Assembly: GCF_020524585.1 (NCBI RefSeq)
Contig: NZ_JAIVLK010000004.1
Span: forward strand, 1-64,000
Direction: 5' to 3'
Source: Celeribacter naphthalenivorans
Lineage (GTDB): Bacteria; Pseudomonadota; Alphaproteobacteria; Rhodobacterales; Rhodobacteraceae
Length of the DNA stretch: 64,000 nucleotides
Shown here: in pieces, positions 1 to 64,000 of the stretch
How positions within the stretch are numbered: position 1 is the stretch's first letter
Layout of the letters: every line of letters begins with the position of its first letter
Position numbers and translations under genes: made by a program
Notes under the pieces: generated by a model
The model's input: only the letters and a program-made list of their open reading frames with translations
Database searches by the model: none
Told to the model about the DNA's origin: nothing

Positions 1-25
1 AACCAACGTGAACAACATCCAATAA
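1..25 (+). CDS. 3' end of a tandem paralogue of the next small secreted protein (partial)
   Basis: Only the last seven codons and the stop are inside the window. They read TNVNNIQ-stop and match, base for base, the end of the complete gene at 122-463. The 3' flank (47-90) also resembles the flank of the downstream copy (538-580). This is a second copy of the same gene lying directly upstream, cut by the window edge. How far the two proteins agree over their full length cannot be seen here. Confidence 0.75.
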
Positions 26-46
26 GCGCACCCGCGCTTTCCATGC

Positions 47-90
47 TGGTCCGGTTCGCTCTGAGCCAAGTGCTCAGGGCGGATGGGAGA
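47..90 (+). repeat. 3'-flanking repeat, copy 1
   Basis: This stretch after the partial first gene recurs with several substitutions at 538-580 after the second gene. Both contain TGGTCC-GTTCGCT followed by GAG-CAAG-GCT-AGGGCG. In this copy CTGAGC (61-66) pairs with GCTCAG (72-77), a short hairpin that could end transcription or stabilise the 3' end. The arrangement shows that the duplicated unit included gene plus 3' flank. Confidence 0.6.
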
Positions 91-121
91 CCGCTAAACA
101 TCAGATAAAAGGACCAAAACC

Positions 122-463
122 ATGACCAATTCCATCAAAACCCTCGCTGCCGCTGCCATCGTTGCCGTTGCCGGTTCCGCCGCTTTCGCTGGCCCGAACT
201 ACATCATCCCGGGCAACCAAGCCGGTTCCAAAACCGTCGCCAACGTGGAACTCGTCCGCGCCGACGCTCCGGCGACCCTCGAAGTTTACTCCGTCCACGG
301 CGGTGAGCGCGTGGCACTTCTCGGCTCCACCGACGTCAAAGCCGGCGCCAACACCGACGTGAAAGTCAGCCTGTCCTCCGCTCCGCGCTCCAACATCGAG
401 TTCGTGCTCGTCGGCGCAAACGGTGCGGCTGTCGCCAACACCAACGTGAACAACATCCAATAA
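122..463 (+). CDS. Small secreted protein of unknown function
   Basis: A 113-residue protein with a clear Sec signal peptide (residues 1-23: basic start, alanine-rich core, AFA cleavage site), so the mature protein of about 90 residues should be periplasmic or released. The mature part is rich in Ala, Val, Asn and Thr, has no cysteine, and looks like a small beta-rich domain ending in NTNVNNIQ. An AAAGGA Shine-Dalgarno sequence sits 8 bases before the ATG. It is the second of at least two tandem copies; the end of the first is at 1-25. I do not recognise the family. The codon use (many C-ending codons) suggests strong expression. Confidence 0.8.
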   Translation: MTNSIKTLAAAAIVAVAGSAAFAGPNYIIPGNQAGSKTVANVELVRADAPATLEVYSVHGGERVALLGSTDVKAGANTDVKVSLSSAPRSNIEFVLVGANGAAVANTNVNNIQ

Positions 464-494
464 AGCGTCCCCCGCACAGAGATGTGCTTCGTCT

Positions 495-522
495 CTCAAA
501 AACAGTCCCCTCGATTTTTGAG
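495..522 (+). terminator. Hairpin downstream of the small secreted protein gene
   Basis: CTCAAAAA (495-502) pairs perfectly with TTTTTGAG (515-522) around a 12-base loop. It is AT-rich and lies 30 bases after the stop codon. It may terminate transcription or protect the mRNA 3' end; the stronger terminator follows at 581-615. Confidence 0.45.
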
Positions 523-537
523 ACACGCTTTAAAGGG

Positions 538-580
538 TGGTCCAGTTCGCTTTGAGACAAGCGCTTAGGGCGAACGGAAA
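538..580 (+). repeat. 3'-flanking repeat, copy 2
   Basis: Diverged copy of the segment at 47-90, following the second secreted-protein gene. It lacks the perfect hairpin of copy 1 but keeps the order TGGTCC-GTTCGCT, GAG-CAAG and AGGGCG. Confidence 0.55.
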
Positions 581-615
581 AATGCCGCAGGAGGAAACTC
601 CCGCGGCATTTTTTT
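581..615 (+). terminator. Rho-independent terminator
   Basis: AATGCCGC (581-588) pairs with GCGGCATT (603-610). An inner GGAG/CTCC stem closes a GAAA tetraloop, and five further T residues follow. This ends the secreted-protein gene cluster before the aminotransferase gene. Confidence 0.9.
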
Positions 616-727
616 ATTTCAAAGCCCCAAGGTTTTCCCGGATCAATCACATTTAAATTGTTGCAAATCCTTTTTGTGGATTTCCCCAATCAAATGTGTG
701 ACATCGGGGCGCTGAATGGAGAATAAG

Positions 728-1984
728 ATGAGTCTGCCAGAGAACCTCGCCGAGAGCACATTGGAAAAAACAACCGCCCGCGTGAGCGAGCTTTTTGCCA
801 ACCGCACTGGGCGGATGCGAGCGTCAGAGATCCGCGAGCTTCTCAAACTTCTGGACCAGCCGAACATTATTTCCTTTGCAGGCGGCATTCCCGATCCGGC
901 CTATTTTCCGCGCGAAGCCTTTGCCGAGGCGATGACCAAGGCGCTGAGCGAGCAGGCCGCGGCGGTCGCGTTGCAATATTCCACGTCCGAGGGCTACACG
1001 CCGCTTCGTGATTGGATCGTTGGCTATATGGCACGCCACGGTGTGACCTGTACGCGTGACAACATCCTGATCACGGCAGGCTCGCAGCAGGCGCTGGATT
1101 ATCTCGGGAAAATCTTTCTGAACGCAGGCGATACGGCGCTTGTGACCTGGCCGACCTACATGGGCGCGCTGGGGGCGTTCAACGCCTATGAACCGCGTTA
1201 CGACCGGATCGATCCGCAGACCAACCGGCCCACCGAGGATGTCTTGGCAGACGCCAAAGCCGCTGGGGGAGAGGTCAAATTCGCCTATCTTTCCACGGAT
1301 TTCGCCAACCCGACCGGCGTGACCCTGACCGAAGATCAGCGCCGAACCGTGCTGTCGCGCGCCGAGGCGCTGAATTGCGCGGTGATCGAGGATGCGGCCT
1401 ATCAGGAGTTGCGCTATCGGGGCGAAGCGATCAAGCCGATCTTGGCGCTTGAGATCGAAGAGAAGGGCGACATCGACGCCTGTCGCACGATCTACCTCGG
1501 GTCTTTCTCGAAAACCTTGGCGCCGGGGCTGCGCGTCGGCTGGGCCGTGGCCTCGAAACCGGTGATCAGCCAGATGGTGCTCACCAAACAGGCCGCCGAT
1601 CTTCAGACCGCGACGATCAACCAGATCGCGGTGAGCGAAGTGGCGAACGGTGTGTTCGAAGATCACGTCGCCAAGCTGCGCGAGGTTTACGGCGTGCGGC
1701 TGGACGCGATGCTCGCGGCGCTCGAACGTCACATGCCGGATGGCGTTGAATGGACGAAACCCGATGGCGGGATGTTCGTCTGGGTGACCCTGCCGCAGGG
1801 CATGGATGGGGCGGAGCTTTTGAAAGAGGCGCTCAAAGCCAATGTGGCCTTTGTGCCGGGCGGTGCGTTTTATGCCGATGGCTCGAACCGCAACACGCTG
1901 CGCCTCAACTTCTCGATGTCGGCGGCGGCGAAGATTGAAGAGGGCATTGCGCGTTTGGGGGATGTTATCCGCGCGCAGCTGTGA
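728..1984 (+). CDS. PLP-dependent aminotransferase, class I/II (2-aminoadipate/aromatic type)
   Basis: A 418-residue fold-type I aminotransferase that moves an amino group between an amino acid and a 2-oxo acid using pyridoxal phosphate. The PLP lysine is Lys262 in the motif SFSKTLAPGLRVG. Asp222 and Tyr225 in EDAAYQEL are the usual cofactor contacts, and the N-terminal ISFAGGIPDP stretch is typical of the LysN/KAT II subgroup. An upstream in-frame ATG exists at 716, but GGAG (718-721) stands 6 bases before the ATG at 728, so 728 is preferred. The gene stands alone between two terminators. The substrate cannot be fixed from sequence; 2-aminoadipate, branched-chain or aromatic amino acids are all possible for this subgroup. 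Confidence 0.88.
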   Translation: MSLPENLAESTLEKTTARVSELFANRTGRMRASEIRELLKLLDQPNIISFAGGIPDPAYFPREAFAEAMTKALSEQAAAVALQYSTSEGYTPLRDWIVGYMARHGVTCTRDNILITAGSQQALDYLGKIFLNAGDTALVTWPTYMGALGAFNAYEPRYDRIDPQTNRPTEDVLADAKAAGGEVKFAYLSTDFANPTGVTLTEDQRRTVLSRAEALNCAVIEDAAYQELRYRGEAIKPILALEIEEKGDIDACRTIYLGSFSKTLAPGLRVGWAVASKPVISQMVLTKQAADLQTATINQIAVSEVANGVFEDHVAKLREVYGVRLDAMLAALERHMPDGVEWTKPDGGMFVWVTLPQGMDGAELLKEALKANVAFVPGGAFYADGSNRNTLRLNFSMSAAAKIEEGIARLGDVIRAQL

Positions 1985-2006
1985 AACAGCTCTCAATGGA
2001 ATGAAA

Positions 2007-2033
2007 AAGAGGGGCGCGACGGCCCCTCTTTTT
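2007..2033 (+). terminator. Rho-independent terminator after the aminotransferase
   Basis: AAGAGGGGC (2007-2015) pairs perfectly with GCCCCTCTT (2022-2030) around a 6-base loop and runs into T residues. It lies between convergent genes and may serve both directions. Confidence 0.85.
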
Positions 2034-2053
2034 ATGTCTTTGTCTCAGGACAG

Positions 2054-2617
2054 TTAGTAGCCGAAGCGGCCCAAGGCGCGGTAGTCGATGCCCTCCAAAA
2101 GCGGCAAGACCACATCACGCGGCTCGCCCGAGGCCTGCACCAAGACGCGGCCCTCGACCAAGGCGGTGAGTTCGCCTTCGTTCTCCAAGAATTTTTCACG
2201 CCCCACGCGCACGGTTTTCATGCCCATGGCACCAGCGTTGGAAATCATGCCGCCCATCATGGCAATCATCGGGCTGTCGACGACGATGGAAATGGTGAAT
2301 TCCTCGCCAGATTCGTTGGTATAGCTTTGCGCGGCCGCCGTGCCGCCGCCCATCATGGCAAAACCGGCCACGGTGTCGCTGTCTTCCGTTGCGGTCCAGC
2401 CCACTGGCGCGGCGGGCAGGAAGGCCGCCAATTCGCCGGTTTTCATCTCTTGCATCAATTGTTTGGCGTAATCCAACTCTTCGAGCGCATAGGTGACGTC
2501 GCCGTCTTCATAGGCTTTGAGCGCGCTTTGCAGCGTGTCGGTGACGTCATCCGCCATGGCGCCTGTCGCCATGAGCAGGCCAAAGCCGGTGCCGATAAAA
2601 AGTGATTTGAGTGTCAT
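2054..2617 (-). CDS. Exported protein of unknown function
   Basis: A 187-residue protein with a Sec signal peptide (about residues 1-22, ending GAMA before DDVTDTLQSA). Following a short helical segment (QSALKAYEDGDVTYALEELDYAKQ), it has a mixed alpha/beta region with a methionine- and glycine-rich stretch near residues 105-125. The start at 2617 is chosen because GGAGGGG lies just upstream and the signal peptide begins there; a longer frame to 2671 has neither. It is convergent with the aminotransferase gene and has no operon partner. I do not recognise a family with confidence. Confidence 0.75.
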   Translation of the reverse strand: MTLKSLFIGTGFGLLMATGAMADDVTDTLQSALKAYEDGDVTYALEELDYAKQLMQEMKTGELAAFLPAAPVGWTATEDSDTVAGFAMMGGGTAAAQSYTNESGEEFTISIVVDSPMIAMMGGMISNAGAMGMKTVRVGREKFLENEGELTALVEGRVLVQASGEPRDVVLPLLEGIDYRALGRFGY

Positions 2618-2769
2618 GGGGTCCCCTCCGATGATGACAAGATCATAGAAAACGCGCCCGGCCTCTGTCACAAGGGGAAGAATGAGGATTGGACCTCATC
2701 TCTGATGCAACGCATTTGAAAGAGTGATTTTGTGGCATGCGCCAAGGCTCATGTCGGGAGGCGAAAAGC

Positions 2770-3156
2770 ATGATCGACATGGGGGTGATAAGCGGCATTG
2801 CCCTTCCGGTGGGGCTGATCGGCGTTGTGGCGCTGGCCTTGCCTTTGGCGCTGACCCCGCGTGGGACCCGCTCGCAAAAGCGTCTGGTCGTCTCGGTTCT
2901 TTTGAGCGCTTTGGGGCTCTTTGTGCTGGGCGGGGCTTTGTTCGCCTTTCTCTATGAGGTCGACGGCGTGCCGGTCATCCAGACGATGCGAGATGCGCCG
3001 GGACAGATGTTCGGCTTTCTGGCCCGCCGCGCGGCTTTGGCGAGCCTGATCTGGTTGCCTCTTTTGGGGCTGGCGTGGCTCAGCCTCGCGCGCCGCGTTG
3101 AACAGATCAAATCCGACGAGGCCATGCGCCATGACTTTCCGGACCAAGACACATAA
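2770..3156 (+). CDS. Small integral membrane protein of unknown function
   Basis: A 128-residue protein with three hydrophobic segments (about residues 5-27, 38-60 and 86-106) and a charged C-terminal tail. A GGGAGG Shine-Dalgarno sequence at 2756-2761 is 8 bases from the ATG at 2770, which decides the start over the in-frame ATG at 2737. It opens a same-strand run of membrane proteins that continues to 4676, but an 86-base gap separates it from the next gene. No family recognised. Confidence 0.65.
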   Translation: MIDMGVISGIALPVGLIGVVALALPLALTPRGTRSQKRLVVSVLLSALGLFVLGGALFAFLYEVDGVPVIQTMRDAPGQMFGFLARRAALASLIWLPLLGLAWLSLARRVEQIKSDEAMRHDFPDQDT

Positions 3157-3242
3157 CCCCATCAAATTCCTCGCGCTTTCGCGGCGCTGCAGCTAAGCTG
3201 AAGATAACGGCCGGACGACCCCGGCGTGACAGGGGAAAACCC

Positions 3243-3509
3243 ATGCTGGGCTTTTTGCGGTTTCTGATCATCGGCTTTGTCGTCATGACCCTGTTCTACG
3301 GGCTCCTGACCGTTTATGTCCGCTCGCTGACCCGCGAACGTCTTGAAGAAGATTGGGAAAAAGAGGGTTCCATTGGCGAGCGGGACGCTTATGTGGAGGA
3401 GGGGATCAAAGCCTATGAGCGTTCTTTCCGTCCGAAACTGTTGCTCCTGGTCTATATCCTGCCGCTGATCGTCTTTGCCGCGATCTTTTATGTGACGAAT
3501 TTTCTGTGA
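3243..3509 (+). CDS. Small two-TM membrane protein
   Basis: An 88-residue protein with one N-terminal and one C-terminal transmembrane helix (about residues 4-26 and 64-86). They flank a charged segment containing RERLEEDWEKEG, which would sit on one side of the membrane. It ends 10 bases before the DUF1523 gene, so the two are likely co-transcribed and probably act together at the inner membrane. No function can be assigned. Confidence 0.7.
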   Translation: MLGFLRFLIIGFVVMTLFYGLLTVYVRSLTRERLEEDWEKEGSIGERDAYVEEGIKAYERSFRPKLLLLVYILPLIVFAAIFYVTNFL

Positions 3510-3519
3510 GGCCCCGCCG

Positions 3520-4152
3520 ATGCGCTATGTGAAATGGACCCTGATCGCCCTGATCGTTCTGATTGTCGGAGGGTTTGCGCATTACACCCTGCCGCAGCAT
3601 GACATCGTGCGGATCGTGAATACCTATGAGGAACGTCAGGACATTTCCGGCTGGACCACGATGTTCTGGCAGGAGGCGGGCAATGGCACCGCCAATCAGC
3701 AAAGCCGCGATGTGCAGTTCATTCAGGCCGTGCGCCCGAACGGCAAGAGCATCGTCTACCGCAACGAAGACACCGGCTGGGGCTGGCCGCCCTATTTCAA
3801 ATTCGACACGGCGAACCTCTATACCGAGGCGAATGACTCGATCTCGACCAGAGCGGCCCCGGAGTGGGTCTCTGTGACCCACTATGGCTGGCGCTCGGAG
3901 CTTTTGTCGGTCTTCCCCAATGCGATGGGGATCAAACCGGTCGCGGGCCCGGATGTGACCATCATTCCCTGGGCCAATATCATCATCCTGACGGTGCTGT
4001 TCCTCTTTGTGGTGACCCTCTACCGCATGTGGCAACAGTTCCGCCAACGGACCATCGAGCCGCTGGTCGATGATGTCGAAGACGTCTTGGAACTGGCCGA
4101 CGAAAAGAAAGACAGCGCGGTCGATAAGGTCAAAGGGTGGTTCCGTCGATGA
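3520..4152 (+). CDS. DUF1523 family membrane protein
   Basis: A 210-residue protein with an N-terminal anchor (about residues 5-23), a conserved periplasmic-type domain, and a second hydrophobic segment near residues 147-168. The middle domain contains VRIVNTYEERQD and GWGWPPYFKFDTANL. A charged C-terminal tail is rich in Asp, Glu and Lys. The Trp/Pro-rich core and two-anchor layout fit the DUF1523 family common in Rhodobacteraceae; that family assignment is from memory. Its stop overlaps the next gene's ATG in an ATGA junction, which indicates translational coupling. Confidence 0.7.
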   Translation: MRYVKWTLIALIVLIVGGFAHYTLPQHDIVRIVNTYEERQDISGWTTMFWQEAGNGTANQQSRDVQFIQAVRPNGKSIVYRNEDTGWGWPPYFKFDTANLYTEANDSISTRAAPEWVSVTHYGWRSELLSVFPNAMGIKPVAGPDVTIIPWANIIILTVLFLFVVTLYRMWQQFRQRTIEPLVDDVEDVLELADEKKDSAVDKVKGWFRR

Positions 4153-4676
4153 GTGTTTTGGCATGGCTGGTCAGCGCGGGCTATGTCGCCGGATTTCTGG
4201 CGTTGACGGCGGCACTGGCGCGGCGCAGCGGGCAAAAGCTTTGGCTGTTTGACGCGGGTCAGGCTGGGGCGGCTTGGGGCTTTCGTATTGCTTTCGGGAT
4301 CCTTGTGCTCTGGCCCGTGGTGACACGGGCAGGCGGCGCGCCGATCTGGATCGTGCCTGCGGCGGTCGCCGCCGCCTTCGCGCTCTATGCGCAGGCCTAT
4401 ATGGGCCGCTCTTGGCGGATCGGCACCAAGGAGGGCGCGATCGGCGAGATCGTCACCGACGGGCCGTTTCGGCTTTCCCGCAATCCGGTCTTTGTCGGGC
4501 AAATCGCGCTCAGTTGGTTTTTGACGCCGCTCGTGGGTCTGCCGATGGCCGTGGCCGCCGTGATCATGACGGCGTCTGCGGTGATGCAGGTGCGTTCCGA
4601 AGAGGTCGTTCTGGGTCAGAATGCCGATTGGCGACGCTATTCCGAGAAAACGCCGCGCTGGATTGGGCGGATGTAA
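4149..4676 (+). CDS. Isoprenylcysteine carboxyl methyltransferase-like membrane protein
   Basis: A 175-residue integral membrane protein with about five hydrophobic helices. The C-terminal signature (DGPFRLSRNPVFVGQ, then RSEEVVLGQ and a terminal YSEKTPRWIG) is that of the ICMT/phospholipid N-methyltransferase superfamily. In that family this region binds S-adenosylmethionine; the RNP motif and the late Glu-Glu are the conserved elements. Bacterial members mostly have unknown acceptors. The start at 4149 overlaps the DUF1523 stop by four bases; a GTG 12 bases upstream is less likely. It closes the small membrane-protein operon before a bidirectional terminator. Confidence 0.72.
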   Translation: MSVLAWLVSAGYVAGFLALTAALARRSGQKLWLFDAGQAGAAWGFRIAFGILVLWPVVTRAGGAPIWIVPAAVAAAFALYAQAYMGRSWRIGTKEGAIGEIVTDGPFRLSRNPVFVGQIALSWFLTPLVGLPMAVAAVIMTASAVMQVRSEEVVLGQNADWRRYSEKTPRWIGRM

Positions 4677-4698
4677 AAAGGGGCCTTGCGGCCCCTTT
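4677..4698. terminator. Bidirectional rho-independent terminator
   Basis: AAAGGGGCC (4677-4685) pairs perfectly with GGCCCCTTT (4690-4698) around a TTGC loop, flanked by A-rich and T-rich tracts. It lies between the convergent ends of the methyltransferase-like gene and the aldehyde dehydrogenase gene. Confidence 0.88.
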
Positions 4699-4700
4699 CC

Positions 4701-7031
4701 TTATTCCCCGTAAGGCACCCAGATCGTCTTGACCTCGGTCGCCTGCGCCAACCAGTCCCGCGCCGGATATGCCCGGCTTAGCCCGTTGTTGACCCAAGTG
4801 CGTTTGAGATTCCCGGCGCTCTCCTTTTCGATCACGCCAGAAATCTCGGCGGAGGAGAAACTCCACACCGCCTCGACATCCATATGCCCGGCCATGGTCT
4901 TGGCCAACTCAGCGTGCGGTCCGGTGAGGATGTTGACCACACCCGCGGGCACGTCTGAGGTGTCGAGCACCTGATAGAAATCCGTGGCAGCCAAAGGATA
5001 GGCCTCCGAGGCCACGGCGATCACCCGGTTGCCCATGGCAATCGCGGGGGCGATCACCTCGATCAACCCCGCCAATGGCCGGTCGTCACTAAACGCACCG
5101 ATCACGCCGACGGGTTCATTCATCGCCAAAGCCACACCGCGCATCGGCACGGGTTTTGCCGCCCCGTCTAGCTTGTCGCACCAAGCGGCATAGGTGAAGA
5201 GCGTGTCAATCGCCTCCGTCACTTCTCCTCGCGCTTTCGCCTCGGTCGTGCCGGTCAGCTCGCGGAGGCGCGTGGCGAATTCATCGGTGCGGGCGGAGAG
5301 GTTTTCGCCCACGAAATACAGCACCTGCGCGCGGTTGTGGGCGGTGGCTTTGGCCCAACCTTTGGCACCCTGCGCGGCCTCAACCGCGTTGCGAATGTCC
5401 TTGCGGCTGGCAATCGAGCTATGGCCCAACAGTTTGCCTTTGGGCGAGTAGATCGCCTGAGAATAACCGCCATCGGGCCGCGCCTGTTTGCCGCCGATGT
5501 AGAGCTTTGCGGTGCGATCAAGGCCGAGAACCTCAACGTCATCGGGTTTGACATGCGCCTTTGCGGGCTTCACCGGCGTGGCTTTGCCCGCAGGTTTGGT
5601 ATAGGCCATCAGCCCTTCCCAACCACCTTCGCGGCCAAAACCGCTCTCGCGCACACCGCCAAATCCGGCCGCGGCATCGAACATGTTCGACCCGTTGACC
5701 CAGACGACACCCGCGACCAGTTTCGGCGCAATATCCAACGCCAGATTGACGTTCTCGGTCCAGACCGACGCCGCCAAGCCATAACGCGTGTTGTTCGCCA
5801 CCTGCACCGCCTCGGCGGGCGTGCGGAAGGTGGTGGACACGAGCACCGGCCCAAAGATTTCCTCTTGCATCAAGAGCGACGAGGGCTCCAGCCCCGACAC
5901 CAAAGTCGGCGGGTAGAAACAGCCCTCCGGCGCTTTCACGGGTTGATGAACGGTGCCCTCGGCGCCGCCCTTGGTCACGAGGCTTTCGATCCGTTGCAAT
6001 TGCACCGGGTCCACGATGGCCCCGACATCAATGCTCTTGTCCAAAGGATTGCCGATGCGCAGGTTGCCCATGCGCGCTACAAGCCGCGTGTGGAAATCCT
6101 CGGCGATGCCTTCCTGAACGAGCAAACGCGATCCGGCGCAGCAAACTTGCCCCTGATTGAAGAAAATCGCATCGACCAGCCCTTCGATAGCGCTGTCGAT
6201 GTCGGCATCTTCAAAGACGATGTAGGGCGATTTGCCGCCCAGCTCGAGCGTCAGAGATTTGCCCGACCCGGCGGTTGCCTCGCGAATGCGCCGTCCGACG
6301 GCGGTCGATCCGGTGAAGGCAATTTTGTCCACGCCCGGATGCGTCACGATCATCTCGCCCACCCCGCCGTCGCCGGTCACGATGTTGACGACGCCTTTCG
6401 GCACACCGGCCTCTTGGCAAATCTGCGCAAAGAGCAAAGCGGTCAGCGAGGTATATTCCGCCGGTTTCAACACCACCGTGTTGCCCATCGCAATCGCGGG
6501 CGCGACCTTCCACGCCAGCATCAAAAGCGGGAAGTTCCACGGGATGATCTGACCGCAAACGCCAAGCGCTTCGCGCCCCGGCAGTTCCTCGTCCATGAGC
6601 TGCGCCATGCCCGCGTGGTAATAGAAATGCCGCGCCACCAGAGCCACGTCGATATCGCGGCTTTCGCGGATTGGCTTGCCGTTATCCAAGGTCTCCAACA
6701 CGGCAAACAAACGCGCGTGTTTCTGTACCAGACGCGCCAGCGCATAAAGCACCTTGGCCCGCGCTTTGCTGTCCTTCGCCCATTTGCTTTGCGCTTTGCG
6801 CGCGGCGGCCACGGCGGCGTCCACATCGGCCTCGGTGGCCTGCGTCAGATGCGCCAGAACCTCGCCCGTGGCCGGGTTCTTCGCCTCGAACACCGCGCCC
6901 GGTTCCGTCATCTTGCCACCGATGAACAGGCCAAAGCGATCACCGCCATCCACCAGCCACGCCAGCGCCTCCGCCGCGCTTTCGGGCGCCATGCCATAGT
7001 CCATCGTGTCGAAAATCTCTTTCACGCTCAT
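4701..7031 (-). CDS. ALDH16-type aldehyde dehydrogenase with a second, non-catalytic ALDH domain
   Basis: A 776-residue protein with two aldehyde dehydrogenase units in tandem. The first (about residues 20-480) is complete: LELGGKSP, the FFNQGQ-C-C-AGSR motif with catalytic Cys297, and the EEIFGPV cofactor loop. The second (about 505-776) repeats the N-terminal Rossmann half but has no catalytic cysteine motif and ends WVPYGE. This layout is that of ALDH16, known from a structurally characterised roseobacter protein (Loktanella); the human relative lacks the catalytic cysteine, but this one keeps it. Just downstream of deoC on the same strand, it probably oxidises the acetaldehyde released by DeoC with NAD. 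Confidence 0.85.
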   Translation of the reverse strand: MSVKEIFDTMDYGMAPESAAEALAWLVDGGDRFGLFIGGKMTEPGAVFEAKNPATGEVLAHLTQATEADVDAAVAAARKAQSKWAKDSKARAKVLYALARLVQKHARLFAVLETLDNGKPIRESRDIDVALVARHFYYHAGMAQLMDEELPGREALGVCGQIIPWNFPLLMLAWKVAPAIAMGNTVVLKPAEYTSLTALLFAQICQEAGVPKGVVNIVTGDGGVGEMIVTHPGVDKIAFTGSTAVGRRIREATAGSGKSLTLELGGKSPYIVFEDADIDSAIEGLVDAIFFNQGQVCCAGSRLLVQEGIAEDFHTRLVARMGNLRIGNPLDKSIDVGAIVDPVQLQRIESLVTKGGAEGTVHQPVKAPEGCFYPPTLVSGLEPSSLLMQEEIFGPVLVSTTFRTPAEAVQVANNTRYGLAASVWTENVNLALDIAPKLVAGVVWVNGSNMFDAAAGFGGVRESGFGREGGWEGLMAYTKPAGKATPVKPAKAHVKPDDVEVLGLDRTAKLYIGGKQARPDGGYSQAIYSPKGKLLGHSSIASRKDIRNAVEAAQGAKGWAKATAHNRAQVLYFVGENLSARTDEFATRLRELTGTTEAKARGEVTEAIDTLFTYAAWCDKLDGAAKPVPMRGVALAMNEPVGVIGAFSDDRPLAGLIEVIAPAIAMGNRVIAVASEAYPLAATDFYQVLDTSDVPAGVVNILTGPHAELAKTMAGHMDVEAVWSFSSAEISGVIEKESAGNLKRTWVNNGLSRAYPARDWLAQATEVKTIWVPYGE

Positions 7032-7044
7032 TGCCCGCGCCCCT

Positions 7045-7067
7045 GCTTTTTCTTGGCAAAAATACTC
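7045..7067 (-). repeat. Dispersed GAGTATTT-type repeat, copy A
   Basis: On the minus strand this reads GAGTATTT, then a GCCAAGAAAAAG-like stretch. It resembles copies after phnE (20767-20826) and after the SseB gene (44730-44754). It sits just before the aldehyde dehydrogenase start codon. Confidence 0.45.
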
Positions 7068-7163
7068 ATGTTTGTTGTCATGATCATATCCTTTTCCGGG
7101 GCTCCGCCCGTTCGCGCCTCAAAGGCTCCACTGGTGCCTTTGCCGACTTCGTCGAACCGGCGC

Positions 7164-8177
7164 TCACCCGATAGAATGCCGCCAAGAGGCAGAATACTGC
7201 CCGGTCACATGGTGTTCCAACTGCCGCTCGATGTCGCCCAAGAGAGACGAGGCCCCAAAGCGGAACAGATGCGGCGACAGCCAATGGTCGCCCAACTCTT
7301 CCTTGATCAGCGACAGGTAGACCAAAGCATCCTTCGCCTTGGAAATCCCGCCTGCCGGTTTGTAGCCGATGCGGTAGCCGGTGCGGGCATGATAGTCGCG
7401 GATCGCACGGATCATCACCAAAGAGACGGGCAGGGTGGCGTTGACGCTTTCCTTGCCGGTGGAGGTCTTGATGAAATCGGCGCCTGCCATCATGCAGACC
7501 TGCGAGGCTTTCGCGACATTGCGCAGCGACCCCAATTCGCCGGTCGCCAGAATGGCCTTCACATGCGCCTCGCCACAACTCGCACGGAATTCGCGCATCT
7601 CATCGTAAAGCGCCTGCCAATTGCCGGTCAAAACGTGACGCCGGGAGATCACGATGTCGATCTCTTTCGCGCCCGCCTTGACGCTTTCCTCGATCTCTTT
7701 GACGCGCAGATGATAGGGCGAGAGGCCCGCCGGAAACCCCGTCGAGACGGCGGCGACCGGAATGCCGGTGCCGTCCAGCGCCTCGACCGCGGTTTCGACC
7801 ATATCGTGATAGACACAGACCGCGCCGGTTGTGATCGCGGGCATGCCCATGGCGTCCAACAGATCGGCGCGCACAGGACGCGCGGCTTTGGCGCAAAGAC
7901 GCCGCACGCGCCCCGCCGTGTCATCGCCCGCCAAAGTGGTGAGGTCGATCATGGTGATCGCTTTCAACAGCCATGCCGCCTGATGATCTTTCTTCACCGA
8001 CCGACGTCCGGGCAGTGTGGCACAGCGTCGCTCGACAGCGGAGGTGTTCACGCGCTGGCGTTCCACCACGTCCAAATCCAGTTCCATGCCGGGATTGCGC
8101 GGTTCATGAACCTGCGGCAATTGCGCGGTACGTGTCGCGAGGCTTGTGGCCTCAGCGGTCCTATCGGGTGTGCTCAT
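7164..8177 (-). CDS. deoC: Deoxyribose-phosphate aldolase
   Basis: A 337-residue class I aldolase splitting 2-deoxy-D-ribose 5-phosphate into glyceraldehyde 3-phosphate and acetaldehyde in the cytosol. The Schiff-base lysine is Lys237 in DFIKTSTGK, and the second active-site lysine is in GYKPAGGIS. The protein carries an extra N-terminal stretch of about 80 residues compared with the short E. coli enzyme, as in other long DERA proteins. The start at 8177 has GGAG about 8 bases upstream; a longer frame to 8252 runs into the stop of the AraC gene. It lies between its likely regulator (upstream) and the aldehyde dehydrogenase (downstream), which would consume the acetaldehyde. Confidence 0.93.
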   Translation of the reverse strand: MSTPDRTAEATSLATRTAQLPQVHEPRNPGMELDLDVVERQRVNTSAVERRCATLPGRRSVKKDHQAAWLLKAITMIDLTTLAGDDTAGRVRRLCAKAARPVRADLLDAMGMPAITTGAVCVYHDMVETAVEALDGTGIPVAAVSTGFPAGLSPYHLRVKEIEESVKAGAKEIDIVISRRHVLTGNWQALYDEMREFRASCGEAHVKAILATGELGSLRNVAKASQVCMMAGADFIKTSTGKESVNATLPVSLVMIRAIRDYHARTGYRIGYKPAGGISKAKDALVYLSLIKEELGDHWLSPHLFRFGASSLLGDIERQLEHHVTGQYSASWRHSIG

Positions 8178-8248
8178 TTGCAAGCTCCGTTTCAACTTAT
8201 GCGCAAGCTCGCATGGTCCGAGGGATTTGGCAATCATTGACCATTTGG

Positions 8249-9091
8249 TCAAACGGGCTGCACCACGCCCTTTTGATGTTTCACGCGGTACTGACGCGGC
8301 GTCATGCCGAACCGCGCGCGGAACAGGCGGTGAAAATGGCTCATGTTGTGAATGCCGATCTCATCTGCGATTTCCGACAGAGAATCCGGCGTGCCCTTGA
8401 GCTGACGCGCGGCGAACTCCATGCGCAGCGTGTTGATGTAATCCGAGGGCGTTTGGTGCAGATGCATTTGCATGGTGCGGGCGACATGGGCATGGGCCTT
8501 GCCGCATTGCGCCACAAGTCCCGAAGCGCCTTCGCGGAACACCGACGGATCTTCGGCACGGATCAAGGCGTCGCTCAGCCACGTGGGCATGGCGGCGTTT
8601 TCATCGCGGGCCTCTGACAACAGTTCGGCCACCAGCGGCAAGAGAAAGGCCTCGAGATAAAGCGAGCTGCGCGGCGCGGCTTCAAGCGCCTTGGCTGCGG
8701 TAGACAGTCGCGACAAATGGCGCATGTCGCGGTGGATTTGCACGGGAAGCGACCCGGGGGCCGGAAAATAGGGCGCCAGTTCCGGGAAGCGGTCGGTCAA
8801 TTCCCTGATCCGTTTGCGCTTGAGGATGATGTTGACGATATGGCTCTCGTCGCCGACGCCTTGTAGCGCATGGGGATACCCCGGCGGGAGGAACACCAGA
8901 TCGCCCTCGGTCAACTTCACCTGCGAGGTCTCGGTGACCAGCCGCGCGCGCCCGTTGTGCAACCAGAACAGCTCATAATAATCCTGATCGTGCAGCGCCT
9001 TGGGGCGCGCACGCGACAGGACGGAGCGGGAGAAGTGAAACTGTTCTCCTTGGCTCAAAATGTCTGACTGCTGCAATTGGGTGATATCCAT
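8249..9091 (-). CDS. AraC family transcriptional regulator
   Basis: A 280-residue regulator. An N-terminal cupin-like sensor (about residues 30-90; DQDYYELFWLHNGRARL and LPPGYPHAL) precedes a C-terminal double helix-turn-helix (about 185-275) ending with the family signature SHFHRLFRARFGMTPRQYR. Cupin-AraC regulators usually bind a sugar-type effector and activate a neighbouring operon. It stands 71 bases upstream of deoC on the same strand, so regulation of deoC and the dehydrogenase by deoxyribose or a nucleoside is the simple inference; the effector is not visible from sequence. Confidence 0.86.
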   Translation of the reverse strand: MDITQLQQSDILSQGEQFHFSRSVLSRARPKALHDQDYYELFWLHNGRARLVTETSQVKLTEGDLVFLPPGYPHALQGVGDESHIVNIILKRKRIRELTDRFPELAPYFPAPGSLPVQIHRDMRHLSRLSTAAKALEAAPRSSLYLEAFLLPLVAELLSEARDENAAMPTWLSDALIRAEDPSVFREGASGLVAQCGKAHAHVARTMQMHLHQTPSDYINTLRMEFAARQLKGTPDSLSEIADEIGIHNMSHFHRLFRARFGMTPRQYRVKHQKGVVQPV

Positions 9092-9320
9092 GACGTAAAG
9101 CTAGCACATGTTCGCAGATGATTCGTGACCTTTCCTTTATTTCTGAACAGGAAATCAGGACGGTGGGAGGTTTTGCTGCATTCGCGAGCAAGGCAGGCAA
9201 GAAGTCGCCTGTCGCAGGCCCTGACACCGGCTCATCCGTGCCGAAACAGAGGAAAGGTGACAGGGACGGGCAAACGGGGTAGATGCAGCGCGAAGACTGC
9301 CAGTTTGAGGAATCGCCACC

Positions 9321-10019
9321 ATGTCCAGCCAGAGCTTTGAGCGCTCGATCAAGATCGCCCCTTCCATCCTCGCCGCCGATTTCGCGAATTTCGGCCAAGA
9401 GATCGAAGCCGTCGAAGCCCAGGGTGCCGACTGGATTCACGTCGATGTCATGGACGGGCATTTCGTGCCGAACCTGACCTTTGGCCCGGCGATGTGCCAA
9501 GCGATCCGCCCGCATATCAAAACGGTCATGGATGTGCACCTGATGATCGCGCCTGTCGATCCCTATATCGAGGCCTTCGCAGAGGCTGGCGCCGACATCA
9601 TCACCGCCCATGTCGAGGCGGGCCCGCATATTCACCGCACCATGCAGGCGATCCGTGCCAATGGCGCGAAAGCGGGCGTGGCGCTCAACCCCGGCACCCC
9701 GGCGGAAAGCGTCGAATACCTCTTGGATATGGTCGATCTGATCTGTGTGATGACCGTGAACCCGGGCTTTGGCGGCCAGAAATTCATCCACTCCCAGATC
9801 GAGAAAATCAAACAGCTGCGCGAGATGATCGGCGATCGTCCGATCCACATCGAGATCGACGGCGGTGTGGACCCGAGCACGGCACCTTTGGTGGCGGCTG
9901 CGGGGGCCGACGCGCTGGTCGCGGGCTCCGCGGTGTTCAAGGGCGGCTCTGTCGTGAACCCGATCCCCTACGGCGACAACATCCGCGCCATTCGCGCGGC
10001 TGCCGAGGCGGCGCGCTAA
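9321..10019 (+). CDS. rpe: Ribulose-phosphate 3-epimerase
   Basis: A 232-residue TIM-barrel enzyme that interconverts D-ribulose 5-phosphate and D-xylulose 5-phosphate in the pentose phosphate and Calvin-type pathways. Full-length signatures are present: [10 protein letters not shown] at the N-terminus, [20 protein letters not shown] with a metal-binding histidine, [10 protein letters not shown], and IDGGVDP near the C-terminus. The gene is transcribed divergently from the AraC gene and runs up to the convergent glycan gene 13 bases away. It lies beside the deoxyribose module but need not be co-regulated. Confidence 0.95.
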
Positions 10020-10032
10020 GCGGGCGAGACGT

Positions 10033-10944
10033 TCACGAGACAGGCTGGAGGAGGGTGATGCCCTCTTCCTGTGCCAAGGCCTCGAGGTCTTCCTCGTAAT
10101 GCGCGGTCAAAACATCGATGGCCTCCGCGTCCCAGCCGGGGATGTCACAGCGCGGCGCCAGAGCCTCTTCGCGTCCATATTTGTCCATGAACGCCAGCAT
10201 GACTCTCTCATATTGAACGGTCGTTTCCGGCGGATGGCTGATCAAATAGGTTTTCAGCCGCTCAAAGCCTTCCTCCACCAACAAAGGTTTCAGCGGCAGG
10301 ATGCGCCCGGACACCGGCACCTCTGGGGGCAGGTGAAACAGGCGCCGCATCACGGTCGGCCAGATCAGCGGCGCGTCCTCTTCGGCCCAGATCAGAAGCG
10401 GCACATTGGGCACGGCTTTGCGCAAGGCCTCGACCGTATCGCGCCAGCGCAGGCCCTCCGGGGCGACATGATCGACAAAGGTGCTCAGCAGACGCGGCGC
10501 GGTGCCCGACGCAAAGCTGTTGCTCATGAAAATCGCCGGATTGATCAACGCCATGCTGATCTGCAACTCCGAGGCGGAAAACAGCTCGGCCACCGCCGCG
10601 ACACGGTCCCCAATGCCGGGATAAAGCGTTTCACCATCCACCGCGTCCCGCAGCGGAGCGGCCCAGCGGTCATCGGCCAGAAACAGATGCTGCGCCCCGG
10701 ATTTGCCCAAGAGCGCGCGGCGCACCTCGTCCTCTTCCTCGACAATCGGCGGCAGGCCATCGAGGCCCTCGAGCATCTTGGAAATCACGCCCCAGGTGTG
10801 ACGCTTGGCGGGGACATGCACGCCATGCGCCTTGAGCGGCGCACGGTTCACGGAGACGGAGCGTTGCAGGTAGCCGTCGGTGGTGAAATGCACCCCGATA
10901 TGCAGCGTCACACGCGGTTTTTCTGTCGCTTTGGCGTCGCTCAA
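10033..10944 (-). CDS. Sulfotransferase-like protein of unknown function (TTG start)
   Basis: A 303-residue protein. Its N-terminus (VTLHIGVHFTTDGYLQRS, then a segment ending GVHVP) follows the pattern of sulfotransferase-fold proteins, where a strand, a TGTT-like loop and a helix open the domain. Here the phosphosulfate-binding loop is degenerate (HFTTDGY), so activity is doubtful. There is no signal peptide. No ATG or GTG fits the junction: the start is taken as TTG at 10944, which overlaps the upstream stop as TTGA. This tight coupling to the two GT2 genes points to the same surface-glycan pathway. The fold call is an inference from the first 40 residues. Confidence 0.6.
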   Translation of the reverse strand: MSDAKATEKPRVTLHIGVHFTTDGYLQRSVSVNRAPLKAHGVHVPAKRHTWGVISKMLEGLDGLPPIVEEEDEVRRALLGKSGAQHLFLADDRWAAPLRDAVDGETLYPGIGDRVAAVAELFSASELQISMALINPAIFMSNSFASGTAPRLLSTFVDHVAPEGLRWRDTVEALRKAVPNVPLLIWAEEDAPLIWPTVMRRLFHLPPEVPVSGRILPLKPLLVEEGFERLKTYLISHPPETTVQYERVMLAFMDKYGREEALAPRCDIPGWDAEAIDVLTAHYEEDLEALAQEEGITLLQPVS

Positions 10945-13166
10945 TGTGCCGTCTCCCCGCGATCCACGGTGAAAAAGAATTTCTCCTCGCCGTCTCGTTC
11001 CAACACTTCGTCGGGCACGCATTCCGGGCCGGTGAGAAACACGTTGGCGCCGAAATGGCGGTGCATGCGGCTGAGTTTTTCCATCCGCAGGCCGGTCAAC
11101 TCAGTATAGAAATTGCTATAGTTTTCCGTCGCCCGCAGCTCCGCAATCTTGTCCTTATGGGCTTTGACACAGGCCTCGTGCAGGGCGCGAATGTCGGGGT
11201 CGGCCAGCAGCCGGTCGAACTCCGCCTGAAGCTTCGGGATCATCCGCTGGATCGAGCGTTCTTCCTCGAAGTTGTTGTTCATGCGGAACCAATAGGCGAG
11301 GCCTTGGTCGCGGTCCACGTGGTTCACCCGGCCCCGGTCGCGTTTCACGAGAAAGCTTTCCGCCGAGCGCACCGCGTAGTGGTTGAGCTGCACCACGTCA
11401 TAGCCATAGGTCGAGGCGTTCGACCGCCAGGCGTTGCGGTATTCGCCCTCCGGCATGGGTTTGGCGGAGCCATTGTACCAGCGGATCTTGTCCCAGATCT
11501 GCGGTTTGAGGCCTTTGGGCCGATGAACGCCCAATTTCTTGAACAGACCGACATTCTTGAACAGAGTTTTGAATCCCCAGGCCTGATGCGGTTTGTTGGC
11601 AAATTCGGGCGCGCAACGAAAGAACTGTTCGATCAAAAACCGGTCTTCGTACTCATGCACATCGTTGTTGCCAAAGAGCCGCCAAGTGCAGGAAATCAGG
11701 TTCGCGTCCGGCACCACATCGAAGAGCGCGGTCATCGTGCCGTCACCCACCTTGATGTCGATGAACTCGTCCACATCCATGGAGATCGCCCAGTCGCTTT
11801 CCATCACGACGGGTTCTTTCTCGGCCTGCTGCAACGCGTGGTGCTGCGGTTTCAATCCGGTGCCGTGAAACTTGTTGTCGCGGTGCTGGACGTAGCCTTT
11901 CTCTTGCAACAGATCGAGGAAGGTGTCGGTGCCGTCCGTGCAATCATTGGTGTAGACCAGAAAACCCTCGATCCCGATCGCGCGGTGATAGGCCAGCCAT
12001 TCGAGGATGAACGGCCCCTCGTTTTTCATGCAGGTCACAATCGCGACCGAATTGTCGCCCTTGGGCGGCTGTTCCACCTCTTCATGCGGCATGAGGATCG
12101 GTTTGTGATCCCATTCCTGCTCCGACATTTTGATCAGCGGCGCATGTTCGATCAGCGAGGCCTTGGGGACGATTTTCGACACAGTGGGCGCGCGGTGGCG
12201 GAGCGCCATAAAGCGGTAAAACGGATAGGCGACCTCCGGCTCGACCCCGCCGATCCGCACCAGACGGAACACGGCCTGATCGTCGAGCGCACTCATCGCG
12301 GCGCACCAACGGCCACGACGTTTCTTGGCGTCGAACTGAATGCAAATGTGATCGGCAAAGCGCACGGGATCGTCGTCCCGCACACGCCACGGATAGCATT
12401 GTTGGCCGACAAGCTGCACCACGCCGCCTTTGGCCCTTTGAGCAAGATCGAACATCGTGCCGCGCGGATCACGGGGGACGAGGTCATAGACCTCGATATT
12501 GGCCACCGCGCGGGCCTCGTTCAGAAAGAGGTGCCGCAGCATCTCATAGATCAACACATCGCCCAAAGGCGCGGACCATGGATCGGGAGTTGGCACCTTC
12601 ATCCGGTCCTTGCCCGGCGCGCCGGGGGTGACGAAAGGGTGGTGCTCAGGCGCGCTGTCGGCCTGTCCCAAGGGCACATCGCAATCGACCAGAAGCACGG
12701 TGAGATCGTCGAAATTTTTCAGGCCGCTTTCCAGCGCTTTGGCAAATGCCTCATCCGTGCCGGGGGCCGCGCGATCCAGAATGACCGCGCCTGTCAGGCC
12801 CTGATGTTTGACGTGATAGCCCAGCCACTCCAGCACCGTTTCCGCCGTCTCGCCATTGCGCGTGGCCAGCGCCACATTGCGCCCGGCCATCAGCGAGGGT
12901 TCTGGTGCCTTGGGGGCGATGTCCATCAATTCGCTGTTGAAAAACGCCTGAATGCCGCCCCCGGGGATGCGCCCGGTGAGCCACGGCGCATCGCCTACAC
13001 TGCGGGTCTCGGCCGCATCCAAAAGCTTTTCGGCCACGATGGGGCTGACCTCGGAGCCTTTGGTGAAAAACAGATGTGCGCCTGCGTCCCCCGTCTGAAC
13101 GGCGGCCAAAAGCACTGCCGGGCCCAGATCGCGCGATTGGATGTGATGTCTGTCAAACTGTGCCAT
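10941..13166 (-). CDS. Two-module glycosyltransferase family 2 protein
   Basis: A 741-residue protein. The C-terminal module (about residues 373-600) is a GT2 domain of the Glyco_tranf_2_4 type: SVAIVTCMKNEGPFILEWLAYH, the metal-binding D464-V-D466 in MDVDEF, and LGVHRPKG, followed by a helical tail with NHYAVRSAESF. The N-terminal module (about 95-300) seems to be a diverged copy: ALATRNGETAE, EWLGYH at 113-118, a PGTDEAF echo of DGTDTF, and a candidate D161-C-D163. No signal peptide or membrane helix is visible, so it probably acts in the cytosol on a lipid- or protein-linked acceptor. It follows the neighbouring GT2 gene by one base and overlaps the next gene. Confidence 0.78.
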   Translation of the reverse strand: MAQFDRHHIQSRDLGPAVLLAAVQTGDAGAHLFFTKGSEVSPIVAEKLLDAAETRSVGDAPWLTGRIPGGGIQAFFNSELMDIAPKAPEPSLMAGRNVALATRNGETAETVLEWLGYHVKHQGLTGAVILDRAAPGTDEAFAKALESGLKNFDDLTVLLVDCDVPLGQADSAPEHHPFVTPGAPGKDRMKVPTPDPWSAPLGDVLIYEMLRHLFLNEARAVANIEVYDLVPRDPRGTMFDLAQRAKGGVVQLVGQQCYPWRVRDDDPVRFADHICIQFDAKKRRGRWCAAMSALDDQAVFRLVRIGGVEPEVAYPFYRFMALRHRAPTVSKIVPKASLIEHAPLIKMSEQEWDHKPILMPHEEVEQPPKGDNSVAIVTCMKNEGPFILEWLAYHRAIGIEGFLVYTNDCTDGTDTFLDLLQEKGYVQHRDNKFHGTGLKPQHHALQQAEKEPVVMESDWAISMDVDEFIDIKVGDGTMTALFDVVPDANLISCTWRLFGNNDVHEYEDRFLIEQFFRCAPEFANKPHQAWGFKTLFKNVGLFKKLGVHRPKGLKPQIWDKIRWYNGSAKPMPEGEYRNAWRSNASTYGYDVVQLNHYAVRSAESFLVKRDRGRVNHVDRDQGLAYWFRMNNNFEEERSIQRMIPKLQAEFDRLLADPDIRALHEACVKAHKDKIAELRATENYSNFYTELTGLRMEKLSRMHRHFGANVFLTGPECVPDEVLERDGEEKFFFTVDRGETAH

Positions 13167-13167
13167 A

Positions 13168-14193
13168 TCAGGCCTGTCTGTCCTCGGTTCTGTCTTCAGT
13201 CTTCAGCGCCTTGAGACGCGCCAGATGCGCCGCCAATTGGGTTGGGCCGGGGGCGACCGAGCCACCCATGAGCGTCAGTTGCCACATCAATTCGACCACG
13301 TCGCGCCGCAATGTCAGGCGTTTGAGCGCCGCGCGGTGATAGCCCACCGTCTCCGCGTGCAGATCGTCGAACTCCGACAATTCGGCACGGGCTATTGCGG
13401 TGGCCTCTCGCATCGGTGCGATCCGGGTATCCTCAAGGGTGTTAAAATTCCGCTCCGCCCAATAGCCGGCGCCTACGGATTTTTCCATGTGGTTTGGCAG
13501 GCCGCGCTGGGATTTGAGGAGGAATTCCTCGATGGAGCGTGTGGAATAGTGATTGATCCAAGCCTGTTCGCCTTTGGAGGTCAGGCCAAAGAGATTGATC
13601 CGTGATTGCTGCGCGGCGAAATCCGGCGCCATCGGGCGGCCTGCGGCAGTGACCCAGCGCGCCTCTTTGCCTTTCGGACGATGGACGCCGAGACCTTTGA
13701 ACGCTTGCGGCCGGTGCAGGGTTTTGAAGAAATGCGCAAGCGGCAGAGAGACGTCGTCAGGCGCCGCCATGGTAAACCGCTCCGTCACCGGACGTTCGTC
13801 CCAAGTGCCAAGCCCGCTGTTGCCAAACAGATGCCAGCGCAGAGGCATGGCGTCGGCATCCTCGGGCAGAAGGTCCGCCAGAGGCACTTCGAGCACGAGA
13901 TATTCGTCGACATCGAAAAACAGTGCCAGATCAGCCTCTTTGTAGAGCGGGTGCTTAGACAGTTTTTTCATCGCCTGCCATTGCACGGCCTTCTCGCCCT
14001 CGGGCACGAAGGGCAGGTGGCTGACCACCCCCGCAGCGTCCAGCGCATCGAGCAACCGGTCCGTGCCATCCGAACAATCGTGCGAGGCGATGAGGACCTG
14101 CGTAAACCCAGCCGCTTTGTGATGGGCGATCCAATCCAGAAGCCAAGGCCCCTCGTCGCGGATGCATGTGATCGCGAGTGTGTTCAAACCCAA
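13168..14193 (-). CDS. Glycosyltransferase family 2 protein
   Basis: A 341-residue GT2 protein (Glyco_tranf_2_4 type). The nucleotide-sugar fold starts at residue 3 (TLAITCIRDEGPWLLDWIAHH), the metal-binding D94-V-D96 lies in FDVDEY, and LGVHRPKG and INHYSTRSIEEFLLKSQRG follow. The last two motifs are shared almost word for word with the 741-residue neighbour, so the pair arose by duplication. It is the first gene of a three-gene minus-strand operon. No membrane segment is seen. Donor sugar and acceptor are unknown; the cluster suggests exopolysaccharide, capsule or protein glycosylation. Confidence 0.82.
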   Translation of the reverse strand: MGLNTLAITCIRDEGPWLLDWIAHHKAAGFTQVLIASHDCSDGTDRLLDALDAAGVVSHLPFVPEGEKAVQWQAMKKLSKHPLYKEADLALFFDVDEYLVLEVPLADLLPEDADAMPLRWHLFGNSGLGTWDERPVTERFTMAAPDDVSLPLAHFFKTLHRPQAFKGLGVHRPKGKEARWVTAAGRPMAPDFAAQQSRINLFGLTSKGEQAWINHYSTRSIEEFLLKSQRGLPNHMEKSVGAGYWAERNFNTLEDTRIAPMREATAIARAELSEFDDLHAETVGYHRAALKRLTLRRDVVELMWQLTLMGGSVAPGPTQLAAHLARLKALKTEDRTEDRQA

Positions 14194-14399
14194 CCTGTCC
14201 TCATACGCGTCTCAAACGGCCTTCGCGCTTGATTTCGTTGCAAAAGGGGTCTCACATGGCCCAGTATGAGTCAAGTTTGCCGCGCCGTCTCTCATGGCCT
14301 TTTGGTTGCGGGTCGGGTAACGATCCGGGCCAGAATGGCAGGCGTCAGGCTGAGATTAAAAGATGCTGAGAGTAAGAGATAGAGCAGGTATCAGGCGAA

Positions 14400-15404
14400 A
14401 TGGATAAACTACCCGAGATCGCGTCGCTTTGGATCGGCGGCAAGTTGAGCTGGCTGGAACAGCTTTGCCTGAAAAGCTTTGCCGATCAGGGCCATCACAT
14501 CACGCTCTATTCCTACGAGCCGATCCCCAATGTGCCGCCGGGGGTTCATGTGGCCGACGCCGCCGAGATCTACCCCGGCGAGCCAATGCTGCGCCACGCG
14601 CGGACCGGCAGCCCCGCGATCCATGCCGATATATGGCGGCTCAACCTGTTGAAGAAGACCGACAAGATTTGGGTCGATGCGGATATGTATTGCTACAAAC
14701 CCTTCGACTACAGCTCGCCTTATGTCTTTGGCTGGGAAAAGCCGGGGTTGGTGTGCAACGCGGTTCTGGGCCTGCCGTCGGACAGCAAAACTTTGAACGG
14801 CTTGTTGGAGTTCTTTGAGGACGAATATGCCATCGCGCCCTGGCTCAAACCCGAACAGATCGCCGAGCTTGAGGCCGAACGCGACGCGGGCACGCCGGTG
14901 CATATGACCGAGCAAACCTGGGGCTTTACCGGGCCGTCCTCCGTCACGCATTTCCTGATCGAGACCGGAGAGATCGAACACGCGCAGCCCGAACCCGCCT
15001 TTTATCCGGTGAGTTTCAAGGAGCGAAACCACCTGATCATCAGCCGTTTCAAACCCGAAGAGCGGTTCACGGAGGACACGCGCGGCGTGCATTTCTGGGC
15101 GCGTCGGATGAAGCCGCGTCTGGAGGAAAAAGAAAACAACACGCCGCGGCGCGGGTCCTTCATGGATGAGCTGATCAAGAAACATGCCATCGATCCGGCG
15201 GCGGCGCCGATTCCGGCCAAAAAACCCAATGCGAACGCCAAGGCCCCGGTGGACGACCCGGCGTTTCAGGCGCAGATCGGGTTGGAGGCGCTGAAGGGCG
15301 AGCTGTCGATGGACAAGATTTGCCGCGAGTTTCTGGTGGACAAGAAATTCGTGCGTGAGTGCCGCGAAGTGATCGAACAAAAGGCGGCCACGCTGTTCGA
15401 GTGA
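14400..15404 (+). CDS. DXD-motif glycosyltransferase with an IS3 OrfA-like C-terminal tail
   Basis: A 334-residue protein. Residues 1-265 are a glycosyltransferase of the sugar-binding DXD type (Gly_transf_sug): SLWIGGKLSWLEQLCLKSF, HADIWRLNLL, and the metal-binding D93-A-D95 in WVDADMY. A proline/alanine-rich linker (about 265-288) leads to a 46-residue tail (289-334) with LEALKGELSMDKICREF and a helical end. It matches the first helix-turn-helix of IS3-family OrfA transposases, which commonly read LEALKGEKT followed by LA-E-GV. No inverted repeats or other transposase remains are nearby. The gene is divergent from the GT2 operon and convergent with the AbrB gene. Donor and acceptor unknown. 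Confidence 0.75.
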   Translation: MDKLPEIASLWIGGKLSWLEQLCLKSFADQGHHITLYSYEPIPNVPPGVHVADAAEIYPGEPMLRHARTGSPAIHADIWRLNLLKKTDKIWVDADMYCYKPFDYSSPYVFGWEKPGLVCNAVLGLPSDSKTLNGLLEFFEDEYAIAPWLKPEQIAELEAERDAGTPVHMTEQTWGFTGPSSVTHFLIETGEIEHAQPEPAFYPVSFKERNHLIISRFKPEERFTEDTRGVHFWARRMKPRLEEKENNTPRRGSFMDELIKKHAIDPAAAPIPAKKPNANAKAPVDDPAFQAQIGLEALKGELSMDKICREFLVDKKFVRECREVIEQKAATLFE

Positions 15405-15415
15405 GGGAAAACGCT

Positions 15416-16507
15416 TTAGTATTTGAGCCGCTCTGCCAATCGGGTCAGCAAAGAGGGGGCGACGGCCACGAGGATCACGATCCGCACGAGGTGGTGGATC
15501 GAGATATAGGCCACCTCCGCATGCATCGCCAAAGCCACCAGAGACATCTCTGTCAGCCCGCCGGGCGCATAGGCCAGAAGCACCTGTTCGACGGTCTGGC
15601 CGAACATGCCGTGCAACAGCACCGCAAAGCCCAGAGACAGCCCCATGGTGATCAGGGTGCCGCCCAGCGTGAGCAACAGGGTTTCGCCCACCAATTTGGG
15701 TTTGGCGCCACGAAAGCGACAGCCCATGGTGGTGCCCAGCACAATCTGCGCGATGATCACCAGAAGGCCCGGAGGCGAGGAATGCGTCAGCCCCGCCATA
15801 TGCACCACGCCTGACAACAGCATCGGCCCCAAAAGCCCCGGCGCGGGGAATTTGAGCTTGGTCCCGATCCAATTGCCCAGAACTGCACAGGCCAAAAGGA
15901 TCGCGCCGCTCATCAGAGTGAGGCTCTCCCCCTCGGCATGAAGCGGCACACCGCGCACCTCATAGCCCAGCACGACGCGAAACCACAAAGCGATGATCGA
16001 GATCGTCACCACGATCCGCCCGGCGTGGGCCAGAATGATCCGCTTTTCATCGCCGCCCAAAGCGCCGCCGATCACCGTCATCTCATTGAGCCCGCCGGGC
16101 ATGGCGGAGAAGAACGCGGTCACCGGATCGAGGCGCCCGATCTTGATGTAGAACGGCACGACCAGAATGGCGGCAAGGACGAGATAGACCGCCAGTCCGG
16201 CCAGCGAGAGGCCCCATTGGCTGAGGTGGTGAAAGGTCTCTGTGTCGAAACCTGACCCCAACATGACGCCGATCACCGGGATCACGAGGGGGCGAAACCG
16301 CCCGGAGGTTTCAAGCGGCGCACCCGCCATGACACAGGCGAAAATCACCAACATCGAGCCAAGCATCCACGGCAAGGGCAGCCCGGCGAGGTAAAACGCG
16401 GTGCCACCCAAAGCGCCGAGGGCCAGCGTCAGAATGTTGCGGGTTGCGCGTGTCTTGTCCGAGGGTGCTGTCAAAATCCGATCCCGAGCCTGTCGTCGCG
16501 TCACCAT
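15416..16507 (-). CDS. AbrB-family (AmoA-like) integral membrane protein
   Basis: A 363-residue polytopic membrane protein with about ten hydrophobic helices arranged as two similar halves: GLPLPWMLGSM early in the first, FPAPGLLGPMLLSG in the second. The repeated MPGG(L/F)NEM and APGGLTEMSL motifs are characteristic of the AbrB family (PF05145), whose members are poorly characterised and sometimes mislabelled ammonia monooxygenases. It is unrelated to the AbrB DNA-binding regulator. The ATG at 16507 is preferred, giving a short basic N-terminus before the first helix; a GTG at 16555 is possible. It ends 11 bases from the convergent glycosyltransferase gene. Confidence 0.83.
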   Translation of the reverse strand: MVTRRQARDRILTAPSDKTRATRNILTLALGALGGTAFYLAGLPLPWMLGSMLVIFACVMAGAPLETSGRFRPLVIPVIGVMLGSGFDTETFHHLSQWGLSLAGLAVYLVLAAILVVPFYIKIGRLDPVTAFFSAMPGGLNEMTVIGGALGGDEKRIILAHAGRIVVTISIIALWFRVVLGYEVRGVPLHAEGESLTLMSGAILLACAVLGNWIGTKLKFPAPGLLGPMLLSGVVHMAGLTHSSPPGLLVIIAQIVLGTTMGCRFRGAKPKLVGETLLLTLGGTLITMGLSLGFAVLLHGMFGQTVEQVLLAYAPGGLTEMSLVALAMHAEVAYISIHHLVRIVILVAVAPSLLTRLAERLKY

Positions 16508-16629
16508 AGCGAGGCTGTGGTCAGGGGCAAGGCGATGGGATTTGGGATTTTGCACATCCCCTGCGCAACGGGGCTTGGGGCTGCCTATGATTTCGGCTTT
16601 GCCTCGCGGTTTTTCGTAGATTTCGGCTC

Positions 16630-16673
16630 GTCACAAAAGTTTTTCAGACCTGTCACAGAAGGGTTTCAGACCC
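16630..16673 (+). promoter_or_regulatory. Tandem 22-base repeat, probable PhoB box of phnC
   Basis: Two adjacent 22-base copies (16630-16651 and 16652-16673) share GTCACA-AAG-TTTCAGACC. Each splits into two 11-base units, the spacing expected for PhoB direct repeats (consensus CTGTCAT with an AT-rich spacer). They lie 38 to 81 bases before the phnC start. The repeat is seen directly; PhoB control is inferred because phosphonate uptake is a standard Pho-regulon function. Confidence 0.6.
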
Positions 16674-16710
16674 TGTGCTTTATCCCCGCCGAACGAGCGA
16701 GGGGACAGAT

Positions 16711-17550
16711 ATGCTTGATGTGAAACATTTGACGAAACGGTTTGGCGAAAACACCGCCGTGGACAATGTCAGTTTCACCGTCGACCGGTCGATGATGATC
16801 GGCATCATCGGACGCTCGGGCGCGGGCAAGTCGACCTTTTTGCGCATGATGAATCGTTTGACGGACGCCTCCGAAGGCGAATTGAAGTTCGAGGGCCGCA
16901 ATGTCCTGTCGCTCACCGGCAAGGACAAGCGCGACTGGCAATCCGATTGCGCGATGATTTTCCAACAGTTCAACCTCGTGCCGCGCATGGATGTTGTGTC
17001 CAACGTGCTGCATGGCACTTTGGGTCGCCGTTCCACGCTTGCGACCATGTTCAACCTCTATCCCGAAGAGGATATTCACAAGGCGATCGACATTCTCGGT
17101 CGCCTTGGCATTTCCGAACATGCCACCAAACGCGCCGAGGCTTTGTCAGGCGGTCAGCAACAGCGCGTCGCCATCGCGCGTGCTCTGATGCAGGACCCGA
17201 AAGTCATTCTGGCCGATGAACCCATCGCCTCTCTCGACCCGATGAACGCGCAAACCGTGATGGAGGCGCTCCGCCGCATTCATGACGAAGACGGGCGTAT
17301 GGTGATCGCCAACCTTCACACCCTCGACACCGCGCGCCGCTATTGCGACCGGATCATCGGCATGCGCGACGGGCGCGTGGTCTTTGACGGCACGCCTGCG
17401 CAGCTCACCACCGGTGTGGCGCGCGACATCTACGGCGCCGGTGCGGATTTTTCCGAGGCCGCCACATCCACCGAAATTCGCGACCATGAAGCCCTAGACC
17501 ACGACGCTTTGGAAAAGGCCGAAATCCGGGCCGCCGAAGTCGCGATCTAA
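16711..17550 (+). CDS. phnC: Phosphonate ABC transporter ATP-binding protein
   Basis: A 279-residue ATPase energising phosphonate import. Walker A is GRSGAGKST (residues 34-42), the signature LSGGQ begins at residue 145, and Walker B is [12 protein letters not shown]. It has a C-terminal extension of about 30 residues rich in Glu and Asp that shorter homologues lack. A GAGGGG ribosome site lies before the ATG at 16711; an upstream in-frame start at 16675 sits inside the Pho-like repeat and is rejected. It is first in the phnC-D-E1-E2 transport operon. Confidence 0.93.
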
Positions 17551-17605
17551 CGACCTTTCATCCCCGCATTTGAACATCCGCGGGAATAACCAACTGGAGA
17601 CAGAG

Positions 17606-18505
17606 ATGAAAAAACTGCTTGCTGCCGTTCTGGCCACCACTGCCCTCACGGGGGCTGCTCAGGCTCAGGACATCACCGAATTCCGTCTTGGCATCCTTGG
17701 CGGCGAAAACGCTCAGGACCGTGTGGCGTCGAACTCCTGCTTTGCCGACAAACTCGCCGAGGCTCTGGGCGTCGAAGTGAAAATCTTCACCCCGGCCGAC
17801 TACAACGGCGTGATGCAGGGCCTTCTGGGCGGCACCATCGACGCCGCATGGATGGGCGCCTCCTCCTACGCTGGCACCTACATCGCCGACCCGGAAGCGG
17901 TCGAGCCGGTGCTCGTGAAACAGAACCTCGACGGGTCCATCGGCTACTATTCCGTGGGCTTTGCCCGCAAGGACAGCGGCGTGACCTCGCTTGACGATCT
18001 GAAGGGCAAGAACTTCGGTTTCGGTGATCCGAACTCCACCTCCGGCTACCTGATCCCCTCCATCGAAATCGCCGAAGCAGGCTATCCGATGGTGCCGGGC
18101 GAGTTCTTTGGTGATGTCGTCTTCACCGGCGGTCACGAGCAAACCATCGTCGCTGTGAACAACGGCGATGTGGACGCAGGTGTGACCTGGGCCGACGGTC
18201 TGGGCGAATGGGAAGACGGCTACAACTCCGGCGCGCTGCGCAAAGCTGTGGATGCCGGTCTCGTCGACATGAATGACTTCGTGCAGATCTGGCAATCCAA
18301 CATCATCCCGGAAGGCCCCTTCGTGCTGCGCAAGGCCCTGCCGCAGGACGTGAAAGACATGGTGACCGAGATCACCGCGAACCTCTGGGAAGAAGATGCA
18401 GATTGCGCCTACGGCGTGGCTGCGGGTGACGCGAAAGACTTTATCCCGGTCGATCACGACACCTATGCCTCCATCGTGGCGGCGCGTCTGGCGAAATCCA
18501 ACTAA
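17606..18505 (+). CDS. phnD: Phosphonate ABC transporter substrate-binding protein
   Basis: A 299-residue periplasmic binding protein with a Sec signal peptide (MKKLLAAVLATTALTGAAQA). The mature protein shows PhnD family features: FRLGILGGENAQDR at its start, WMGASSYAG for ligand contact, and GYYSVGFARKDSGV leading to NSTSGYLIPS, the serine/threonine cluster that binds the phosphonate group. GGAGA lies at 17596-17600, 5 bases before the ATG. A strong hairpin follows the gene, which probably raises phnD mRNA over that of the permease genes, as usual for binding proteins. Confidence 0.94.
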   Translation: MKKLLAAVLATTALTGAAQAQDITEFRLGILGGENAQDRVASNSCFADKLAEALGVEVKIFTPADYNGVMQGLLGGTIDAAWMGASSYAGTYIADPEAVEPVLVKQNLDGSIGYYSVGFARKDSGVTSLDDLKGKNFGFGDPNSTSGYLIPSIEIAEAGYPMVPGEFFGDVVFTGGHEQTIVAVNNGDVDAGVTWADGLGEWEDGYNSGALRKAVDAGLVDMNDFVQIWQSNIIPEGPFVLRKALPQDVKDMVTEITANLWEEDADCAYGVAAGDAKDFIPVDHDTYASIVAARLAKSN

Positions 18506-18518
18506 GCGCCTTTGATAC

Positions 18519-18556
18519 AAGACCTCGCGTGGTTCACGCGGGGTCTTTCCTTTTGA
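18519..18556 (+). terminator. Attenuating terminator between phnD and phnE1
   Basis: A 13-base-pair stem (18519-18531 with 18535-18547; core CGCGTG/CACGCG, one G-T pair) with a 3-base loop, followed by TCCTTTT. It sits inside an otherwise continuous operon, so partial read-through to phnE1 is likely. Confidence 0.8.
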
Positions 18557-18582
18557 CGACTTCCCGACAGGACTGACCCGAC

Positions 18583-19446
18583 ATGGCCGATCTGACAGCG
18601 GCGTCTTTGGACGTCACGCGCGCGCATTACATGGCGCTCACCCGCCAACGCCGCCTCTACGGCGGGCTCATGCTTTTGGTCTTTGTCCTGTTGCTGGCCG
18701 CAGGTTTCGGCATCGCCAACGACCGCAACGCCGGGGGCTTTCTGCCCGGTCTGCCGCATATCTTCGACTTTCCCGCCGATGTGATCTCGGAAGCCTGGGA
18801 AAAGCGCGTGAACCTTCCGGGACATCTCCTGCGCGCCTTGCCAGCCCTGATCGAGACCATCAATATCGCCGCTGTGGCAACGCTTTTGGGCGCGCTGGGA
18901 GCGATCCTTCTGTCAATGCTTTCGACCCAGGGTCTGGCCCCATGGCCGCGCCTCATCCCCGTGTTCCGTCGCATGATGGATTTGATGCGTGCGATGCCTG
19001 AGATCGTGATCGCCTTGGTGCTGATCTTCATCTTGGGCGGTGGCCCTGTGCCCGCCGCCATCGCCATCGCCTTTCACACCGTCGGCGCGCTGGGCAAGCT
19101 GTTCTCCGAAGTGAACGAGAACGCCGATCTCAAACCGCTCGAAGGCCTCGCCTCCGTCGGCGCCACATGGCCGCAGCGCATGATGTTGGGCCTCGTGCCG
19201 CAGGTCGCGCCGAATTGGTTCTCCTATGCTTTGCTGCGCTTTGAAATCAACATCCGCGCCTCTGCGATCCTCGGCTTTGTCGGCGCGGGCGGCATTGGGT
19301 ACGAGCTGAAGAACGCGATCTCTTGGGGCACAGGCAAATTCGACGAGGCCGCCGCCGTCTTTATCCTCCTGTTCCTGACCATTATGGTCTTCGACCAACT
19401 GTCCTCTTACGTGCGCAACCGCATGACCTACGGAGCCGCCAAATGA
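18583..19446 (+). CDS. phnE: Phosphonate ABC transporter permease, subunit 1
   Basis: A 287-residue inner-membrane permease. It has an N-terminal helix near residues 25-47 and a core of about five helices with the ABC-permease EAA loop region (GLASVGATWPQRMMLGLVPQVAP) that contacts PhnC. The end of the gene overlaps the next permease gene by four bases (ATGA), so the two should form a heterodimer. Length is normal for PhnE. Confidence 0.92.
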   Translation: MADLTAASLDVTRAHYMALTRQRRLYGGLMLLVFVLLLAAGFGIANDRNAGGFLPGLPHIFDFPADVISEAWEKRVNLPGHLLRALPALIETINIAAVATLLGALGAILLSMLSTQGLAPWPRLIPVFRRMMDLMRAMPEIVIALVLIFILGGGPVPAAIAIAFHTVGALGKLFSEVNENADLKPLEGLASVGATWPQRMMLGLVPQVAPNWFSYALLRFEINIRASAILGFVGAGGIGYELKNAISWGTGKFDEAAAVFILLFLTIMVFDQLSSYVRNRMTYGAAK

Positions 19447-20768
19447 GCCTTGCGACCGCCGCCACTCCCGTCGATATGTCGTCCAAAGCCACGGCCCTGA
19501 TCGCCCGCAAACGGCTCATCACCTTGGCTGTGCCTTTGGCGATCCTCGCCTATTTTACCTATATTTTCTTTGCCTTCGACATCCTCGGTCTGCGCGAGCG
19601 CGCGCGGCTTGATAATGCCGTCGCGCTGGTCTCCGACACCTACAGCTACAAGACCCACGTTGAGCGAAATAACCGCAATGGCGAGATCGAGGTCTCCGTC
19701 GAGGGCGAGCGTAAAGGCATCTATGATGCGACGAATTACCCCTCCTGGGTGACGGTGGGCGAGGAGGTAACGCAGATCGCGCTCGACGACGGAGGCTCCA
19801 TCGAGATCAATGGCGACATCGTGCGATTTGACGTGCCGGGGTTCGGTCTGATCGAAGCCACGCAATCGCGCTCGGATGGCGTGTCGTTGAACCTCGATAC
19901 AGCCGATCTGCCGGACTGGATTTCTTATTCGAACACCCGCCTGACGGTGATGACCGACGCCGCCCGCCTGACCCTGACCAAGGCGCGCACCGAGGTTTTC
20001 GTCTATGAGTTCGGTTGGGAGCTGTTCTGGTTCACGCTGGACAGCCCTTATTACGACCACAGCTTTTCCGAGATTGCCTTTGGTGACCCAATCGACCCAA
20101 CCCGCTCGAACTTGACCGGCGCGTGGCAGGATTTCTGGAATAACTCGATCTGGCGTCATGGTGACGTGGCTTGGGCGCTCTTTGAAACCGTGCTTATGGC
20201 CTTCCTCGGCACCTTCGGCGCCGCCATCATCGCGCTGCCTCTGGCCTTCCTTGCCGCCCGCAACTTTGCCCCCCTCGTGGCGATCCGTATGGCGGCCCGG
20301 CGGTTGTTCGACTTCCTGCGTGGCGTCGATGGGCTGATCTGGACGATCCTCCTGTCCCGCGCCTTTGGGCCGGGGCCGATGACCGGCGCTCTGGCGATCC
20401 TCTTCACCGACACCGGCTCTTTCGGCAAACTCTTCTCGGAGGCGCTCGAAAACGTCGATGGCAAACAGATCGAAGGCGTCGCCTCCACCGGTGCCAAGCC
20501 GCTGCAACGCTACCGCTTCGGGGTGATCCCGCAAATCGTGCCGGTGCTCCTGTCGCAAGTGCTCTATTTTCTGGAATCCAACACCCGTTCTGCCACCATC
20601 ATCGGTGCCATTACAGGCGGCGGCATCGGGCTTTTGCTGACGCAGGCGATGATCACCCAGAAGGATTGGGAAGAGGTGTCTTACTACATCATCCTCGTCG
20701 TGCTTCTGGTCATGGCGATGGACAGCTTCTCCGGCTGGTTGCGGCGCAAGTTGATCAAGGGCGAGTGA
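19443..20768 (+). CDS. phnE: Phosphonate ABC transporter permease, subunit 2, with a large extra-membrane insert
   Basis: A 441-residue second permease, much longer than the usual 260-290 residues. The C-terminal part (about 235-441) is a standard PhnE core: ALPLAFLAARNF, LRGVDGLIWTILLSRAFGPGP, and the EAA loop GVASTGAKPLQRYRFGVIPQ. Between the first helix (about 26-46) and this core lie some 170 residues of soluble, beta-rich sequence with many charged residues, which the membrane topology would place in the periplasm. It overlaps phnE1 by ATGA. The insert could shape substrate delivery from PhnD; that is inference. Confidence 0.9.
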   Translation: MSLATAATPVDMSSKATALIARKRLITLAVPLAILAYFTYIFFAFDILGLRERARLDNAVALVSDTYSYKTHVERNNRNGEIEVSVEGERKGIYDATNYPSWVTVGEEVTQIALDDGGSIEINGDIVRFDVPGFGLIEATQSRSDGVSLNLDTADLPDWISYSNTRLTVMTDAARLTLTKARTEVFVYEFGWELFWFTLDSPYYDHSFSEIAFGDPIDPTRSNLTGAWQDFWNNSIWRHGDVAWALFETVLMAFLGTFGAAIIALPLAFLAARNFAPLVAIRMAARRLFDFLRGVDGLIWTILLSRAFGPGPMTGALAILFTDTGSFGKLFSEALENVDGKQIEGVASTGAKPLQRYRFGVIPQIVPVLLSQVLYFLESNTRSATIIGAITGGGIGLLLTQAMITQKDWEEVSYYIILVVLLVMAMDSFSGWLRRKLIKGE

Positions 20769-20826
20769 GTATTTGAGGCACAAAGGAAACATTTGTATCC
20801 GCGTTTCCTTTGTGCTCGAAATACTC
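20767..20826 (+). repeat. Long imperfect inverted repeat after phnE, GAGTATTT-type (copy B)
   Basis: GAGTATTT (20767-20774) pairs with AAATACTC (20819-20826), and GCACAAAGGAAAC (20778-20790) pairs with GTTTCCTTTGTGC (20803-20815). Only three mismatched positions separate the two stems, and the loop is 12 bases. It begins at the phnE2 stop codon. No T-tract follows. It probably acts as an mRNA end or a partial terminator, and belongs to the dispersed repeat also seen at 7045-7067 and 44730-44754. Confidence 0.65.
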
Positions 20827-20863
20827 CCGCCGGAGGCGACACAAGAAATCTGACAGGTGAGAC

Positions 20864-21478
20864 ATGCCGAAACTGAGCGCGACCGAACCCTTTGTCCACG
20901 AAGGCGCAGAGGTGCATAACGCCACCTTTGGCGCCTATTGCGAGGTGGGCAAAGGGGCGCGGGTGTTGAATTCAGACTTCCTGGATTACGCCTATTGCGA
21001 TCAATTCGCGGACATTGCCAACACGACCGTGGGCAAATTCGCCAATATCGCCGCCTTCACCCGCATCGGGCCGACGGATCATCCCTATCAGAATGCCTCT
21101 CTGCACCACTTCCTCTATCGCTCGTCCTATTATTGGGAGGATGCCGAGGACGATCCGGCGTTTTTCAAAGCGCGATCCGCGCGGCGGACCGTGATTGGCC
21201 ACGACACATGGATCGGCCATGGCGCGATCATCAAGCCGGAGGTCACCATTGGCAACGGCGCCATCGTGGCTTCGGGCGCAATCGTCACGAAAGACGTGCC
21301 GCCCTATACGATCGTTGCCGGTGTGCCGTCGCAGCCGATGCGTCCACGCTACGCAGAAGGCATCGGAGAACGGATCGAGGCGCTCGGTTGGTGGGATTGG
21401 GATCACCAGCGGTTGCGGGCGGCGCTTGAGGATTTTCGCGCGCTGAAGGCCGAGGCCTTTCTCGAGAAATACGAATAA
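20864..21478 (+). CDS. Phosphonate-locus hexapeptide-repeat acyltransferase
   Basis: A 204-residue left-handed beta-helix protein. Hexapeptide turns run from residue 10 to 65 and again around 105-150 (IGHDTWIGHGAIIKPEVTIGNGAIVASGAIV). Between them is a loop with HPYQNASLHHF, where the active-site histidine of the xenobiotic acetyltransferase group would lie. The length and its place after phnE fit the phosphonate-metabolism hexapeptide family (TIGR03308 type). It may acetylate an aminophosphonate before C-P cleavage, as PhnO does in other bacteria; that role is inferred. Convergent with the PhnM-like gene nine bases away. Confidence 0.82.
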   Translation: MPKLSATEPFVHEGAEVHNATFGAYCEVGKGARVLNSDFLDYAYCDQFADIANTTVGKFANIAAFTRIGPTDHPYQNASLHHFLYRSSYYWEDAEDDPAFFKARSARRTVIGHDTWIGHGAIIKPEVTIGNGAIVASGAIVTKDVPPYTIVAGVPSQPMRPRYAEGIGERIEALGWWDWDHQRLRAALEDFRALKAEAFLEKYE

Positions 21479-21487
21479 ACGCCGCTG

Positions 21488-22666
21488 CTATTCCGCAGCC
21501 AGTGACATCCGGTGATCCGCTTGCGCCAGACGCTGCCCGGCCTGTCCGCTCATATAGGCAATGCGCCCGCCTGCGACCGTGGCTTCGATCTCGCGTGTCG
21601 CTTGGTTGACCACCACGAAATCCGCCCGTTTGCCGCGCTCCAGCGTGCCACGATCCGACAGGCGCATGATCTGCGCCGGGTTGGTCGAGACCATCGCCCA
21701 GGCCTTGGGCAGGGCGCAGAGCCCTTTGTCGACCATGGCCCAGACCGCGGCGATCATCGCCGGGTAGTGGTAGTCCGACACCAGCGCATCGCAAAGCCCG
21801 CGTTCGATCAGTTTCTGCGCCGAGATATTGCCGGATTGCGACCCGCCTCGGGCCACATTGGGCGCCCCCATCAGCACCGGATCACCCATCGCCTTGGCGG
21901 CGGCGGCGGCTTTCTCGGAGATCGGGAATTCGGCCACACGGGCGCCCAGGATGCGAAACTCTTCGCGGGTTTCTGCGTCCGGATCATCGTGGCTGCCGTA
22001 GGTCACGCCCAGCGTGTCGAATGCTTCGGCCAATTGCCACAGGTGACGCGGCACCTCGGATTTGCGATCCTTGGCCTCGCGCAGCACCTTGATGAACTCT
22101 TCCGGCGTGCGTCCGCCGCGTTTCGCCCAAGCGGCGAATTCCAGCGGCTCTTTCTTGGCGATCTCGATGGCTTCGGGCAGGTGGTTGTTGAAGATCACAT
22201 AGTCCACGCCAAACCGCCGGATTGCCGCCAAAAGCCGATCCCGGCTGTCGATCATATGCGTCTCGCAGCGGATTTGCAGGCGGATGTCGATGGGCGCGTG
22301 GGCCTCGAAGGCCTGCATTTCCGCCAGCAATTCCTCGGCATAATCCGGGCCACGCAAGCCTCCTTCCCAGGACCAGCATTGCGCAAACCATGCGGTGGTC
22401 ACGCCATGGGCCGCGGCATCGCGGGCCGCCGACGAGAGACCGGAGCGGATCGGGAAGGGCGCGCGCGGACGCGGCGCGATGTGACGCTCGAAGGCATCGC
22501 CATGCAGGTCGATGATGCCGGGCAGGATCATGTAGCCCGAGAGGTCCACCTCCGGGAAACGCCCATGGCCGATATAGCCGTCCTCGATGCTGAGCGGCTG
22601 GAGGCGGAGTGTGTCCTCACAGAGCACCGAAGCACCTGTGAAACTGAGCGGCGGAAGAAGAGCCAT
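21488..22666 (-). CDS. PhnM-like amidohydrolase (second copy)
   Basis: A 392-residue metal-dependent hydrolase of the PhnM family. It keeps the metal-site elements DLHGDAFERHIAPRPR, SHDD, GAPNVARGGSQSGN and SDYHYP, but differs from the canonical PhnM at 30350-31495. VSLMDHTPGQRQF there corresponds to VIFNNHLPEAI here, and the N-terminal domain is longer with SWEGG insertions. PhnM removes pyrophosphate from ribose-1-phosphonate 5-triphosphate; this paralogue may act on a different side chain or a different ester. It lies downstream of phnF on the same strand, so it may be co-transcribed with the regulator. Confidence 0.82.
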   Translation of the reverse strand: MALLPPLSFTGASVLCEDTLRLQPLSIEDGYIGHGRFPEVDLSGYMILPGIIDLHGDAFERHIAPRPRAPFPIRSGLSSAARDAAAHGVTTAWFAQCWSWEGGLRGPDYAEELLAEMQAFEAHAPIDIRLQIRCETHMIDSRDRLLAAIRRFGVDYVIFNNHLPEAIEIAKKEPLEFAAWAKRGGRTPEEFIKVLREAKDRKSEVPRHLWQLAEAFDTLGVTYGSHDDPDAETREEFRILGARVAEFPISEKAAAAAKAMGDPVLMGAPNVARGGSQSGNISAQKLIERGLCDALVSDYHYPAMIAAVWAMVDKGLCALPKAWAMVSTNPAQIMRLSDRGTLERGKRADFVVVNQATREIEATVAGGRIAYMSGQAGQRLAQADHRMSLAAE

Positions 22667-22772
22667 GACGAATACCTGCGAGAAGACCTGTGGTGTTTTA
22701 CCATTGCAGGTTGTTCTACGCAGGCAATGTATCGTCCGCGTGACGTCTGAAATCTTTCACAAAAATCTGACT

Positions 22773-23486
22773 TTATTCATCGGGCGAGACCAAAAGCGTG
22801 ACCCGTTCGCCCGCGAACCATGTCAGTCCCCGCTCAATCGGCACGCCGTCGGGCGTGGTGTTGAGGCTCACGGTGCGCAGCATCGGATCGCCTTCGCGCA
22901 GGCCCAGATGTAGCGCTTGGGTCGCTGTGGCGCGTTCTGCGCTGACACGGGTCTCAGCGCGCAGGTAATCTTCGATGCCGATAGATTTGAGCGCCTGAGT
23001 GACCGAGCTGATTTCGTCAAACGCGGCCATGAGGCCGGGCGTGCGCGCCTCGGGAAAGATCGAGGTGAAATGCGCAACGGGGGCGTCGCCGGACAGTGAC
23101 AGACCCTCATAGACCAGCACAGGATCCCCCAAAGCGAGATGAAGCGCCTCCGCTTCCGCCTGATCGCAGGGCCGGGTCTCCATGCGCAGCACTTTCTTTT
23201 GCGGCAGTCGCCCCGTGGCGCGGATGTTTTGGTGAAACCGCACGCGTTTGCCGATGGGGTAATCCACCGGCGCGCTTTGCACAAAGACCCCCGCGCCGCG
23301 CCGCGAGCGGGTGATGCCGCGTTCGGTGAGATCGGAAAGCGCGTGACGCACCGTGTGGCGATTAACCCCGAATCGCGACGACAGCTCGGCCTCCGTCGGG
23401 AGTTTGTCGCCGGGCCGGTAATGCCCCTTGGCGATCTCTTCAGACAGCGTTTCCGCGATGGATTTCCAGACTGGCGTGCGTGGCAT
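22773..23486 (-). CDS. phnF: GntR/HutC family phosphonate regulator
   Basis: A 237-residue regulator. The N-terminal winged helix (about 5-75: KSIAETLSEEIAKGHYRPGDKLPTE..., here split across positions 8-33, with the recognition helix at NRHTVRHALSDL) is followed by a UTRA effector domain ending in GERVTLLVSP. PhnF proteins repress phn operons until phosphonate or phosphate-starvation signals appear. The gene is divergent from phnG across a 135-base region with matching operators. Confidence 0.9.
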   Translation of the reverse strand: MPRTPVWKSIAETLSEEIAKGHYRPGDKLPTEAELSSRFGVNRHTVRHALSDLTERGITRSRRGAGVFVQSAPVDYPIGKRVRFHQNIRATGRLPQKKVLRMETRPCDQAEAEALHLALGDPVLVYEGLSLSGDAPVAHFTSIFPEARTPGLMAAFDEISSVTQALKSIGIEDYLRAETRVSAERATATQALHLGLREGDPMLRTVSLNTTPDGVPIERGLTWFAGERVTLLVSPDE

Positions 23487-23494
23487 GAGCGTCC

Positions 23495-23516
23495 CGTCAC
23501 CAAAGTTTCACGAAAT
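23495..23516 (+). promoter_or_regulatory. Pho-box-like repeat between phnF and phnG
   Basis: CGTCACCAAAG followed by TTTCACGAAAT gives two 11-base units with TCAC at matching positions, similar to the repeats ahead of phnC. It sits in the shared promoter region of phnF and phnG. PhoB binding is inferred. Confidence 0.4.
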
Positions 23517-23550
23517 TACCCTTGCCGAACAGCAAAGGATCGGCAATTAT

Positions 23551-23600
23551 TTGTCTAGTTGTATAGTAGTTTAGACAACATGGCAAGCTGTCTAGACAAC
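23551..23600. promoter_or_regulatory. Cluster of PhnF-type operators
   Basis: TTGTCTAG (23551-23558), TTGTATAG (23559-23566) and TTAGACAA (23571-23578) are followed by the perfect palindrome TGTCTAGACA (23589-23598). These share the TTGTNTA half-site that GntR/HutC regulators of the PhnF type recognise as a short inverted repeat. The last palindrome ends 24 bases before the phnG start, in a position to block transcription. Confidence 0.7.
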
Positions 23601-23621
23601 AGAGGATGAAAAGAGGCGACG

Positions 23622-24086
23622 ATGGGAAAACCCGAGGCTGTACTCTCTCCCGCACAAGAGGCGCGCAAGGCGTGGATGGGGCTTTTGGCCACATCCGATG
23701 CCGTGCATTTGGCTGAGCGCATTGGTGCATTGGACCTGCCGGAGTTCGATTGGCTGCGCCGTCCCGAAGTGGGTGGCGTCATGGTGCGCGGTCGCATGGG
23801 CGGCACCGGCGCGCCATTTAATCTCGGCGAAATGACCGTCACGCGCTGTTCTCTGCGTTTGGCGACCGGCGAGGTGGGCCATGGCTATGTGCAGGGCCGC
23901 GACAAGCGACAGGCGGAGCAGGCCGCACTCGTGGATGCGTTGATGCAGGGCCCGCGCGCCGATGAACTGCGCGATGCGGTTCTGGCGCCTCTGGAGGCGG
24001 CACAGGTCGTGAGTCGCACTGCACGCGCTGCGAAAGCCGCTGCGACGAAAGTGGACTTCTTTACGATGGTGCGGGGAGAGGATTAA
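23622..24086 (+). CDS. phnG: C-P lyase core complex subunit PhnG
   Basis: A 154-residue subunit of the PhnGHIJ core complex that converts ATP and phosphonate to ribose 1-phosphonate 5-triphosphate and then cleaves the C-P bond. Family features are the N-terminal RKAWMGLLATSD, RPEVGGVMVRGRMGGTGAPFNLGEMTVTR in the centre (longer than can be quoted as one motif; conserved Gly-rich run at about 49-65), and GHGYVQGRDKRQAEQAA. First gene of the lyase operon, with one-base overlap to phnH. Confidence 0.93.
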   Translation: MGKPEAVLSPAQEARKAWMGLLATSDAVHLAERIGALDLPEFDWLRRPEVGGVMVRGRMGGTGAPFNLGEMTVTRCSLRLATGEVGHGYVQGRDKRQAEQAALVDALMQGPRADELRDAVLAPLEAAQVVSRTARAAKAAATKVDFFTMVRGED

Positions 24087-24682
24087 TGCTGGAAAAACAA
24101 ATGAGTGACCAAAGTCTAATCGGCGCCTTCGCGACCCCGCCGCAAGACGCCGCCCGCGCGTTTCGCGCCGCTTTGGAGGCCCTCGCGCGCCCTGGCACGC
24201 TCCATGAGATCAAGGGCGGTCAAGCGCCCGCGCCCGTCTCCGAAGCGGCGGCGAGCTTGCTCCTGACGCTTTGCGACCCGGAAACGCCGCTTTGCCTGAT
24301 GGGTGCACATGACACGCCAGAATTCCGCGACTGGATCGCCTTTCAAATCGGCGCGCCTATCGTTGGCCCCGCAAAAGCCATGTTCGCGCTGGGCACTTGG
24401 GACGCGTTGCAGCCCGTGACCGCCTTTCCCATCGGCACTGCGGAATATCCCGACCGCTCGACGACGCTGATCGTTGAAATGGACACGCTGTCTCAGGACG
24501 GCGCGCAGCTCACGGGGCCGGGGATCGAAACCACGGCCAGCCTGTCGTTGCCCGCCTTGGAGCCGTTTCAAATGAACGCCATGCTCTTTCCGCTGGGTCT
24601 CGATTTTTACTTCACCAGTGGCACGCAGATCGCGGGTCTGCCGCGCAGCACGCAGGTCACTGACATGATGGAGGCCAACTGA
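24086..24682 (+). CDS. phnH: C-P lyase core complex subunit PhnH
   Basis: A 198-residue homodimer-forming subunit of the C-P lyase core. Recognisable features are ARAFRAALEALARPGTLHEI near residue 20, LLTLCDPETPL, and the C-terminal region ALEPFQMNAMLFPLGLDFYF. The ATG at 24086 overlaps the phnG stop by one base and has GGGGAGAGG upstream; a second Met at 24101 is less likely. It overlaps phnI by one base. Confidence 0.93.
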   Translation: MLEKQMSDQSLIGAFATPPQDAARAFRAALEALARPGTLHEIKGGQAPAPVSEAAASLLLTLCDPETPLCLMGAHDTPEFRDWIAFQIGAPIVGPAKAMFALGTWDALQPVTAFPIGTAEYPDRSTTLIVEMDTLSQDGAQLTGPGIETTASLSLPALEPFQMNAMLFPLGLDFYFTSGTQIAGLPRSTQVTDMMEAN

Positions 24683-25770
24683 TGTATGTTGCCGTCAAAG
24701 GGGGCGAGCGCGCCATCGACAATGCGCATGCCTGGCTGGCTGAAGAGCGCCGGGGCGACGTGACGGTCGCCGAACTCACCGTGCCGCAAATCCGCGAACA
24801 GCTTGCGCTGGCGGTCAATCGCGTGATGACCGAAGGGTCCTTGTACGATCCCGATCTGGCGGCTCTGGCGATCAAGCAATCGCGCGGCGATCTGATCGAG
24901 GCGATTTTCCTCATCCGCGCCTACCGGACGACCCTGCCGCGCATCGGCCATTCGCATCCGGTGGAGACGGACAAAATGGCCTGTGATCGCCGGGTGTCGG
25001 CGACGTTTAAGGACGTGCCAGGCGGGCAGGTTTTGGGACCGACCTTCGATTACACGCATCGTTTGCTGGATTTTAAACTCATGGCGGAAGGCGAGGTGCC
25101 CGAGGCGGCCGTCGCCGATCCGCGTCTTGAACCGACACCGCATGTGACGTCTTTCCTGAATAAGGAAGGGCTGATCCAGAGTGAGGCGGCGGGCGACGAG
25201 ATCCCGCCGGACTTGACCCGCGAACCGCTGGAACTGCCCGCCAACCGCGCGCTGCGGTTGCAGGCGCTGACGCGGGGTGACGAAGGCTTCATCCTGTCGA
25301 TGGCCTATTCCACCCAGCGCGGCTACGGCAACAGCCACGCTTTCGTCGGCGAGCTGCGCATCGGCAAAGTCGCGGTGGAGATGGACATCCCCGAACTGGG
25401 CTTTGCCATCGAGATCGGCGAAGTGGAACTGACCGAATGCGAAACCGTGAACAAATTCGCGGGCTCAAAAGTCGAACCGCCGCAGTTCACGCGCGGTTAT
25501 GGGCTGACCTTTGGCCAGACGGAACGCAAGGCGATTTCCATGGCTCTGGTCGACCGCTCGCTGCGTTCGAAAGAGCTTGGCGTCGAGGTTTCGAACTCCC
25601 CGGCGCATGATGAGGAATTCGTCCTATATCACTGTGACAACATTCAGGCGACCGGATTTCTCGAACATATCAAATTGCCACACTATGTGGATTTTCAGTC
25701 CGAGATGGAACTGGTCCGCAAAATGCGCGTGGAGATTGCGAGCGCAAGTGCGAAGGAGGCGGCAGAATGA
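24682..25770 (+). CDS. phnI: C-P lyase core complex subunit PhnI
   Basis: A 362-residue subunit. With PhnG, PhnH and PhnL it displaces adenine of ATP by the phosphonate (nucleosidase-type step). Family hallmarks: MYVAVKGGERAIDNAH at the start, QIREQLALAVNRVMTEGSL, GYGNSHAFVGELRIG, and the late LPHYVDFQSELEL-type stretch (here SEMELVRKMR). Full length, with one-base overlap to phnH and four-base overlap to phnJ. Confidence 0.95.
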   Translation: MYVAVKGGERAIDNAHAWLAEERRGDVTVAELTVPQIREQLALAVNRVMTEGSLYDPDLAALAIKQSRGDLIEAIFLIRAYRTTLPRIGHSHPVETDKMACDRRVSATFKDVPGGQVLGPTFDYTHRLLDFKLMAEGEVPEAAVADPRLEPTPHVTSFLNKEGLIQSEAAGDEIPPDLTREPLELPANRALRLQALTRGDEGFILSMAYSTQRGYGNSHAFVGELRIGKVAVEMDIPELGFAIEIGEVELTECETVNKFAGSKVEPPQFTRGYGLTFGQTERKAISMALVDRSLRSKELGVEVSNSPAHDEEFVLYHCDNIQATGFLEHIKLPHYVDFQSEMELVRKMRVEIASASAKEAAE

Positions 25771-26642
25771 GCGACTATAACTTCGCCTATCTCGACGAGC
25801 AAACCAAACGGATGATCCGCCGCGCGATCCTCAAAGGCATTGCCGTGCCGGGCTATCAGGTGCCGTTTGCCTCGCGCGAAATGCCGATGCCCTATGGTTG
25901 GGGCACAGGCGGTGTGCAGGTCTCAGCCGCCTGTCTCATGCCCGAAGATGTGCTCAAGGTGATTGATCAGGGCGCGGATGACACCACGAACGCCGTCTCG
26001 ATCCGCAAGTTTTTCGAGAAGACCGCCGAGGTCGCGGTGACCGAGAAAACCCGCGAGGCGACCGTCATTCAGACCCGTCACCGCATTCCCGAAGAGCTGC
26101 TGACCGAGGGACAAATCCTCGTCTATCAGGTGCCGATCCCGGAGCCGTTGCGCTTTCTGGAGCCGCGCGAGACCGAGACGCGCAAGATGCATGCGCTCGA
26201 AGAATACGGGCTGATGCATGTGAAGCTCTACGAGGACATCGCCAAACACGGCCATATCGCCACCTCCTACGCCTATCCGGTCAAGGTCGAAGGGCGCTAT
26301 GTGATGGACCCGTCGCCGATCCCGAAATTCGACAATCCAAAGATGGAAATGGCGGCGATCCAACTTTTCGGGGCAGGGCGTGAGCAACGCATCTACGCCG
26401 TGCCGCCTTACACCAAGGTCGTGAGCCTCGATTTCGAAGATCACCCTTTCGATCCCTCAAAAGCCAACCACCCTTGTGATCTCTGCGGGGCGGAGCACAC
26501 CTATCTCGATGAGGTGATCATCGACGATGACGGCGGGCGGATGTTCGTCTGTTCCGACACTGATTATTGCGCCGAGCGGCAGGCCACGGGCCATCGCGGG
26601 CGTCTCTCTCCCTCTCAAGATTTAGAGAAGGCCGCAGAATGA
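25767..26642 (+). CDS. phnJ: Alpha-D-ribose 1-methylphosphonate 5-phosphate C-P lyase (radical SAM)
   Basis: A 291-residue radical-SAM enzyme that breaks the carbon-phosphorus bond. The four conserved cysteines are Cys237, Cys240, Cys262 and Cys268; the spacing (3, 22, 6) matches the E. coli enzyme, where three bind the 4Fe-4S cluster and the last forms the thiyl radical. YNFAYLDEQTKRMIRRAILK near the N-terminus and MPMPYGWGTGG are typical. It overlaps phnI and phnK by four bases each, so the lyase subunits are translated together. Confidence 0.96.
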   Translation: MSDYNFAYLDEQTKRMIRRAILKGIAVPGYQVPFASREMPMPYGWGTGGVQVSAACLMPEDVLKVIDQGADDTTNAVSIRKFFEKTAEVAVTEKTREATVIQTRHRIPEELLTEGQILVYQVPIPEPLRFLEPRETETRKMHALEEYGLMHVKLYEDIAKHGHIATSYAYPVKVEGRYVMDPSPIPKFDNPKMEMAAIQLFGAGREQRIYAVPPYTKVVSLDFEDHPFDPSKANHPCDLCGAEHTYLDEVIIDDDGGRMFVCSDTDYCAERQATGHRGRLSPSQDLEKAAE

Positions 26643-27415
26643 CCACTCAACCGCTTCTCTCCGTCAAAGATATCCGCAAAACCTACGGCGACAGGATCGG
26701 CTGTTCCGATGTGTCCTTTGATCTCTATCCCGGCGAGGTGATGGGCATCGTGGGCGAATCCGGCTCCGGCAAATCGACGCTTTTGAATTGCATGGCGGGG
26801 CATTTGCCGCCCGACAGCGGGCAGGTTCTGTTCGACACGCGCGACCGCGGCATGGTCGATACGCTCACCATGTCCGAACCCGAACGCCGGATGCTGTCGC
26901 GCACGGATTGGGCCTTTGTCCATCAACACGCCCGCGACGGGCTGCGCATGGGCGTGTCGGCTGGCGGCAATGTCGGCGAGCGGCTCATGGCCGTCGGCGC
27001 GCGCAACTACGGCAATATCCGCACGCAGGCCATCGACTGGCTGGACCGCGTGGAGATCAATGAGGATCGCGTCGATGACAAACCCTCTGCCTTCTCCGGC
27101 GGGATGCAGCAGCGTCTGCAAATCGCGCGGAACCTTGTGACGGGCCCGCGGCTTGTTTTCATGGACGAACCGACCGGCGGCCTGGATGTGTCTGTACAGG
27201 CGCGGCTTTTGGATCTCTTGCGCGGATTGGTGCGGGAAATGGGATTGTCGGCGATCATCGTGACCCATGACCTTGCTGTCGTGCGGCTTTTGGCGGATCG
27301 TCTGATGGTGATGAAATCTGGCCGTGTTGTCGAACACGGCCTTACCGATCAGGTGCTCGATGACCCGCAACATGCCTATACGCAGCTTCTTGTCTCCTCT
27401 GTTTTGCAGGTCTGA
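26639..27415 (+). CDS. phnK: C-P lyase complex ATP-binding protein PhnK
   Basis: A 258-residue ABC-type ATPase that docks on the C-P lyase core and helps its cycle rather than driving transport. Walker A is GESGSGKST (residues 39-47), the signature region FSGGMQQRLQIARNL, and Walker B LVFMDEPTGGLD. The ATG at 26639 overlaps the phnJ stop. It ends three bases before a CorA gene instead of the usual phnL. Confidence 0.94.
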   Translation: MTTQPLLSVKDIRKTYGDRIGCSDVSFDLYPGEVMGIVGESGSGKSTLLNCMAGHLPPDSGQVLFDTRDRGMVDTLTMSEPERRMLSRTDWAFVHQHARDGLRMGVSAGGNVGERLMAVGARNYGNIRTQAIDWLDRVEINEDRVDDKPSAFSGGMQQRLQIARNLVTGPRLVFMDEPTGGLDVSVQARLLDLLRGLVREMGLSAIIVTHDLAVVRLLADRLMVMKSGRVVEHGLTDQVLDDPQHAYTQLLVSSVLQV

Positions 27416-27418
27416 GAC

Positions 27419-28372
27419 ATGATTTTCGCCTATCGATCCCTTGGCGCAGGCCTCGAGAAATTGCCCAATGAGGGCGATCTTTCCGAGGCTCTGTGGATCG
27501 ATCTCTTGAGCCCGCAACCGGCGCAGGTCGAGGCCGTCGAGGCGCTTGGCGTCTCTGTGCCGACGCTCGCGGACATGCAGGAGATCGAGGTGTCGAACCG
27601 GCTCTACCGCGAAGGCGACACAGAGGTTCTGACCATCGTCCTGCCGGGGCTTGATCGCAACAAGGAGCCGTCTTTCGGCCCTGTCGCTTTTCTGATCACG
27701 CCGGAGCGGCTGTTCACCGTGCGCTATCACACGCCGCGTCCGTTCGAGACCTATGCCACCCATGCGGGCCAATCGAGCGCGGGCTGTGCCGGGCGGCGGC
27801 GGGTGTTTTTGGGGCTGATCGAAGAGATCATCGCCCGCATCGCCGACCTTATGGAAGGCGTGGGGGCGGCGGTGGATGAGCAGTCGCATATCGCCTTTCG
27901 CAACCCTGCGCCGCGCGGTGATGAACTGGCGGATGCGCTCCGTGCGTTGGGCAAGCAAAGCGAACAGGTCGCGAAATATCGCCATGCGCTTTTGACCGTT
28001 GAACGCGCTTTGTCGAGCTTTGGCCTTGGCCTTGAAGGCGAAAAGGACAAGCCGCTCACCAATATTCTCAAAGCCGAGGTCAAGGATTGTCAGGCGCTCA
28101 CCGTGCATGGCGATTTTCTCTCCGGCCGGATCGCGCAGCTCACCGATGTGATGATGGGTCTCATCAATCTGGAGCAAAACGACACAAGCCGCATCCTGTC
28201 GGTCGTGGCAGTTCTGTTCCTGCCGCCCACATTGGTGGCCTCGGTCTACGGCATGAACTTTCCCTTCATCCCCGGCCTCGACAGCCCCTATGGCTACCTG
28301 ATCGCCACCGCTCTGATGATCGGCTCGGCGCTTGGGACTTACCTTCTCTCGAAATGGAAAAACTGGCTGTAA
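27419..28372 (+). CDS. CorA-family divalent cation transporter inside the C-P lyase operon
   Basis: A 317-residue CorA/ZntB-type protein: a cytoplasmic N-terminal alpha/beta domain, a long helical stretch (about 130-250), and two C-terminal membrane helices. The pore signature Gly278-Met279-Asn280 follows the first helix (LFLPPTLVASVYGMNF), and a basic tail SKWKNWL ends it. It sits three bases after phnK and four before phnL, so it is translated as part of the operon. Divalent metals are needed by PhnM and PhnN and by ATP binding, so metal supply during phosphonate use is a plausible role; whether it moves Mg, Zn, Co or another ion is not visible. Confidence 0.85.
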   Translation: MIFAYRSLGAGLEKLPNEGDLSEALWIDLLSPQPAQVEAVEALGVSVPTLADMQEIEVSNRLYREGDTEVLTIVLPGLDRNKEPSFGPVAFLITPERLFTVRYHTPRPFETYATHAGQSSAGCAGRRRVFLGLIEEIIARIADLMEGVGAAVDEQSHIAFRNPAPRGDELADALRALGKQSEQVAKYRHALLTVERALSSFGLGLEGEKDKPLTNILKAEVKDCQALTVHGDFLSGRIAQLTDVMMGLINLEQNDTSRILSVVAVLFLPPTLVASVYGMNFPFIPGLDSPYGYLIATALMIGSALGTYLLSKWKNWL

Positions 28373-28376
28373 TCTC

Positions 28377-29060
28377 ATGATCAAGATCGACAACCTCTCC
28401 AAATCCTTCACCCTCCACAACCAAGGCAGCGCCGTGATCCCGGTCATGCAAGGTGCGACTTTCGAGGTCGCCCCCGGCGAATGCGTGGCGCTCACCGGCA
28501 ACTCGGGCGCCGGGAAATCGACGCTGATGCGGATGATCTACGGCAATTACCTCTCGGCCTCGGGGCATATCTGGGTCGGCGAGACGGATGTCGCCACGGC
28601 TGAGCCGCGCGAGATCATCGCTTTGCGCCGGGCCACGCTGGGTTACGTTTCGCAATTCCTGCGCGTCGTGCCGCGTGTGCCGACGCTTGAGGTGGTCGCT
28701 GAACCTCTCCTCACCGTCGGCGTGGACAAAGAGACAGCCTTTGCCAAGGCCCGCGACCTCTTGGCGCGGCTCAACATCCCTGAAACCCTCTGGGGCCTCT
28801 CGCCCACGACATTCTCCGGCGGCGAGCAACAGCGGGTGAACATCGCGCGCGGCTTTGCCCATGACTATCCGGCGATGCTTTTGGATGAACCCACCGCCTC
28901 TTTGGACGCCACGAACCGCGAAACGGTGCTGAGCCTGATTGAGGAGGCCAAGGCGCGCGGTGCCGCGATCATCGGCATCTTTCACGACGCCCCCGCCCGC
29001 GAGAGGGTGGCGGATCGGGAGATCAACGTCTCCGATTTCACCCCCGCACAGGCGGCCTGA
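28377..29060 (+). CDS. phnL: C-P lyase complex ATP-binding protein PhnL
   Basis: A 227-residue ABC-type ATPase of the C-P lyase pathway. It has Walker A GNSGAGKST, the PhnL-type Q-loop region YVSQFLRVVPRVPTLEVV, signature FSGGEQQRVNIARGF and Walker B AMLLDEPTASLD. PhnL takes part in forming the phosphonylated ribose triphosphate and works with PhnK on the core complex. It starts four bases after the CorA stop and is followed by phnN after three bases. Confidence 0.93.
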   Translation: MIKIDNLSKSFTLHNQGSAVIPVMQGATFEVAPGECVALTGNSGAGKSTLMRMIYGNYLSASGHIWVGETDVATAEPREIIALRRATLGYVSQFLRVVPRVPTLEVVAEPLLTVGVDKETAFAKARDLLARLNIPETLWGLSPTTFSGGEQQRVNIARGFAHDYPAMLLDEPTASLDATNRETVLSLIEEAKARGAAIIGIFHDAPARERVADREINVSDFTPAQAA

Positions 29061-29063
29061 GCG

Positions 29064-29606
29064 ATGGTCGGGCGTCTCTATGCCATCGTCGGCCCCTCGG
29101 GGGCGGGCAAGGACACTCTGATCGAGGCCGCACTCGAACAGCGCCGCGATCTGGCCGTCGCCAAACGCGTGATCACCCGGCCCACCGAAGCCGGTGGTGA
29201 GGATTTCGAAGGCGTCACCGTCGAGGAATTCGACCACCGTCTGGAGGCCGGGGAGTTCGCGCTCCATTGGGAAGCGCATGGGCTGAAATACGGTGTGCCG
29301 ATCTCGATTGAGACGTCGCTGAACGAGGGCCGCGATGTGTTGTTCAACGGCTCGCGCGCGATCCTGCCAGAGGCTTACGCTCTTTATCCGAACATGGGCG
29401 TCTTGCTGATCACCGCCTCGCCGAAAGTGCTGGCAGAGCGGCTGGCGGCGCGAGGGCGTGAGAGCCGGGACGAGATCGAGAAACGTCTGGCCCGCGCCGA
29501 ATATGACATCGCGCCCGGCCTGCCAGTCAGGCGCGTGGAAAATGATGGCGCATTGGAGGAGGCCGTAACCTCATTCCTCGCGGCCCTTCAGCCGGAGAGG
29601 GTGTAA
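29064..29606 (+). CDS. phnN: Ribose 1,5-bisphosphokinase
   Basis: A 180-residue guanylate-kinase-like enzyme that phosphorylates ribose 1,5-bisphosphate to PRPP, the last step returning the C-P lyase sugar to metabolism. The P-loop GPSGAGKDT spans residues 10-18. RVITRPTEAGGEDFEGVT matches the substrate segment of the family, and a C-terminal lid contains RLAARGRESRDEIEKRL. Its 3' end overlaps the convergent DUF1045 gene by 19 bases. Confidence 0.93.
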   Translation: MVGRLYAIVGPSGAGKDTLIEAALEQRRDLAVAKRVITRPTEAGGEDFEGVTVEEFDHRLEAGEFALHWEAHGLKYGVPISIETSLNEGRDVLFNGSRAILPEAYALYPNMGVLLITASPKVLAERLAARGRESRDEIEKRLARAEYDIAPGLPVRRVENDGALEEAVTSFLAALQPERV

Positions 29607-30271
29607 CGGTGCAGCAAATGAAACCGGCCATCCTCCGCCTCGCCGAACAGGCACAGGTCCTTTATTTCAAAGGGCCGGGGCAGGAGCGGGGCGATCACTG
29701 GGGTGAGTGCGGCGGCGGTCGCCTCGGCCTGCGCTTCGGTGAGTTTGCCGGTCAGGGTCAGGTGGAATTTGAATTCCTCCATCACGTAAGGATAGCCCCA
29801 TTGGCTCAGCAACGCCTCCTGACGGGCCGAAAGCCCCGCCGCGCGACGCCGCGCCAATTCGGTCTCAGACGGCTGCGCGCGATGCGGGTCGAGCGTGGCG
29901 ACCACCTCTCCGGCCAGCGTCTCCAACGCGCTCAGATCGCCCAGAGGCGTCAGCGCCAGAAACCCGCCGATGCGGGTGAGCGTGAGACCCCCCAAAACGA
30001 CAGGCATATGCGCCGAGGCGAAGGCTTCGAGATCGGCCATCAATTCCGCACGCGTGCCAGTCAAGCGAAACGGCGGCTTGAGCGTGCCATGAAACCCGTA
30101 TTTGCGCGGCGTCGCGGTGATCTCCGAGACGGGCAGGGGCAGGCCGTCCACGATGGGATGCGGCAGCTCGACGCCTTCAAGCGCATCCCAGCCCAGCCAA
30201 TGCGCACAAAATTCGGCAAACGGCCCCGGAGCGGGGGCGTAATAGACCGCGTATCTTTTGAATTCATCCAT
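29588..30271 (-). CDS. DUF1045 phosphonate-locus protein, 2H phosphoesterase fold
   Basis: A 227-residue protein of the family found in phn operons (DUF1045, TIGR03223 type). Two H-x-T motifs, His61-Gly-Thr63 (FHGTLKPPF) and His170-Leu-Thr172 (FHLTLTGKL), are those of the 2H phosphoesterase superfamily, which opens cyclic phosphates and related esters. No phnP gene is in the locus, so this protein is a candidate for opening the ribose 1,2-cyclic phosphate 5-phosphate produced by PhnJ. That assignment is inferred from motifs and context. It is transcribed against phnN and divergently from phnM. Confidence 0.82.
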   Translation of the reverse strand: MDEFKRYAVYYAPAPGPFAEFCAHWLGWDALEGVELPHPIVDGLPLPVSEITATPRKYGFHGTLKPPFRLTGTRAELMADLEAFASAHMPVVLGGLTLTRIGGFLALTPLGDLSALETLAGEVVATLDPHRAQPSETELARRRAAGLSARQEALLSQWGYPYVMEEFKFHLTLTGKLTEAQAEATAAALTPVIAPLLPRPFEIKDLCLFGEAEDGRFHLLHRYTLSG

Positions 30272-30292
30272 GGCGCTGTCCTATCTGGTCCC

Positions 30293-30310
30293 TGTCACAT
30301 TCATGTGACA
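30293..30310. promoter_or_regulatory. Perfect inverted repeat in the DUF1045/phnM promoter region
   Basis: TGTCACAT and ATGTGACA are perfectly complementary around TC. The site lies in the 78-base divergent region, 40 bases before phnM. TGTCAC is also the core of Pho-type half-sites, so PhoB or another dimeric regulator could bind. Confidence 0.5.
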
Positions 30311-30349
30311 TGGATCGGGCAATGAAGCGCCTCTGACAAGGACGATGTG

Positions 30350-31495
30350 ATGACTGACTTTACTTTGACCAACGCAAGGCTCGTTTTGGAGACGGAGGTG
30401 ATCCAAGGCACCCTGCGTGTCGAAAATGGCAAAATCAAAGACGTGAGCGAGGGCGGCACAGCGGTGCCGGGCGCTGTCGATGTGGGCGGCGATCTGGTGA
30501 TCCCCGGCCTTATCGAGCTTCATACCGACAATCTCGAGCGCCATATCGAACCGCGCCCCAAGGTCGATTGGCCGCATCAGGCGGCGATCCTCGCGCATGA
30601 CGCTGAACTCGCCTCGGTTGGCATCACCACCGTGTTCGACGCCATGCGCGTGGGGTCCATTCACCGCCGCAAAGGCGACGCGGGCTATCACAAATATGCC
30701 CGAAGCCTGTCGCGCGAGGTGATGCATCTGCGCGATTTGGGCGCGTTGAAGATCAGCCATTTCCTGCATCTCAGGGCAGAGGTCTGTTCGGAAACCTTGG
30801 AGGCCGAGCTGGCCGAGTTCACGCCGGAGGATCGCGTGGGCCTCGTGTCCTTGATGGATCACACGCCGGGTCAGCGACAGTTTCGAGACATCGAAAAGCT
30901 GCGCGACTATGTCCAGAAAAAGCGCGGCATGACGGATGCGGAATTCGATGATCATGTCGAACACCTTTACGATCTGCGCGACACCTATGGCGCGCGGCAT
31001 GAAAAGGTGGCTGTGTCTGAGGCGCGGCGTCTGGGGGCGGTTTTGGCCTCTCACGACGACACCACGGCAGATCACGTCGAAGTCTCGCGCCAGAACGGTG
31101 TGCGGGTGGCGGAGTTTCCGACCACGGTGGAGGCGGCGCAGGCCTGCAAACTCCATGGCATCGCGGCCATGATGGGCGCGCCCAATCTCATTCGCGGCGG
31201 CTCGCATTCCGGCAATGTCGCGGCGCATGAGCTGGCCGAGCGCGGGCTTTTGGACATCGTCTCCTCGGATTACGTGCCCTCCGCGCTGATGACCTCGGCC
31301 ATTCTTTTGGCTGATTTGTGGGACGATCTGCCCCGCGCGATCGCCACCGTGACCGCCAATCCGGCCGAGGCCGTGGGCCTATCGGATCGTGGCCGGATCG
31401 CGCCGGGGCTTCATGCCGATCTGGTGCGGATCACCCGAATCGAAGGCACGCCGGTGGTTCGGGGCGTCTGGTCGCATGGGCGTCAGGTCGGCTGA
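30350..31495 (+). CDS. phnM: Alpha-D-ribose 1-methylphosphonate 5-triphosphate diphosphatase
   Basis: A 381-residue amidohydrolase that removes pyrophosphate from ribose 1-phosphonate 5-triphosphate ahead of PhnJ. Canonical motifs are all present: ELHTDNLERHIEPRP, GITTVFDAMRVG, VSLMDHTPGQRQF, LASHDDTT, GAPNLIRGGSHSGN and SSDYVPSA. The ATG at 30350 directly follows a GTG at 30347; the ATG is preferred. It is separated from the main lyase operon by the opposing DUF1045 gene and has its own promoter region. Confidence 0.94.
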   Translation: MTDFTLTNARLVLETEVIQGTLRVENGKIKDVSEGGTAVPGAVDVGGDLVIPGLIELHTDNLERHIEPRPKVDWPHQAAILAHDAELASVGITTVFDAMRVGSIHRRKGDAGYHKYARSLSREVMHLRDLGALKISHFLHLRAEVCSETLEAELAEFTPEDRVGLVSLMDHTPGQRQFRDIEKLRDYVQKKRGMTDAEFDDHVEHLYDLRDTYGARHEKVAVSEARRLGAVLASHDDTTADHVEVSRQNGVRVAEFPTTVEAAQACKLHGIAAMMGAPNLIRGGSHSGNVAAHELAERGLLDIVSSDYVPSALMTSAILLADLWDDLPRAIATVTANPAEAVGLSDRGRIAPGLHADLVRITRIEGTPVVRGVWSHGRQVG

Positions 31496-31519
31496 CCTCC
31501 TTTGATGAGGCGCTTTAGC

Positions 31520-31549
31520 AAGAGGCGGAATGTTGTCATTCTGCCTCTT
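31520..31549 (+). terminator. Hairpin downstream of phnM
   Basis: A 13-base stem (31520-31532 with 31537-31549, one G-T pair) around a TTGT loop lies 25 bases after the phnM stop. No T-tract follows, so it may act as an mRNA 3' end or a Rho-assisted terminator. Confidence 0.6.
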
Positions 31550-31818
31550 GATGTGCAGCTTCCGGGGGCACGCTGCGCAAATATTAATCAAAACATGCTG
31601 CATCCGCGAAAAATCTGAGGGCAGAGCCGCACAAGGCCCTTGTCGGAGGACCCGGATTTCCTAAAAGCTGGTCCCAACGAGTATCACGCTCACATGTCGC
31701 AAGGACGCGACGTGACCCACATATGCCCCTCTGATCCGGGGCCCGCAGCAACGGCGCTGCATTCTCACCAAAAGACAATCTGGCTCAAATGAGCCGCGTT
31801 CTGAGAGGAAGTGCCGCT
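31550..31818 (+). ncRNA. nirB leader region with an ANTAR-type (NasT) hairpin
   Basis: This stretch upstream of nirB has no gene. It contains an 8-base-pair hairpin (31693-31700 with 31707-31714, one G-T pair) with the six-base loop AAGGAC. A at position 1 and G at position 4 of a hexaloop are the features bound by ANTAR-domain antiterminators such as NasT/NasR. A GC-rich hairpin follows (GCCCC 31725-31729 with GGGGC near 31738-31742), without a T-tract. A weaker hairpin lies at 31627-31646. Control of nirBD by nitrate through NasS-NasT is known in related bacteria; here it is inferred. Confidence 0.5.
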
Positions 31819-34272
31819 ATGACTGCTCAAAAGCAAAAACTCGTGATCGTTGGAAATGGCATGGCGCCGGGCCGGATGCTTGAGCATCTGTTCGAAGTGA
31901 GCGACCAGTATGAGGTCACCATCTTCAACGCCGAGCCGCGTGTGAACTACGACCGCATCATGCTCTCGCCGGTTCTGTCGGGCGAAAAATCTTACGCCGA
32001 CATCATCATCCATGGCGAAGGCTGGTATGCCGAGCATGGCATCACGCTGCATCAGGGTGACAAGATCACCGAAATTCGTCGCCATGAGCGCAAAGTGATC
32101 TCCGAGAGCGGTGTGGTGGCCGACTACGACAAGCTGGTCATCGCTACAGGGTCCAACCCCTTTATCATCCCTGTGCCGGGATCGGACTTGCCGGGTGTTC
32201 TGGCTTACCGCGATCTCGATGACACCGACGGCATGATTGCCGCCGCTGAAAAGGGCGGGCGGGCTGTGGTCATCGGTGGCGGTCTGCTGGGCCTTGAAGC
32301 CGCCGCAGGTCTGAAACTGCGCGGCATGGAGGTGACTGTCATTCACCTGATGCCGACGCTGATGGAGCGTCAGCTCGACACCGCCGCAGGCTATCTTTTG
32401 CAAAAAGAACTGGAATCTCGCGGCATCGACGTGCTCTGCGAAGCGAACACCAAACAGATCATCGGCGCGGAGAAGGTCGAAGCTGTGGAACTTGCCGACG
32501 GTCGTGTGATTGACGCCTCCCTCGTGGTGATGGCCGTCGGCATTCGTCCCAACGTGGCGCTGGCACAAGAGGCGGGTCTTGAGGTCAATCGCGGCATCGT
32601 CACCGACGCGACGATGAAAACCTCCGACCCGAACATCTATTCCGTGGGGGAATGTGTGGAAGTGGGCGGCATGGTCTATGGCCTCGTCGCCCCCCTCTAT
32701 CGCATGGCCAAAGTGGCCGCCGAACATCTGGCCGGGCCGTCAGAGGCCGCCTTTGCCCACACAGAGACGCCGACGAAACTCAAAGTCACAGGCTGCGACC
32801 TCTATTCTGTCGGCGATTTTGCCGAAGGCGAGGGGCGCGAAGACATCGTGCTGCGCGACGCGCAGCGCGGGACCTACAAACGGGTCATCATCAAAGACAA
32901 TAAACTTATCGGAGCAGTGCTCTACGGCGATGTCGCCGATGGGGCGTGGTACAACCAGATGCTGGTCTCGGGCGACGATGTGTCCGAGATGCGCGAAACC
33001 CTGATCTTCGGTCAGGCCTACCAAGGCGGCGGCACGGTCGATCCGCTGGCCGCGGTCGCGGCGCTTCCGGATGACGCGGAGATTTGTGGCTGTAACGGCA
33101 TCACCAAGGGGATGATCGTCAAGGCAATCACCGACAAGGGCCTGACCACGCTCGCCGATGTGCGCGCGCATTCCAAGGCGTCGGCGTCCTGCGGCACCTG
33201 CACGAACCTGGTCGAAGGCATCATGGGCATCACGCTTGGCGACGATTTCGTCATCCCGGCGGCGCAGGGCATGTGCGGCTGCACCAGCCACAGCCACGGC
33301 TTTGTGCGTCGCATGATCAAGGCGAAAGGCCTCAAATCCATTCCCGCCGTGATGCAGGAGCTGGAATGGACGACGGCGGAGGGCTGTGCCAAATGCCGCC
33401 CGGCGCTGAACTACTATCTCGTGGCCGATTGGCCGGGCGAATACAAAGACGATCAGCAGTCGCGATTTATCAACGAACGCGTCCACGCCAACATCCAAAA
33501 AGACGGCACTTATTCCGTCGTGCCGCGGATGTTCGGGGGGATCACCACGCCTGATGAGCTGCGCGCGATTGCCGATGTGGCCGACAAATACGACATCCCG
33601 ACCGTCAAAGTGACCGGCGGCCAGCGCATCGACTTGCTGGGTGTCAAAAAAGAAGACCTGATCCCGGTCTGGGCCGATTTGAATGAGGCAGGCATGGTGT
33701 CCGGCGCCGCCTATGCGAAAGGCTTGCGCACCGTGAAAACCTGTGTCGGGACGGATTGGTGCCGCTTTGGCACGCAGGACTCGACAGGTCTGGGCATCAA
33801 GCTCGAAAAAGCGCTCTGGGGCGCGTGGTCTCCGGCAAAACTCAAGCTCGCGGTCACCGGCTGTCCGCGCAACTGTGCCGAGGCGACCTGCAAGGACATT
33901 GGCATCATCTGCGTCGATAGCGGCTATGAGATCGTCTATGGCGGCGCGGCGGGGCTGCACATTCAGGGCACGACCGTGCTGGGCAAGGTCGCGACCGAGG
34001 AAGAGGTCATGGAGACCGTCTGCGCGCTGACGCAGTACTATCGCGAGACCGGTTTTTACCTTGAGCGCATCTACAAATGGGCGGACCGGCTTGGCTACGA
34101 TCACATCAAAGAGGTGATCTACGACAATCTGGACGAGCGCAAAGCCTTCGCCGAACGCTTCCGCTACTCGCAAGACTTCGCGCAGGTCGATCCTTGGGCC
34201 GAACGTGTCGCGGGCGCCGAAGCCCATGAATTCAAACCCTTGGCCACCCTCAATCTGGAGGCAGCAGAATGA
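31819..34272 (+). CDS. nirB: Assimilatory nitrite reductase (NADH), large subunit
   Basis: An 817-residue cytosolic enzyme reducing nitrite to ammonium. Order: FAD and NADH Rossmann domains (about 1-400; VIVGNGMAPGRMLEHL, VVIGGGLLGLEAAAG), a BFD-like [2Fe-2S] segment with Cys423, Cys425, Cys458 and Cys461, then two sulfite/nitrite reductase half-domains. The sirohaem-4Fe4S ligands are Cys642, Cys648, Cys682 and Cys686 in the expected C-x5-C ... C-x3-C pattern. GAGAGGAAG lies 7 bases before the ATG at 31819; a longer frame from 31789 lacks this and is not used. The stop overlaps nirD by ATGA. Confidence 0.95.
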   Translation: MTAQKQKLVIVGNGMAPGRMLEHLFEVSDQYEVTIFNAEPRVNYDRIMLSPVLSGEKSYADIIIHGEGWYAEHGITLHQGDKITEIRRHERKVISESGVVADYDKLVIATGSNPFIIPVPGSDLPGVLAYRDLDDTDGMIAAAEKGGRAVVIGGGLLGLEAAAGLKLRGMEVTVIHLMPTLMERQLDTAAGYLLQKELESRGIDVLCEANTKQIIGAEKVEAVELADGRVIDASLVVMAVGIRPNVALAQEAGLEVNRGIVTDATMKTSDPNIYSVGECVEVGGMVYGLVAPLYRMAKVAAEHLAGPSEAAFAHTETPTKLKVTGCDLYSVGDFAEGEGREDIVLRDAQRGTYKRVIIKDNKLIGAVLYGDVADGAWYNQMLVSGDDVSEMRETLIFGQAYQGGGTVDPLAAVAALPDDAEICGCNGITKGMIVKAITDKGLTTLADVRAHSKASASCGTCTNLVEGIMGITLGDDFVIPAAQGMCGCTSHSHGFVRRMIKAKGLKSIPAVMQELEWTTAEGCAKCRPALNYYLVADWPGEYKDDQQSRFINERVHANIQKDGTYSVVPRMFGGITTPDELRAIADVADKYDIPTVKVTGGQRIDLLGVKKEDLIPVWADLNEAGMVSGAAYAKGLRTVKTCVGTDWCRFGTQDSTGLGIKLEKALWGAWSPAKLKLAVTGCPRNCAEATCKDIGIICVDSGYEIVYGGAAGLHIQGTTVLGKVATEEEVMETVCALTQYYRETGFYLERIYKWADRLGYDHIKEVIYDNLDERKAFAERFRYSQDFAQVDPWAERVAGAEAHEFKPLATLNLEAAE

Positions 34273-34589
34273 ACATGCAGAGCAAAACCTGGATTGAAGT
34301 CGGCACATTGAACGACATCCCGCGTCAAGGCGCGCGCTGCGTGAAGAACGGTGACATGACCATCGCCATCTTCCGCACCACGGATGACCGCCTTTTCGCC
34401 CTTGAAGATAAATGCCCGCATAAAAATGGGCCGCTGAGCGACGGCATCGTGCACGATGGCTGTGTCACATGCCCGCTCCACAACTGGGTCATTTCCCTCG
34501 AAACAGGTGCCGCGCAAGGCGCCGATGAGGGGATGAGCCTGACCTTCCCGGTCAAACTGGACGGCGAGACTGTGTTGCTCGGTCTTTAA
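34269..34589 (+). CDS. nirD: Assimilatory nitrite reductase (NADH), small subunit
   Basis: A 106-residue Rieske-like protein that pairs with NirB. Unlike the E. coli NirD, it keeps the Rieske cluster ligands, C-x-H in KCPHKNGPL and C-x2-H in TCPLHNWVI, so it should carry a [2Fe-2S] centre. It overlaps nirB by four bases. Full length for the family. Confidence 0.93.
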   Translation: MNMQSKTWIEVGTLNDIPRQGARCVKNGDMTIAIFRTTDDRLFALEDKCPHKNGPLSDGIVHDGCVTCPLHNWVISLETGAAQGADEGMSLTFPVKLDGETVLLGL

Positions 34590-34722
34590 GATTTCTCACG
34601 AAACGGGCTTTCGGGCTCACTGGACGGCTGCAGCGCAAACTCCATGTGCTGCAAAGGGTCTCCTTATGCCAGATGAGGTGAAGGGGCCGCATACTCGGAA
34701 CACACCAAAAAGGGACAATTCA

Positions 34723-35565
34723 ATGGCTTATGTACAACCAAAAGAATTCGCCGCCAAAATGGTCGATGCGGGCGAATCCAAGATCTTTATGGCGACCAAA
34801 GACACCTTGATCCGCGCCTATATGGCGGGCGCGATCCTCGCACTTGCCGCCGCCTTCGCGGTGACCATCGCGGTCAACACCGGCAACTTCCTTGTGGCTT
34901 CGCTGCTCTTCCCGGTGGGTTTTTGCATCCTCTACCTTCTGGGCTTTGACCTTTTGACCGGCGTCTTCACGCTGGCGCCTCTGGCCGTCATCGCGAAACG
35001 TCCGGGCTGCACCTGGAAAGGCGTGTTCCGCAACTGGGGCCTCGTGTTCGTGGGCAATTTTGCGGGGGCGATGACCACCGCGATCTTCATGGCGATCATC
35101 TTTACGATGGGGTTCAGTCAGGAACCCAACGCCGTTGGCCAAAAGATCGGCCACATCGGTGAGGCGCGGACCTTGGGCTATGCCGCAGCCGGTGGCGCAG
35201 GTCTCCTGACCGTCTTCGTCCGCGCGATCATGTGCAATTGGATGGTCTCCACCGGCGTGGTCGCTGCGATGATGTCGAACTCCGTCTCCGGTAAAATCAT
35301 GGCGATGTGGATGCCGATCCTCGTGTTCTTCTACCTGGGCTTCGAGCACTCCATCGTGAACATGTTCCTCTTCCCCTCGGGCATCATTTTGGGCGGTCAA
35401 TTCACATGGGCGGATTATTTCATCTACAACGAGATCCCGGTGGTTCTGGGCAACCTCGTTGGCGGCCTGACCTTTGTCGGCGGCATGATCTACGCCACCC
35501 ACTTCAAGGAATCGCCAAAGCGCAACGCCTCGACTGCTTCCGTGCAGGGCGTGCCGGCTGAGTAA
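34723..35565 (+). CDS. Formate/nitrite transporter family channel (NirC-like)
   Basis: A 280-residue FNT-family membrane protein with six hydrophobic helices. Typical features are KDTLIRAYMAGAILALAAAF at helix 1, FPVGFCILYLLGFDLLTG with the helix break, RAIMCNWMVSTGV, and GFEHSIVNMFLFPSGI with the central pore histidine. It probably passes nitrite across the inner membrane for NirBD. The start at 34723 is preferred over 34666 because the FNT fold begins there. A 133-base gap separates it from nirD. Confidence 0.9.
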   Translation: MAYVQPKEFAAKMVDAGESKIFMATKDTLIRAYMAGAILALAAAFAVTIAVNTGNFLVASLLFPVGFCILYLLGFDLLTGVFTLAPLAVIAKRPGCTWKGVFRNWGLVFVGNFAGAMTTAIFMAIIFTMGFSQEPNAVGQKIGHIGEARTLGYAAAGGAGLLTVFVRAIMCNWMVSTGVVAAMMSNSVSGKIMAMWMPILVFFYLGFEHSIVNMFLFPSGIILGGQFTWADYFIYNEIPVVLGNLVGGLTFVGGMIYATHFKESPKRNASTASVQGVPAE

Positions 35566-35578
35566 TCGGACTTCCCCG

Positions 35579-35612
35579 AACAGGCTCCGCGACAGCGGGG
35601 CCTGTTTTTTTT
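35579..35612 (+). terminator. Rho-independent terminator after the FNT gene
   Basis: A 12-base-pair stem (35579-35590 with 35595-35606, including AACAGGC/GCCTGTT) around a GACA loop, with a run of eight T residues beginning at 35605. A textbook terminator. Confidence 0.93.
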
Positions 35613-35625
35613 GTGAGGCCACATC

Positions 35626-37353
35626 ATGCCGAAAGACGCCGCATCGACAAAGCTCACGGTTTCGATTGGTCACTATTCGGAGCCGGGCCGAAAACCTGAA
35701 AATCAGGATTTCTGTGGCGCGCGGGTCCCGGAAGGCAGCGCGCTTTCTCTCAAAGGGATCACTCTGGCCGTGGCCGATGGCATCTCGTCGAGCGCCACAA
35801 GTGCGGAGGCCGCCGAGGCCAGTGTCACCGCGCTTTTGACCGACTATTACGCCACCTCGGACGCCTGGACCGCCCGCACGGCAGCGACCACGGTGATCTC
35901 CGCCACCAACGCCTGGCTTTATGGCCAGAACGCCGCTCTGAGTGACATGAATGCGGGCAAGATTTGTACGCTCTCCGCGCTGATCTTCAAGGGCCGCGAC
36001 GGGCATGTCTTTCACCTCGGCGACAGTCGAATTTACCGGCTGGTTGGCGAGGCGCTTGAGCCTTTGACCACGGATCACCGCGCCGTTTTGTCGAATGACG
36101 AAAGCTATCTCGCGCGCGGCATGGGATTGGACGCTCAGGTTGCGGTCGATTATCGGCAGGTGTCGCTGACCCTCGGCGATGTCTTTGTGCTGGCCACCGA
36201 TGGGGTGCATGAGGTCGTCGAGTCGGCGGATGTGATCCGCGCGCTGGAGGCCCCCGATCTCGACAGGGCGGCGGCGCAACTCGGCCAAATCGCCTATGAG
36301 CGCGGCTCCGAGGACAATCTCACCGTGATGCTGGCCCGCGTCGAAAGCCTGCCCGAGGCGGAGCTGGAGTTGGACCTCGCCAAGCTGCCCCTGCCACCCC
36401 TGCCCAAAGCGGGCGATGTGATCGACGGGTTTCGCATCCTCCGGCCCGTCAATTCCACCGCGCGCTCGCATGTCTTCCTCGCCGAGGGGCTTATGGGCGA
36501 AAAAGTCGCGCTGAAAATTCCGACCGTGGAGATGGCCGAAGATCCGGCCTATCTCAACCGCTTCGTCTTGGAGGAATGGATCGCGCGGCGTTTGACGTCT
36601 TCGCATGTGCTGCGCGCCGCCAAGGCCCCCGCAGAGCGCAGCGCGCTCTATGTGGTCACCGAATGGGTCGAGGGCCGCACGCTCAGACAGTGGATGGATG
36701 ACCATCCTGCGCCCGATCTCGACCCCGATCTCGACAAAGTGCGCGACATCGTCAGCCAGATCGTCGTGGGCCTGCGCGCTTTTCACCGCAAGGAAATGCT
36801 GCACCAAGACCTACGCCCCGAAAACATCATGATCGACGACGCGGGCACGGTGAAAATCATCGACTTGGGCTCGACCTCCGTGGCCGGGGTGGAGGAGGCC
36901 GCGGCGGGTGTGCTGGGTCATATGCCCGGCACGTTTCAATACACCGCGCCCGAATATTTCTCCGGCGATTTCGTCACCTGGCGGTCGGATCAATATGCTT
37001 TGGGCGTCATCGCCTATGAGATGCTGACCGGGCGTTTGCCCTTTGGTGCCGAGGTGGCGCGCATCCAGACGCGGCGCGATCTTTTGCGCCTGCGCTACCG
37101 CTCCGCGCGCGACGAAGACAGTCCGGTGCCCGCTTGGATGGACGCTGCGCTGAAACGCGCGACCCAGCCCGACGCCGCACGGCGGTATGATGCGCTCTCG
37201 GAATTCGTGGCCGAGCTGAAACGCCCCGGCCAAAGCTGGGACGCGGCGCGTCATGTGCCTTTGATGGAAAAGAATCCGCTGCGGTTCTGGCAAACGGTCT
37301 CCGCCGGTCTGGCGGGGATCGTGATCGTCCTTACAACACTCATGATGAACTGA
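35626..37353 (+). CDS. Fused PP2C phosphatase / Ser-Thr protein kinase, membrane-anchored
   Basis: A 575-residue protein. The N-terminal PP2C-type phosphatase (about 5-245) shows the metal-site elements LAVADGISSS, HLGDSRIYRL, and ATDGVHEVV followed by EDNLTVM. A kinase domain (about 265-545) has VALKIP with the ATP-binding lysine, a catalytic loop His393-Gln394-Asp395 in place of HRD with LRPEN, and Asp413-Leu-Gly in place of DFG. One C-terminal helix (about 553-573) anchors it. Such fusions accompany nitrate/nitrite assimilation genes in proteobacteria; the target is unknown. It follows the FNT terminator by 14 bases, so it may be a separate unit. Confidence 0.88.
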   Translation: MPKDAASTKLTVSIGHYSEPGRKPENQDFCGARVPEGSALSLKGITLAVADGISSSATSAEAAEASVTALLTDYYATSDAWTARTAATTVISATNAWLYGQNAALSDMNAGKICTLSALIFKGRDGHVFHLGDSRIYRLVGEALEPLTTDHRAVLSNDESYLARGMGLDAQVAVDYRQVSLTLGDVFVLATDGVHEVVESADVIRALEAPDLDRAAAQLGQIAYERGSEDNLTVMLARVESLPEAELELDLAKLPLPPLPKAGDVIDGFRILRPVNSTARSHVFLAEGLMGEKVALKIPTVEMAEDPAYLNRFVLEEWIARRLTSSHVLRAAKAPAERSALYVVTEWVEGRTLRQWMDDHPAPDLDPDLDKVRDIVSQIVVGLRAFHRKEMLHQDLRPENIMIDDAGTVKIIDLGSTSVAGVEEAAAGVLGHMPGTFQYTAPEYFSGDFVTWRSDQYALGVIAYEMLTGRLPFGAEVARIQTRRDLLRLRYRSARDEDSPVPAWMDAALKRATQPDAARRYDALSEFVAELKRPGQSWDAARHVPLMEKNPLRFWQTVSAGLAGIVIVLTTLMMN

Positions 37354-37603
37354 CAGGCGAGAGACTATGAAATCGCCGGCGTCTGAGGGCGGACGCTCGA
37401 GGCGCTGATTCATGAGAAAATCGGCGATTGAGTCCGATATGCCTGACGAGCGGATTGAGCCCCCGAAAGGCGACCGGGCTTAGGTCAAAATGTCCGGAAA
37501 ACACCTGCAATCCAACGCGTGGTGAGAGGCCAGCAAAGCCCTATCACATGGCCTGTGTGTGGCGACGCAGGGGGTCACAAAACAGTGTAGCTCAGGAGAA
37601 AGA
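37354..37603. other. Intergenic region, no gene seen
   Basis: About 250 bases between the kinase gene and the tRNA gene. A weak hairpin (GCGTC 37379-37383 with GACGC 37392-37396) lies near the kinase 3' end. An open frame through this region also crosses the tRNA gene and shows no family likeness, so I do not call it. Confidence 0.6.
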
Positions 37604-37678
37604 TGGCTGGGGTGGTAGGATTCGAACCTACGGTACACTGTACCAAAAACAGTTGCCTTACCACTTGGCTACACCCCA
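37604..37678 (-). tRNA. tRNA-Gln (anticodon TTG)
   Basis: On the minus strand a 75-base cloverleaf is visible: acceptor TGGGGTG paired with its CACCCCA partner, D-arm GCC-AAGTGGTAA-GGC, anticodon arm ACTGT-TTTTGGT-ACAGT with TTG at 37646-37644, a T-arm GTAGG-TTCGAAT-CCTAC, discriminator G, and an encoded CCA. The 75-base length and TGGGGT start match tRNA-Gln of other bacteria. Confidence 0.97.
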
Positions 37679-37821
37679 ACGTGGGGGGCTAATTAGTCCG
37701 TCCCCGCGTCCTGTGCAAGCCCTTTTTCGAGCCTTTTGTGAAAAACCTGAAGGACATCTGAAAAAGTGCTCAGGCGGGGGAGGTAAGTGGAGGCGCCGCG
37801 CCGGGAAGGCGCGGCGTTTCA

Positions 37822-39615
37822 TCAGGCCGAAACCTGTTCGCGCAGCACCGCAGCGGTGAGCGAGGCCAGAAGGTAGATGCCGGAAAACACCAGCATCGCC
37901 AAAAGCGTGTTCTCGAATTTACGCGGATATGTCGGCTCATCGGGGGCCACGGGGCGGGAGGACAGCGACAGGTAGCGCACCTGACGGTTGGCCTCGACAC
38001 GCGCCATCTCAAGCGCCTGAATGGCGGAGGCGGCCATCGCCTGACGCGTTGCCAGATCGACCTCGGCCATGCGCAATTCGGCGGTGATCCGGGCCAGAGA
38101 GTCGGCGCCTTCGTTCGCCTGCGTCAGCTGCGCGCGCAAATCCGTGATCAGGTTGTCGAGCCGACGGATGTCGCCCTGCGTGCCCTCGACTCGCGCCTGG
38201 TTCGGGCGCGGGTTGTCCAGAAGCTGTTGCAGTTGCAGCCGCTTTTGCTGCAATTGCGTCTCGAAGGCGGAGACCTGCGACATGATCGCGGCGGTTTCCG
38301 CATCCGGCGAGATGATCCCCAGCTGTTCCTGCAGTTGCACGATTTTTTCCTGCGCCGCGATCATCTTGGCCTCGGTGTCATCGAGGCTCTCGCGCGCGCC
38401 CTTCATCTGGTCCTCGCGCAGGCGCTGGGTCATCTGATCGACCTGTTCCTCGGCATAGGCGATGAGGTGGTCGGAGAAATCCTGCGAAACCTGCGGATCG
38501 GCGGCCACGACCTCCATCCGCAACAGGCCTTCTGTCGGATCATAGCCGATGGACACACGATCCAGATAGACCTTGTAGGCCTCTTCGTTGGTCGGATTCT
38601 CCGGCAGGCGTTGCAGCGGGTCGATGGCGTCGGAGGAGAAATGCGCCTTGAACCCTGTGTCGGCGTCAAGACGCAGCATCGCTTCGCGGGAGGTCAGGTA
38701 ATCCTGCACGGTGATCGAATCCTGCGACGTGGCCAGAGGGCTGCCGGACAACAGTCCGCCAATGCTACCGCCAGCCGAAGGGGCTTCGGATTGCTGGATG
38801 ATAAAGGCCGATTTGGTCGCATACATCGGCGTTGCCAATGTATAGAAATAAATCCCCGCAAGGATCGTCGGAATGCCGACAAAGACCGCCAGTCGCGCGG
38901 CCAGCAAGGCCATTTTGCGGCGACGCCGCCGGGCGATGTCTTGCTGGATTTGCGAAATCTCACCATCGCGGGTCAACCGGTCAAGGATGTCCTTTGAGGG
39001 CAGATTGGGCTTGTTCTCGACGGTCTTGGGCAGTTTCGGCCCCTCGGTCGTGGTCAGTTCTCGCGACGGTCCTTTGCCTTCCGTGGTCACCATATCGAGC
39101 ATGGCACCGCGTTGAAACGGGTCGATCCCCGCCTTGCGCAAAAGCCTTACCGCGTCGAAATCCGAGGTCGCGGGAAGCCCGTGTTTCTGCGCCACGCGCC
39201 GGGCCAGACGCAATTGCCGACCCGTGAGCCCCTCGCGTCGGATCGCGTCGATGTCGGCGTCGATCGCGGTCTCGTCCGCCGGGGTGACATCGCCATGAAG
39301 GGCGTTGTCCTCAGACGCGTCACCACGCCCCAGAGAGCGCGCGACGCCGCCTTGCGGGCGGGCGCGGCGGCTGGGCTGCGGCTTGGCCTCGGCTGCGGCA
39401 GAACCGGGAAATGGGGCATCGCCAAACCCGTCGGCGCTGGCGTCCGTGTCAAAGAGTTTGTCGTCATCAAGGATGTCGCCGGTCTTCGCCGCAGAGGGCG
39501 CCGGGCTTTCAATGATCGGATCGAGATCCGGCGCAGCAGCGGCCCCCGCCTGAGACGAGGCGGCGCGCGGTGTCCGACGGACGCGGAATTTCTGGGCTTT
39601 AACCTTCGTAGTCAT
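37822..39615 (-). CDS. Capsule polysaccharide export inner-membrane protein (KpsE/BexC-like)
   Basis: A 597-residue polysaccharide co-polymerase type protein. The usual domain spans residues 235-597: a first helix (about 235-258), a large periplasmic domain with a coiled coil (about 420-540; LREDQMKGARESLDDTEAK and later LQQKRLQLQQLLDN), and a C-terminal helix (about 567-591) after PDEPTYPRKFEN. The first 234 residues are a long, low-complexity, Ala/Pro/charged cytoplasmic extension not found in E. coli KpsE. The start at 39615 overlaps the ATPase stop by 17 bases. It links the capsule ABC transporter to the outer-membrane channel. Confidence 0.85.
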   Translation of the reverse strand: MTTKVKAQKFRVRRTPRAASSQAGAAAAPDLDPIIESPAPSAAKTGDILDDDKLFDTDASADGFGDAPFPGSAAAEAKPQPSRRARPQGGVARSLGRGDASEDNALHGDVTPADETAIDADIDAIRREGLTGRQLRLARRVAQKHGLPATSDFDAVRLLRKAGIDPFQRGAMLDMVTTEGKGPSRELTTTEGPKLPKTVENKPNLPSKDILDRLTRDGEISQIQQDIARRRRRKMALLAARLAVFVGIPTILAGIYFYTLATPMYATKSAFIIQQSEAPSAGGSIGGLLSGSPLATSQDSITVQDYLTSREAMLRLDADTGFKAHFSSDAIDPLQRLPENPTNEEAYKVYLDRVSIGYDPTEGLLRMEVVAADPQVSQDFSDHLIAYAEEQVDQMTQRLREDQMKGARESLDDTEAKMIAAQEKIVQLQEQLGIISPDAETAAIMSQVSAFETQLQQKRLQLQQLLDNPRPNQARVEGTQGDIRRLDNLITDLRAQLTQANEGADSLARITAELRMAEVDLATRQAMAASAIQALEMARVEANRQVRYLSLSSRPVAPDEPTYPRKFENTLLAMLVFSGIYLLASLTAAVLREQVSA

Positions 39616-40252
39616 AGAGTGCCTTTGCCTCTTCCAGCGTGTCGAACATATAAAGTTGGCCGTTTCTGAGAACGGCGGCAGAACGACAGAATTTTTCCAA
39701 TGTGGCGGCCTGATGCGAGACCACGACGATGGTGGTGCGCTCAAGCCGCTCGCGCAGGATGCTGCCTGCTTTGCGGTTGAAATTGACATCTGCGGTGGAG
39801 GGCATGCCCTCGTCGATCAGATACATATCGAAATCGAGCGCCAGCAACAGCGCGAAGGACAGGCGCGACCGCATCCCGGCGGAAAATGTCGCCACGGGCA
39901 TTTCGAAATATTCGTCCAACTCGCAGAGCCAACGGCAAAACGCCTCCACGTAGTCGGGGTCGAGATCGTAGAGCTCGGCGATGAACCGCACGTTTTCGCG
40001 CGCGGTGTGTTTGCCCAACAGCCCGCCCATGAACCCCAAAGGGAAGGACACGCGACAGCTGCGGCGAATTTCGCCCTCGTCGGGTTTCTCAAGGCCCGAC
40101 ATCATGTTGATGATCGTGGTCTTGCCGGTGCCGTTGGGCGCCAAAATGCCGAGAGAATTGCCAAGCTCCACGCGAAAAGAGGCGCGATCAAGGATCACCT
40201 TGCGCTGCTTGCCGGTCCAGAAGGACTTGCTGACATTGTCAAATTCGAGCAT
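39599..40252 (-). CDS. Capsule polysaccharide ABC transporter ATP-binding protein (KpsT-like)
   Basis: A 217-residue ATPase of the capsule/O-antigen export class. Walker A is APNGTGKTT (Lys44), MSGLEKPDEG follows, and the signature region is reduced to FSAGMRSRLSFALLLA, as is usual in KpsT. Walker B is MYLIDEGMPS and the switch histidine lies in VVVSHQA. The ATG at 40252 is preferred; a TTG at 40285 would add 11 residues. No KpsM permease or other capsule gene is next to it in the window. Confidence 0.85.
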   Translation of the reverse strand: MLEFDNVSKSFWTGKQRKVILDRASFRVELGNSLGILAPNGTGKTTIINMMSGLEKPDEGEIRRSCRVSFPLGFMGGLLGKHTARENVRFIAELYDLDPDYVEAFCRWLCELDEYFEMPVATFSAGMRSRLSFALLLALDFDMYLIDEGMPSTADVNFNRKAGSILRERLERTTIVVVSHQAATLEKFCRSAAVLRNGQLYMFDTLEEAKALYDYEG

Positions 40253-40285
40253 CTCTACGCGCCCTGATACTGCCTCAACACCCAA

Positions 40286-40308
40286 CCCTTAACGGGGCTT
40301 CTTAAGGG
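40286..40308. promoter_or_regulatory. Inverted repeat upstream of the capsule export genes
   Basis: CCCTTAA (40286-40292) and TTAAGGG (40302-40308) are perfectly complementary around nine bases. It lies 34 bases before the ATPase start, where a regulator could bind. The rest of the 200-base gap to nhaA shows nothing definite. Confidence 0.35.
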
Positions 40309-40453
40309 AACGTCTTAAACGGTCATTCCGGCCATATTATGTCGCCGTGCGCGCGGTAAATCCATCTATGATCGCGCAAATGTGGCAGGAATGCGGCCAA
40401 ATCGCAAGTTTTTGACCTTGCGAGGGAAACGGTGGCGCGGTCGCAGCACCGAT

Positions 40454-41734
40454 TCACGCGGATTGTTTCTTAACCCCGCAAAGCTTGCCCGCCACGATCG
40501 AGACGACAGCTGCGACAAAGGAGAACAGCGCGCCCATCTTGGCCGCCGCCTGAATGGGAGTGTCGCCAAGCATGGCCGTGCCGTCAAAGGCCACCGCCGC
40601 AATGAACAGCGACACGGTAAACCCGATGGCCGCGACACAGCCGATCACCAGAAGATCGATGGTCCGCATCCCGGCCGGCAGACCCAGCCGCAACACATGC
40701 GCGGCAAAGGCGCCCATGACCAGAACGCCCACAGGTTTGCCGATCAAAAGCCCTGCCAGAACCAACCATGTCGGGTCCCCGATGGCGTTGAATTCGACGC
40801 CTGCGTTCAACAGGCCAAAGAAAAACAGGATGACCTCGACCGGGCTTTTGAGTTTGTGTTCGATGTCGTTCAACAGGTCATGCAGGTGCTCTTCTGCGGC
40901 GGCAAAAATCCCGAAGGCGCGGTCGGCATGCGGGATGGTCGGCACGATGGGCAAGAGGCCCAGCGCCGGGTGAATGCCCGCGCGCATAAAGCCGTACCAG
41001 GAAATGCAGCCCGCGATCAGATAGGGCCAGAACGTCAGGTTCTTGCGCACCCAGGTCGAGTTGGGGCGCAGCTGATTGCCCGCATCCATCTTGCGCGGCA
41101 GCCAGTTGGCGAGGACAAATACCACCACGGCGGCGGCCAAGGACAGCAAGAGCCACTGCGGGGCCAATTCGCCGGTCGGATAGAATATCGCCAAGATTAC
41201 AAGGCCAGCCGCATCGTCTGCGATGGCCAAAAGCAACAGAAACCGCACCGCCGGATGCCCCGCGCCAAAGACCACGCGGCCCACCAGATAGGAAAACGCG
41301 ATGTCGGTCGCGGTCGGCACGGCCCAGCCGTTCTTGACCGCATCGAAAGTGTCGGATCCCATGATCAGCGCAAGCCCCAGATAGACCGCAATCGGCCCCA
41401 GCATCCCGCCAGAGGTGGCGATCAGGGGCGTGGCGGCTTTCTTGCCACGCAGGCTGCCGTTCTTGAGGATCACCGCCTCCCAGACCTCTTTCGCGGCGAT
41501 GGCAAAGAAGAAGGCCATGAAGAGATCGTTGAACAGGTAATGCAGCGTCAAGGTACGATGGACATGACCGTGATCGTCGACATGGGCGTGGCCGATAAAG
41601 AAATTCTCGGCGATCGGGTATTCGACAAACGCGTGGTAGGACTGGGCATCCACATTCGCCCAGATCAGCGCCAAAATCGCACCGATGATCAAGAGCAGCG
41701 AATAGTTGGTGATAAAATTCCAGACCTTATACAT
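40454..41734 (-). CDS. nhaA: Na+/H+ antiporter NhaA
   Basis: A 426-residue antiporter that expels sodium (or lithium) in exchange for protons across the inner membrane. The ion site pair Asp-Asp lies in LAIADDAAGLVILA, preceded by NGWAVPTATDIAFS; LGLPAGMRTIDLLVIG and the late GFTVSLFIA helix are typical. An inserted charged stretch with GHAHVDDHGHVHRT after helix 1 is longer than in E. coli NhaA. Full length. Its mRNA leader is structured. Confidence 0.94.
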   Translation of the reverse strand: MYKVWNFITNYSLLLIIGAILALIWANVDAQSYHAFVEYPIAENFFIGHAHVDDHGHVHRTLTLHYLFNDLFMAFFFAIAAKEVWEAVILKNGSLRGKKAATPLIATSGGMLGPIAVYLGLALIMGSDTFDAVKNGWAVPTATDIAFSYLVGRVVFGAGHPAVRFLLLLAIADDAAGLVILAIFYPTGELAPQWLLLSLAAAVVVFVLANWLPRKMDAGNQLRPNSTWVRKNLTFWPYLIAGCISWYGFMRAGIHPALGLLPIVPTIPHADRAFGIFAAAEEHLHDLLNDIEHKLKSPVEVILFFFGLLNAGVEFNAIGDPTWLVLAGLLIGKPVGVLVMGAFAAHVLRLGLPAGMRTIDLLVIGCVAAIGFTVSLFIAAVAFDGTAMLGDTPIQAAAKMGALFSFVAAVVSIVAGKLCGVKKQSA

Positions 41735-41820
41735 GCTCAGCCCTTTTTAACCCGATCCCGTCGGTTTGGGTGGCACCCAGTGGTCGGATGTTCACCAAAC
41801 CCTATAGCCGGGATAATTCA
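41735..41820 (-). promoter_or_regulatory. Structured 5' leader of nhaA
   Basis: On the minus strand GGTTTGG (41801-41795) pairs with CCAAACC (41769-41763), enclosing a smaller CAC-TGG-GTG hairpin. An AAAAAGGG ribosome site stands 6-7 bases before the ATG. nhaA genes are preceded by lithium-type riboswitches (nhaA-I and nhaA-II motifs) in several bacterial groups. I cannot match the consensus from memory, so this is only a candidate. Confidence 0.35.
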
Positions 41821-41838
41821 ACTGGGCTTTCAGAGCAA

Positions 41839-41861
41839 GCGCGGGCCGCGTCAGCCCGCGC
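41839..41861 (-). terminator. Hairpin after the permease gene
   Basis: GCGCGGGC (41839-41846) pairs perfectly with GCCCGCGC (41854-41861) around a 7-base loop, 12 bases past the permease stop. No strong T-tract, so Rho or partial termination before nhaA is likely. Confidence 0.6.
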
Positions 41862-41873
41862 GTGCAAGCGGGA

Positions 41874-42899
41874 TTAGAAGGCGGACCAGATCACCCCGGC
41901 CAGAACCGCGCCCATGAGGGCAAAGCCGATATAGGCGGCAAAGACGCGCGGTTTGACCAGTGCCCAGACCGCCACCGCCGCCGGGATACAGGAAATGCCG
42001 CCCGCGATCATAAAGGACATGGCGGCGCCCTCGGCCATGCCTTGTGAGATCAGCCCGGACATCAGCGGCACGGCGGCAAAGCCGTTGAGATAGGCGGGCG
42101 CACCGATGACGGCGCCGATCAGGATCGGTTTAAGGCCCTCGCCGCCCATCACAGAGGCGATCACATCGGCGGGCAGGTAGGAGAGCATGACGCTTTCGAG
42201 CGCATAGGCGACGAGCATCCATTTGCCCAAGAAAAGAAGGTTCTTGAGAAAACTCGATTTGAAGGTGTCGATGCGGTCGCGGTCGCGCCAAAACGTCCAG
42301 TTCGGCTTGCCGCGCAGACCGGAGGTGGCGCAGCAGGAGGGCTTGTCGAAAGCCTTGAGTGGATCGGCAAAAAGCGCCGTGCCGCCCAGAAGTTTGACGC
42401 CCAAACCGCCCAAAAGCCCGATGCCCACGGCGGCGACGGTTTTGGCCACGGCGAAATCCATGCCCAACTCGCCCGCGGTGACAAAGAACATCGCCGGGTC
42501 CATCAGCGGCGAGGCCAGCCAAAACGCCATGACGGCAGACAAAGGCACGCCCATGGCAAGCGAGGCGGCGATAAAGGGGATGACCTGACAGGAGCAAAAG
42601 GGCGAAATGCCGCCCACAAGCGCCGCCACAAAGATCATCTGCATCTCGCGGCCCTCAAACGCCCTGCTCAACAGGGTCTCGGCGCCCGTGGCCTGAACGT
42701 AAGCGGTGGCGAGGATGGCGAACAACAGGAAGGGCACGACCTCCCAGAGAGCTTCCAGCGTGAATTTGAAGGTCGGGAACAGGTTTGCGGGGTCAAAGAC
42801 GGCCACGGCCAAGAGCACCAGCCCTGTGAGCAGGAGCGCCTTGTCGAGCCGCTTCCAAAGTTGTGGGAGGCGCGGCGGGGTTTGGGTGAGATCAGTCAT
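41874..42899 (-). CDS. YraQ/DUF318-type permease
   Basis: A 341-residue integral membrane protein with about eight to ten helices. Conserved features of this permease family are GGISPFCSCQVIPFIAASLAMGVPL (quoted in part: PFCSCQVIP near residue 113) and the second-half GAPAYLNGFAAVPL. The Cys-x-Cys motif in a membrane helix is the family mark. Members often sit beside ArsR regulators and are linked to efflux of metals or arsenicals. The start at 42899 lies 8 bases inside the arsR end. Confidence 0.82.
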   Translation of the reverse strand: MTDLTQTPPRLPQLWKRLDKALLLTGLVLLAVAVFDPANLFPTFKFTLEALWEVVPFLLFAILATAYVQATGAETLLSRAFEGREMQMIFVAALVGGISPFCSCQVIPFIAASLAMGVPLSAVMAFWLASPLMDPAMFFVTAGELGMDFAVAKTVAAVGIGLLGGLGVKLLGGTALFADPLKAFDKPSCCATSGLRGKPNWTFWRDRDRIDTFKSSFLKNLLFLGKWMLVAYALESVMLSYLPADVIASVMGGEGLKPILIGAVIGAPAYLNGFAAVPLMSGLISQGMAEGAAMSFMIAGGISCIPAAVAVWALVKPRVFAAYIGFALMGAVLAGVIWSAF

Positions 42900-43257
42900 G
42901 ACAATGGGCCTCCGGGGTGCAGGTGTCATCTGTGCAGTCGGCGCAGCATTCGTCCAAAAGACCTGTGAGCTGGCTTTGCAGCTGGTCGTAATCGGCGGCG
43001 ATGCAGATCACCGACCGGCCTTGTTTTTCCTGTTTGACGACGCCGACGGCGGCGAGCGTTTTCATGTGATGCGTGAGTGTGGCGCCGGTGATGCCGGTGC
43101 GATTGCCCAGCTCTCCGATGGACAGCCCCTTTGGTCCCGCCCGCAAAAGCGTGCGCAGGACCATGAGGCGCTGTTCGGACCCCAGCGCGGAAAACATGCT
43201 GGCGGCTTCGGCGAGGGACAGGTCATCGAATTGCGTATTCGGTCTTGGGGTGGACAT
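42892..43257 (-). CDS. ArsR family metalloregulator
   Basis: A 121-residue repressor with the ArsR winged helix (about 15-90; LSIGELGNRTGITGATLTHH is the recognition region) and a cysteine-rich tail (about 103-121, ECC-DC-DDTC-EAHCHD) that likely binds the inducer metal or metalloid. GGAG lies 6 bases before the ATG at 43257. It is co-transcribed with the permease and should repress this pair by binding the palindrome at 43286-43301. Confidence 0.88.
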   Translation of the reverse strand: MSTPRPNTQFDDLSLAEAASMFSALGSEQRLMVLRTLLRAGPKGLSIGELGNRTGITGATLTHHMKTLAAVGVVKQEKQGRSVICIAADYDQLQSQLTGLLDECCADCTDDTCTPEAHCHD

Positions 43258-43285
43258 CCGGGACTCCGTGCTATGATTCATTTCT

Positions 43286-43301
43286 ATATTTCTAAAAATA
43301 T
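43286..43301. promoter_or_regulatory. Probable ArsR operator
   Basis: ATATTT and AAATAT form a perfect 6-base inverted repeat around CTAA in an AT-rich stretch, 29 bases before the arsR start and also at the divergent glycosylase promoter. ArsR-family regulators bind AT-rich palindromes of this size. Confidence 0.55.
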
Positions 43302-43350
43302 TAAAATGAGTCAAGTGGCCAATCTGCCGCTGTCGCGCTACAACCTCAAA

Positions 43351-43929
43351 ATGACACTCGCTCAGGACATCCAAACCTGCCGCCTCTGCGCCGATCGCTT
43401 TGCCGTGACGGCAACGCGACACAGCCCGCGTCCGGTGGTCTGGTTCCGTCCCACTGCGCGCATCCTAATCGCCGGACAGGCCCCCGGCGCGCGGGTGCAT
43501 GAGAGCGGGCGGCCCTTTACCGATGCCTCGGGCGAGCGGCTGCGCGCCTGGTTGGGGCTGGATGAGGCGGTGTTTTATGACCGCGACCGCATCGCCATCG
43601 TGCCGATGGGCTTTTGCTTTCCGGGGTATGACGCCAAGGGATCGGACCTGCCGCCGCCCGCGCTCTGTCGCGACACATGGCATGACAAGGTGATGACGGA
43701 GCTGACCGATCTGGAGCTGATCCTGCCCGTGGGTCTCCACGCGATCCGTTATCACACCGGCCACAAAGGCAGTCTGACCGAGGCGGTGATGAACTGGCGC
43801 GCCGATGCGCCGCGTCTCTTTCCCTTGCCTCATCCGTCCTGGCGCAATACGGCTTGGCTCAGGAAAAATCCGTGGTTCGAGGCCGAGCTTTTGCCAGACC
43901 TGCGCGCCCGTATCCAAACGCTGTTGTGA
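43351..43929 (+). CDS. Uracil-DNA glycosylase family protein
   Basis: A 192-residue protein of the UDG superfamily. Motif 1 is GQAPGARVHESGRPFTDASG and motif 2 is LPHPSWRN; CRLC at residues 10-13 and later cysteines could bind an Fe-S cluster as in family 4 enzymes. The family removes uracil or related bases from DNA; the precise substrate of this subgroup is not known to me. The ATG at 43351 is taken as start, matching relatives that begin near the CRLC motif; an in-frame ATG at 43306 is possible. It ends 8 bases before the SseB gene. Confidence 0.8.
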   Translation: MTLAQDIQTCRLCADRFAVTATRHSPRPVVWFRPTARILIAGQAPGARVHESGRPFTDASGERLRAWLGLDEAVFYDRDRIAIVPMGFCFPGYDAKGSDLPPPALCRDTWHDKVMTELTDLELILPVGLHAIRYHTGHKGSLTEAVMNWRADAPRLFPLPHPSWRNTAWLRKNPWFEAELLPDLRARIQTLL

Positions 43930-43937
43930 GAGATGAG

Positions 43938-44726
43938 ATGACCGAACAGACCCCGATTGATCTGGCCCATGCCGCCATGCAGGCCGCCCCCGACGACGAC
44001 AACGCGCGTCTGCGGTTTTTCGAACGGGTGGCCGATGGCGAATGGTTTTTGCTATTGGACGAAGAACATGACGGCGAAGGTCCGATCACGCCGCGTGTCT
44101 TTCCGGTCGAGGCGGATAATTTCGTGCTGGCCTTTGATCGCGAGCAACGTTTGGCGGAATTCGCGGGCCATGCGCCCTATGCCGCGATGTCGGGGCGGGT
44201 TTTGGCGGAAATGCTGGCGGGGTCGGGCTATGGTCTTGGGCTGAACCTGTCGGTGGCCCCGTCTGAAATGCTTTTGCCGGGGGCAGCGGTCGATTGGCTT
44301 CATGCGACTTTGGGCAATGCGCCCACCGAGGGCCATGGCAAAGCCGAAGAGATTTTCCCGCCTGCGGGCCTGCCTGAATCTTTGATCGTGGCGTTGGATG
44401 CAAAGCTTGCGATTGCGGGCGGGCTGGCGAGGCTCGTGTATCTTGCGGGCGTGAAATACGAGGACGGGGTGCGTTCGCATCTTTTGGCTTTCGTGGATCA
44501 AATCCCCGGCGCGGAAGATGCGTTGGCGAAACTCGTCTCCGAGGCACTGATTTTTTCCGGCGTCGAGGCGGGCGCTTTGGATGTGGCGTTTTTCAAATCT
44601 TCCGATCCGCTCTGTGCGCCTCTGGCCCGCTTTGGCCTGCGGTTCGATTTGCCGGAGCCGGAGCCGATCTCGACCGGACCCTCTGCGCCGGGCATGGACC
44701 CGAATGCCCCGCCGAAACTGCGGTGA
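43938..44726 (+). CDS. SseB family protein
   Basis: A 262-residue soluble protein. The N-terminal region (about 8-130; RFFERVADGEWFLLLDEEH, VFPVEADNFVLAFDREQRL) matches the SseB N-terminal domain, and the C-terminal half holds a second alpha/beta domain. SseB was first described as enhancing serine sensitivity in E. coli; its biochemical role is unclear. Gene spacing suggests co-transcription with the glycosylase gene. Confidence 0.75.
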   Translation: MTEQTPIDLAHAAMQAAPDDDNARLRFFERVADGEWFLLLDEEHDGEGPITPRVFPVEADNFVLAFDREQRLAEFAGHAPYAAMSGRVLAEMLAGSGYGLGLNLSVAPSEMLLPGAAVDWLHATLGNAPTEGHGKAEEIFPPAGLPESLIVALDAKLAIAGGLARLVYLAGVKYEDGVRSHLLAFVDQIPGAEDALAKLVSEALIFSGVEAGALDVAFFKSSDPLCAPLARFGLRFDLPEPEPISTGPSAPGMDPNAPPKLR

Positions 44727-44729
44727 TGT

Positions 44730-44754
44730 GAGTATTTACCGCAGCAAAGGAAAC
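44730..44754 (+). repeat. Dispersed GAGTATTT-type repeat, copy C
   Basis: GAGTATTT, a short spacer, then GCA and CAAAGGAAAC. This matches the left arm of the inverted repeat after phnE (20767-20790). It starts right after the SseB stop codon. Confidence 0.55.
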
Positions 44755-44767
44755 GCAATGGTTGGGG

Positions 44768-45700
44768 TCAGTAGCCTGCGCTGCGGTTCACGAGATGCAG
44801 CAGTGGCTCACCCGCCTCTGAGCGCCGGATGTTTTCCGCGATGACGCCAGAGGCGGTGTTGGCGCGGGTCTCGGCGGCGATATGGGGCGTGACCGTGACG
44901 TTGGGATGCGCCCAATAGGGGTGATCGGCGGGCAGGGGCTCGGTGCGGAAGACGTCGAGCGTGGCGTGCCCGATTTGACCGCTCTCCAAAGCCGCCAAAA
45001 GGGCATCATCGTCGATCAGAGTGCCGCGCCCCGGATTCACGATCCGCGCGCCTTTGGGCATCAACGCAAGCGTGTCGGCATTCAAAGTGTTTTGCGTCGC
45101 CGCCGTGTCGGGCAGGAGAGTGACGAGGATCTCGGCGGAGCTCAGCGCCTCAGCGAGGCCCTCGGGGCCGTGGAGGCAGGTGAGACCGTCAATCTCTTTG
45201 GGGCGCCGAGACCAGCCGGTGACGTCAAAGCCGAGCTGAGAGAGCGCCACGGCGCAGGTCCGGCCCAATTCGCCAAGCCCCAGAACCGTCACGCGGCGAT
45301 CCTTGGCCAGAGGTGGCGTGATGTGATCCCATTGGCCGTTCAACCCGTGAATATGGCGATCCATCCCGAGGTGATAGCGCATCACATGGCCAACGACATA
45401 ATCCCGCATCCCAAGTGCAAGGCCCGGATCTACCATGCGACACAGGGGCTGGGTCAGCGTCGGATTGGGGGCGATTTTCTCGACCCCGGCCCAGAGGCTC
45501 AACACGGCTTTGGCACGCGTGTAGGGCGTGAAGTCGGTGAGCGCGTCATTGGGGGCGTAGACGATGTAATCGACCTCTTCGGGCGAGGCGTCTCGGGTGA
45601 GGCGCGCGTCCAGACCAGCGTTTTCCAAGGCTTTCGTCAGCACGGCTTCGTAGGTCGGCCAAATCCGCTCAGGCGCGGAAAACAGCAGGGTCAGCGTCAT
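44768..45700 (-). CDS. ghrA: Glyoxylate/hydroxypyruvate reductase A
   Basis: A 310-residue D-isomer-specific 2-hydroxyacid dehydrogenase reducing glyoxylate to glycolate (or hydroxypyruvate to glycerate) with NAD(P)H. The Rossmann motif is VTVLGLGELGRTCA; the catalytic set is Arg in VNPGRGTLI, Glu in FRTEPLP and His in TPHIAAET. The start at 45700 is set by the family's N-terminus; the open frame continues upstream only antisense to or out of frame with rodA. It lies 8 bases after rodA. Confidence 0.92.
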   Translation of the reverse strand: MTLTLLFSAPERIWPTYEAVLTKALENAGLDARLTRDASPEEVDYIVYAPNDALTDFTPYTRAKAVLSLWAGVEKIAPNPTLTQPLCRMVDPGLALGMRDYVVGHVMRYHLGMDRHIHGLNGQWDHITPPLAKDRRVTVLGLGELGRTCAVALSQLGFDVTGWSRRPKEIDGLTCLHGPEGLAEALSSAEILVTLLPDTAATQNTLNADTLALMPKGARIVNPGRGTLIDDDALLAALESGQIGHATLDVFRTEPLPADHPYWAHPNVTVTPHIAAETRANTASGVIAENIRRSEAGEPLLHLVNRSAGY

Positions 45701-45708
45701 CTTTTGCC

Positions 45709-46857
45709 TTACCTTTTGCTGCGGGGCCTGTGGACATGCGCCGATTGCACAATGCCGAAGGCGGCCAGCAGCACGAGCATCGCCGAGCCACCATAGGACA
45801 CCAGCGGCAAGGGCACGCCCACGACAGGCATCAGGCCCATCACCATGGACATATTCACCGCGAAAAACAGGAAAAACGTGGCCGCGATGCCGATGGTCAC
45901 CAGCGCGCCGAAGCGGTCTTTGTTGTTCATCGCGGAGACGAGACAAAAGACGATGATCCCGGCGTAAAGCGCCAAAAGCGAGAAGGCGCCGACAAAGCCG
46001 AATTCCTCCGCCAAAGTGGTGAAGATGAAGTCGGTGTGCTTTTCGGGCAGGAAGTTCAGACGCGACTGCGTGCCCTGCATGAACCCGCGCCCGGTCCAGC
46101 CGCCGGAGCCAAGCGCGATCTTGGCCTGGGTGATGTGATAGCCCGCGCCCAGAGGATCGGCAGAGGGATCGAGGAAGGTGTCGATGCGGCGATACTGATA
46201 GTCGTTGAGCAATTGCCAACCGGTGTCGCGCGAGGCGAAAACGGCGGTGATTAGCCCGGCGAAAAGTGCGATGACGACGCCGAAATAGATCCAGCTCACG
46301 CCCGCCGCGAACATCACGATGGCGCCGCCCGCAACCAAGAGGATCGAGGTGCCGAGGTCGGGCTGTTTGAGCACGAGGAAGGTCGGCACAAGGATCAAAA
46401 CGACGGGAATCAAAACCCACAAGGGCCGCGAGACTTTCTCCAACGGCAGCCAGTCGTAATAGGCCGCTAAGAGCATCACGAGAGAGATTTTCATCAACTC
46501 GGAGGGCTGAAGCTTGATCGGGCCAAGATCGATCCAACGCTGCGCGCCCATGCCGACGTGGCCGAAAAATTCCACGAAGATCAAAAGCAGGAAGGAAAAG
46601 ATATAGGCCAGCCCCGCGATATTGCGCCAAAACCAAATGGGCACCATGGCGATCATCAGCATCGCCACGATCCCCAGCGCAAAGCGTTTCATCTGCGGCT
46701 CTGCCCAAGGCTGAAACGAGCCGCCCGCGTTGGAATAGAGCATCAGAAAGCCGACCGAGGCGACGGCCGAGAGCAAAACCACGAGCGCCCAATTCAGATA
46801 AAGCACCTTGGCGATGCCTGTGGGCACCGTCTTGAGCGTGCTTTCGAGATAGCTCAT
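45709..46857 (-). CDS. rodA: Peptidoglycan glycosyltransferase RodA
   Basis: A 382-residue SEDS-family polymerase with about ten membrane helices that builds glycan strands during elongation, paired with PBP2. Characteristic are QPDLGTSILL, the RRIDTFLDPSADPLGAGYH loop (catalytic Asp follows in the helix 7 loop), and a C-terminal half with GVPLPLVSYGGSAM. It overlaps mrdA by four bases. Confidence 0.95.
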   Translation of the reverse strand: MSYLESTLKTVPTGIAKVLYLNWALVVLLSAVASVGFLMLYSNAGGSFQPWAEPQMKRFALGIVAMLMIAMVPIWFWRNIAGLAYIFSFLLLIFVEFFGHVGMGAQRWIDLGPIKLQPSELMKISLVMLLAAYYDWLPLEKVSRPLWVLIPVVLILVPTFLVLKQPDLGTSILLVAGGAIVMFAAGVSWIYFGVVIALFAGLITAVFASRDTGWQLLNDYQYRRIDTFLDPSADPLGAGYHITQAKIALGSGGWTGRGFMQGTQSRLNFLPEKHTDFIFTTLAEEFGFVGAFSLLALYAGIIVFCLVSAMNNKDRFGALVTIGIAATFFLFFAVNMSMVMGLMPVVGVPLPLVSYGGSAMLVLLAAFGIVQSAHVHRPRSKR

Positions 46858-48773
46858 GCCTGGCTCCTCTCGTCGCTCTCGCCCTCATCGCCGAGCAGCG
46901 GCAGGGTGCGAAAACGCTCGCGGATGGTATTGCGCTGCGAGCTTGGATAGGCCTCAAGCGGCGGCACGGCGCCATGCAGCGCAAAGAGCATCAGATCGCG
47001 GGCAATCGGCGCAGCGACAGAAGAGCCGCCGCCACCGTGTTCGACCACGACGGAGACCGCATAGCGCGGCGCATCATAGGGCGCATAGGACACGAACAGC
47101 GCATGGTCGCGTTCCTCCCATGGCACGTTGTTGTTGTTGACCACGGTCGAGCGCACCTGTGATGTGCCGGTCTTGCCTGCCATCCGCAGTGTTTCATCCG
47201 CGATGCGCGAGGCATAGGCCGTGCCGCGGTTGGAGTTCAGCACTTCGAACATGCCCTGACGCACCGCACGCAGCATGTTTTCGTTGATGTCCAGCGGCCC
47301 GCCCCCCAGCACCGGCTGTTCGACCCCGTTGATCGAACGGACAACGCGGGGGATCACTTCGCGGTTCGTGGCGAGGCGGGCGGTCATCACGGCAAGCTGC
47401 ATGGGCGTGGCCAGAACAAAACCCTGTCCGATCGAGGCGTTGAGACTGTCGCCGACGACCCAATCCGCGCCGCGATTGGCCAGTTTCCACTGTTTGTCCG
47501 GCATGAGGCCCGAATTGATCCCCGACAGCGGCAGGTCATAGGTCTGACCCAGCCCCAGCTTGCGGCCCATTTCGGCGATTTTCTCGATGCCCGCACGCTG
47601 GGCGACTTCGTAATAATAGACGTCGCAGGAATGGCGCAGCGATCCTACGAGGTTCACATTGCCATGGCCCGCGCGTTTCCAACAATGGAACCGCCGCCCG
47701 CCGACCTCCGTGTGGCCCAGACAACGCACGGTTTCATCCGGCGAGATTACGCCAGCCTCCAGCGCCGCCAGCGCCGTCACCATTTTAAAGGTCGAGCCGG
47801 GGGGATAGGCGCCTTGCACGGATTTCGCGGGCAGGGGGCGGTGGTCGTTTTCCAGCAACGCATTGTAATTGGCGACGGAAATCCCGCGCACGAAGAGGTT
47901 CGGATCGAACGCAGGCGTCGAGCCGGCGGCGATGATGTCGCCGGTTTCCACGTCCATCACCACGGCGGCGGCACTCTCGGTGCCCAGACGCGCCTGCACG
48001 AAATTCTGCACCTTGTGATCGACGGTCAGCTGCACGTTGGATCCGGGCTGACCCTCTTGGCGGTCCAGCTCGCGGATGATCCGGGCATGCACGTTCTGCT
48101 CGACACGCCTGAGACCCGCCTTGCCCTTCAGCGTGTCTTCGAGCTTGGCCTCGATGCCGAATTTACCGAGCTGGAATTTCGGAATTTTGTAAACCGGATC
48201 GACCGTGTCCATCCGGGAGATGTCATAGCTCGACACCGGGCCGACATAGCCGACGAGATGGGCGAAATCACTGTGCAGCGGATAATAGCGCGACAGGCCG
48301 ACCTCGGGCGTCACCCCCGGAAGCGCGGGGCCGTTGGCGGAGACGAGGGAAAAATCCTCCCAGCTCAGGCGATCCGCGATGATCACAGGCGCAGAAGGGC
48401 CGGCTTTTTTCAACTCGTCGCGTACGCGGGCCTGATCCTCGGCGGTGATGCCGATCAGCTCTTCGAGCTTGATGAGAACCGCGTCCAATTCGGCGGAATC
48501 TTCCTTGCGGATCACCACGCGGAGCGTCTGTTCGTTTTCGGCCAAAAGCGCGCCGTTGCGGTCGTAGATCAACCCACGCGCGGGCGCCAAAAGGAAATCG
48601 CGAATGCGGTTTTCCTCGGCCAAAAGTCGGAACGTGTCGGCCTGATCGACCTGCAAGTAGCGCATCCGCAGCCCCAAAGCGCCCATGAAAGCCACCTGAG
48701 AGCCGCCCAGAAACAGCGCGCGGCGGGTGATCTTGCGGGCGGAGGCGGCGTTTTCCGTAGGCGTTCGTTTCAT
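46854..48773 (-). CDS. mrdA: Penicillin-binding protein 2 (peptidoglycan transpeptidase)
   Basis: A 639-residue class B PBP with an N-terminal membrane helix (about 20-40), a dimerisation domain and a transpeptidase domain. Catalytic Ser327 is in PPGSTFKMV with Lys330; the SxN-type motif is SCDVY and the KTG motif is GKTGTSQVR. It cross-links the elongating wall with RodA. Its stop overlaps rodA and its start overlaps mreD, each by four bases. Confidence 0.95.
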   Translation of the reverse strand: MKRTPTENAASARKITRRALFLGGSQVAFMGALGLRMRYLQVDQADTFRLLAEENRIRDFLLAPARGLIYDRNGALLAENEQTLRVVIRKEDSAELDAVLIKLEELIGITAEDQARVRDELKKAGPSAPVIIADRLSWEDFSLVSANGPALPGVTPEVGLSRYYPLHSDFAHLVGYVGPVSSYDISRMDTVDPVYKIPKFQLGKFGIEAKLEDTLKGKAGLRRVEQNVHARIIRELDRQEGQPGSNVQLTVDHKVQNFVQARLGTESAAAVVMDVETGDIIAAGSTPAFDPNLFVRGISVANYNALLENDHRPLPAKSVQGAYPPGSTFKMVTALAALEAGVISPDETVRCLGHTEVGGRRFHCWKRAGHGNVNLVGSLRHSCDVYYYEVAQRAGIEKIAEMGRKLGLGQTYDLPLSGINSGLMPDKQWKLANRGADWVVGDSLNASIGQGFVLATPMQLAVMTARLATNREVIPRVVRSINGVEQPVLGGGPLDINENMLRAVRQGMFEVLNSNRGTAYASRIADETLRMAGKTGTSQVRSTVVNNNNVPWEERDHALFVSYAPYDAPRYAVSVVVEHGGGGSSVAAPIARDLMLFALHGAVPPLEAYPSSQRNTIRERFRTLPLLGDEGESDERSQA

Positions 48774-49309
48774 CGCACATACCTCATCTCATCGGCCTCA
48801 GAGGGCGTGATCTTGGCGATGCCAAGCCCGTAATGGGAGATGGCAATGACGATAGGATAACTCAAGATCGTCGAAATTTGTCCCAAAATAGCCAGCCCCA
48901 GAGAGGTCTGATCCACCATGAAAATCGCGAGGCTCACGCGATAGGTCACCGCCATCGCCAGCATGACCCCGGCCACCATTGCCCATTCGATGGCAAAAGG
49001 CAGATCGCGCGAGGTGGGTTCGCGGCTGCGCAGGAATTCGAGGCCCATGATGCTGAGCGCGGCCCAAAGTCCCGGCGGGCGCAGGAAGATGAAATCGGCC
49101 AAAATCATAACGGCGGCCACAAGAAACACCGGCACGTAGTCGGGGCGTCTGAGGACCCAGGCAAAGGCGAAGGCGAGGATCAGATCGGGCCCCGGCCAGC
49201 GGCCTGAGCCGACTTGCAGCGGCAGAAGGTAGAAAAACGTCGCCAAGGCGGTGATCAACAGAAATACGCCGCGAAAGGACCATTTGCGCACCGTGCGGGG
49301 GTCAACCAT
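48770..49309 (-). CDS. mreD: Rod shape-determining protein MreD
   Basis: A 179-residue membrane protein with five to six helices. It opens with RKWSFRGVFLLITALATF and has GPDLILAFAFAWVLRRPD, a typical MreD stretch. It joins MreC in the elongation complex. It overlaps mreC by 8 bases and mrdA by 4. Confidence 0.9.
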   Translation of the reverse strand: MVDPRTVRKWSFRGVFLLITALATFFYLLPLQVGSGRWPGPDLILAFAFAWVLRRPDYVPVFLVAAVMILADFIFLRPPGLWAALSIMGLEFLRSREPTSRDLPFAIEWAMVAGVMLAMAVTYRVSLAIFMVDQTSLGLAILGQISTILSYPIVIAISHYGLGIAKITPSEADEMRYVR

Positions 49310-50231
49310 TCTCGGCCTCCGCGCTTTGGTCTGTGTCTTCGACCCCGTCGATTTCGGGCTGCGGGACCTCGCGTTCCGGGATGATCAAGGCGCCGGGGTC
49401 CGTGATGCGCTCGCTCTGATGGGTGCGCAAGACACGCAGGTAATCCATCCGCTCGTAATCGGCGGCCAAAATGACGCGCAGGCGCCGGTCCGGGCCTTTG
49501 GCGACCTGACCGATCAGAATGCCCGGCGGGAACACCCCGCCATCTCCCGAAGAAATCACCCGGTCGCCGGGGCGGACAAGCTCGGGAGTCTCGATGAAAT
49601 CGAGCGAGGGGCGGATGGAGTTGTCTCCCGACAGAATGGCGCGTTGCCCCGAGGGCTGGATCGTCACCGGCAGGCGCGAGTTGCTGTCGGTCAAGAGAAT
49701 CACCCGCGCGGTGTTCTGGCCCACGCCGGAGATGCGGCCCACGAGGCCGATGCCGTCCATTGTGGCCCAGCCGTCCATGATCCCATCGCGCGCGCCGACG
49801 TTCAAAAGCACGGATTGGCGAAACGGCGAACCGCTGTCGGCCATCACGACGCCGGTCACATAGGTGTACCGCGGGTCGATCCGCACCTTGTTCAGGTCGA
49901 GAAGTTTGGCGTTTTTCTGTTCGAGCTGAAGCGCGGCTTCTTTCCAGGCCTGCATCTGACGCAGCTCGTTGCGCAGCTCCTGGTTCTGGTCGTAAAGCCG
50001 TTGATAACTCTGGAAATTCTCGATCATGCCGATGGTCTTGGTGACCGGCACCAAAGCCCATTCGAAGGAGGGCACAACCTTGTCGACCAGCCCCGCGCGG
50101 AGCCGTTCGACCCGGGGGCTGTCGATACGCCAAAGGATGAAGAGGCCGATAAAGCACAGAAGCATGACGCCGATCAGCAAACGCCGGATCGGGCGGACAT
50201 AGGTTTCCGAATTGCCCTTGTTTCTGGCCAT
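49302..50231 (-). CDS. mreC: Rod shape-determining protein MreC
   Basis: A 309-residue protein with a single N-terminal membrane helix (about 14-34), a coiled coil (about 70-110; YQRLYDQNQELRNELRQMQ) and two beta-barrel domains with GVVMADSGSPFRQSVLLNVG and VISSGDGGVFPPGILIGQV. MreC links MreB filaments to PBP2 in the periplasm. The C-terminal tail is Asp/Glu-rich. Confidence 0.94.
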   Translation of the reverse strand: MARNKGNSETYVRPIRRLLIGVMLLCFIGLFILWRIDSPRVERLRAGLVDKVVPSFEWALVPVTKTIGMIENFQSYQRLYDQNQELRNELRQMQAWKEAALQLEQKNAKLLDLNKVRIDPRYTYVTGVVMADSGSPFRQSVLLNVGARDGIMDGWATMDGIGLVGRISGVGQNTARVILLTDSNSRLPVTIQPSGQRAILSGDNSIRPSLDFIETPELVRPGDRVISSGDGGVFPPGILIGQVAKGPDRRLRVILAADYERMDYLRVLRTHQSERITDPGALIIPEREVPQPEIDGVEDTDQSAEAENG

Positions 50232-50304
50232 CTATCCTCCGGACCCGCGCGCCGGGCATGCCGCCAGACAATGTGCCGGGGAGGCGCCCAAAAGGCGCGA
50301 GCCC

Positions 50305-51381
<1,077 letters not shown>

Positions 51382-51487
51382 CTAAGATGCCAGCCGCGCA
51401 GGGGAGAATCCCCCCGTATCGGCAGACTTATAGGGGGCGTCGTGGCTATGGAAAAGGGGGCGATATCGCGGGTTTTGGCGAAGACTT

Positions 51488-51508
51488 GCTCAAAATCGCC
51501 TTTTGAGC
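51488..51508 (-). terminator. Second hairpin downstream of leuA
   Basis: GCTCAAAA (51488-51495) pairs perfectly with TTTTGAGC (51501-51508) around a 5-base loop. It lies just beyond the leuA terminator and may back it up or mark the mreB promoter region. Confidence 0.5.
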
Positions 51509-51511
51509 ATG

Positions 51512-51540
51512 AAAAAGGCGCCCACAAAGGAGCGCCTCTT
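51512..51540 (-). terminator. Rho-independent terminator of leuA
   Basis: Read on the minus strand, AGGCGC (51537-51532) pairs with GCGCCT (51521-51516) and is followed by a T-run. It lies 33 bases after the leuA stop and separates leuA from mreB. Confidence 0.85.
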
Positions 51541-51572
51541 CACAATTGCCTGAAAAGAATGCGGCGCAGCCT

Positions 51573-53150
51573 TTAGCTGGCGTCCGTGTATTTGATCTCA
51601 CGCACATCGGCGTTGGGCGCGGTTTTGCCGCGACGCACGATCAGACGGTTCAGCGCGTTCACATAGGCCTTGGCGGAGGCAAAGACCGTATCCGTGTGCG
51701 AGCTTTGCCCGGTGGAAATCCGCCCGTCCTCTTCCATCCGCACCATCACGGTGGCCTGCGCGTCGGTGCCTTCGGTCACGGCCTGCACCTGATAAAGCTG
51801 CAACCGCGCCTGCGTCGGGTAGAGCGTCTTGATCGCCTTGAAGGTCGCGTCCACCGGCCCGTCGCCCTCGACCGTGCAATGGCTTTCGACGCCATTGATT
51901 TCGAGGATGATGTCGGCGGTTTGCGGCGCCTCGGAGCCACAGATCACGCGCAAATGCTTGATCTTGATGACCTCGTTCTGGCTGTCGGCCCCGGTGGCCT
52001 GCATCAGCGCGACGATGTCGTCATCCAGAACCTCTTTCTTGCGATCCGCCAATTCCTTGAAGCTGACAAACAGGTCTTTCAGCTGGTTGTCGCCCAAGGA
52101 GTAGCCCAGCTCGTCGAGCTTGGCGCGCAGAGCGGCGCGTCCGGAGTGTTTGCCCAGCGGCAAGGAAGTGCCCGACAGACCCACGTCCTGCGGACGCATG
52201 ATCTCGAAGGTTTCCTTGTTCTTCAGCATGCCATCCTGGTGGATGCCGCTCTCATGGGCAAAGGCGTTTTTGCCGACGATGGCCTTGTTCGGCTGGACCG
52301 CAAAGCCCGAAACCTGCGACACGCGGCGGGAGATGTTCATGATCTTCGTCGTGTCGATCCCGGTCGAAAACGGCATCACATCGTTGCGCACCTTGAGCGC
52401 CATGACGACCTCTTCGAGCGCGGTGTTGCCCGCACGTTCGCCCAGACCGTTGATCGTACATTCGATTTGACGGGCACCGGCTTCGACGGCGGCCAGAGCG
52501 TTGGCGGTCGCCATGCCCAGATCGTTGTGACAGTGCGTGGCAAAGACGATCTCATCGGCGCCCGGCACGCGCTCGAGCAGCATGCGGATGATGTCCGCAC
52601 TTTCGCGCGGCGTGGTGTAGCCCACGGTGTCGGGGATGTTGATCGTGGTGGCACCCGCCTTGATCGCGATCTCGACCACACGGCAGAGGTAATCATGCTC
52701 GGTGCGGATCGCATCCATCGGCGACCATTGCACGTTGTCCGTCAGGTTGCGGGCGTGGGTCACGGTTTCGTGGATCTTGTCGGCCATCTCGTCCATCGTC
52801 AGCGCCGTGATGTCACGGTGCAGGGGCGAGGTGCCGATAAACGTGTGAATCCGCGGACGCGCGGCGTGACGCACGGCTTCCATACAGCGGTCGATGTCAC
52901 GCAGGCTGGCGCGGGCCAGACCGCAGATCACGGAGTTCTTGGAATTCTTCGCGATCTCGCTGACCGCTTCGAAATCGCCCTCGGAGGCAATCGGAAAGCC
53001 CGCCTCGATGATGTCCACGCCCATCTCGTCGAGCATGGCGGCGATCTCGAGCTTTTCATTGTGGCTCATGGTCGCGCCGGGGGATTGTTCGCCGTCCCGC
53101 AGGGTCGTGTCGAAAATCAGGACGCGGTCCTGTTTGGATGTCTCGGTCAT
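51573..53150 (-). CDS. leuA: 2-Isopropylmalate synthase
   Basis: A 525-residue enzyme condensing acetyl-CoA with 2-oxoisovalerate, the first committed step of leucine synthesis. The N-terminal TIM barrel starts with FDTTLRDGEQSPG and includes FATHCHNDLGMATAN for metal binding. A linker with GKHSGRAALRAKLDELGY leads to the C-terminal LeuA dimer domain (about 395-510), where leucine binds for feedback inhibition. The gene is preceded by a leader peptide with consecutive leucine codons. Confidence 0.96.
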   Translation of the reverse strand: MTETSKQDRVLIFDTTLRDGEQSPGATMSHNEKLEIAAMLDEMGVDIIEAGFPIASEGDFEAVSEIAKNSKNSVICGLARASLRDIDRCMEAVRHAARPRIHTFIGTSPLHRDITALTMDEMADKIHETVTHARNLTDNVQWSPMDAIRTEHDYLCRVVEIAIKAGATTINIPDTVGYTTPRESADIIRMLLERVPGADEIVFATHCHNDLGMATANALAAVEAGARQIECTINGLGERAGNTALEEVVMALKVRNDVMPFSTGIDTTKIMNISRRVSQVSGFAVQPNKAIVGKNAFAHESGIHQDGMLKNKETFEIMRPQDVGLSGTSLPLGKHSGRAALRAKLDELGYSLGDNQLKDLFVSFKELADRKKEVLDDDIVALMQATGADSQNEVIKIKHLRVICGSEAPQTADIILEINGVESHCTVEGDGPVDATFKAIKTLYPTQARLQLYQVQAVTEGTDAQATVMVRMEEDGRISTGQSSHTDTVFASAKAYVNALNRLIVRRGKTAPNADVREIKYTDAS

Positions 53151-53201
53151 TTTGAAATCTCTCTTTTAGTCCTTAGCGTTTCTCTCCGGCGCATGCGGTC
53201 A

Positions 53202-53235
53202 CCTCTGAGCATCGCGCCGTCGGCACGCTCAGAGG
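53202..53235 (-). promoter_or_regulatory. Attenuator-type hairpin in the leuA leader
   Basis: CCTCTGAGC (53202-53210) pairs perfectly with GCTCAGAGG (53227-53235). The 5' arm of the RNA overlaps the last codon and stop of the leader peptide. No T-tract follows, so it may act by Rho or translation rather than by a classic terminator. Confidence 0.6.
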
Positions 53236-53327
53236 CAGCTAAGAAGGAGGAGGCCACGACGAAGCGCCGCACCAGCGTGCGGGGGCAAGGCAAAATGGCA
53301 TGCCGCGATATGTGTCGTGCTCGTCAT
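53229..53327 (-). CDS. leuA leader peptide
   Basis: A 32-residue open frame ending GLLLLSCL, with four adjacent leucine codons (CTC CTC CTT CTT) and another just before the stop. It ends 78 bases upstream of leuA and its stop lies inside a 9-base-pair hairpin. This is the layout of a ribosome-mediated attenuator that senses charged tRNA-Leu. The start at 53327 is the best ATG, but the ribosome site is weak and a shorter peptide is possible. Confidence 0.65.
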   Translation of the reverse strand: MTSTTHIAACHFALPPHAGAALRRGLLLLSCL

Positions 53328-53436
53328 GGGGTCGGAATATACTCCGCGCGGGCGGCTTGAAAACCCCAAAAATCCAAAAGTCTGATTTTGAACCATATTG
53401 AGCGCGGAGGCGTACTGTCTCTGAGAGGATAAAGAG

Positions 53437-54093
53437 ATGAGAGCATTGGTCATTGGGACCTCGGGCGGGATTGGTGCGGCTGTCTGTCGTGGTTTCACGG
53501 CTCAGGGGATGGCGGTCACAGGCCTGTCGCGGCGCGAAGACGGGTTGGACGTGTCCGATCCCGACAGCGTGGCACGGCATCTGGGCGCCCTCGAAGGTCC
53601 GTTCGAGCGGGCGGTGATTGCCACGGGAAAACTCGACGGGGCCGGGGCTCCGCCGGAGAAATCTTTGCGGATGTTGAGTGCCGAGGCGCTGTTGGATCAA
53701 TTCGCCACCAATGCCATCGGCCCGGCTTTGATCCTGCGCGAATTGCCTCGGCTCTTGCCAAAAGATGCGCCCTCGGTGGTGGCGGTTCTAACTGCGCGGG
53801 TCGGTTCTATTGGCGACAATCATATGGGCGGCTGGTACAGCTACCGCGCGGCGAAGGCGGCGGCCAATCAATTGACCCGCACGGCGGCGATCGAGATCGC
53901 GCGCAGTCACAATGAGGCCTGCCTCATCGCCTACCACCCAGGCACGGTGGCCACAAAATTCACCGAAGGCTACAGCCGTGACAAGTTGAGCCCGGAGGAC
54001 GCCGCCGGACATCTGATCGACGTCATGGCGGCGCGGGGCGCGGGCGACACCGGGCGGTTTTATGACTGGAAAGGCGACGAGGTGCCGTGGTGA
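53437..54093 (+). CDS. Short-chain dehydrogenase/reductase (C-factor-like)
   Basis: A 218-residue SDR. The cofactor motif is GTSGGIGAAV, the structural Asn is in ATNAIGPAL, and the catalytic Tyr-x3-Lys is in WYSYRAAKAA. PGTVATKF is the usual loop after the active site. It resembles CsgA/C-factor-type SDRs often found before photolyase genes in this family. Its stop overlaps the photolyase start (GTGA), so they are coupled. Confidence 0.87.
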   Translation: MRALVIGTSGGIGAAVCRGFTAQGMAVTGLSRREDGLDVSDPDSVARHLGALEGPFERAVIATGKLDGAGAPPEKSLRMLSAEALLDQFATNAIGPALILRELPRLLPKDAPSVVAVLTARVGSIGDNHMGGWYSYRAAKAAANQLTRTAAIEIARSHNEACLIAYHPGTVATKFTEGYSRDKLSPEDAAGHLIDVMAARGAGDTGRFYDWKGDEVPW

Positions 54094-55616
54094 GCCGTGT
54101 CATTCTGATCCTTGGCGATCAGCTCTCGCCTCAGATGTCGTCGCTCAAAGAAGGCGACAAGACCCGTGATCTGGTCGTCATGGCAGAGGTTGCCGACGAG
54201 ACCGATTACGTCCGGCATCACCCGAAAAAGATCGCGCTGATCTTTGCCGCCATGCGCCATTTCGCCAAAGAGCTGCGCGCGGCGGGCTGGCAGGTGGCCT
54301 ACACAAAGCTCGATGATGCGGACAATGCGCAGTCGCTTTTGGGCGAAGCGCGACGTCGGGCGCAAGACCACGGCGCGGATGAGATTGTCATGACTGAGGC
54401 CGGGGAATGGCGATTGCGCCTGGAGGCCGAGGAAAGCGCTATCCCGGTGCGGCAATTGCCGGACACGCGATTTATTGCGACAGAACAGGAGTTTGCGGGC
54501 TGGGCCGAGGGGCGCAAGGTGCTTCGGATGGAGTATTTTTACCGTGAAATGCGGCGCAAGACCGGGTTGTTGATGGAGGGTGACGCGCCCTCAGGTGGGC
54601 AATGGAATTTCGACCACGACAATCGCAAACCCGCCTCGGATGATCTGTTCCGGGCCAAGCCTCTGACGTTCGAGCCGGACGACATCACCCGCGAGGTCCT
54701 CGATCTGGTCGAGGCTCGGTTTGGCGAAAATTTCGGAGAGCTGCGCCCGTTCACCTATGCCGTGACACGCCAAGACGCGGACCGCGCGCAGCAGCATTTC
54801 CTCGACCATCATTTGCAGGATTTCGGCACCTATCAGGACGCGATGCTCTCAAATGACCGCGTGCTGCATCACTCGCTTTTGTCCGCCTATCTCAACATCG
54901 GTCTTTTGGAACCGCTGGCGCTCTGCCGCGCGGTCGAGAAACGCTACCGCGACGGCAAAGTGCCGATCAACTCCGCCGAGGGCTTCATCCGGCAGATCCT
55001 CGGCTGGCGTGAATATGTGCGGGGGCTGTATTTTCTCAAAGGCCCCGACTATCCGCATCAGAATAAGCTCAACCATCAACGCGGCCTGCCGGCGCTCTAT
55101 TGGGGCGCTGAGACCCGGATGAATTGCCTGTCGCACGCGGTCGCTCAGACCCGCGAAGACGCCTATGCCCACCACATTCAGCGCCTCATGGTGACGGGCA
55201 ATTTCGCACTTTTGGCCGGAGTTAATCCGAAGGAGGTGCATGAATGGTATCTCGCCGTCTATATCGACGCTTTCGAGTGGGTCGAGGCGCCCAACACGGT
55301 GGGGATGAGCCAATTCGCCGACGGCGGGGTGATCGCGTCGAAACCCTATATTTCCTCGGGCAATTACATCCACAAGATGTCGGATTATTGCGGTGCCTGC
55401 GCCTATTCAGTGACGCAGAAGACGGGGGAGGGGGCCTGTCCTTTTAACCTGCTCTATTGGCACTTCCTCGACCACCACCGTGAGCGGTTCAAAGGCAATC
55501 CTCGCATGAGCCAGATGTATCGGACCTGGGATCGGATGGATGAGGGGAAGCGTGCGGTGATATTGAAAGAGGCGGCCGCATTTCTGGACCGCCTCTCAAA
55601 AGGGGAAACTGTTTAG
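54090..55616 (+). CDS. FeS-type photolyase/cryptochrome (PhrB/CryB family)
   Basis: A 508-residue flavoprotein of the DPRP/FeS-BCP group, which repairs (6-4) photoproducts with light. ILGDQLSPQMSSL opens the antenna domain; the FAD domain has EGFIRQILGWREYVRG and the tryptophan-rich C-terminal half. The 4Fe-4S ligands are Cys346, Cys434, Cys437 and Cys450, with spacing 88-3-13 identical to Agrobacterium PhrB. The start is GTG at 54090 (GTGA overlap). Confidence 0.93.
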   Translation: MSRVILILGDQLSPQMSSLKEGDKTRDLVVMAEVADETDYVRHHPKKIALIFAAMRHFAKELRAAGWQVAYTKLDDADNAQSLLGEARRRAQDHGADEIVMTEAGEWRLRLEAEESAIPVRQLPDTRFIATEQEFAGWAEGRKVLRMEYFYREMRRKTGLLMEGDAPSGGQWNFDHDNRKPASDDLFRAKPLTFEPDDITREVLDLVEARFGENFGELRPFTYAVTRQDADRAQQHFLDHHLQDFGTYQDAMLSNDRVLHHSLLSAYLNIGLLEPLALCRAVEKRYRDGKVPINSAEGFIRQILGWREYVRGLYFLKGPDYPHQNKLNHQRGLPALYWGAETRMNCLSHAVAQTREDAYAHHIQRLMVTGNFALLAGVNPKEVHEWYLAVYIDAFEWVEAPNTVGMSQFADGGVIASKPYISSGNYIHKMSDYCGACAYSVTQKTGEGACPFNLLYWHFLDHHRERFKGNPRMSQMYRTWDRMDEGKRAVILKEAAAFLDRLSKGETV

Positions 55617-55618
55617 GG

Positions 55619-57079
55619 TTATTCAGAGGCCGCAGGCGTCTCCGTCTCGGGCGCATCCTCAGACACCAAAGCCCCATCGACCCATTCGCCCGACACCACT
55701 TTGCCATCGGCATAGGTGATCGTGCCGTGACCGTTGGATTTTCCGGCCACGAACATGCCCTCATAGCTGTCGCCATTGGGGTAGGTTGCCTTGCCGCGGC
55801 CCTGAATTTCGCCGTCTTTCCACTCGCCGGTATAGGAGAACCCTGAAGCCATCTGAATCGTGCCGATCCCGTCGCGTTTGCCCGCCGCGTAATCGCCCTC
55901 GTAGACCGTGCCGTCGACATAGGTGGCTTTGCCTTTGCCCTGACGCTGGCCATCGACCCAGTCGCCGTCGTAGACGAAGCCGTCAGCATAGGTCATCTTG
56001 CCCTTGCCGTGGTTCTGCGCGTTCCGGAACTCGCCCTCATAGGTCAGCCCGCCCGCATAGCGCGCCACGCCCGTGCCGTCGATCACGCCATATTGCCAAT
56101 CGCCCTCATAGGTCGTGCCATTGGGATAGGTGATTTTGCCCTTGCCGTGTGACAGGTCATCGAGGAAGTCGCCGATATAGACGGAACCGTCCGGGTAGGT
56201 CACCTGACCCTGACCCTCGATCCGCCCCTCGGTCCATGCGCCGACATAGAGGTAGCCGTCCGCGCCGGTAAAGGTGCCTTGGCCGTCACGTTTGTCGTCG
56301 TCAAAGCTGCCTTCATAGACGTCGCCATTGGCGTAGGTCACTTTGCCCTCGCCCTGACGTTTGCCGCCGACCAGCTCGCCGGTGAAGACATCGCCGTTGG
56401 GCTGCGTGATCGTGCCTTGGCCGTTGCACTGGTTGTCCACCCAGTTGCAGTCGAGAATCATCCCCTCGTCGGTGGTCAGAACACCCGGCCCGTGGCGCAT
56501 GTCGCGGGCCATTTCGCCCTCATAGGTGGCGCCTTCGGGATAGGTGATCGTGCCACGGCCTTCCTTGACGCCGTTGACCCAGCCGCCTTCGTAGATATAG
56601 CCGGTGGGGCTCTCCAGGCGTCCTTGTCCGTGGTGCTTGGCAGCCAGAAAACCGCCCTCGTATTTCACGCCATTGGCATAGACTGCAACGCCCGATCCGG
56701 TGGCTTCGCCTTCGGCCCAGTCGCCCTCATAGGTGCCGCCGTCCGCATAGGTGATCTTGCCAAAGCCGTCGGGTTTCCCCTTGGCAAAGGCGCCCTCATA
56801 GACCGAGCCGTCGGTAAACCGCGCAAGGCCCTGGCCCTTGATCTCGCCCATCACCCATTCGCCGGTGTATTCATAGCCGTTCGGCAGGCTGTAGGTGCCG
56901 ACACCGTCCTGCAAGCCGTCCTTGAACGTGCCTTCGTAAATCCCGCCTTCTTCGAACTGGCGGGTCTCCACTTTTCCGCTGTCTTGCGCCAACATGGCCG
57001 TTGGCAGGGCTGGCATGGCCCCGATCATCGTTGCCGCGAAAAGCGTGATGCGCATTCGTGTCACTGTCTTACGTCCCAT
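55619..57079 (-). CDS. Exported MORN-repeat protein
   Basis: A 486-residue protein with a signal peptide (about residues 1-32, ending MLAQ) and 18 tandem MORN repeats of exactly 23 residues (about 47-460), pattern YEG-(D/E)W-G---GxG-x-TYxxG, followed by a partial repeat and an acidic tail rich in Glu, Thr and Pro. The seventh and eighth repeats are the most diverged and include two cysteines. MORN arrays form beta-hairpin ladders that bind lipids or proteins; here it should be periplasmic or outer-surface. The start is uncertain (57055, 57079 or 57094). Confidence 0.83.
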   Translation of the reverse strand: MGRKTVTRMRITLFAATMIGAMPALPTAMLAQDSGKVETRQFEEGGIYEGTFKDGLQDGVGTYSLPNGYEYTGEWVMGEIKGQGLARFTDGSVYEGAFAKGKPDGFGKITYADGGTYEGDWAEGEATGSGVAVYANGVKYEGGFLAAKHHGQGRLESPTGYIYEGGWVNGVKEGRGTITYPEGATYEGEMARDMRHGPGVLTTDEGMILDCNWVDNQCNGQGTITQPNGDVFTGELVGGKRQGEGKVTYANGDVYEGSFDDDKRDGQGTFTGADGYLYVGAWTEGRIEGQGQVTYPDGSVYIGDFLDDLSHGKGKITYPNGTTYEGDWQYGVIDGTGVARYAGGLTYEGEFRNAQNHGKGKMTYADGFVYDGDWVDGQRQGKGKATYVDGTVYEGDYAAGKRDGIGTIQMASGFSYTGEWKDGEIQGRGKATYPNGDSYEGMFVAGKSNGHGTITYADGKVVSGEWVDGALVSEDAPETETPAASE

Positions 57080-57280
57080 TCCCGATGAGGTCATGTGTCT
57101 GCCTGTGCCGCCAAGAGGCGCTAGGTGGACTTGTTCTAAATTCTGGACCTTCCGCATCCTGTCGGGGGCCCTGTCGCGCGCCAGACTAGGGGTAAGACAC
57201 GCGGTCTTCAAATGTTTTTCCCGTGAGCGCCTTTCCCTTGGGCGTCATTCTGCTAAACCATGCGTGAGACTTCAGGATAC

Positions 57281-58948
57281 ATGAGTGCCATGACCGAGAC
57301 CTTTCGCCTGACCTTAGCCCAGCTCAACCCGAGTGTGGGTGCGATCGATGCCAATGCCGACAAGGTGCGTGCCGCCTATGCCGAGGCCAAAGCGGCAGGC
57401 GCCGATATGATCGTCTTTCCGGAGCTGTTCCTGATCGGCTATCAGCCGCAGGATCTGGTGATGAAGCCCGTTTTGGTGAACACGGCCATGGCCAAGGTCG
57501 AGGAACTGGCCGCTTTGACTGTGGATGGTCCCGCGATTGGTCTGGGCGCGCCCTATTCCTATGGCGATGCGCTTTACAACGGCTATTGGATTCTGGCTGA
57601 GGGCCGCGTGAAACAGGTGCTGCGCAAACATCACCTGCCGAATTACAAGGTCTTCGACGAGAAACGCCTCTTTGCGTCCGGTCCCATCGAAGGCCCCTAT
57701 GCCATCGGCCCGCTGCGCATCGGCTCGCCGATCTGCGAGGATGCCTGGTACGAGGACGTCGCCGAAGCGCAGGTTGAAAGCGGGGCGGAGATTTTGATCG
57801 TGCCCAATGGCTCGCCCTATTATCGCAACAAATTCAACACGCGGCTGACCCATATGGTGTCGCGCGTGATCGAGAACGATGTGCCTCTGGTGTATTTGAA
57901 CATGGTCGGCGGTCAGGACGATCAGGTTTTTGATGGTGGCTCTTTCGTGCTCAATCGTCATGGCAAACCGGCGCATATCCTGCCCGCCTTTGCCGAAGAG
58001 TTGCGCCATGTGGATTTCGAGAAAGCCGACGGGCGCTGGGTGGCGCGTGAGGGCGAGGTGACCCCTCAGCCGGATGAGTGGGAGCAGGACTATCGCGCCA
58101 TGGTCGAGAGCCTGCGCGATTATCTTGGCAAGACCGGTTTCAAAAAGGTCGTTCTGGGCCTGTCCGGCGGTATCGACTCGGCGATTGTCGCCACGATTGC
58201 CACCGATGCGCTGGGCGCCGAGAATGTTCACTGCGTGATGCTGCCGTCGGAATACACGTCCCAAGGCTCGCTGGATGACGCCAAGGACATCGCCAATCGT
58301 CTCGGCTGTCGCTACGATTTCGTGCCGATTTCTCAGGGCCGCGATGCGATCACCGACACGCTCGCGCCGATCTTTGGCGATCTGCCGTTTGATACGACCG
58401 AGGAAAACATCCAGTCGCGCCTTCGCGGGCTTTTGCTCATGGCACTGTCCAATAAGTTCGGCTCTATGTTGCTGACAACAGGCAATAAATCTGAGGTCGC
58501 GGTCGGCTATTGCACGATTTATGGCGATATGAATGGCGGCTATAATCCGATCAAAGACCTCTACAAAACGCGTGTCTTCGAGCAATGCCGCTGGCGCAAT
58601 GCCAATCATCGCGATTGGATGAAAGGCCCCGAAGGCGAGGTCATCCCCGTTACGATCATCGCCAAACCGCCCTCGGCGGAGCTGCGGCCCGATCAGCGCG
58701 ATGACGACAGCCTGCCGCCCTATGAGGTGCTGGACGCGATCCTCGAAGGTCTGGTGGATCGCGAAGAAAGCGTGGCCGATCTGGTGGAGGCAGGCTTTGA
58801 TCGGGCGACCGTCAAGCGCGTGGAGCATCTGCTCTATATCTCCGAGTATAAACGCTTCCAATCCGCGCCGGGCACCCGTCTGACACCGCGCGCCTTCTGG
58901 TTGGATCGTCGCTATCCGATCGCAAGCCGCTGGCGCGACCCGAGCTAA
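57281..58948 (+). CDS. nadE: NAD+ synthase, glutamine-dependent
   Basis: A 555-residue enzyme amidating nicotinate adenine dinucleotide. The N-terminal nitrilase-type glutaminase (about 1-260) has catalytic Glu in FPELFLIGYQ, Lys in VLRKHHLPNY and Cys152 in SPICEDAW; the C-terminal synthetase has the ATP-pyrophosphatase loop SGGIDS (295-300) and TTGNKSE. The ATG at 57281 is chosen; 57290 is an in-frame alternative. Divergent from the MORN gene. Confidence 0.95.
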   Translation: MSAMTETFRLTLAQLNPSVGAIDANADKVRAAYAEAKAAGADMIVFPELFLIGYQPQDLVMKPVLVNTAMAKVEELAALTVDGPAIGLGAPYSYGDALYNGYWILAEGRVKQVLRKHHLPNYKVFDEKRLFASGPIEGPYAIGPLRIGSPICEDAWYEDVAEAQVESGAEILIVPNGSPYYRNKFNTRLTHMVSRVIENDVPLVYLNMVGGQDDQVFDGGSFVLNRHGKPAHILPAFAEELRHVDFEKADGRWVAREGEVTPQPDEWEQDYRAMVESLRDYLGKTGFKKVVLGLSGGIDSAIVATIATDALGAENVHCVMLPSEYTSQGSLDDAKDIANRLGCRYDFVPISQGRDAITDTLAPIFGDLPFDTTEENIQSRLRGLLLMALSNKFGSMLLTTGNKSEVAVGYCTIYGDMNGGYNPIKDLYKTRVFEQCRWRNANHRDWMKGPEGEVIPVTIIAKPPSAELRPDQRDDDSLPPYEVLDAILEGLVDREESVADLVEAGFDRATVKRVEHLLYISEYKRFQSAPGTRLTPRAFWLDRRYPIASRWRDPS

Positions 58949-59014
58949 CGCGTCCCCCTTGCCCTGTGCGATGTGCGGCGTTAGACAGCGCGCTTTCTGA
59001 TAAGGAGGCGCGCT

Positions 59015-60250
59015 ATGGAACTCACGGTTGGCATCGATTTCGGCACATCGAATTCTGCGCTGGGCCTTGCGGTCAATGGTACGCCCTGGCTTGTCGAACT
59101 TGAGCCCGGGGAAAAGACCCTGCCGACGGCGGTGTTTTTCGACCCGCGTGGTCAAATGCGGCTTGGTTCGGCGGCGAATAGGGCGCTGATCGACGGCGAC
59201 GAGGGCCGCTATATGCGGGCGCTCAAATCCGTGTTGGGCACGCCTCTTTTGCGCGAAACCCGCCCCATCGGCGGCAAGCGTCAGAGCCTCTTGGACGTCA
59301 TCGCGCAATTCCTGACCGTGCTCAAAACCCGCACCGAAGAGCAGCTTCGCCAACCTGTCACGGGCGTCGTGTCCGGTCGTCCGGTGCATTTTCATTCAAA
59401 AGATGCCGAGCGCGACGCGCAGGCCGAACGTGATCTGCGCGAGGCCTATGAGATGGCCGGGTTTTCCCGCATCCGCTTTCTGGCCGAACCCGAAGCGGCG
59501 GCGCTGGCCTCCAAGGATTTGCAATCGGGCGAGATCGGCTTGGTCGTCGACATCGGCGGCGGCACCTCGGATTTCACGCTGTTTCGCAAGGAAAACGGCA
59601 AGGTCGAGGTGCTGGCCTCCCACGGTATTCGCCTTGGCGGCACGCATTTCGACCGCGCGCTGAGCCTTGCGCATGCCATGCCGCTCTTGGGCGCAGGCAC
59701 CGAATTGAAGCGCACCTTTGGCAAGGGGCTTTTGCCGATGCCGACGCAGATTTTCAACGATCTCGCGACCTGGCAAAACATCCCCTTTCTTTACACCCGC
59801 GACACGTTGACGAAAGTTGAGGATCTTCATGCCCACGCGGTGGAGCCGGAAAAACTCGAACGTCTCGTCGAGGTGATCGAGGCGGAGCTGGGCCATGATG
59901 TTGCTTTCGCCGTCGAGGCGGCGAAGATCGGCGCCAATGGCGGGGCCGCGTCCCAGATTGATCTGGCGCTCATTGAAAAGGGCCTGTCTGCGCCCTTGAC
60001 CCCCGCCGCTTTGGCCGAGGATTTGGCAGGTTACAGGGCTGAGCTTTCAGAGGCGATCACGGCCACCCTGTCGCTTGCGGGCCTCAAGGCAGACGCCGTC
60101 GGCGCGGTCGTCTATGTCGGCGGGTCGAGCCTTATGCATGTGGTCGAAGCGGCCTGCCAGACCGTGCTGCCCGAGGCCCGTGCACTGCGCGGAGAGGCCT
60201 TTACGGCGGTCGTCGATGGTCTCGCCTTGGCCTCTGCCGAGGGTGCGTAA
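59015..60250 (+). CDS. Hsp70-family (YegD-like) ATPase
   Basis: A 411-residue protein built from the Hsp70 actin-like ATPase domain only. GIDFGTSNSALG is phosphate-1, [15 protein letters not shown] phosphate-2, and VVYVGGSSLMHVV the adenosine motif. The DnaK peptide-binding domain and lid are absent, as in YegD. Substrate or partner unknown. Its stop lies 3 bases from the convergent kinase gene. Confidence 0.88.
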   Translation: MELTVGIDFGTSNSALGLAVNGTPWLVELEPGEKTLPTAVFFDPRGQMRLGSAANRALIDGDEGRYMRALKSVLGTPLLRETRPIGGKRQSLLDVIAQFLTVLKTRTEEQLRQPVTGVVSGRPVHFHSKDAERDAQAERDLREAYEMAGFSRIRFLAEPEAAALASKDLQSGEIGLVVDIGGGTSDFTLFRKENGKVEVLASHGIRLGGTHFDRALSLAHAMPLLGAGTELKRTFGKGLLPMPTQIFNDLATWQNIPFLYTRDTLTKVEDLHAHAVEPEKLERLVEVIEAELGHDVAFAVEAAKIGANGGAASQIDLALIEKGLSAPLTPAALAEDLAGYRAELSEAITATLSLAGLKADAVGAVVYVGGSSLMHVVEAACQTVLPEARALRGEAFTAVVDGLALASAEGA

Positions 60251-60253
60251 GCC

Positions 60254-61207
60254 TCAGAGCGCAATCAAGTCGCAGCCCGGCAAAAGTCGCGCCACCTCTT
60301 TGGAGGAGCAAAGCTGCGTCCCCGCGCTCAAGACGGCGGCGGAGGCGGCGGCAGTGCCGAAACACAGCGCCTCTTGCATCGTATCGCCACGGGTGAGCGC
60401 TAGAGAAAACGCCCCCACGAAACTGTCGCCCGCCCCCACGGCGGAGACCACCTCTTCGGGATTGATCGCCCGAGAGGCGTGCCAGCGCCCGGTCGCATTG
60501 GCAAGCGTCGAGCCATCTGCGCCGCGCGCCACGATGACGTTTTCGGCGACACCTTTGGCCACCAGTTCCGAGGCGAAATCCGCCGTGTCCTCGCGCGTCG
60601 GAAGCGGGCGCCCCGCCAAATCCTCCGCCTCGACATCATCCATTCTGAGCACATAGGGATTGGCCGTGTGTTTCACCAATTCGTGCAACGGCTGCCCCGA
60701 AGTGTCGACAAAAAGCTGCACGCCTTTCGCGGCCAGATGACGCGCCAGACGGGCCGGGTAATCCATCGGCACGCCCGGCGGCTGTGAGCCGGAGAGCACG
60801 ACGACGCCGCTCGCGGGCGCGGCTTGTGCGATGGCGTTGAGCGACTCGTTGACCATCTCGTGGTTCCAATAGGGCCCGGGCATGACAAAGCGGTATTGCT
60901 GTCCGGTCTCCTGTTCGGTGACGGCGATGGATTGCCGCGTCGCGCCGCCGGTGACGGAAAAGGCGGTGAAGCGCACATGTTCTTTTGCCAAAAGCCGCAA
61001 AAGCTGTGCGCCTGTTTCGCCGCCGACGGCGGTAAAGGCAGTGCTTTCGCCGCCCAGAAATTTGATCGCGCGCGACACGTTGATGCCGCCGCCGCCGGGA
61101 TCGGCCTCCGGCGTGACACAGCGCAGTTTCGGCCCCGCTTCGACGCTTGCGGTCGTGGTGGACAGGTCCACGGTCGGGTTCAATGTGATGGTCAGGATAT
61201 GGGCCAT
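60254..61207 (-). CDS. PfkB-type hexose phosphate kinase (6-phosphofructokinase 2 / 1-phosphofructokinase family)
   Basis: A 317-residue ribokinase-fold sugar kinase. ADPGGGGINVSRAIKFLGG is the sugar-binding region near residue 38, and VGAGDSFVGAF holds the catalytic Asp and anion hole. KLRC, RFVMPGP and the C-terminal GTQLCS follow E. coli PfkB closely, so phosphorylation of fructose 6-phosphate is likely; fructose 1-phosphate or tagatose 6-phosphate cannot be excluded. GGGAG lies about 6 bases before the ATG at 61207. Confidence 0.85.
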   Translation of the reverse strand: MAHILTITLNPTVDLSTTTASVEAGPKLRCVTPEADPGGGGINVSRAIKFLGGESTAFTAVGGETGAQLLRLLAKEHVRFTAFSVTGGATRQSIAVTEQETGQQYRFVMPGPYWNHEMVNESLNAIAQAAPASGVVVLSGSQPPGVPMDYPARLARHLAAKGVQLFVDTSGQPLHELVKHTANPYVLRMDDVEAEDLAGRPLPTREDTADFASELVAKGVAENVIVARGADGSTLANATGRWHASRAINPEEVVSAVGAGDSFVGAFSLALTRGDTMQEALCFGTAAASAAVLSAGTQLCSSKEVARLLPGCDLIAL

Positions 61208-61443
61208 GGGTGTCTCCCTTGTCACGACTCTCTCACTTTTGGCTGATCTTAGCGCCGCTAGCGTTAACATCATTGATGCAGGTCACATTGCCCTGCTTCA
61301 CGCGTGTTTTTTACGCAGTCCCGCTATGCACTGTCTAATGAATTTGCAAATGATATGTGACACCAGCTCTTTGTCGCCGGTCTGAAACGCGAAGCGGCAA
61401 GCCTCTTTATGAAACTTGCCGCACCGCCCAAGTGTTTGTGATT

Positions 61444-62385
61444 TTAGCCTTCGATCATGGTCTGGTAACTGGCCGGAACATATTCGAAATTTCCGTCTTT
61501 CGCGGCGACATAGCCCAGTGCCGGGAAGGGCATGTGATAGCCGATAAAGGGCACGCGGTCCGCAGCCATCATGTCCAAAAGCTTGCGGCGGGTGGTGGCG
61601 GCCATCGCTTTGTCGGTGTCGTAGAGCACCTCCCAATCCGGGTTGGCCAGCGAGTAGACGTAATGGTTGGCGAAATCCGCGCCGAGGATCAGGCGCTCCC
61701 CTTCGCTTTCCAGATGAAAGGCCATATGCCCCGGCGTGTGACCGAAAGCGGCCATGGCGGTGATGCCGGAGGTGAGGTCAGAGCCATCGTCCAAAAGGTC
61801 GAACTGGTCTTGCAGGGGCCGGATCTTGGCCTCGAACCCGTCGTTGCCGGACATGTCCCAGTGATCCATCTCCACAGACCCCGTGGAATAGGCGGCATTG
61901 GCGAATGTCGGGGCGTCCGCATAGATGCCGCCGATGTGGTCGCCATGCATATGGGTGATCACCACGCGGTCGACCTGATCGGCGGTATAACCGGCGGCCT
62001 CAAGCGCGCTCACGATGCCTTCGGGGGCCATGCCGGTGTCAAAGAGTATGAGTTCCGAACCGGTATTCACCAGCGTCGGCGTAAAGAAAAACTGCGCGGC
62101 ATCAGAGGGGATGAAGGCGGCCTCAGAGGCGGCGGCAAACTCTTCGTCAGAGGCATTGAGGCCAAAGATCGTGTGCGGGTCGGGCACGGTGCGGGTGCCG
62201 GCCAAAAGCGTCGTGACCTCGAAATTCCCGAGTGTGAAGCGACGATAGGGAGCGAGAGCCGCGCCCATCATCGGCGCCTCGGCGCGGGCGCCGAAGGGCA
62301 GGCTGGCGGCCACGGGCACAGCGGCGGCGCCCAGCAAAAGATGGCGGCGGGACAGATAAGGCGTTCTCAGAGAAGAGTTTTTCAT
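61444..62385 (-). CDS. Exported MBL-fold metallo-hydrolase (Tat substrate)
   Basis: A 313-residue metallo-beta-lactamase-fold hydrolase. The N-terminus has a twin-arginine signal (SRRHLLLGAAAVPVAASL, cleavage after GARA near residue 35), so a folded, metal-loaded protein is exported. The metal motif is His145-x-His147-x-Asp149-His150, with later ligands in GHTPGHMAFH and ADFANHY. Substrate unknown; lactonase, arylsulfatase-like or quinoprotein-relay functions occur in the family. Confidence 0.87.
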   Translation of the reverse strand: MKNSSLRTPYLSRRHLLLGAAAVPVAASLPFGARAEAPMMGAALAPYRRFTLGNFEVTTLLAGTRTVPDPHTIFGLNASDEEFAAASEAAFIPSDAAQFFFTPTLVNTGSELILFDTGMAPEGIVSALEAAGYTADQVDRVVITHMHGDHIGGIYADAPTFANAAYSTGSVEMDHWDMSGNDGFEAKIRPLQDQFDLLDDGSDLTSGITAMAAFGHTPGHMAFHLESEGERLILGADFANHYVYSLANPDWEVLYDTDKAMAATTRRKLLDMMAADRVPFIGYHMPFPALGYVAAKDGNFEYVPASYQTMIEG

Positions 62386-62481
62386 GATGTGCGTGCTCCG
62401 GTTTCGGATAAGATTGACATCAGAATAGCACAGCTTCTCATCGGCAGGATGACAATTGCGTCAGCGGCTTAGCTGAGGCAC

Positions 62482-62898
62482 TCAGTCGTATTCCCACCAT
62501 TTGTCGATCGTGGCGATGTCCTCATCCGACCAGCCGAAATGATGCGCCAACTCATGCACGGTGACATGGGACACCATCTGCTGCAGCGTCACATTCCCAC
62601 GCATGCACCATTCGTCCAGAATGGGCCGACGAAACAGCCAGATTGTATCGGGCGCCATGGCCTGATCCATCGTCGATTTCTCGGTCATCGGAATGCCGGT
62701 ATAGAGCCCGGTGAGCTCAAAGGGGTCTTCGAGGCCAATCTCGGCCAGCAAATCCTCCGGTGCGAAATCCATCACGGTGAGCGACACATTCGAGGCCAGC
62801 ACTTTGAACGCGGGCGGCAGGTCGTTCATCGTGGCGCGGGCGATGTCCTCGATTACATCGAGATCGGGCGCGGTTGCATCAAGAAGCGGTGAAGACAT
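62482..62898 (-). CDS. Small zincin-like metallopeptidase family protein
   Basis: A 138-residue protein with the zinc-protease motif His115-Glu-Leu-Ala-His119 followed by HFGWSDEDI. This and the length fit the minimal metallopeptidase family PF06262, whose members often lack proven activity. GGAGGT lies 5 bases before the ATG at 62898; a longer open frame to 63222 runs antisense into gltX and is rejected. It is divergent from gltX by 81 bases. Confidence 0.85.
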   Translation of the reverse strand: MSSPLLDATAPDLDVIEDIARATMNDLPPAFKVLASNVSLTVMDFAPEDLLAEIGLEDPFELTGLYTGIPMTEKSTMDQAMAPDTIWLFRRPILDEWCMRGNVTLQQMVSHVTVHELAHHFGWSDEDIATIDKWWEYD

Positions 62899-62979
62899 GT
62901 CTGACCTCCGGTTGGGACTGGCTCCGATATGGACTCTTTGGTCGCGATATGAAAGAGGAAGCGCAACAGGAGACCCACG

Positions 62980-64000
62980 ATGATCGTCACACGTTTCGCG
63001 CCTTCGCCCACGGGCTTTATTCATGTCGGCAACCTGCGCACTGCGCTGTTCAACTATCTGATCACCCGCAAGGCCGGGGGGCAGTTCATTCTGCGTCTCG
63101 ACGATACGGATCAGGAGCGCTCGAAACAGGAATATGCCGATGGCATTCTCGAAGATCTCGAATGGCTGGGCTTCACTTGGGATCGGTTCGAAAAGCAATC
63201 CGAGCGTCTGGACCGCTACCACGCCGCCGCCGATGAGCTGCGCGAGAAAGGCCGTTTCTATGAGGCGTTTGAGACGCCGACCGAACTGGACCTGAAGCGC
63301 AAGAAACAGCTCAATATGGGCAAGCCGCCGGTTTACGACCGGGCCGCTTTGGCGCTCACTGAGGCCGAAAAAGACGCGCTGCGGGCCGAGCGTGGCGATG
63401 GTGTCTGGCGCTTCAAGCTCGATCAGGAGCGCATCGAGTGGAATGACGGCATTCTGGGCGACATCTCAATCGATGCGGCCTCCGTGTCCGATCCGGTGCT
63501 GATCCGCGCCGACGGGCAGTTCCTCTACACGCTGGCCTCCGTCTGCGATGACGTCGATTTCGGCGTGACCAACATCGTGCGCGGCTCTGACCACGTGACC
63601 AACACTGCGACGCAAATTCAGATCATCGAAGCACTTGGCGGCTCAGTCCCGTCTTTTGCGCACCACTCTTTGCTCACTGGCCCGCAAGGCGAGGCGCTGT
63701 CGAAACGTCTCGGCACTTTGTCCTTGCGCGACTTGCGCGCGGCGGGGGTCGAACCGATGGCGCTTTTGTCCCTGATGGCGCGTCTCGGCTCGTCGCAGCC
63801 GGTCGAGCTTCGGACCTCCATGGAGGAGCTGATCGAAGGCTTCGATCTGTCGCACTTCGGCGCAGCACCCACGAAATTCGACAGCCAGGACCTGTTCTCC
63901 CTGACGTCGCAGATCAACCACGCGAAACCCTTTGCGGATGTCGCGGACGACGTGGCCGCACTCGGTGTGCCTGCGGAAATCGCCGAGCCGTTCTGGACCG
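62980..64000 (+). CDS. gltX: Glutamate--tRNA ligase (5' part; gene continues past the window)
   Basis: The first 340 codons of a class I aminoacyl-tRNA synthetase charging tRNA-Glu (or a non-discriminating or tRNA-Gln-type paralogue, common in this group). The HIGH-type motif is HVGN at residues 15-18 within PSPTGFIHVGN, and the KMSKS-type motif is LSKRLG with Lys242. AGGAG stands 7 bases before the ATG at 62980. The reading frame is open to the window end. Confidence 0.94.
   Translation, partial: MIVTRFAPSPTGFIHVGNLRTALFNYLITRKAGGQFILRLDDTDQERSKQEYADGILEDLEWLGFTWDRFEKQSERLDRYHAAADELREKGRFYEAFETPTELDLKRKKQLNMGKPPVYDRAALALTEAEKDALRAERGDGVWRFKLDQERIEWNDGILGDISIDAASVSDPVLIRADGQFLYTLASVCDDVDFGVTNIVRGSDHVTNTATQIQIIEALGGSVPSFAHHSLLTGPQGEALSKRLGTLSLRDLRAAGVEPMALLSLMARLGSSQPVELRTSMEELIEGFDLSHFGAAPTKFDSQDLFSLTSQINHAKPFADVADDVAALGVPAEIAEPFWT

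Follow-up and report, generated by a model that had tools for sequence, protein, structure and literature searches.

An IS3 OrfA-type helix-turn-helix tail on a glycosyltransferase of the Rhodobacteraceae, probably kept through an exchange of the catalytic domain

A glycosyltransferase (GT) gene of Celeribacter naphthalenivorans, situated in the stretch of 64,000 nucleotides that was analysed as a whole (hereafter the window), ends in a short tail which is homologous to the helix-turn-helix (HTH) domain of an IS3-type OrfA transposase protein (Table 1). The reading that we favour, and hold to be somewhat more probable than all its rivals, is that an OrfA HTH was captured by a GT, was retained through an exchange of the enzyme in front of it and now acts as a docking module. 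Within it, the capture by a GT in an ancestor of several genera of Rhodobacteraceae is well supported and the retention of the tail through the enzyme exchange is supported, though not certain, while docking, judging from sequence comparison, would be the most likely function.

Table 1. Features of the glycosyltransferase gene and its neighbours, in window coordinates.
Feature	Position	Strand	Evidence and remarks
Glycosyltransferase (GT) gene with captured tail, 334 aa	14400..15404	+	Intact ORF
Predicted catalytic GT-A domain, residues 1-272	14400..15215	+	AlphaFold2, Foldseek, invariant columns
Pro/Ala/Lys linker, residues 273-285	15216..15254	+	Alignments; length varies among relatives
IS3 OrfA-derived HTH domain (tail), residues 286-334	15255..15401	+	Profiles, fold, trees
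Tail helix 1 (predicted), residues 287-299	15258..15296	+	AlphaFold2
Tail helix 2 (predicted), residues 304-311	15309..15332	+	AlphaFold2
Tail helix 3 (predicted), residues 315-333	15342..15398	+	AlphaFold2; counterpart of OrfA putative recognition helix
Neighbouring glycosyltransferase, Glyco_tranf_2_4	13171..14193	-	Pfam, synteny; divergent from GT; locus marker
Neighbouring 741-aa glycosyltransferase, Glyco_tranf_2_4 / GT92	10944..13166	-	Pfam, synteny; locus marker
Downstream AbrB-family (PF05145) gene	15419..16555	-	Pfam, synteny; locus marker

The reading frame of the gene is unbroken, as the initial annotation of this DNA had stated, and full-length orthologues are present in the same genus. 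With a GT-A fold in the structural model and a D-x-D motif (D93-x-D95, 14676-14684) that is invariant in the alignment columns of the catalytic domain, the product is predicted to be a GT-A glycosyltransferase. The full-length AlphaFold2 model had a pLDDT of 89.2 and, when its catalytic half was submitted to Foldseek, the GT domain of SetA (E 2.3e-7) and glycogenin (E 1.4e-6) were retrieved. These GT-A, DXD enzymes share the fold of the catalytic half, in a comparison of fold only, and differ from the GT in being just 12-20% identical to it and in having no HTH tail. PF05704 (Caps_synth) scored 16.2 bits with the window protein, below its gathering cutoff of 24.5. For homologues on plasmids (14 records), the alignment was confined to GT residues 1-258. 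Ahead of the tail, where a Pro/Ala linker had been proposed, a linker rich in Pro, Ala and Lys was found. The resemblance to the IS3 OrfA HTH had been assigned to residues 289-334 (FQAQIGLEALKGELSMDKICREFLVDKKFVRECREVIEQKAATLFE); these coordinates proved exact and the similarity goes beyond chance, the domain itself starting three residues earlier, at D286.

Neither the window protein nor its tail gave an HTH match in Pfam and NCBIfam at E ≤ 10, and both were likewise without a match to PF01527 (HTH_Tnp_1) at E ≤ 10. Used singly as queries against PDB sequences, they also produced no significant hit for the tail. Since the window sequence alone finds no HTH, the case for homology rests on the family. 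The profile check proposed at the outset was thus negative for the window tail taken alone, whereas it was positive for profiles of the family of GT tails, which matched OrfAs, so that the significant OrfA match whose absence was to count against the idea does exist. In a tblastn search of its own genome with E ≤ 10, the tail had two non-self matches (E 0.098 and 0.15). Both are OrfA genes that exceed the PF01527 cutoff (26.1 and 32.9 vs 24.1 bits), and the OrfB adjoining one of them is an IS3 transposase (NCBIfam E 2.9e-82, 276.8 bits, cutoff 160). In agreement with the earlier claim that no transposon remains lie nearby, this search gave no other match inside the window (C4:1-64000), no match within it was obtained with PF01527 at E ≤ 1e-5, and a profile of 46 tails found no second match there at E ≤ 1e-6. 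No transposase or orfB was present among the five neighbouring ORFs scanned with Pfam, and no leucine zipper follows the HTH, as the protein ends one residue after the terminal LF.

With a profile built solely from 13 GT tails (A1), we searched 295 genomes belonging to the family. Its best 15 places, found in 15 of the 295 genomes (L064-L078), were in GT genes, 13 of them confirmed by translation and two (L074 and L077) assigned through contigs equal in length to those of L153 and L139, and next after the GT genes came ORFs of OrfA size, with a best E of 2.8e-10 over positions 2-49 of 49; 30 loci were fetched from this search. With a 56-tail profile, built without identical copies and without six tails that were truncated, partial or weak, 18 OrfAs scored 37.9-55.2 bits, end to end, ungapped and including the terminal LF. 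The PF01527 loci L034-L063 and 12 IS66 TnpA loci were also part of the set; outside the 18 OrfAs, the highest score was 13.9 bits, and the best score of 100 column-permuted profiles in the same set was 13.1 bits (median 6.9). Of the 18 scored OrfAs, 15 had been fetched with A1, that is, selected as good matches; those reached independently of A1 scored 37.9 (L002), 44.9 (L003) and 40.2 bits (L052) with the 56-tail profile. In a Pfam scan of 10 orthologous tails, PF01527 was the best family for seven, which had been picked for keeping the OrfA Trp, and a single tail of the 10, from Cognatishimia (L138), passed the cutoff (28.1 vs 24.1 bits); the three scanned tails without Trp (L104, L112, L157) had no PF01527 match. 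With a single Shimia tail (L124) as query, an OrfA-like ORF of 95 aa was retrieved in a Shimia genome (E 1.2e-5). Taken together, these sequence comparisons identify the tail as an OrfA HTH, by profile-level homology over the entire domain. It shares one 48-residue ungapped pattern with the N-terminal HTH of IS3 OrfA (PF01527) of the type FKAKVALEALKGE...LLEGA..VF and departs from OrfA in having neither leucine zipper nor orfB, in being fused after a GT and in having mostly lost the signature of the recognition helix.

The IS66 TnpA model of NCBIfam (NF047595) weakly matched eight of the 10 scanned tails, always far below its 74-bit cutoff, and was the best NCBIfam model for several of them. 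An IS66 origin was rejected because none of the 12 IS66 TnpA loci exceeded 7.2 bits when scored with the tail profile.

The fold of the tail was predicted by AlphaFold2 from 46 rows with a pLDDT of 96.8, with helices at tail positions 2-14, 19-26 and 30-48, which the full-length model repeats (Table 1). Structure prediction, the further check that had been suggested, thus gave a three-helix fold and not a different one. In the available part of the report on the binding domain of the IS2 transposase (PMC3219604), three helices are described in the same order as in the tail. When the tail was compared with the PDB by VIA-align, a mitoribosomal protein came top (Z 6.2), followed mostly by generic HTHs (TrpR, HetR, sigma region 4, DnaA and IstA) with Z about 5-6, and the best E in Foldseek was 0.77. 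The structure search, run on a predicted model, supports the fold of the tail, not its family.

Relatives of the GT were taken as the best 80 of 350 and hence lean to tailed GTs; the genera among these best 80 include Celeribacter, Pacificibacter, Shimia, Cognatishimia, Sulfitobacter, Rhodovulum and Nereida. The 80 loci, together with 18 of the 30 loci of another orthologue search, and without duplicates or partial rows, made up a GT tree of 98 rows, in which a profile score over 10 bits was taken as presence of the tail. By this measure 65 of the 98 rows carry the tail and 33 do not, so that homologues of both kinds exist and a tail common to all GT homologues, which had been named as a refuting result, was not what we found. 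The tail is present in 58 of the 67 rows of clade A, to which the window belongs, and in seven of the 20 rows of clade B, where it is restricted to one nested part. Among the nine tail-less rows of clade A, L154-L156 are basal (support 86 and 80, with two long branches), which fits a state before the capture, and the remaining six of the 64 rows above this trio (L140, L142, L144, L145, L151 and L152) point to loss or replacement. The tail is therefore dispensable in some lineages. When 289 genomes of the class were surveyed with the 46-tail profile at E ≤ 1e-6, 21 had matches; two were GT tails, both within the window's family, and the other matches listed were ORFs of 92-175 aa. The capture is old, the tail being common to many genera of the Rhodobacteraceae and not local to this genome. 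Of the initial proposal that a captured fragment was kept as a new C-terminal domain, capture and retention have stood, while the domain is not always C-terminal and the capture was not a local one.

Trees of the tails were calculated from 48-49 columns; for the second, the 54 distinct tails were thinned to 48. In the first tree a single branch sets all tails apart from 17 OrfAs (100/96), and in the second from 35 OrfAs (100/96), which fits a single capture as far as so few columns and such long branches can tell. In a Shimia subclade (L118, L119, L123, L124, L127, L128 and L130), helix 3 is OrfA-like, IKQWRTQLIEGA or near it; by the GT tree these Shimia (tails about 6850-7000) nest among Shimia with Cys at that place, and their helix 3 could either have been regained in part from an IS or have been kept from the ancestor. 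One tailed GT (L023 / L071, G032:C1:1603184-1604178) appears to be split in two frames near residues 101-116, either as a pseudogene or through a sequencing error.

All seven tailed GTs of clade B are found at the window's locus, namely L157-L160 and, placed by the wider stretches L200, L198 and L199, also L015, L017 and L019. Their GT92-type and GT2-type neighbours are 64-91% identical to those of the window; between the two clades, GT domains are 42-52% identical. The same locus holds eight A-type GTs, that of the window and those of L094, L095, L096, L097, L132, L201 and L202, the latter seven being 72-98% identical to the window's. Thus, 15 of 15 GTs at the locus carry the tail, which in L096 is cut before the terminal LF. 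The window's neighbour order and strands were found in none of the eight tail-less clade-B rows examined out of 13, of which L165 has nearly no upstream flank and L163 has weaker homologues in a different order. For one A-type Celeribacter GT (L099), the window's gene order was not found within the 6-kb flanks. In two trees, the clade-B tails nest among those of clade A with supports of 96/91 and 86/89. The identity of tails to that of the window is 37-56% for clade B and 51-96% for the A-type GTs at the locus, and since the former range overlaps just the low end of the latter, the exchange is likely rather than certain. In pairs between the clades, mean identity is 47.5% for the GT and 37.2% for the tail, i.e. 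tails evolve faster; identity is no proof of tail transfer, and the argument for an exchange therefore rests on synteny and tree position. On these two lines of evidence, the simplest account, likely though not certain, is that the gene at this locus exchanged its clade-A catalytic domain for one of clade B and kept the tail. As the catalytic part would have been replaced under a kept tail, the value of the tail seems to be tied to the locus or its products and not to one catalytic domain.

The GT92-like part of the 741-aa protein encoded at the locus is its C-terminal half, the first ~370 residues being without a Pfam match, and no Pfam match was obtained for a 329-aa ORF (10036-11022) beside its gene. 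Homologues of both occur at the locus in relatives.

Selection on the gene was estimated from seven close pairs as pooled, uncorrected pN/pS, which is quoted because several dS values were near saturation. The GT domain had a ratio of 0.056 (nd 120.3, sd 600.7) and the tail one of 0.11 (nd 50.2, sd 127.8); the linker, at 0.21 (nd 15.5, sd 22.5; small counts), is the least constrained part. Judged by these ratios, the tail is under purifying selection, tighter than on the linker and looser than on the enzyme. An intact frame, purifying selection, presence in many species and no adjoining mobile element, the features expected of a host gene with an exapted transposase domain, were all found.

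A column comparison of 55 clade-A and seven clade-B tails with 18 OrfAs, near-duplicates included, showed that the hydrophobic core is mostly retained in the tails (e.g. positions 4, 6, 13, 28, 33, 40 and 48). His29 is present in 17 of 18 OrfAs, in none of the 55 clade-A tails and in two of the seven clade-B tails; Pro30 and Gln35, each in 16 of 18 OrfAs, occur in 11 and 10 of the 55 clade-A tails, respectively; and Trp36, invariant in the 18 OrfAs, is kept in 13 of 55 clade-A and in none of seven clade-B tails, its place being taken by Cys321 in the window. By this alignment, most of the OrfA H-P-x-x-I-x-Q-W signature is gone from the tails. All 62 tails have Lys or Arg at position 34, and 51 of them have Arg at position 37. 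At position 24, Arg or Lys is found in 60 of the 62 tails, and Thr, Gln, Ala or Ser in 15 of the 18 OrfAs. Mean net charges of tails and OrfAs are 0.23 vs 0.22 for the domain and 1.3 vs 1.6 for helix 3, and those of the 14 residues preceding the domain are +1.7 vs +3.3. Trp36 corresponds in the alignment to Trp49 of IS2, whose change to Arg abolished transposition with DNA binding intact, according to the part of that study at hand (PMC3219604). Since this change leaves binding unaffected, the loss of the Trp is no proof of lost DNA binding; by analogy, it may indicate that the domain was freed from its role in transposition, without DNA binding necessarily having been lost.

In the sequence of events that we propose, the 5' part of an IS3-type orfA would have been fused in frame at the 3' end of a GT-A gene in an ancestor of several genera of Rhodobacteraceae, the three-helix HTH alone being kept and the leucine zipper and orfB not. 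The domain would then have been inherited with the GT, keeping its fold and being under purifying selection, until, at the window locus of Celeribacter and Pacificibacter, the catalytic part was swapped for that of a distant relative and the gene kept a tail. The folded core and the conserved basic residues of the tail might bind a protein partner, for example a neighbouring glycosyltransferase, or a polyanion, and docking of this kind would hold the enzyme in a complex. Two other views of the origin were considered. That the likeness to OrfA arose by convergence, in some generic HTH or in a three-helix bundle of unrelated descent, is highly improbable: the window tail finds nothing in Pfam or NCBIfam on its own, other HTH families weakly match some tails, a PDB sequence search with a 13-tail profile gave chance-level matches (best, ribosomal protein eL40, E 0.066) and a mitoribosomal protein heads the VIA-align rows, but the ungapped match over the whole domain is to one type of OrfA, at 37.9-55.2 bits against no more than 13.1 for permuted profiles, PF01527 members other than the 18 OrfAs stay at or below 13.9 bits, and PF01527 is the best Pfam family for seven of the 10 tails (those picked for Trp), once above its cutoff. 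Convergence has thus largely been refuted already. Two separate captures, by clades A and B or by Cognatishimia and some Shimia apart from the rest, seem very unlikely to us. Tails do occur in two GT clades, and those keeping the Trp (Cognatishimia and one Shimia group) are nearest to OrfA in the tail tree, in conflict with the GT tree, which nests them in clade A; this conflict is also a point against the favoured reading. The tree program, however, warned of long branches meeting where the Cognatishimia tails join OrfA. Moreover, none of the 35 OrfAs falls among the tails, and the clade-B tails, at one shared locus, lie within those of clade A.

As to the function, the conserved basic positions 24, 34 and 37 and the OrfA-like charge also suit DNA binding, a point against our preferred reading. 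It is nevertheless rather unlikely that the tail still binds DNA sequence-specifically, which would give the enzyme a second role as a regulator or anchor it to the chromosome. The kept HTH fold, the DNA-binding HTHs among which most PDB look-alikes are found (TrpR, sigma region 4, HetR and IstA, Z about 5-6), the basic residues with the charge just mentioned and the stay of the tail with the locus through the apparent enzyme exchange agree with such a role. However, the positions 29, 30, 35 and 36, (near-)invariant in OrfA, are changed or variable in most of the 62 tails, and the stretch of 14 residues ahead of the domain is less basic than in OrfA. The zipper that multimerises the IS911 transposase, as given in the accessible text of PMC2909936, is absent here, and for the analogous mariner HTH of F-box proteins, no binding to the ancestral repeats was detected, according to the portion of PMC12062965 available. 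Specific DNA binding by the tail is accordingly considered less likely than docking, and keeps some probability because the basic residues are conserved. A narrower version, in which the domesticated transposase HTH lets the GT moonlight as a DNA-binding protein that regulates the locus of the GT itself (presumably one for surface polysaccharide), is clearly unlikely; if true, it would explain why the tail stays with the locus despite the exchange of the catalytic domain. Doubtful, too, is the view of the tail as a folded, functionally idle spacer which stabilises the C-terminus or came to serve as a linker for fused modules. The tail lies between the GT and a sulfotransferase (L158) or Pfam-less modules (L096, L105) and is absent in some relatives, as a spacer might be, but it is more constrained than the linker (whose counts are small), its basic residues are conserved and every one of the 15 GTs at the locus has it, once truncated.

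To our knowledge, the capture of transposase domains by host proteins has been documented mainly in eukaryotes. The closest precedent that we have seen is the Caenorhabditis F-box A2 family with a captured Tc1/mariner HTH, for which the available portion of the report (PMC12062965) gives protein contacts. It resembles the present case in having a transposase HTH in a host gene, purifying selection and a proposed role in protein-protein interaction, and differs in being eukaryotic, derived from Tc1/mariner and spread over many genes, whereas the tail described here is bacterial, of IS3 type and placed on a glycosyltransferase (PMC12062965, same portion). In the titles and abstract openings of the papers listed, no bacterial glycosyltransferase with an IS3 OrfA domain is named, and the main text of a review on mobile elements recruited by prokaryotes (PMC8987985), as far as available, does not contain the words 'glycosyl', 'IS3' or 'fusion'. 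Host capture of a transposase domain is a known kind of event, and what seems to be new is the exchange of the catalytic domain under a kept tail. The case offers an identifiable source family, intermediates that keep more of the OrfA signature and tail-less relatives; together with the exchange locus, these make it a tractable system for the role of a captured HTH on an enzyme.

The C-terminus of these GTs frequently swaps modules. After the tail, L158 and L148 carry a sulfotransferase, and L096 and L105 a module without Pfam match that is methyltransferase-like by eye, while in L144 an FkbM methyltransferase stands at the place of the tail. In L158, from Celeribacter baekdonensis, the domain following the tail belongs to PF03567, and L160, of the same species, and L015, from a relative, have a domain after the tail that looks alike. 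Additional modules that either follow the tail or stand where it would be are carried by the same-clade GTs L096, L105, L115, L144, L145 and L151, the last with a methyltransferase match below the cutoff.
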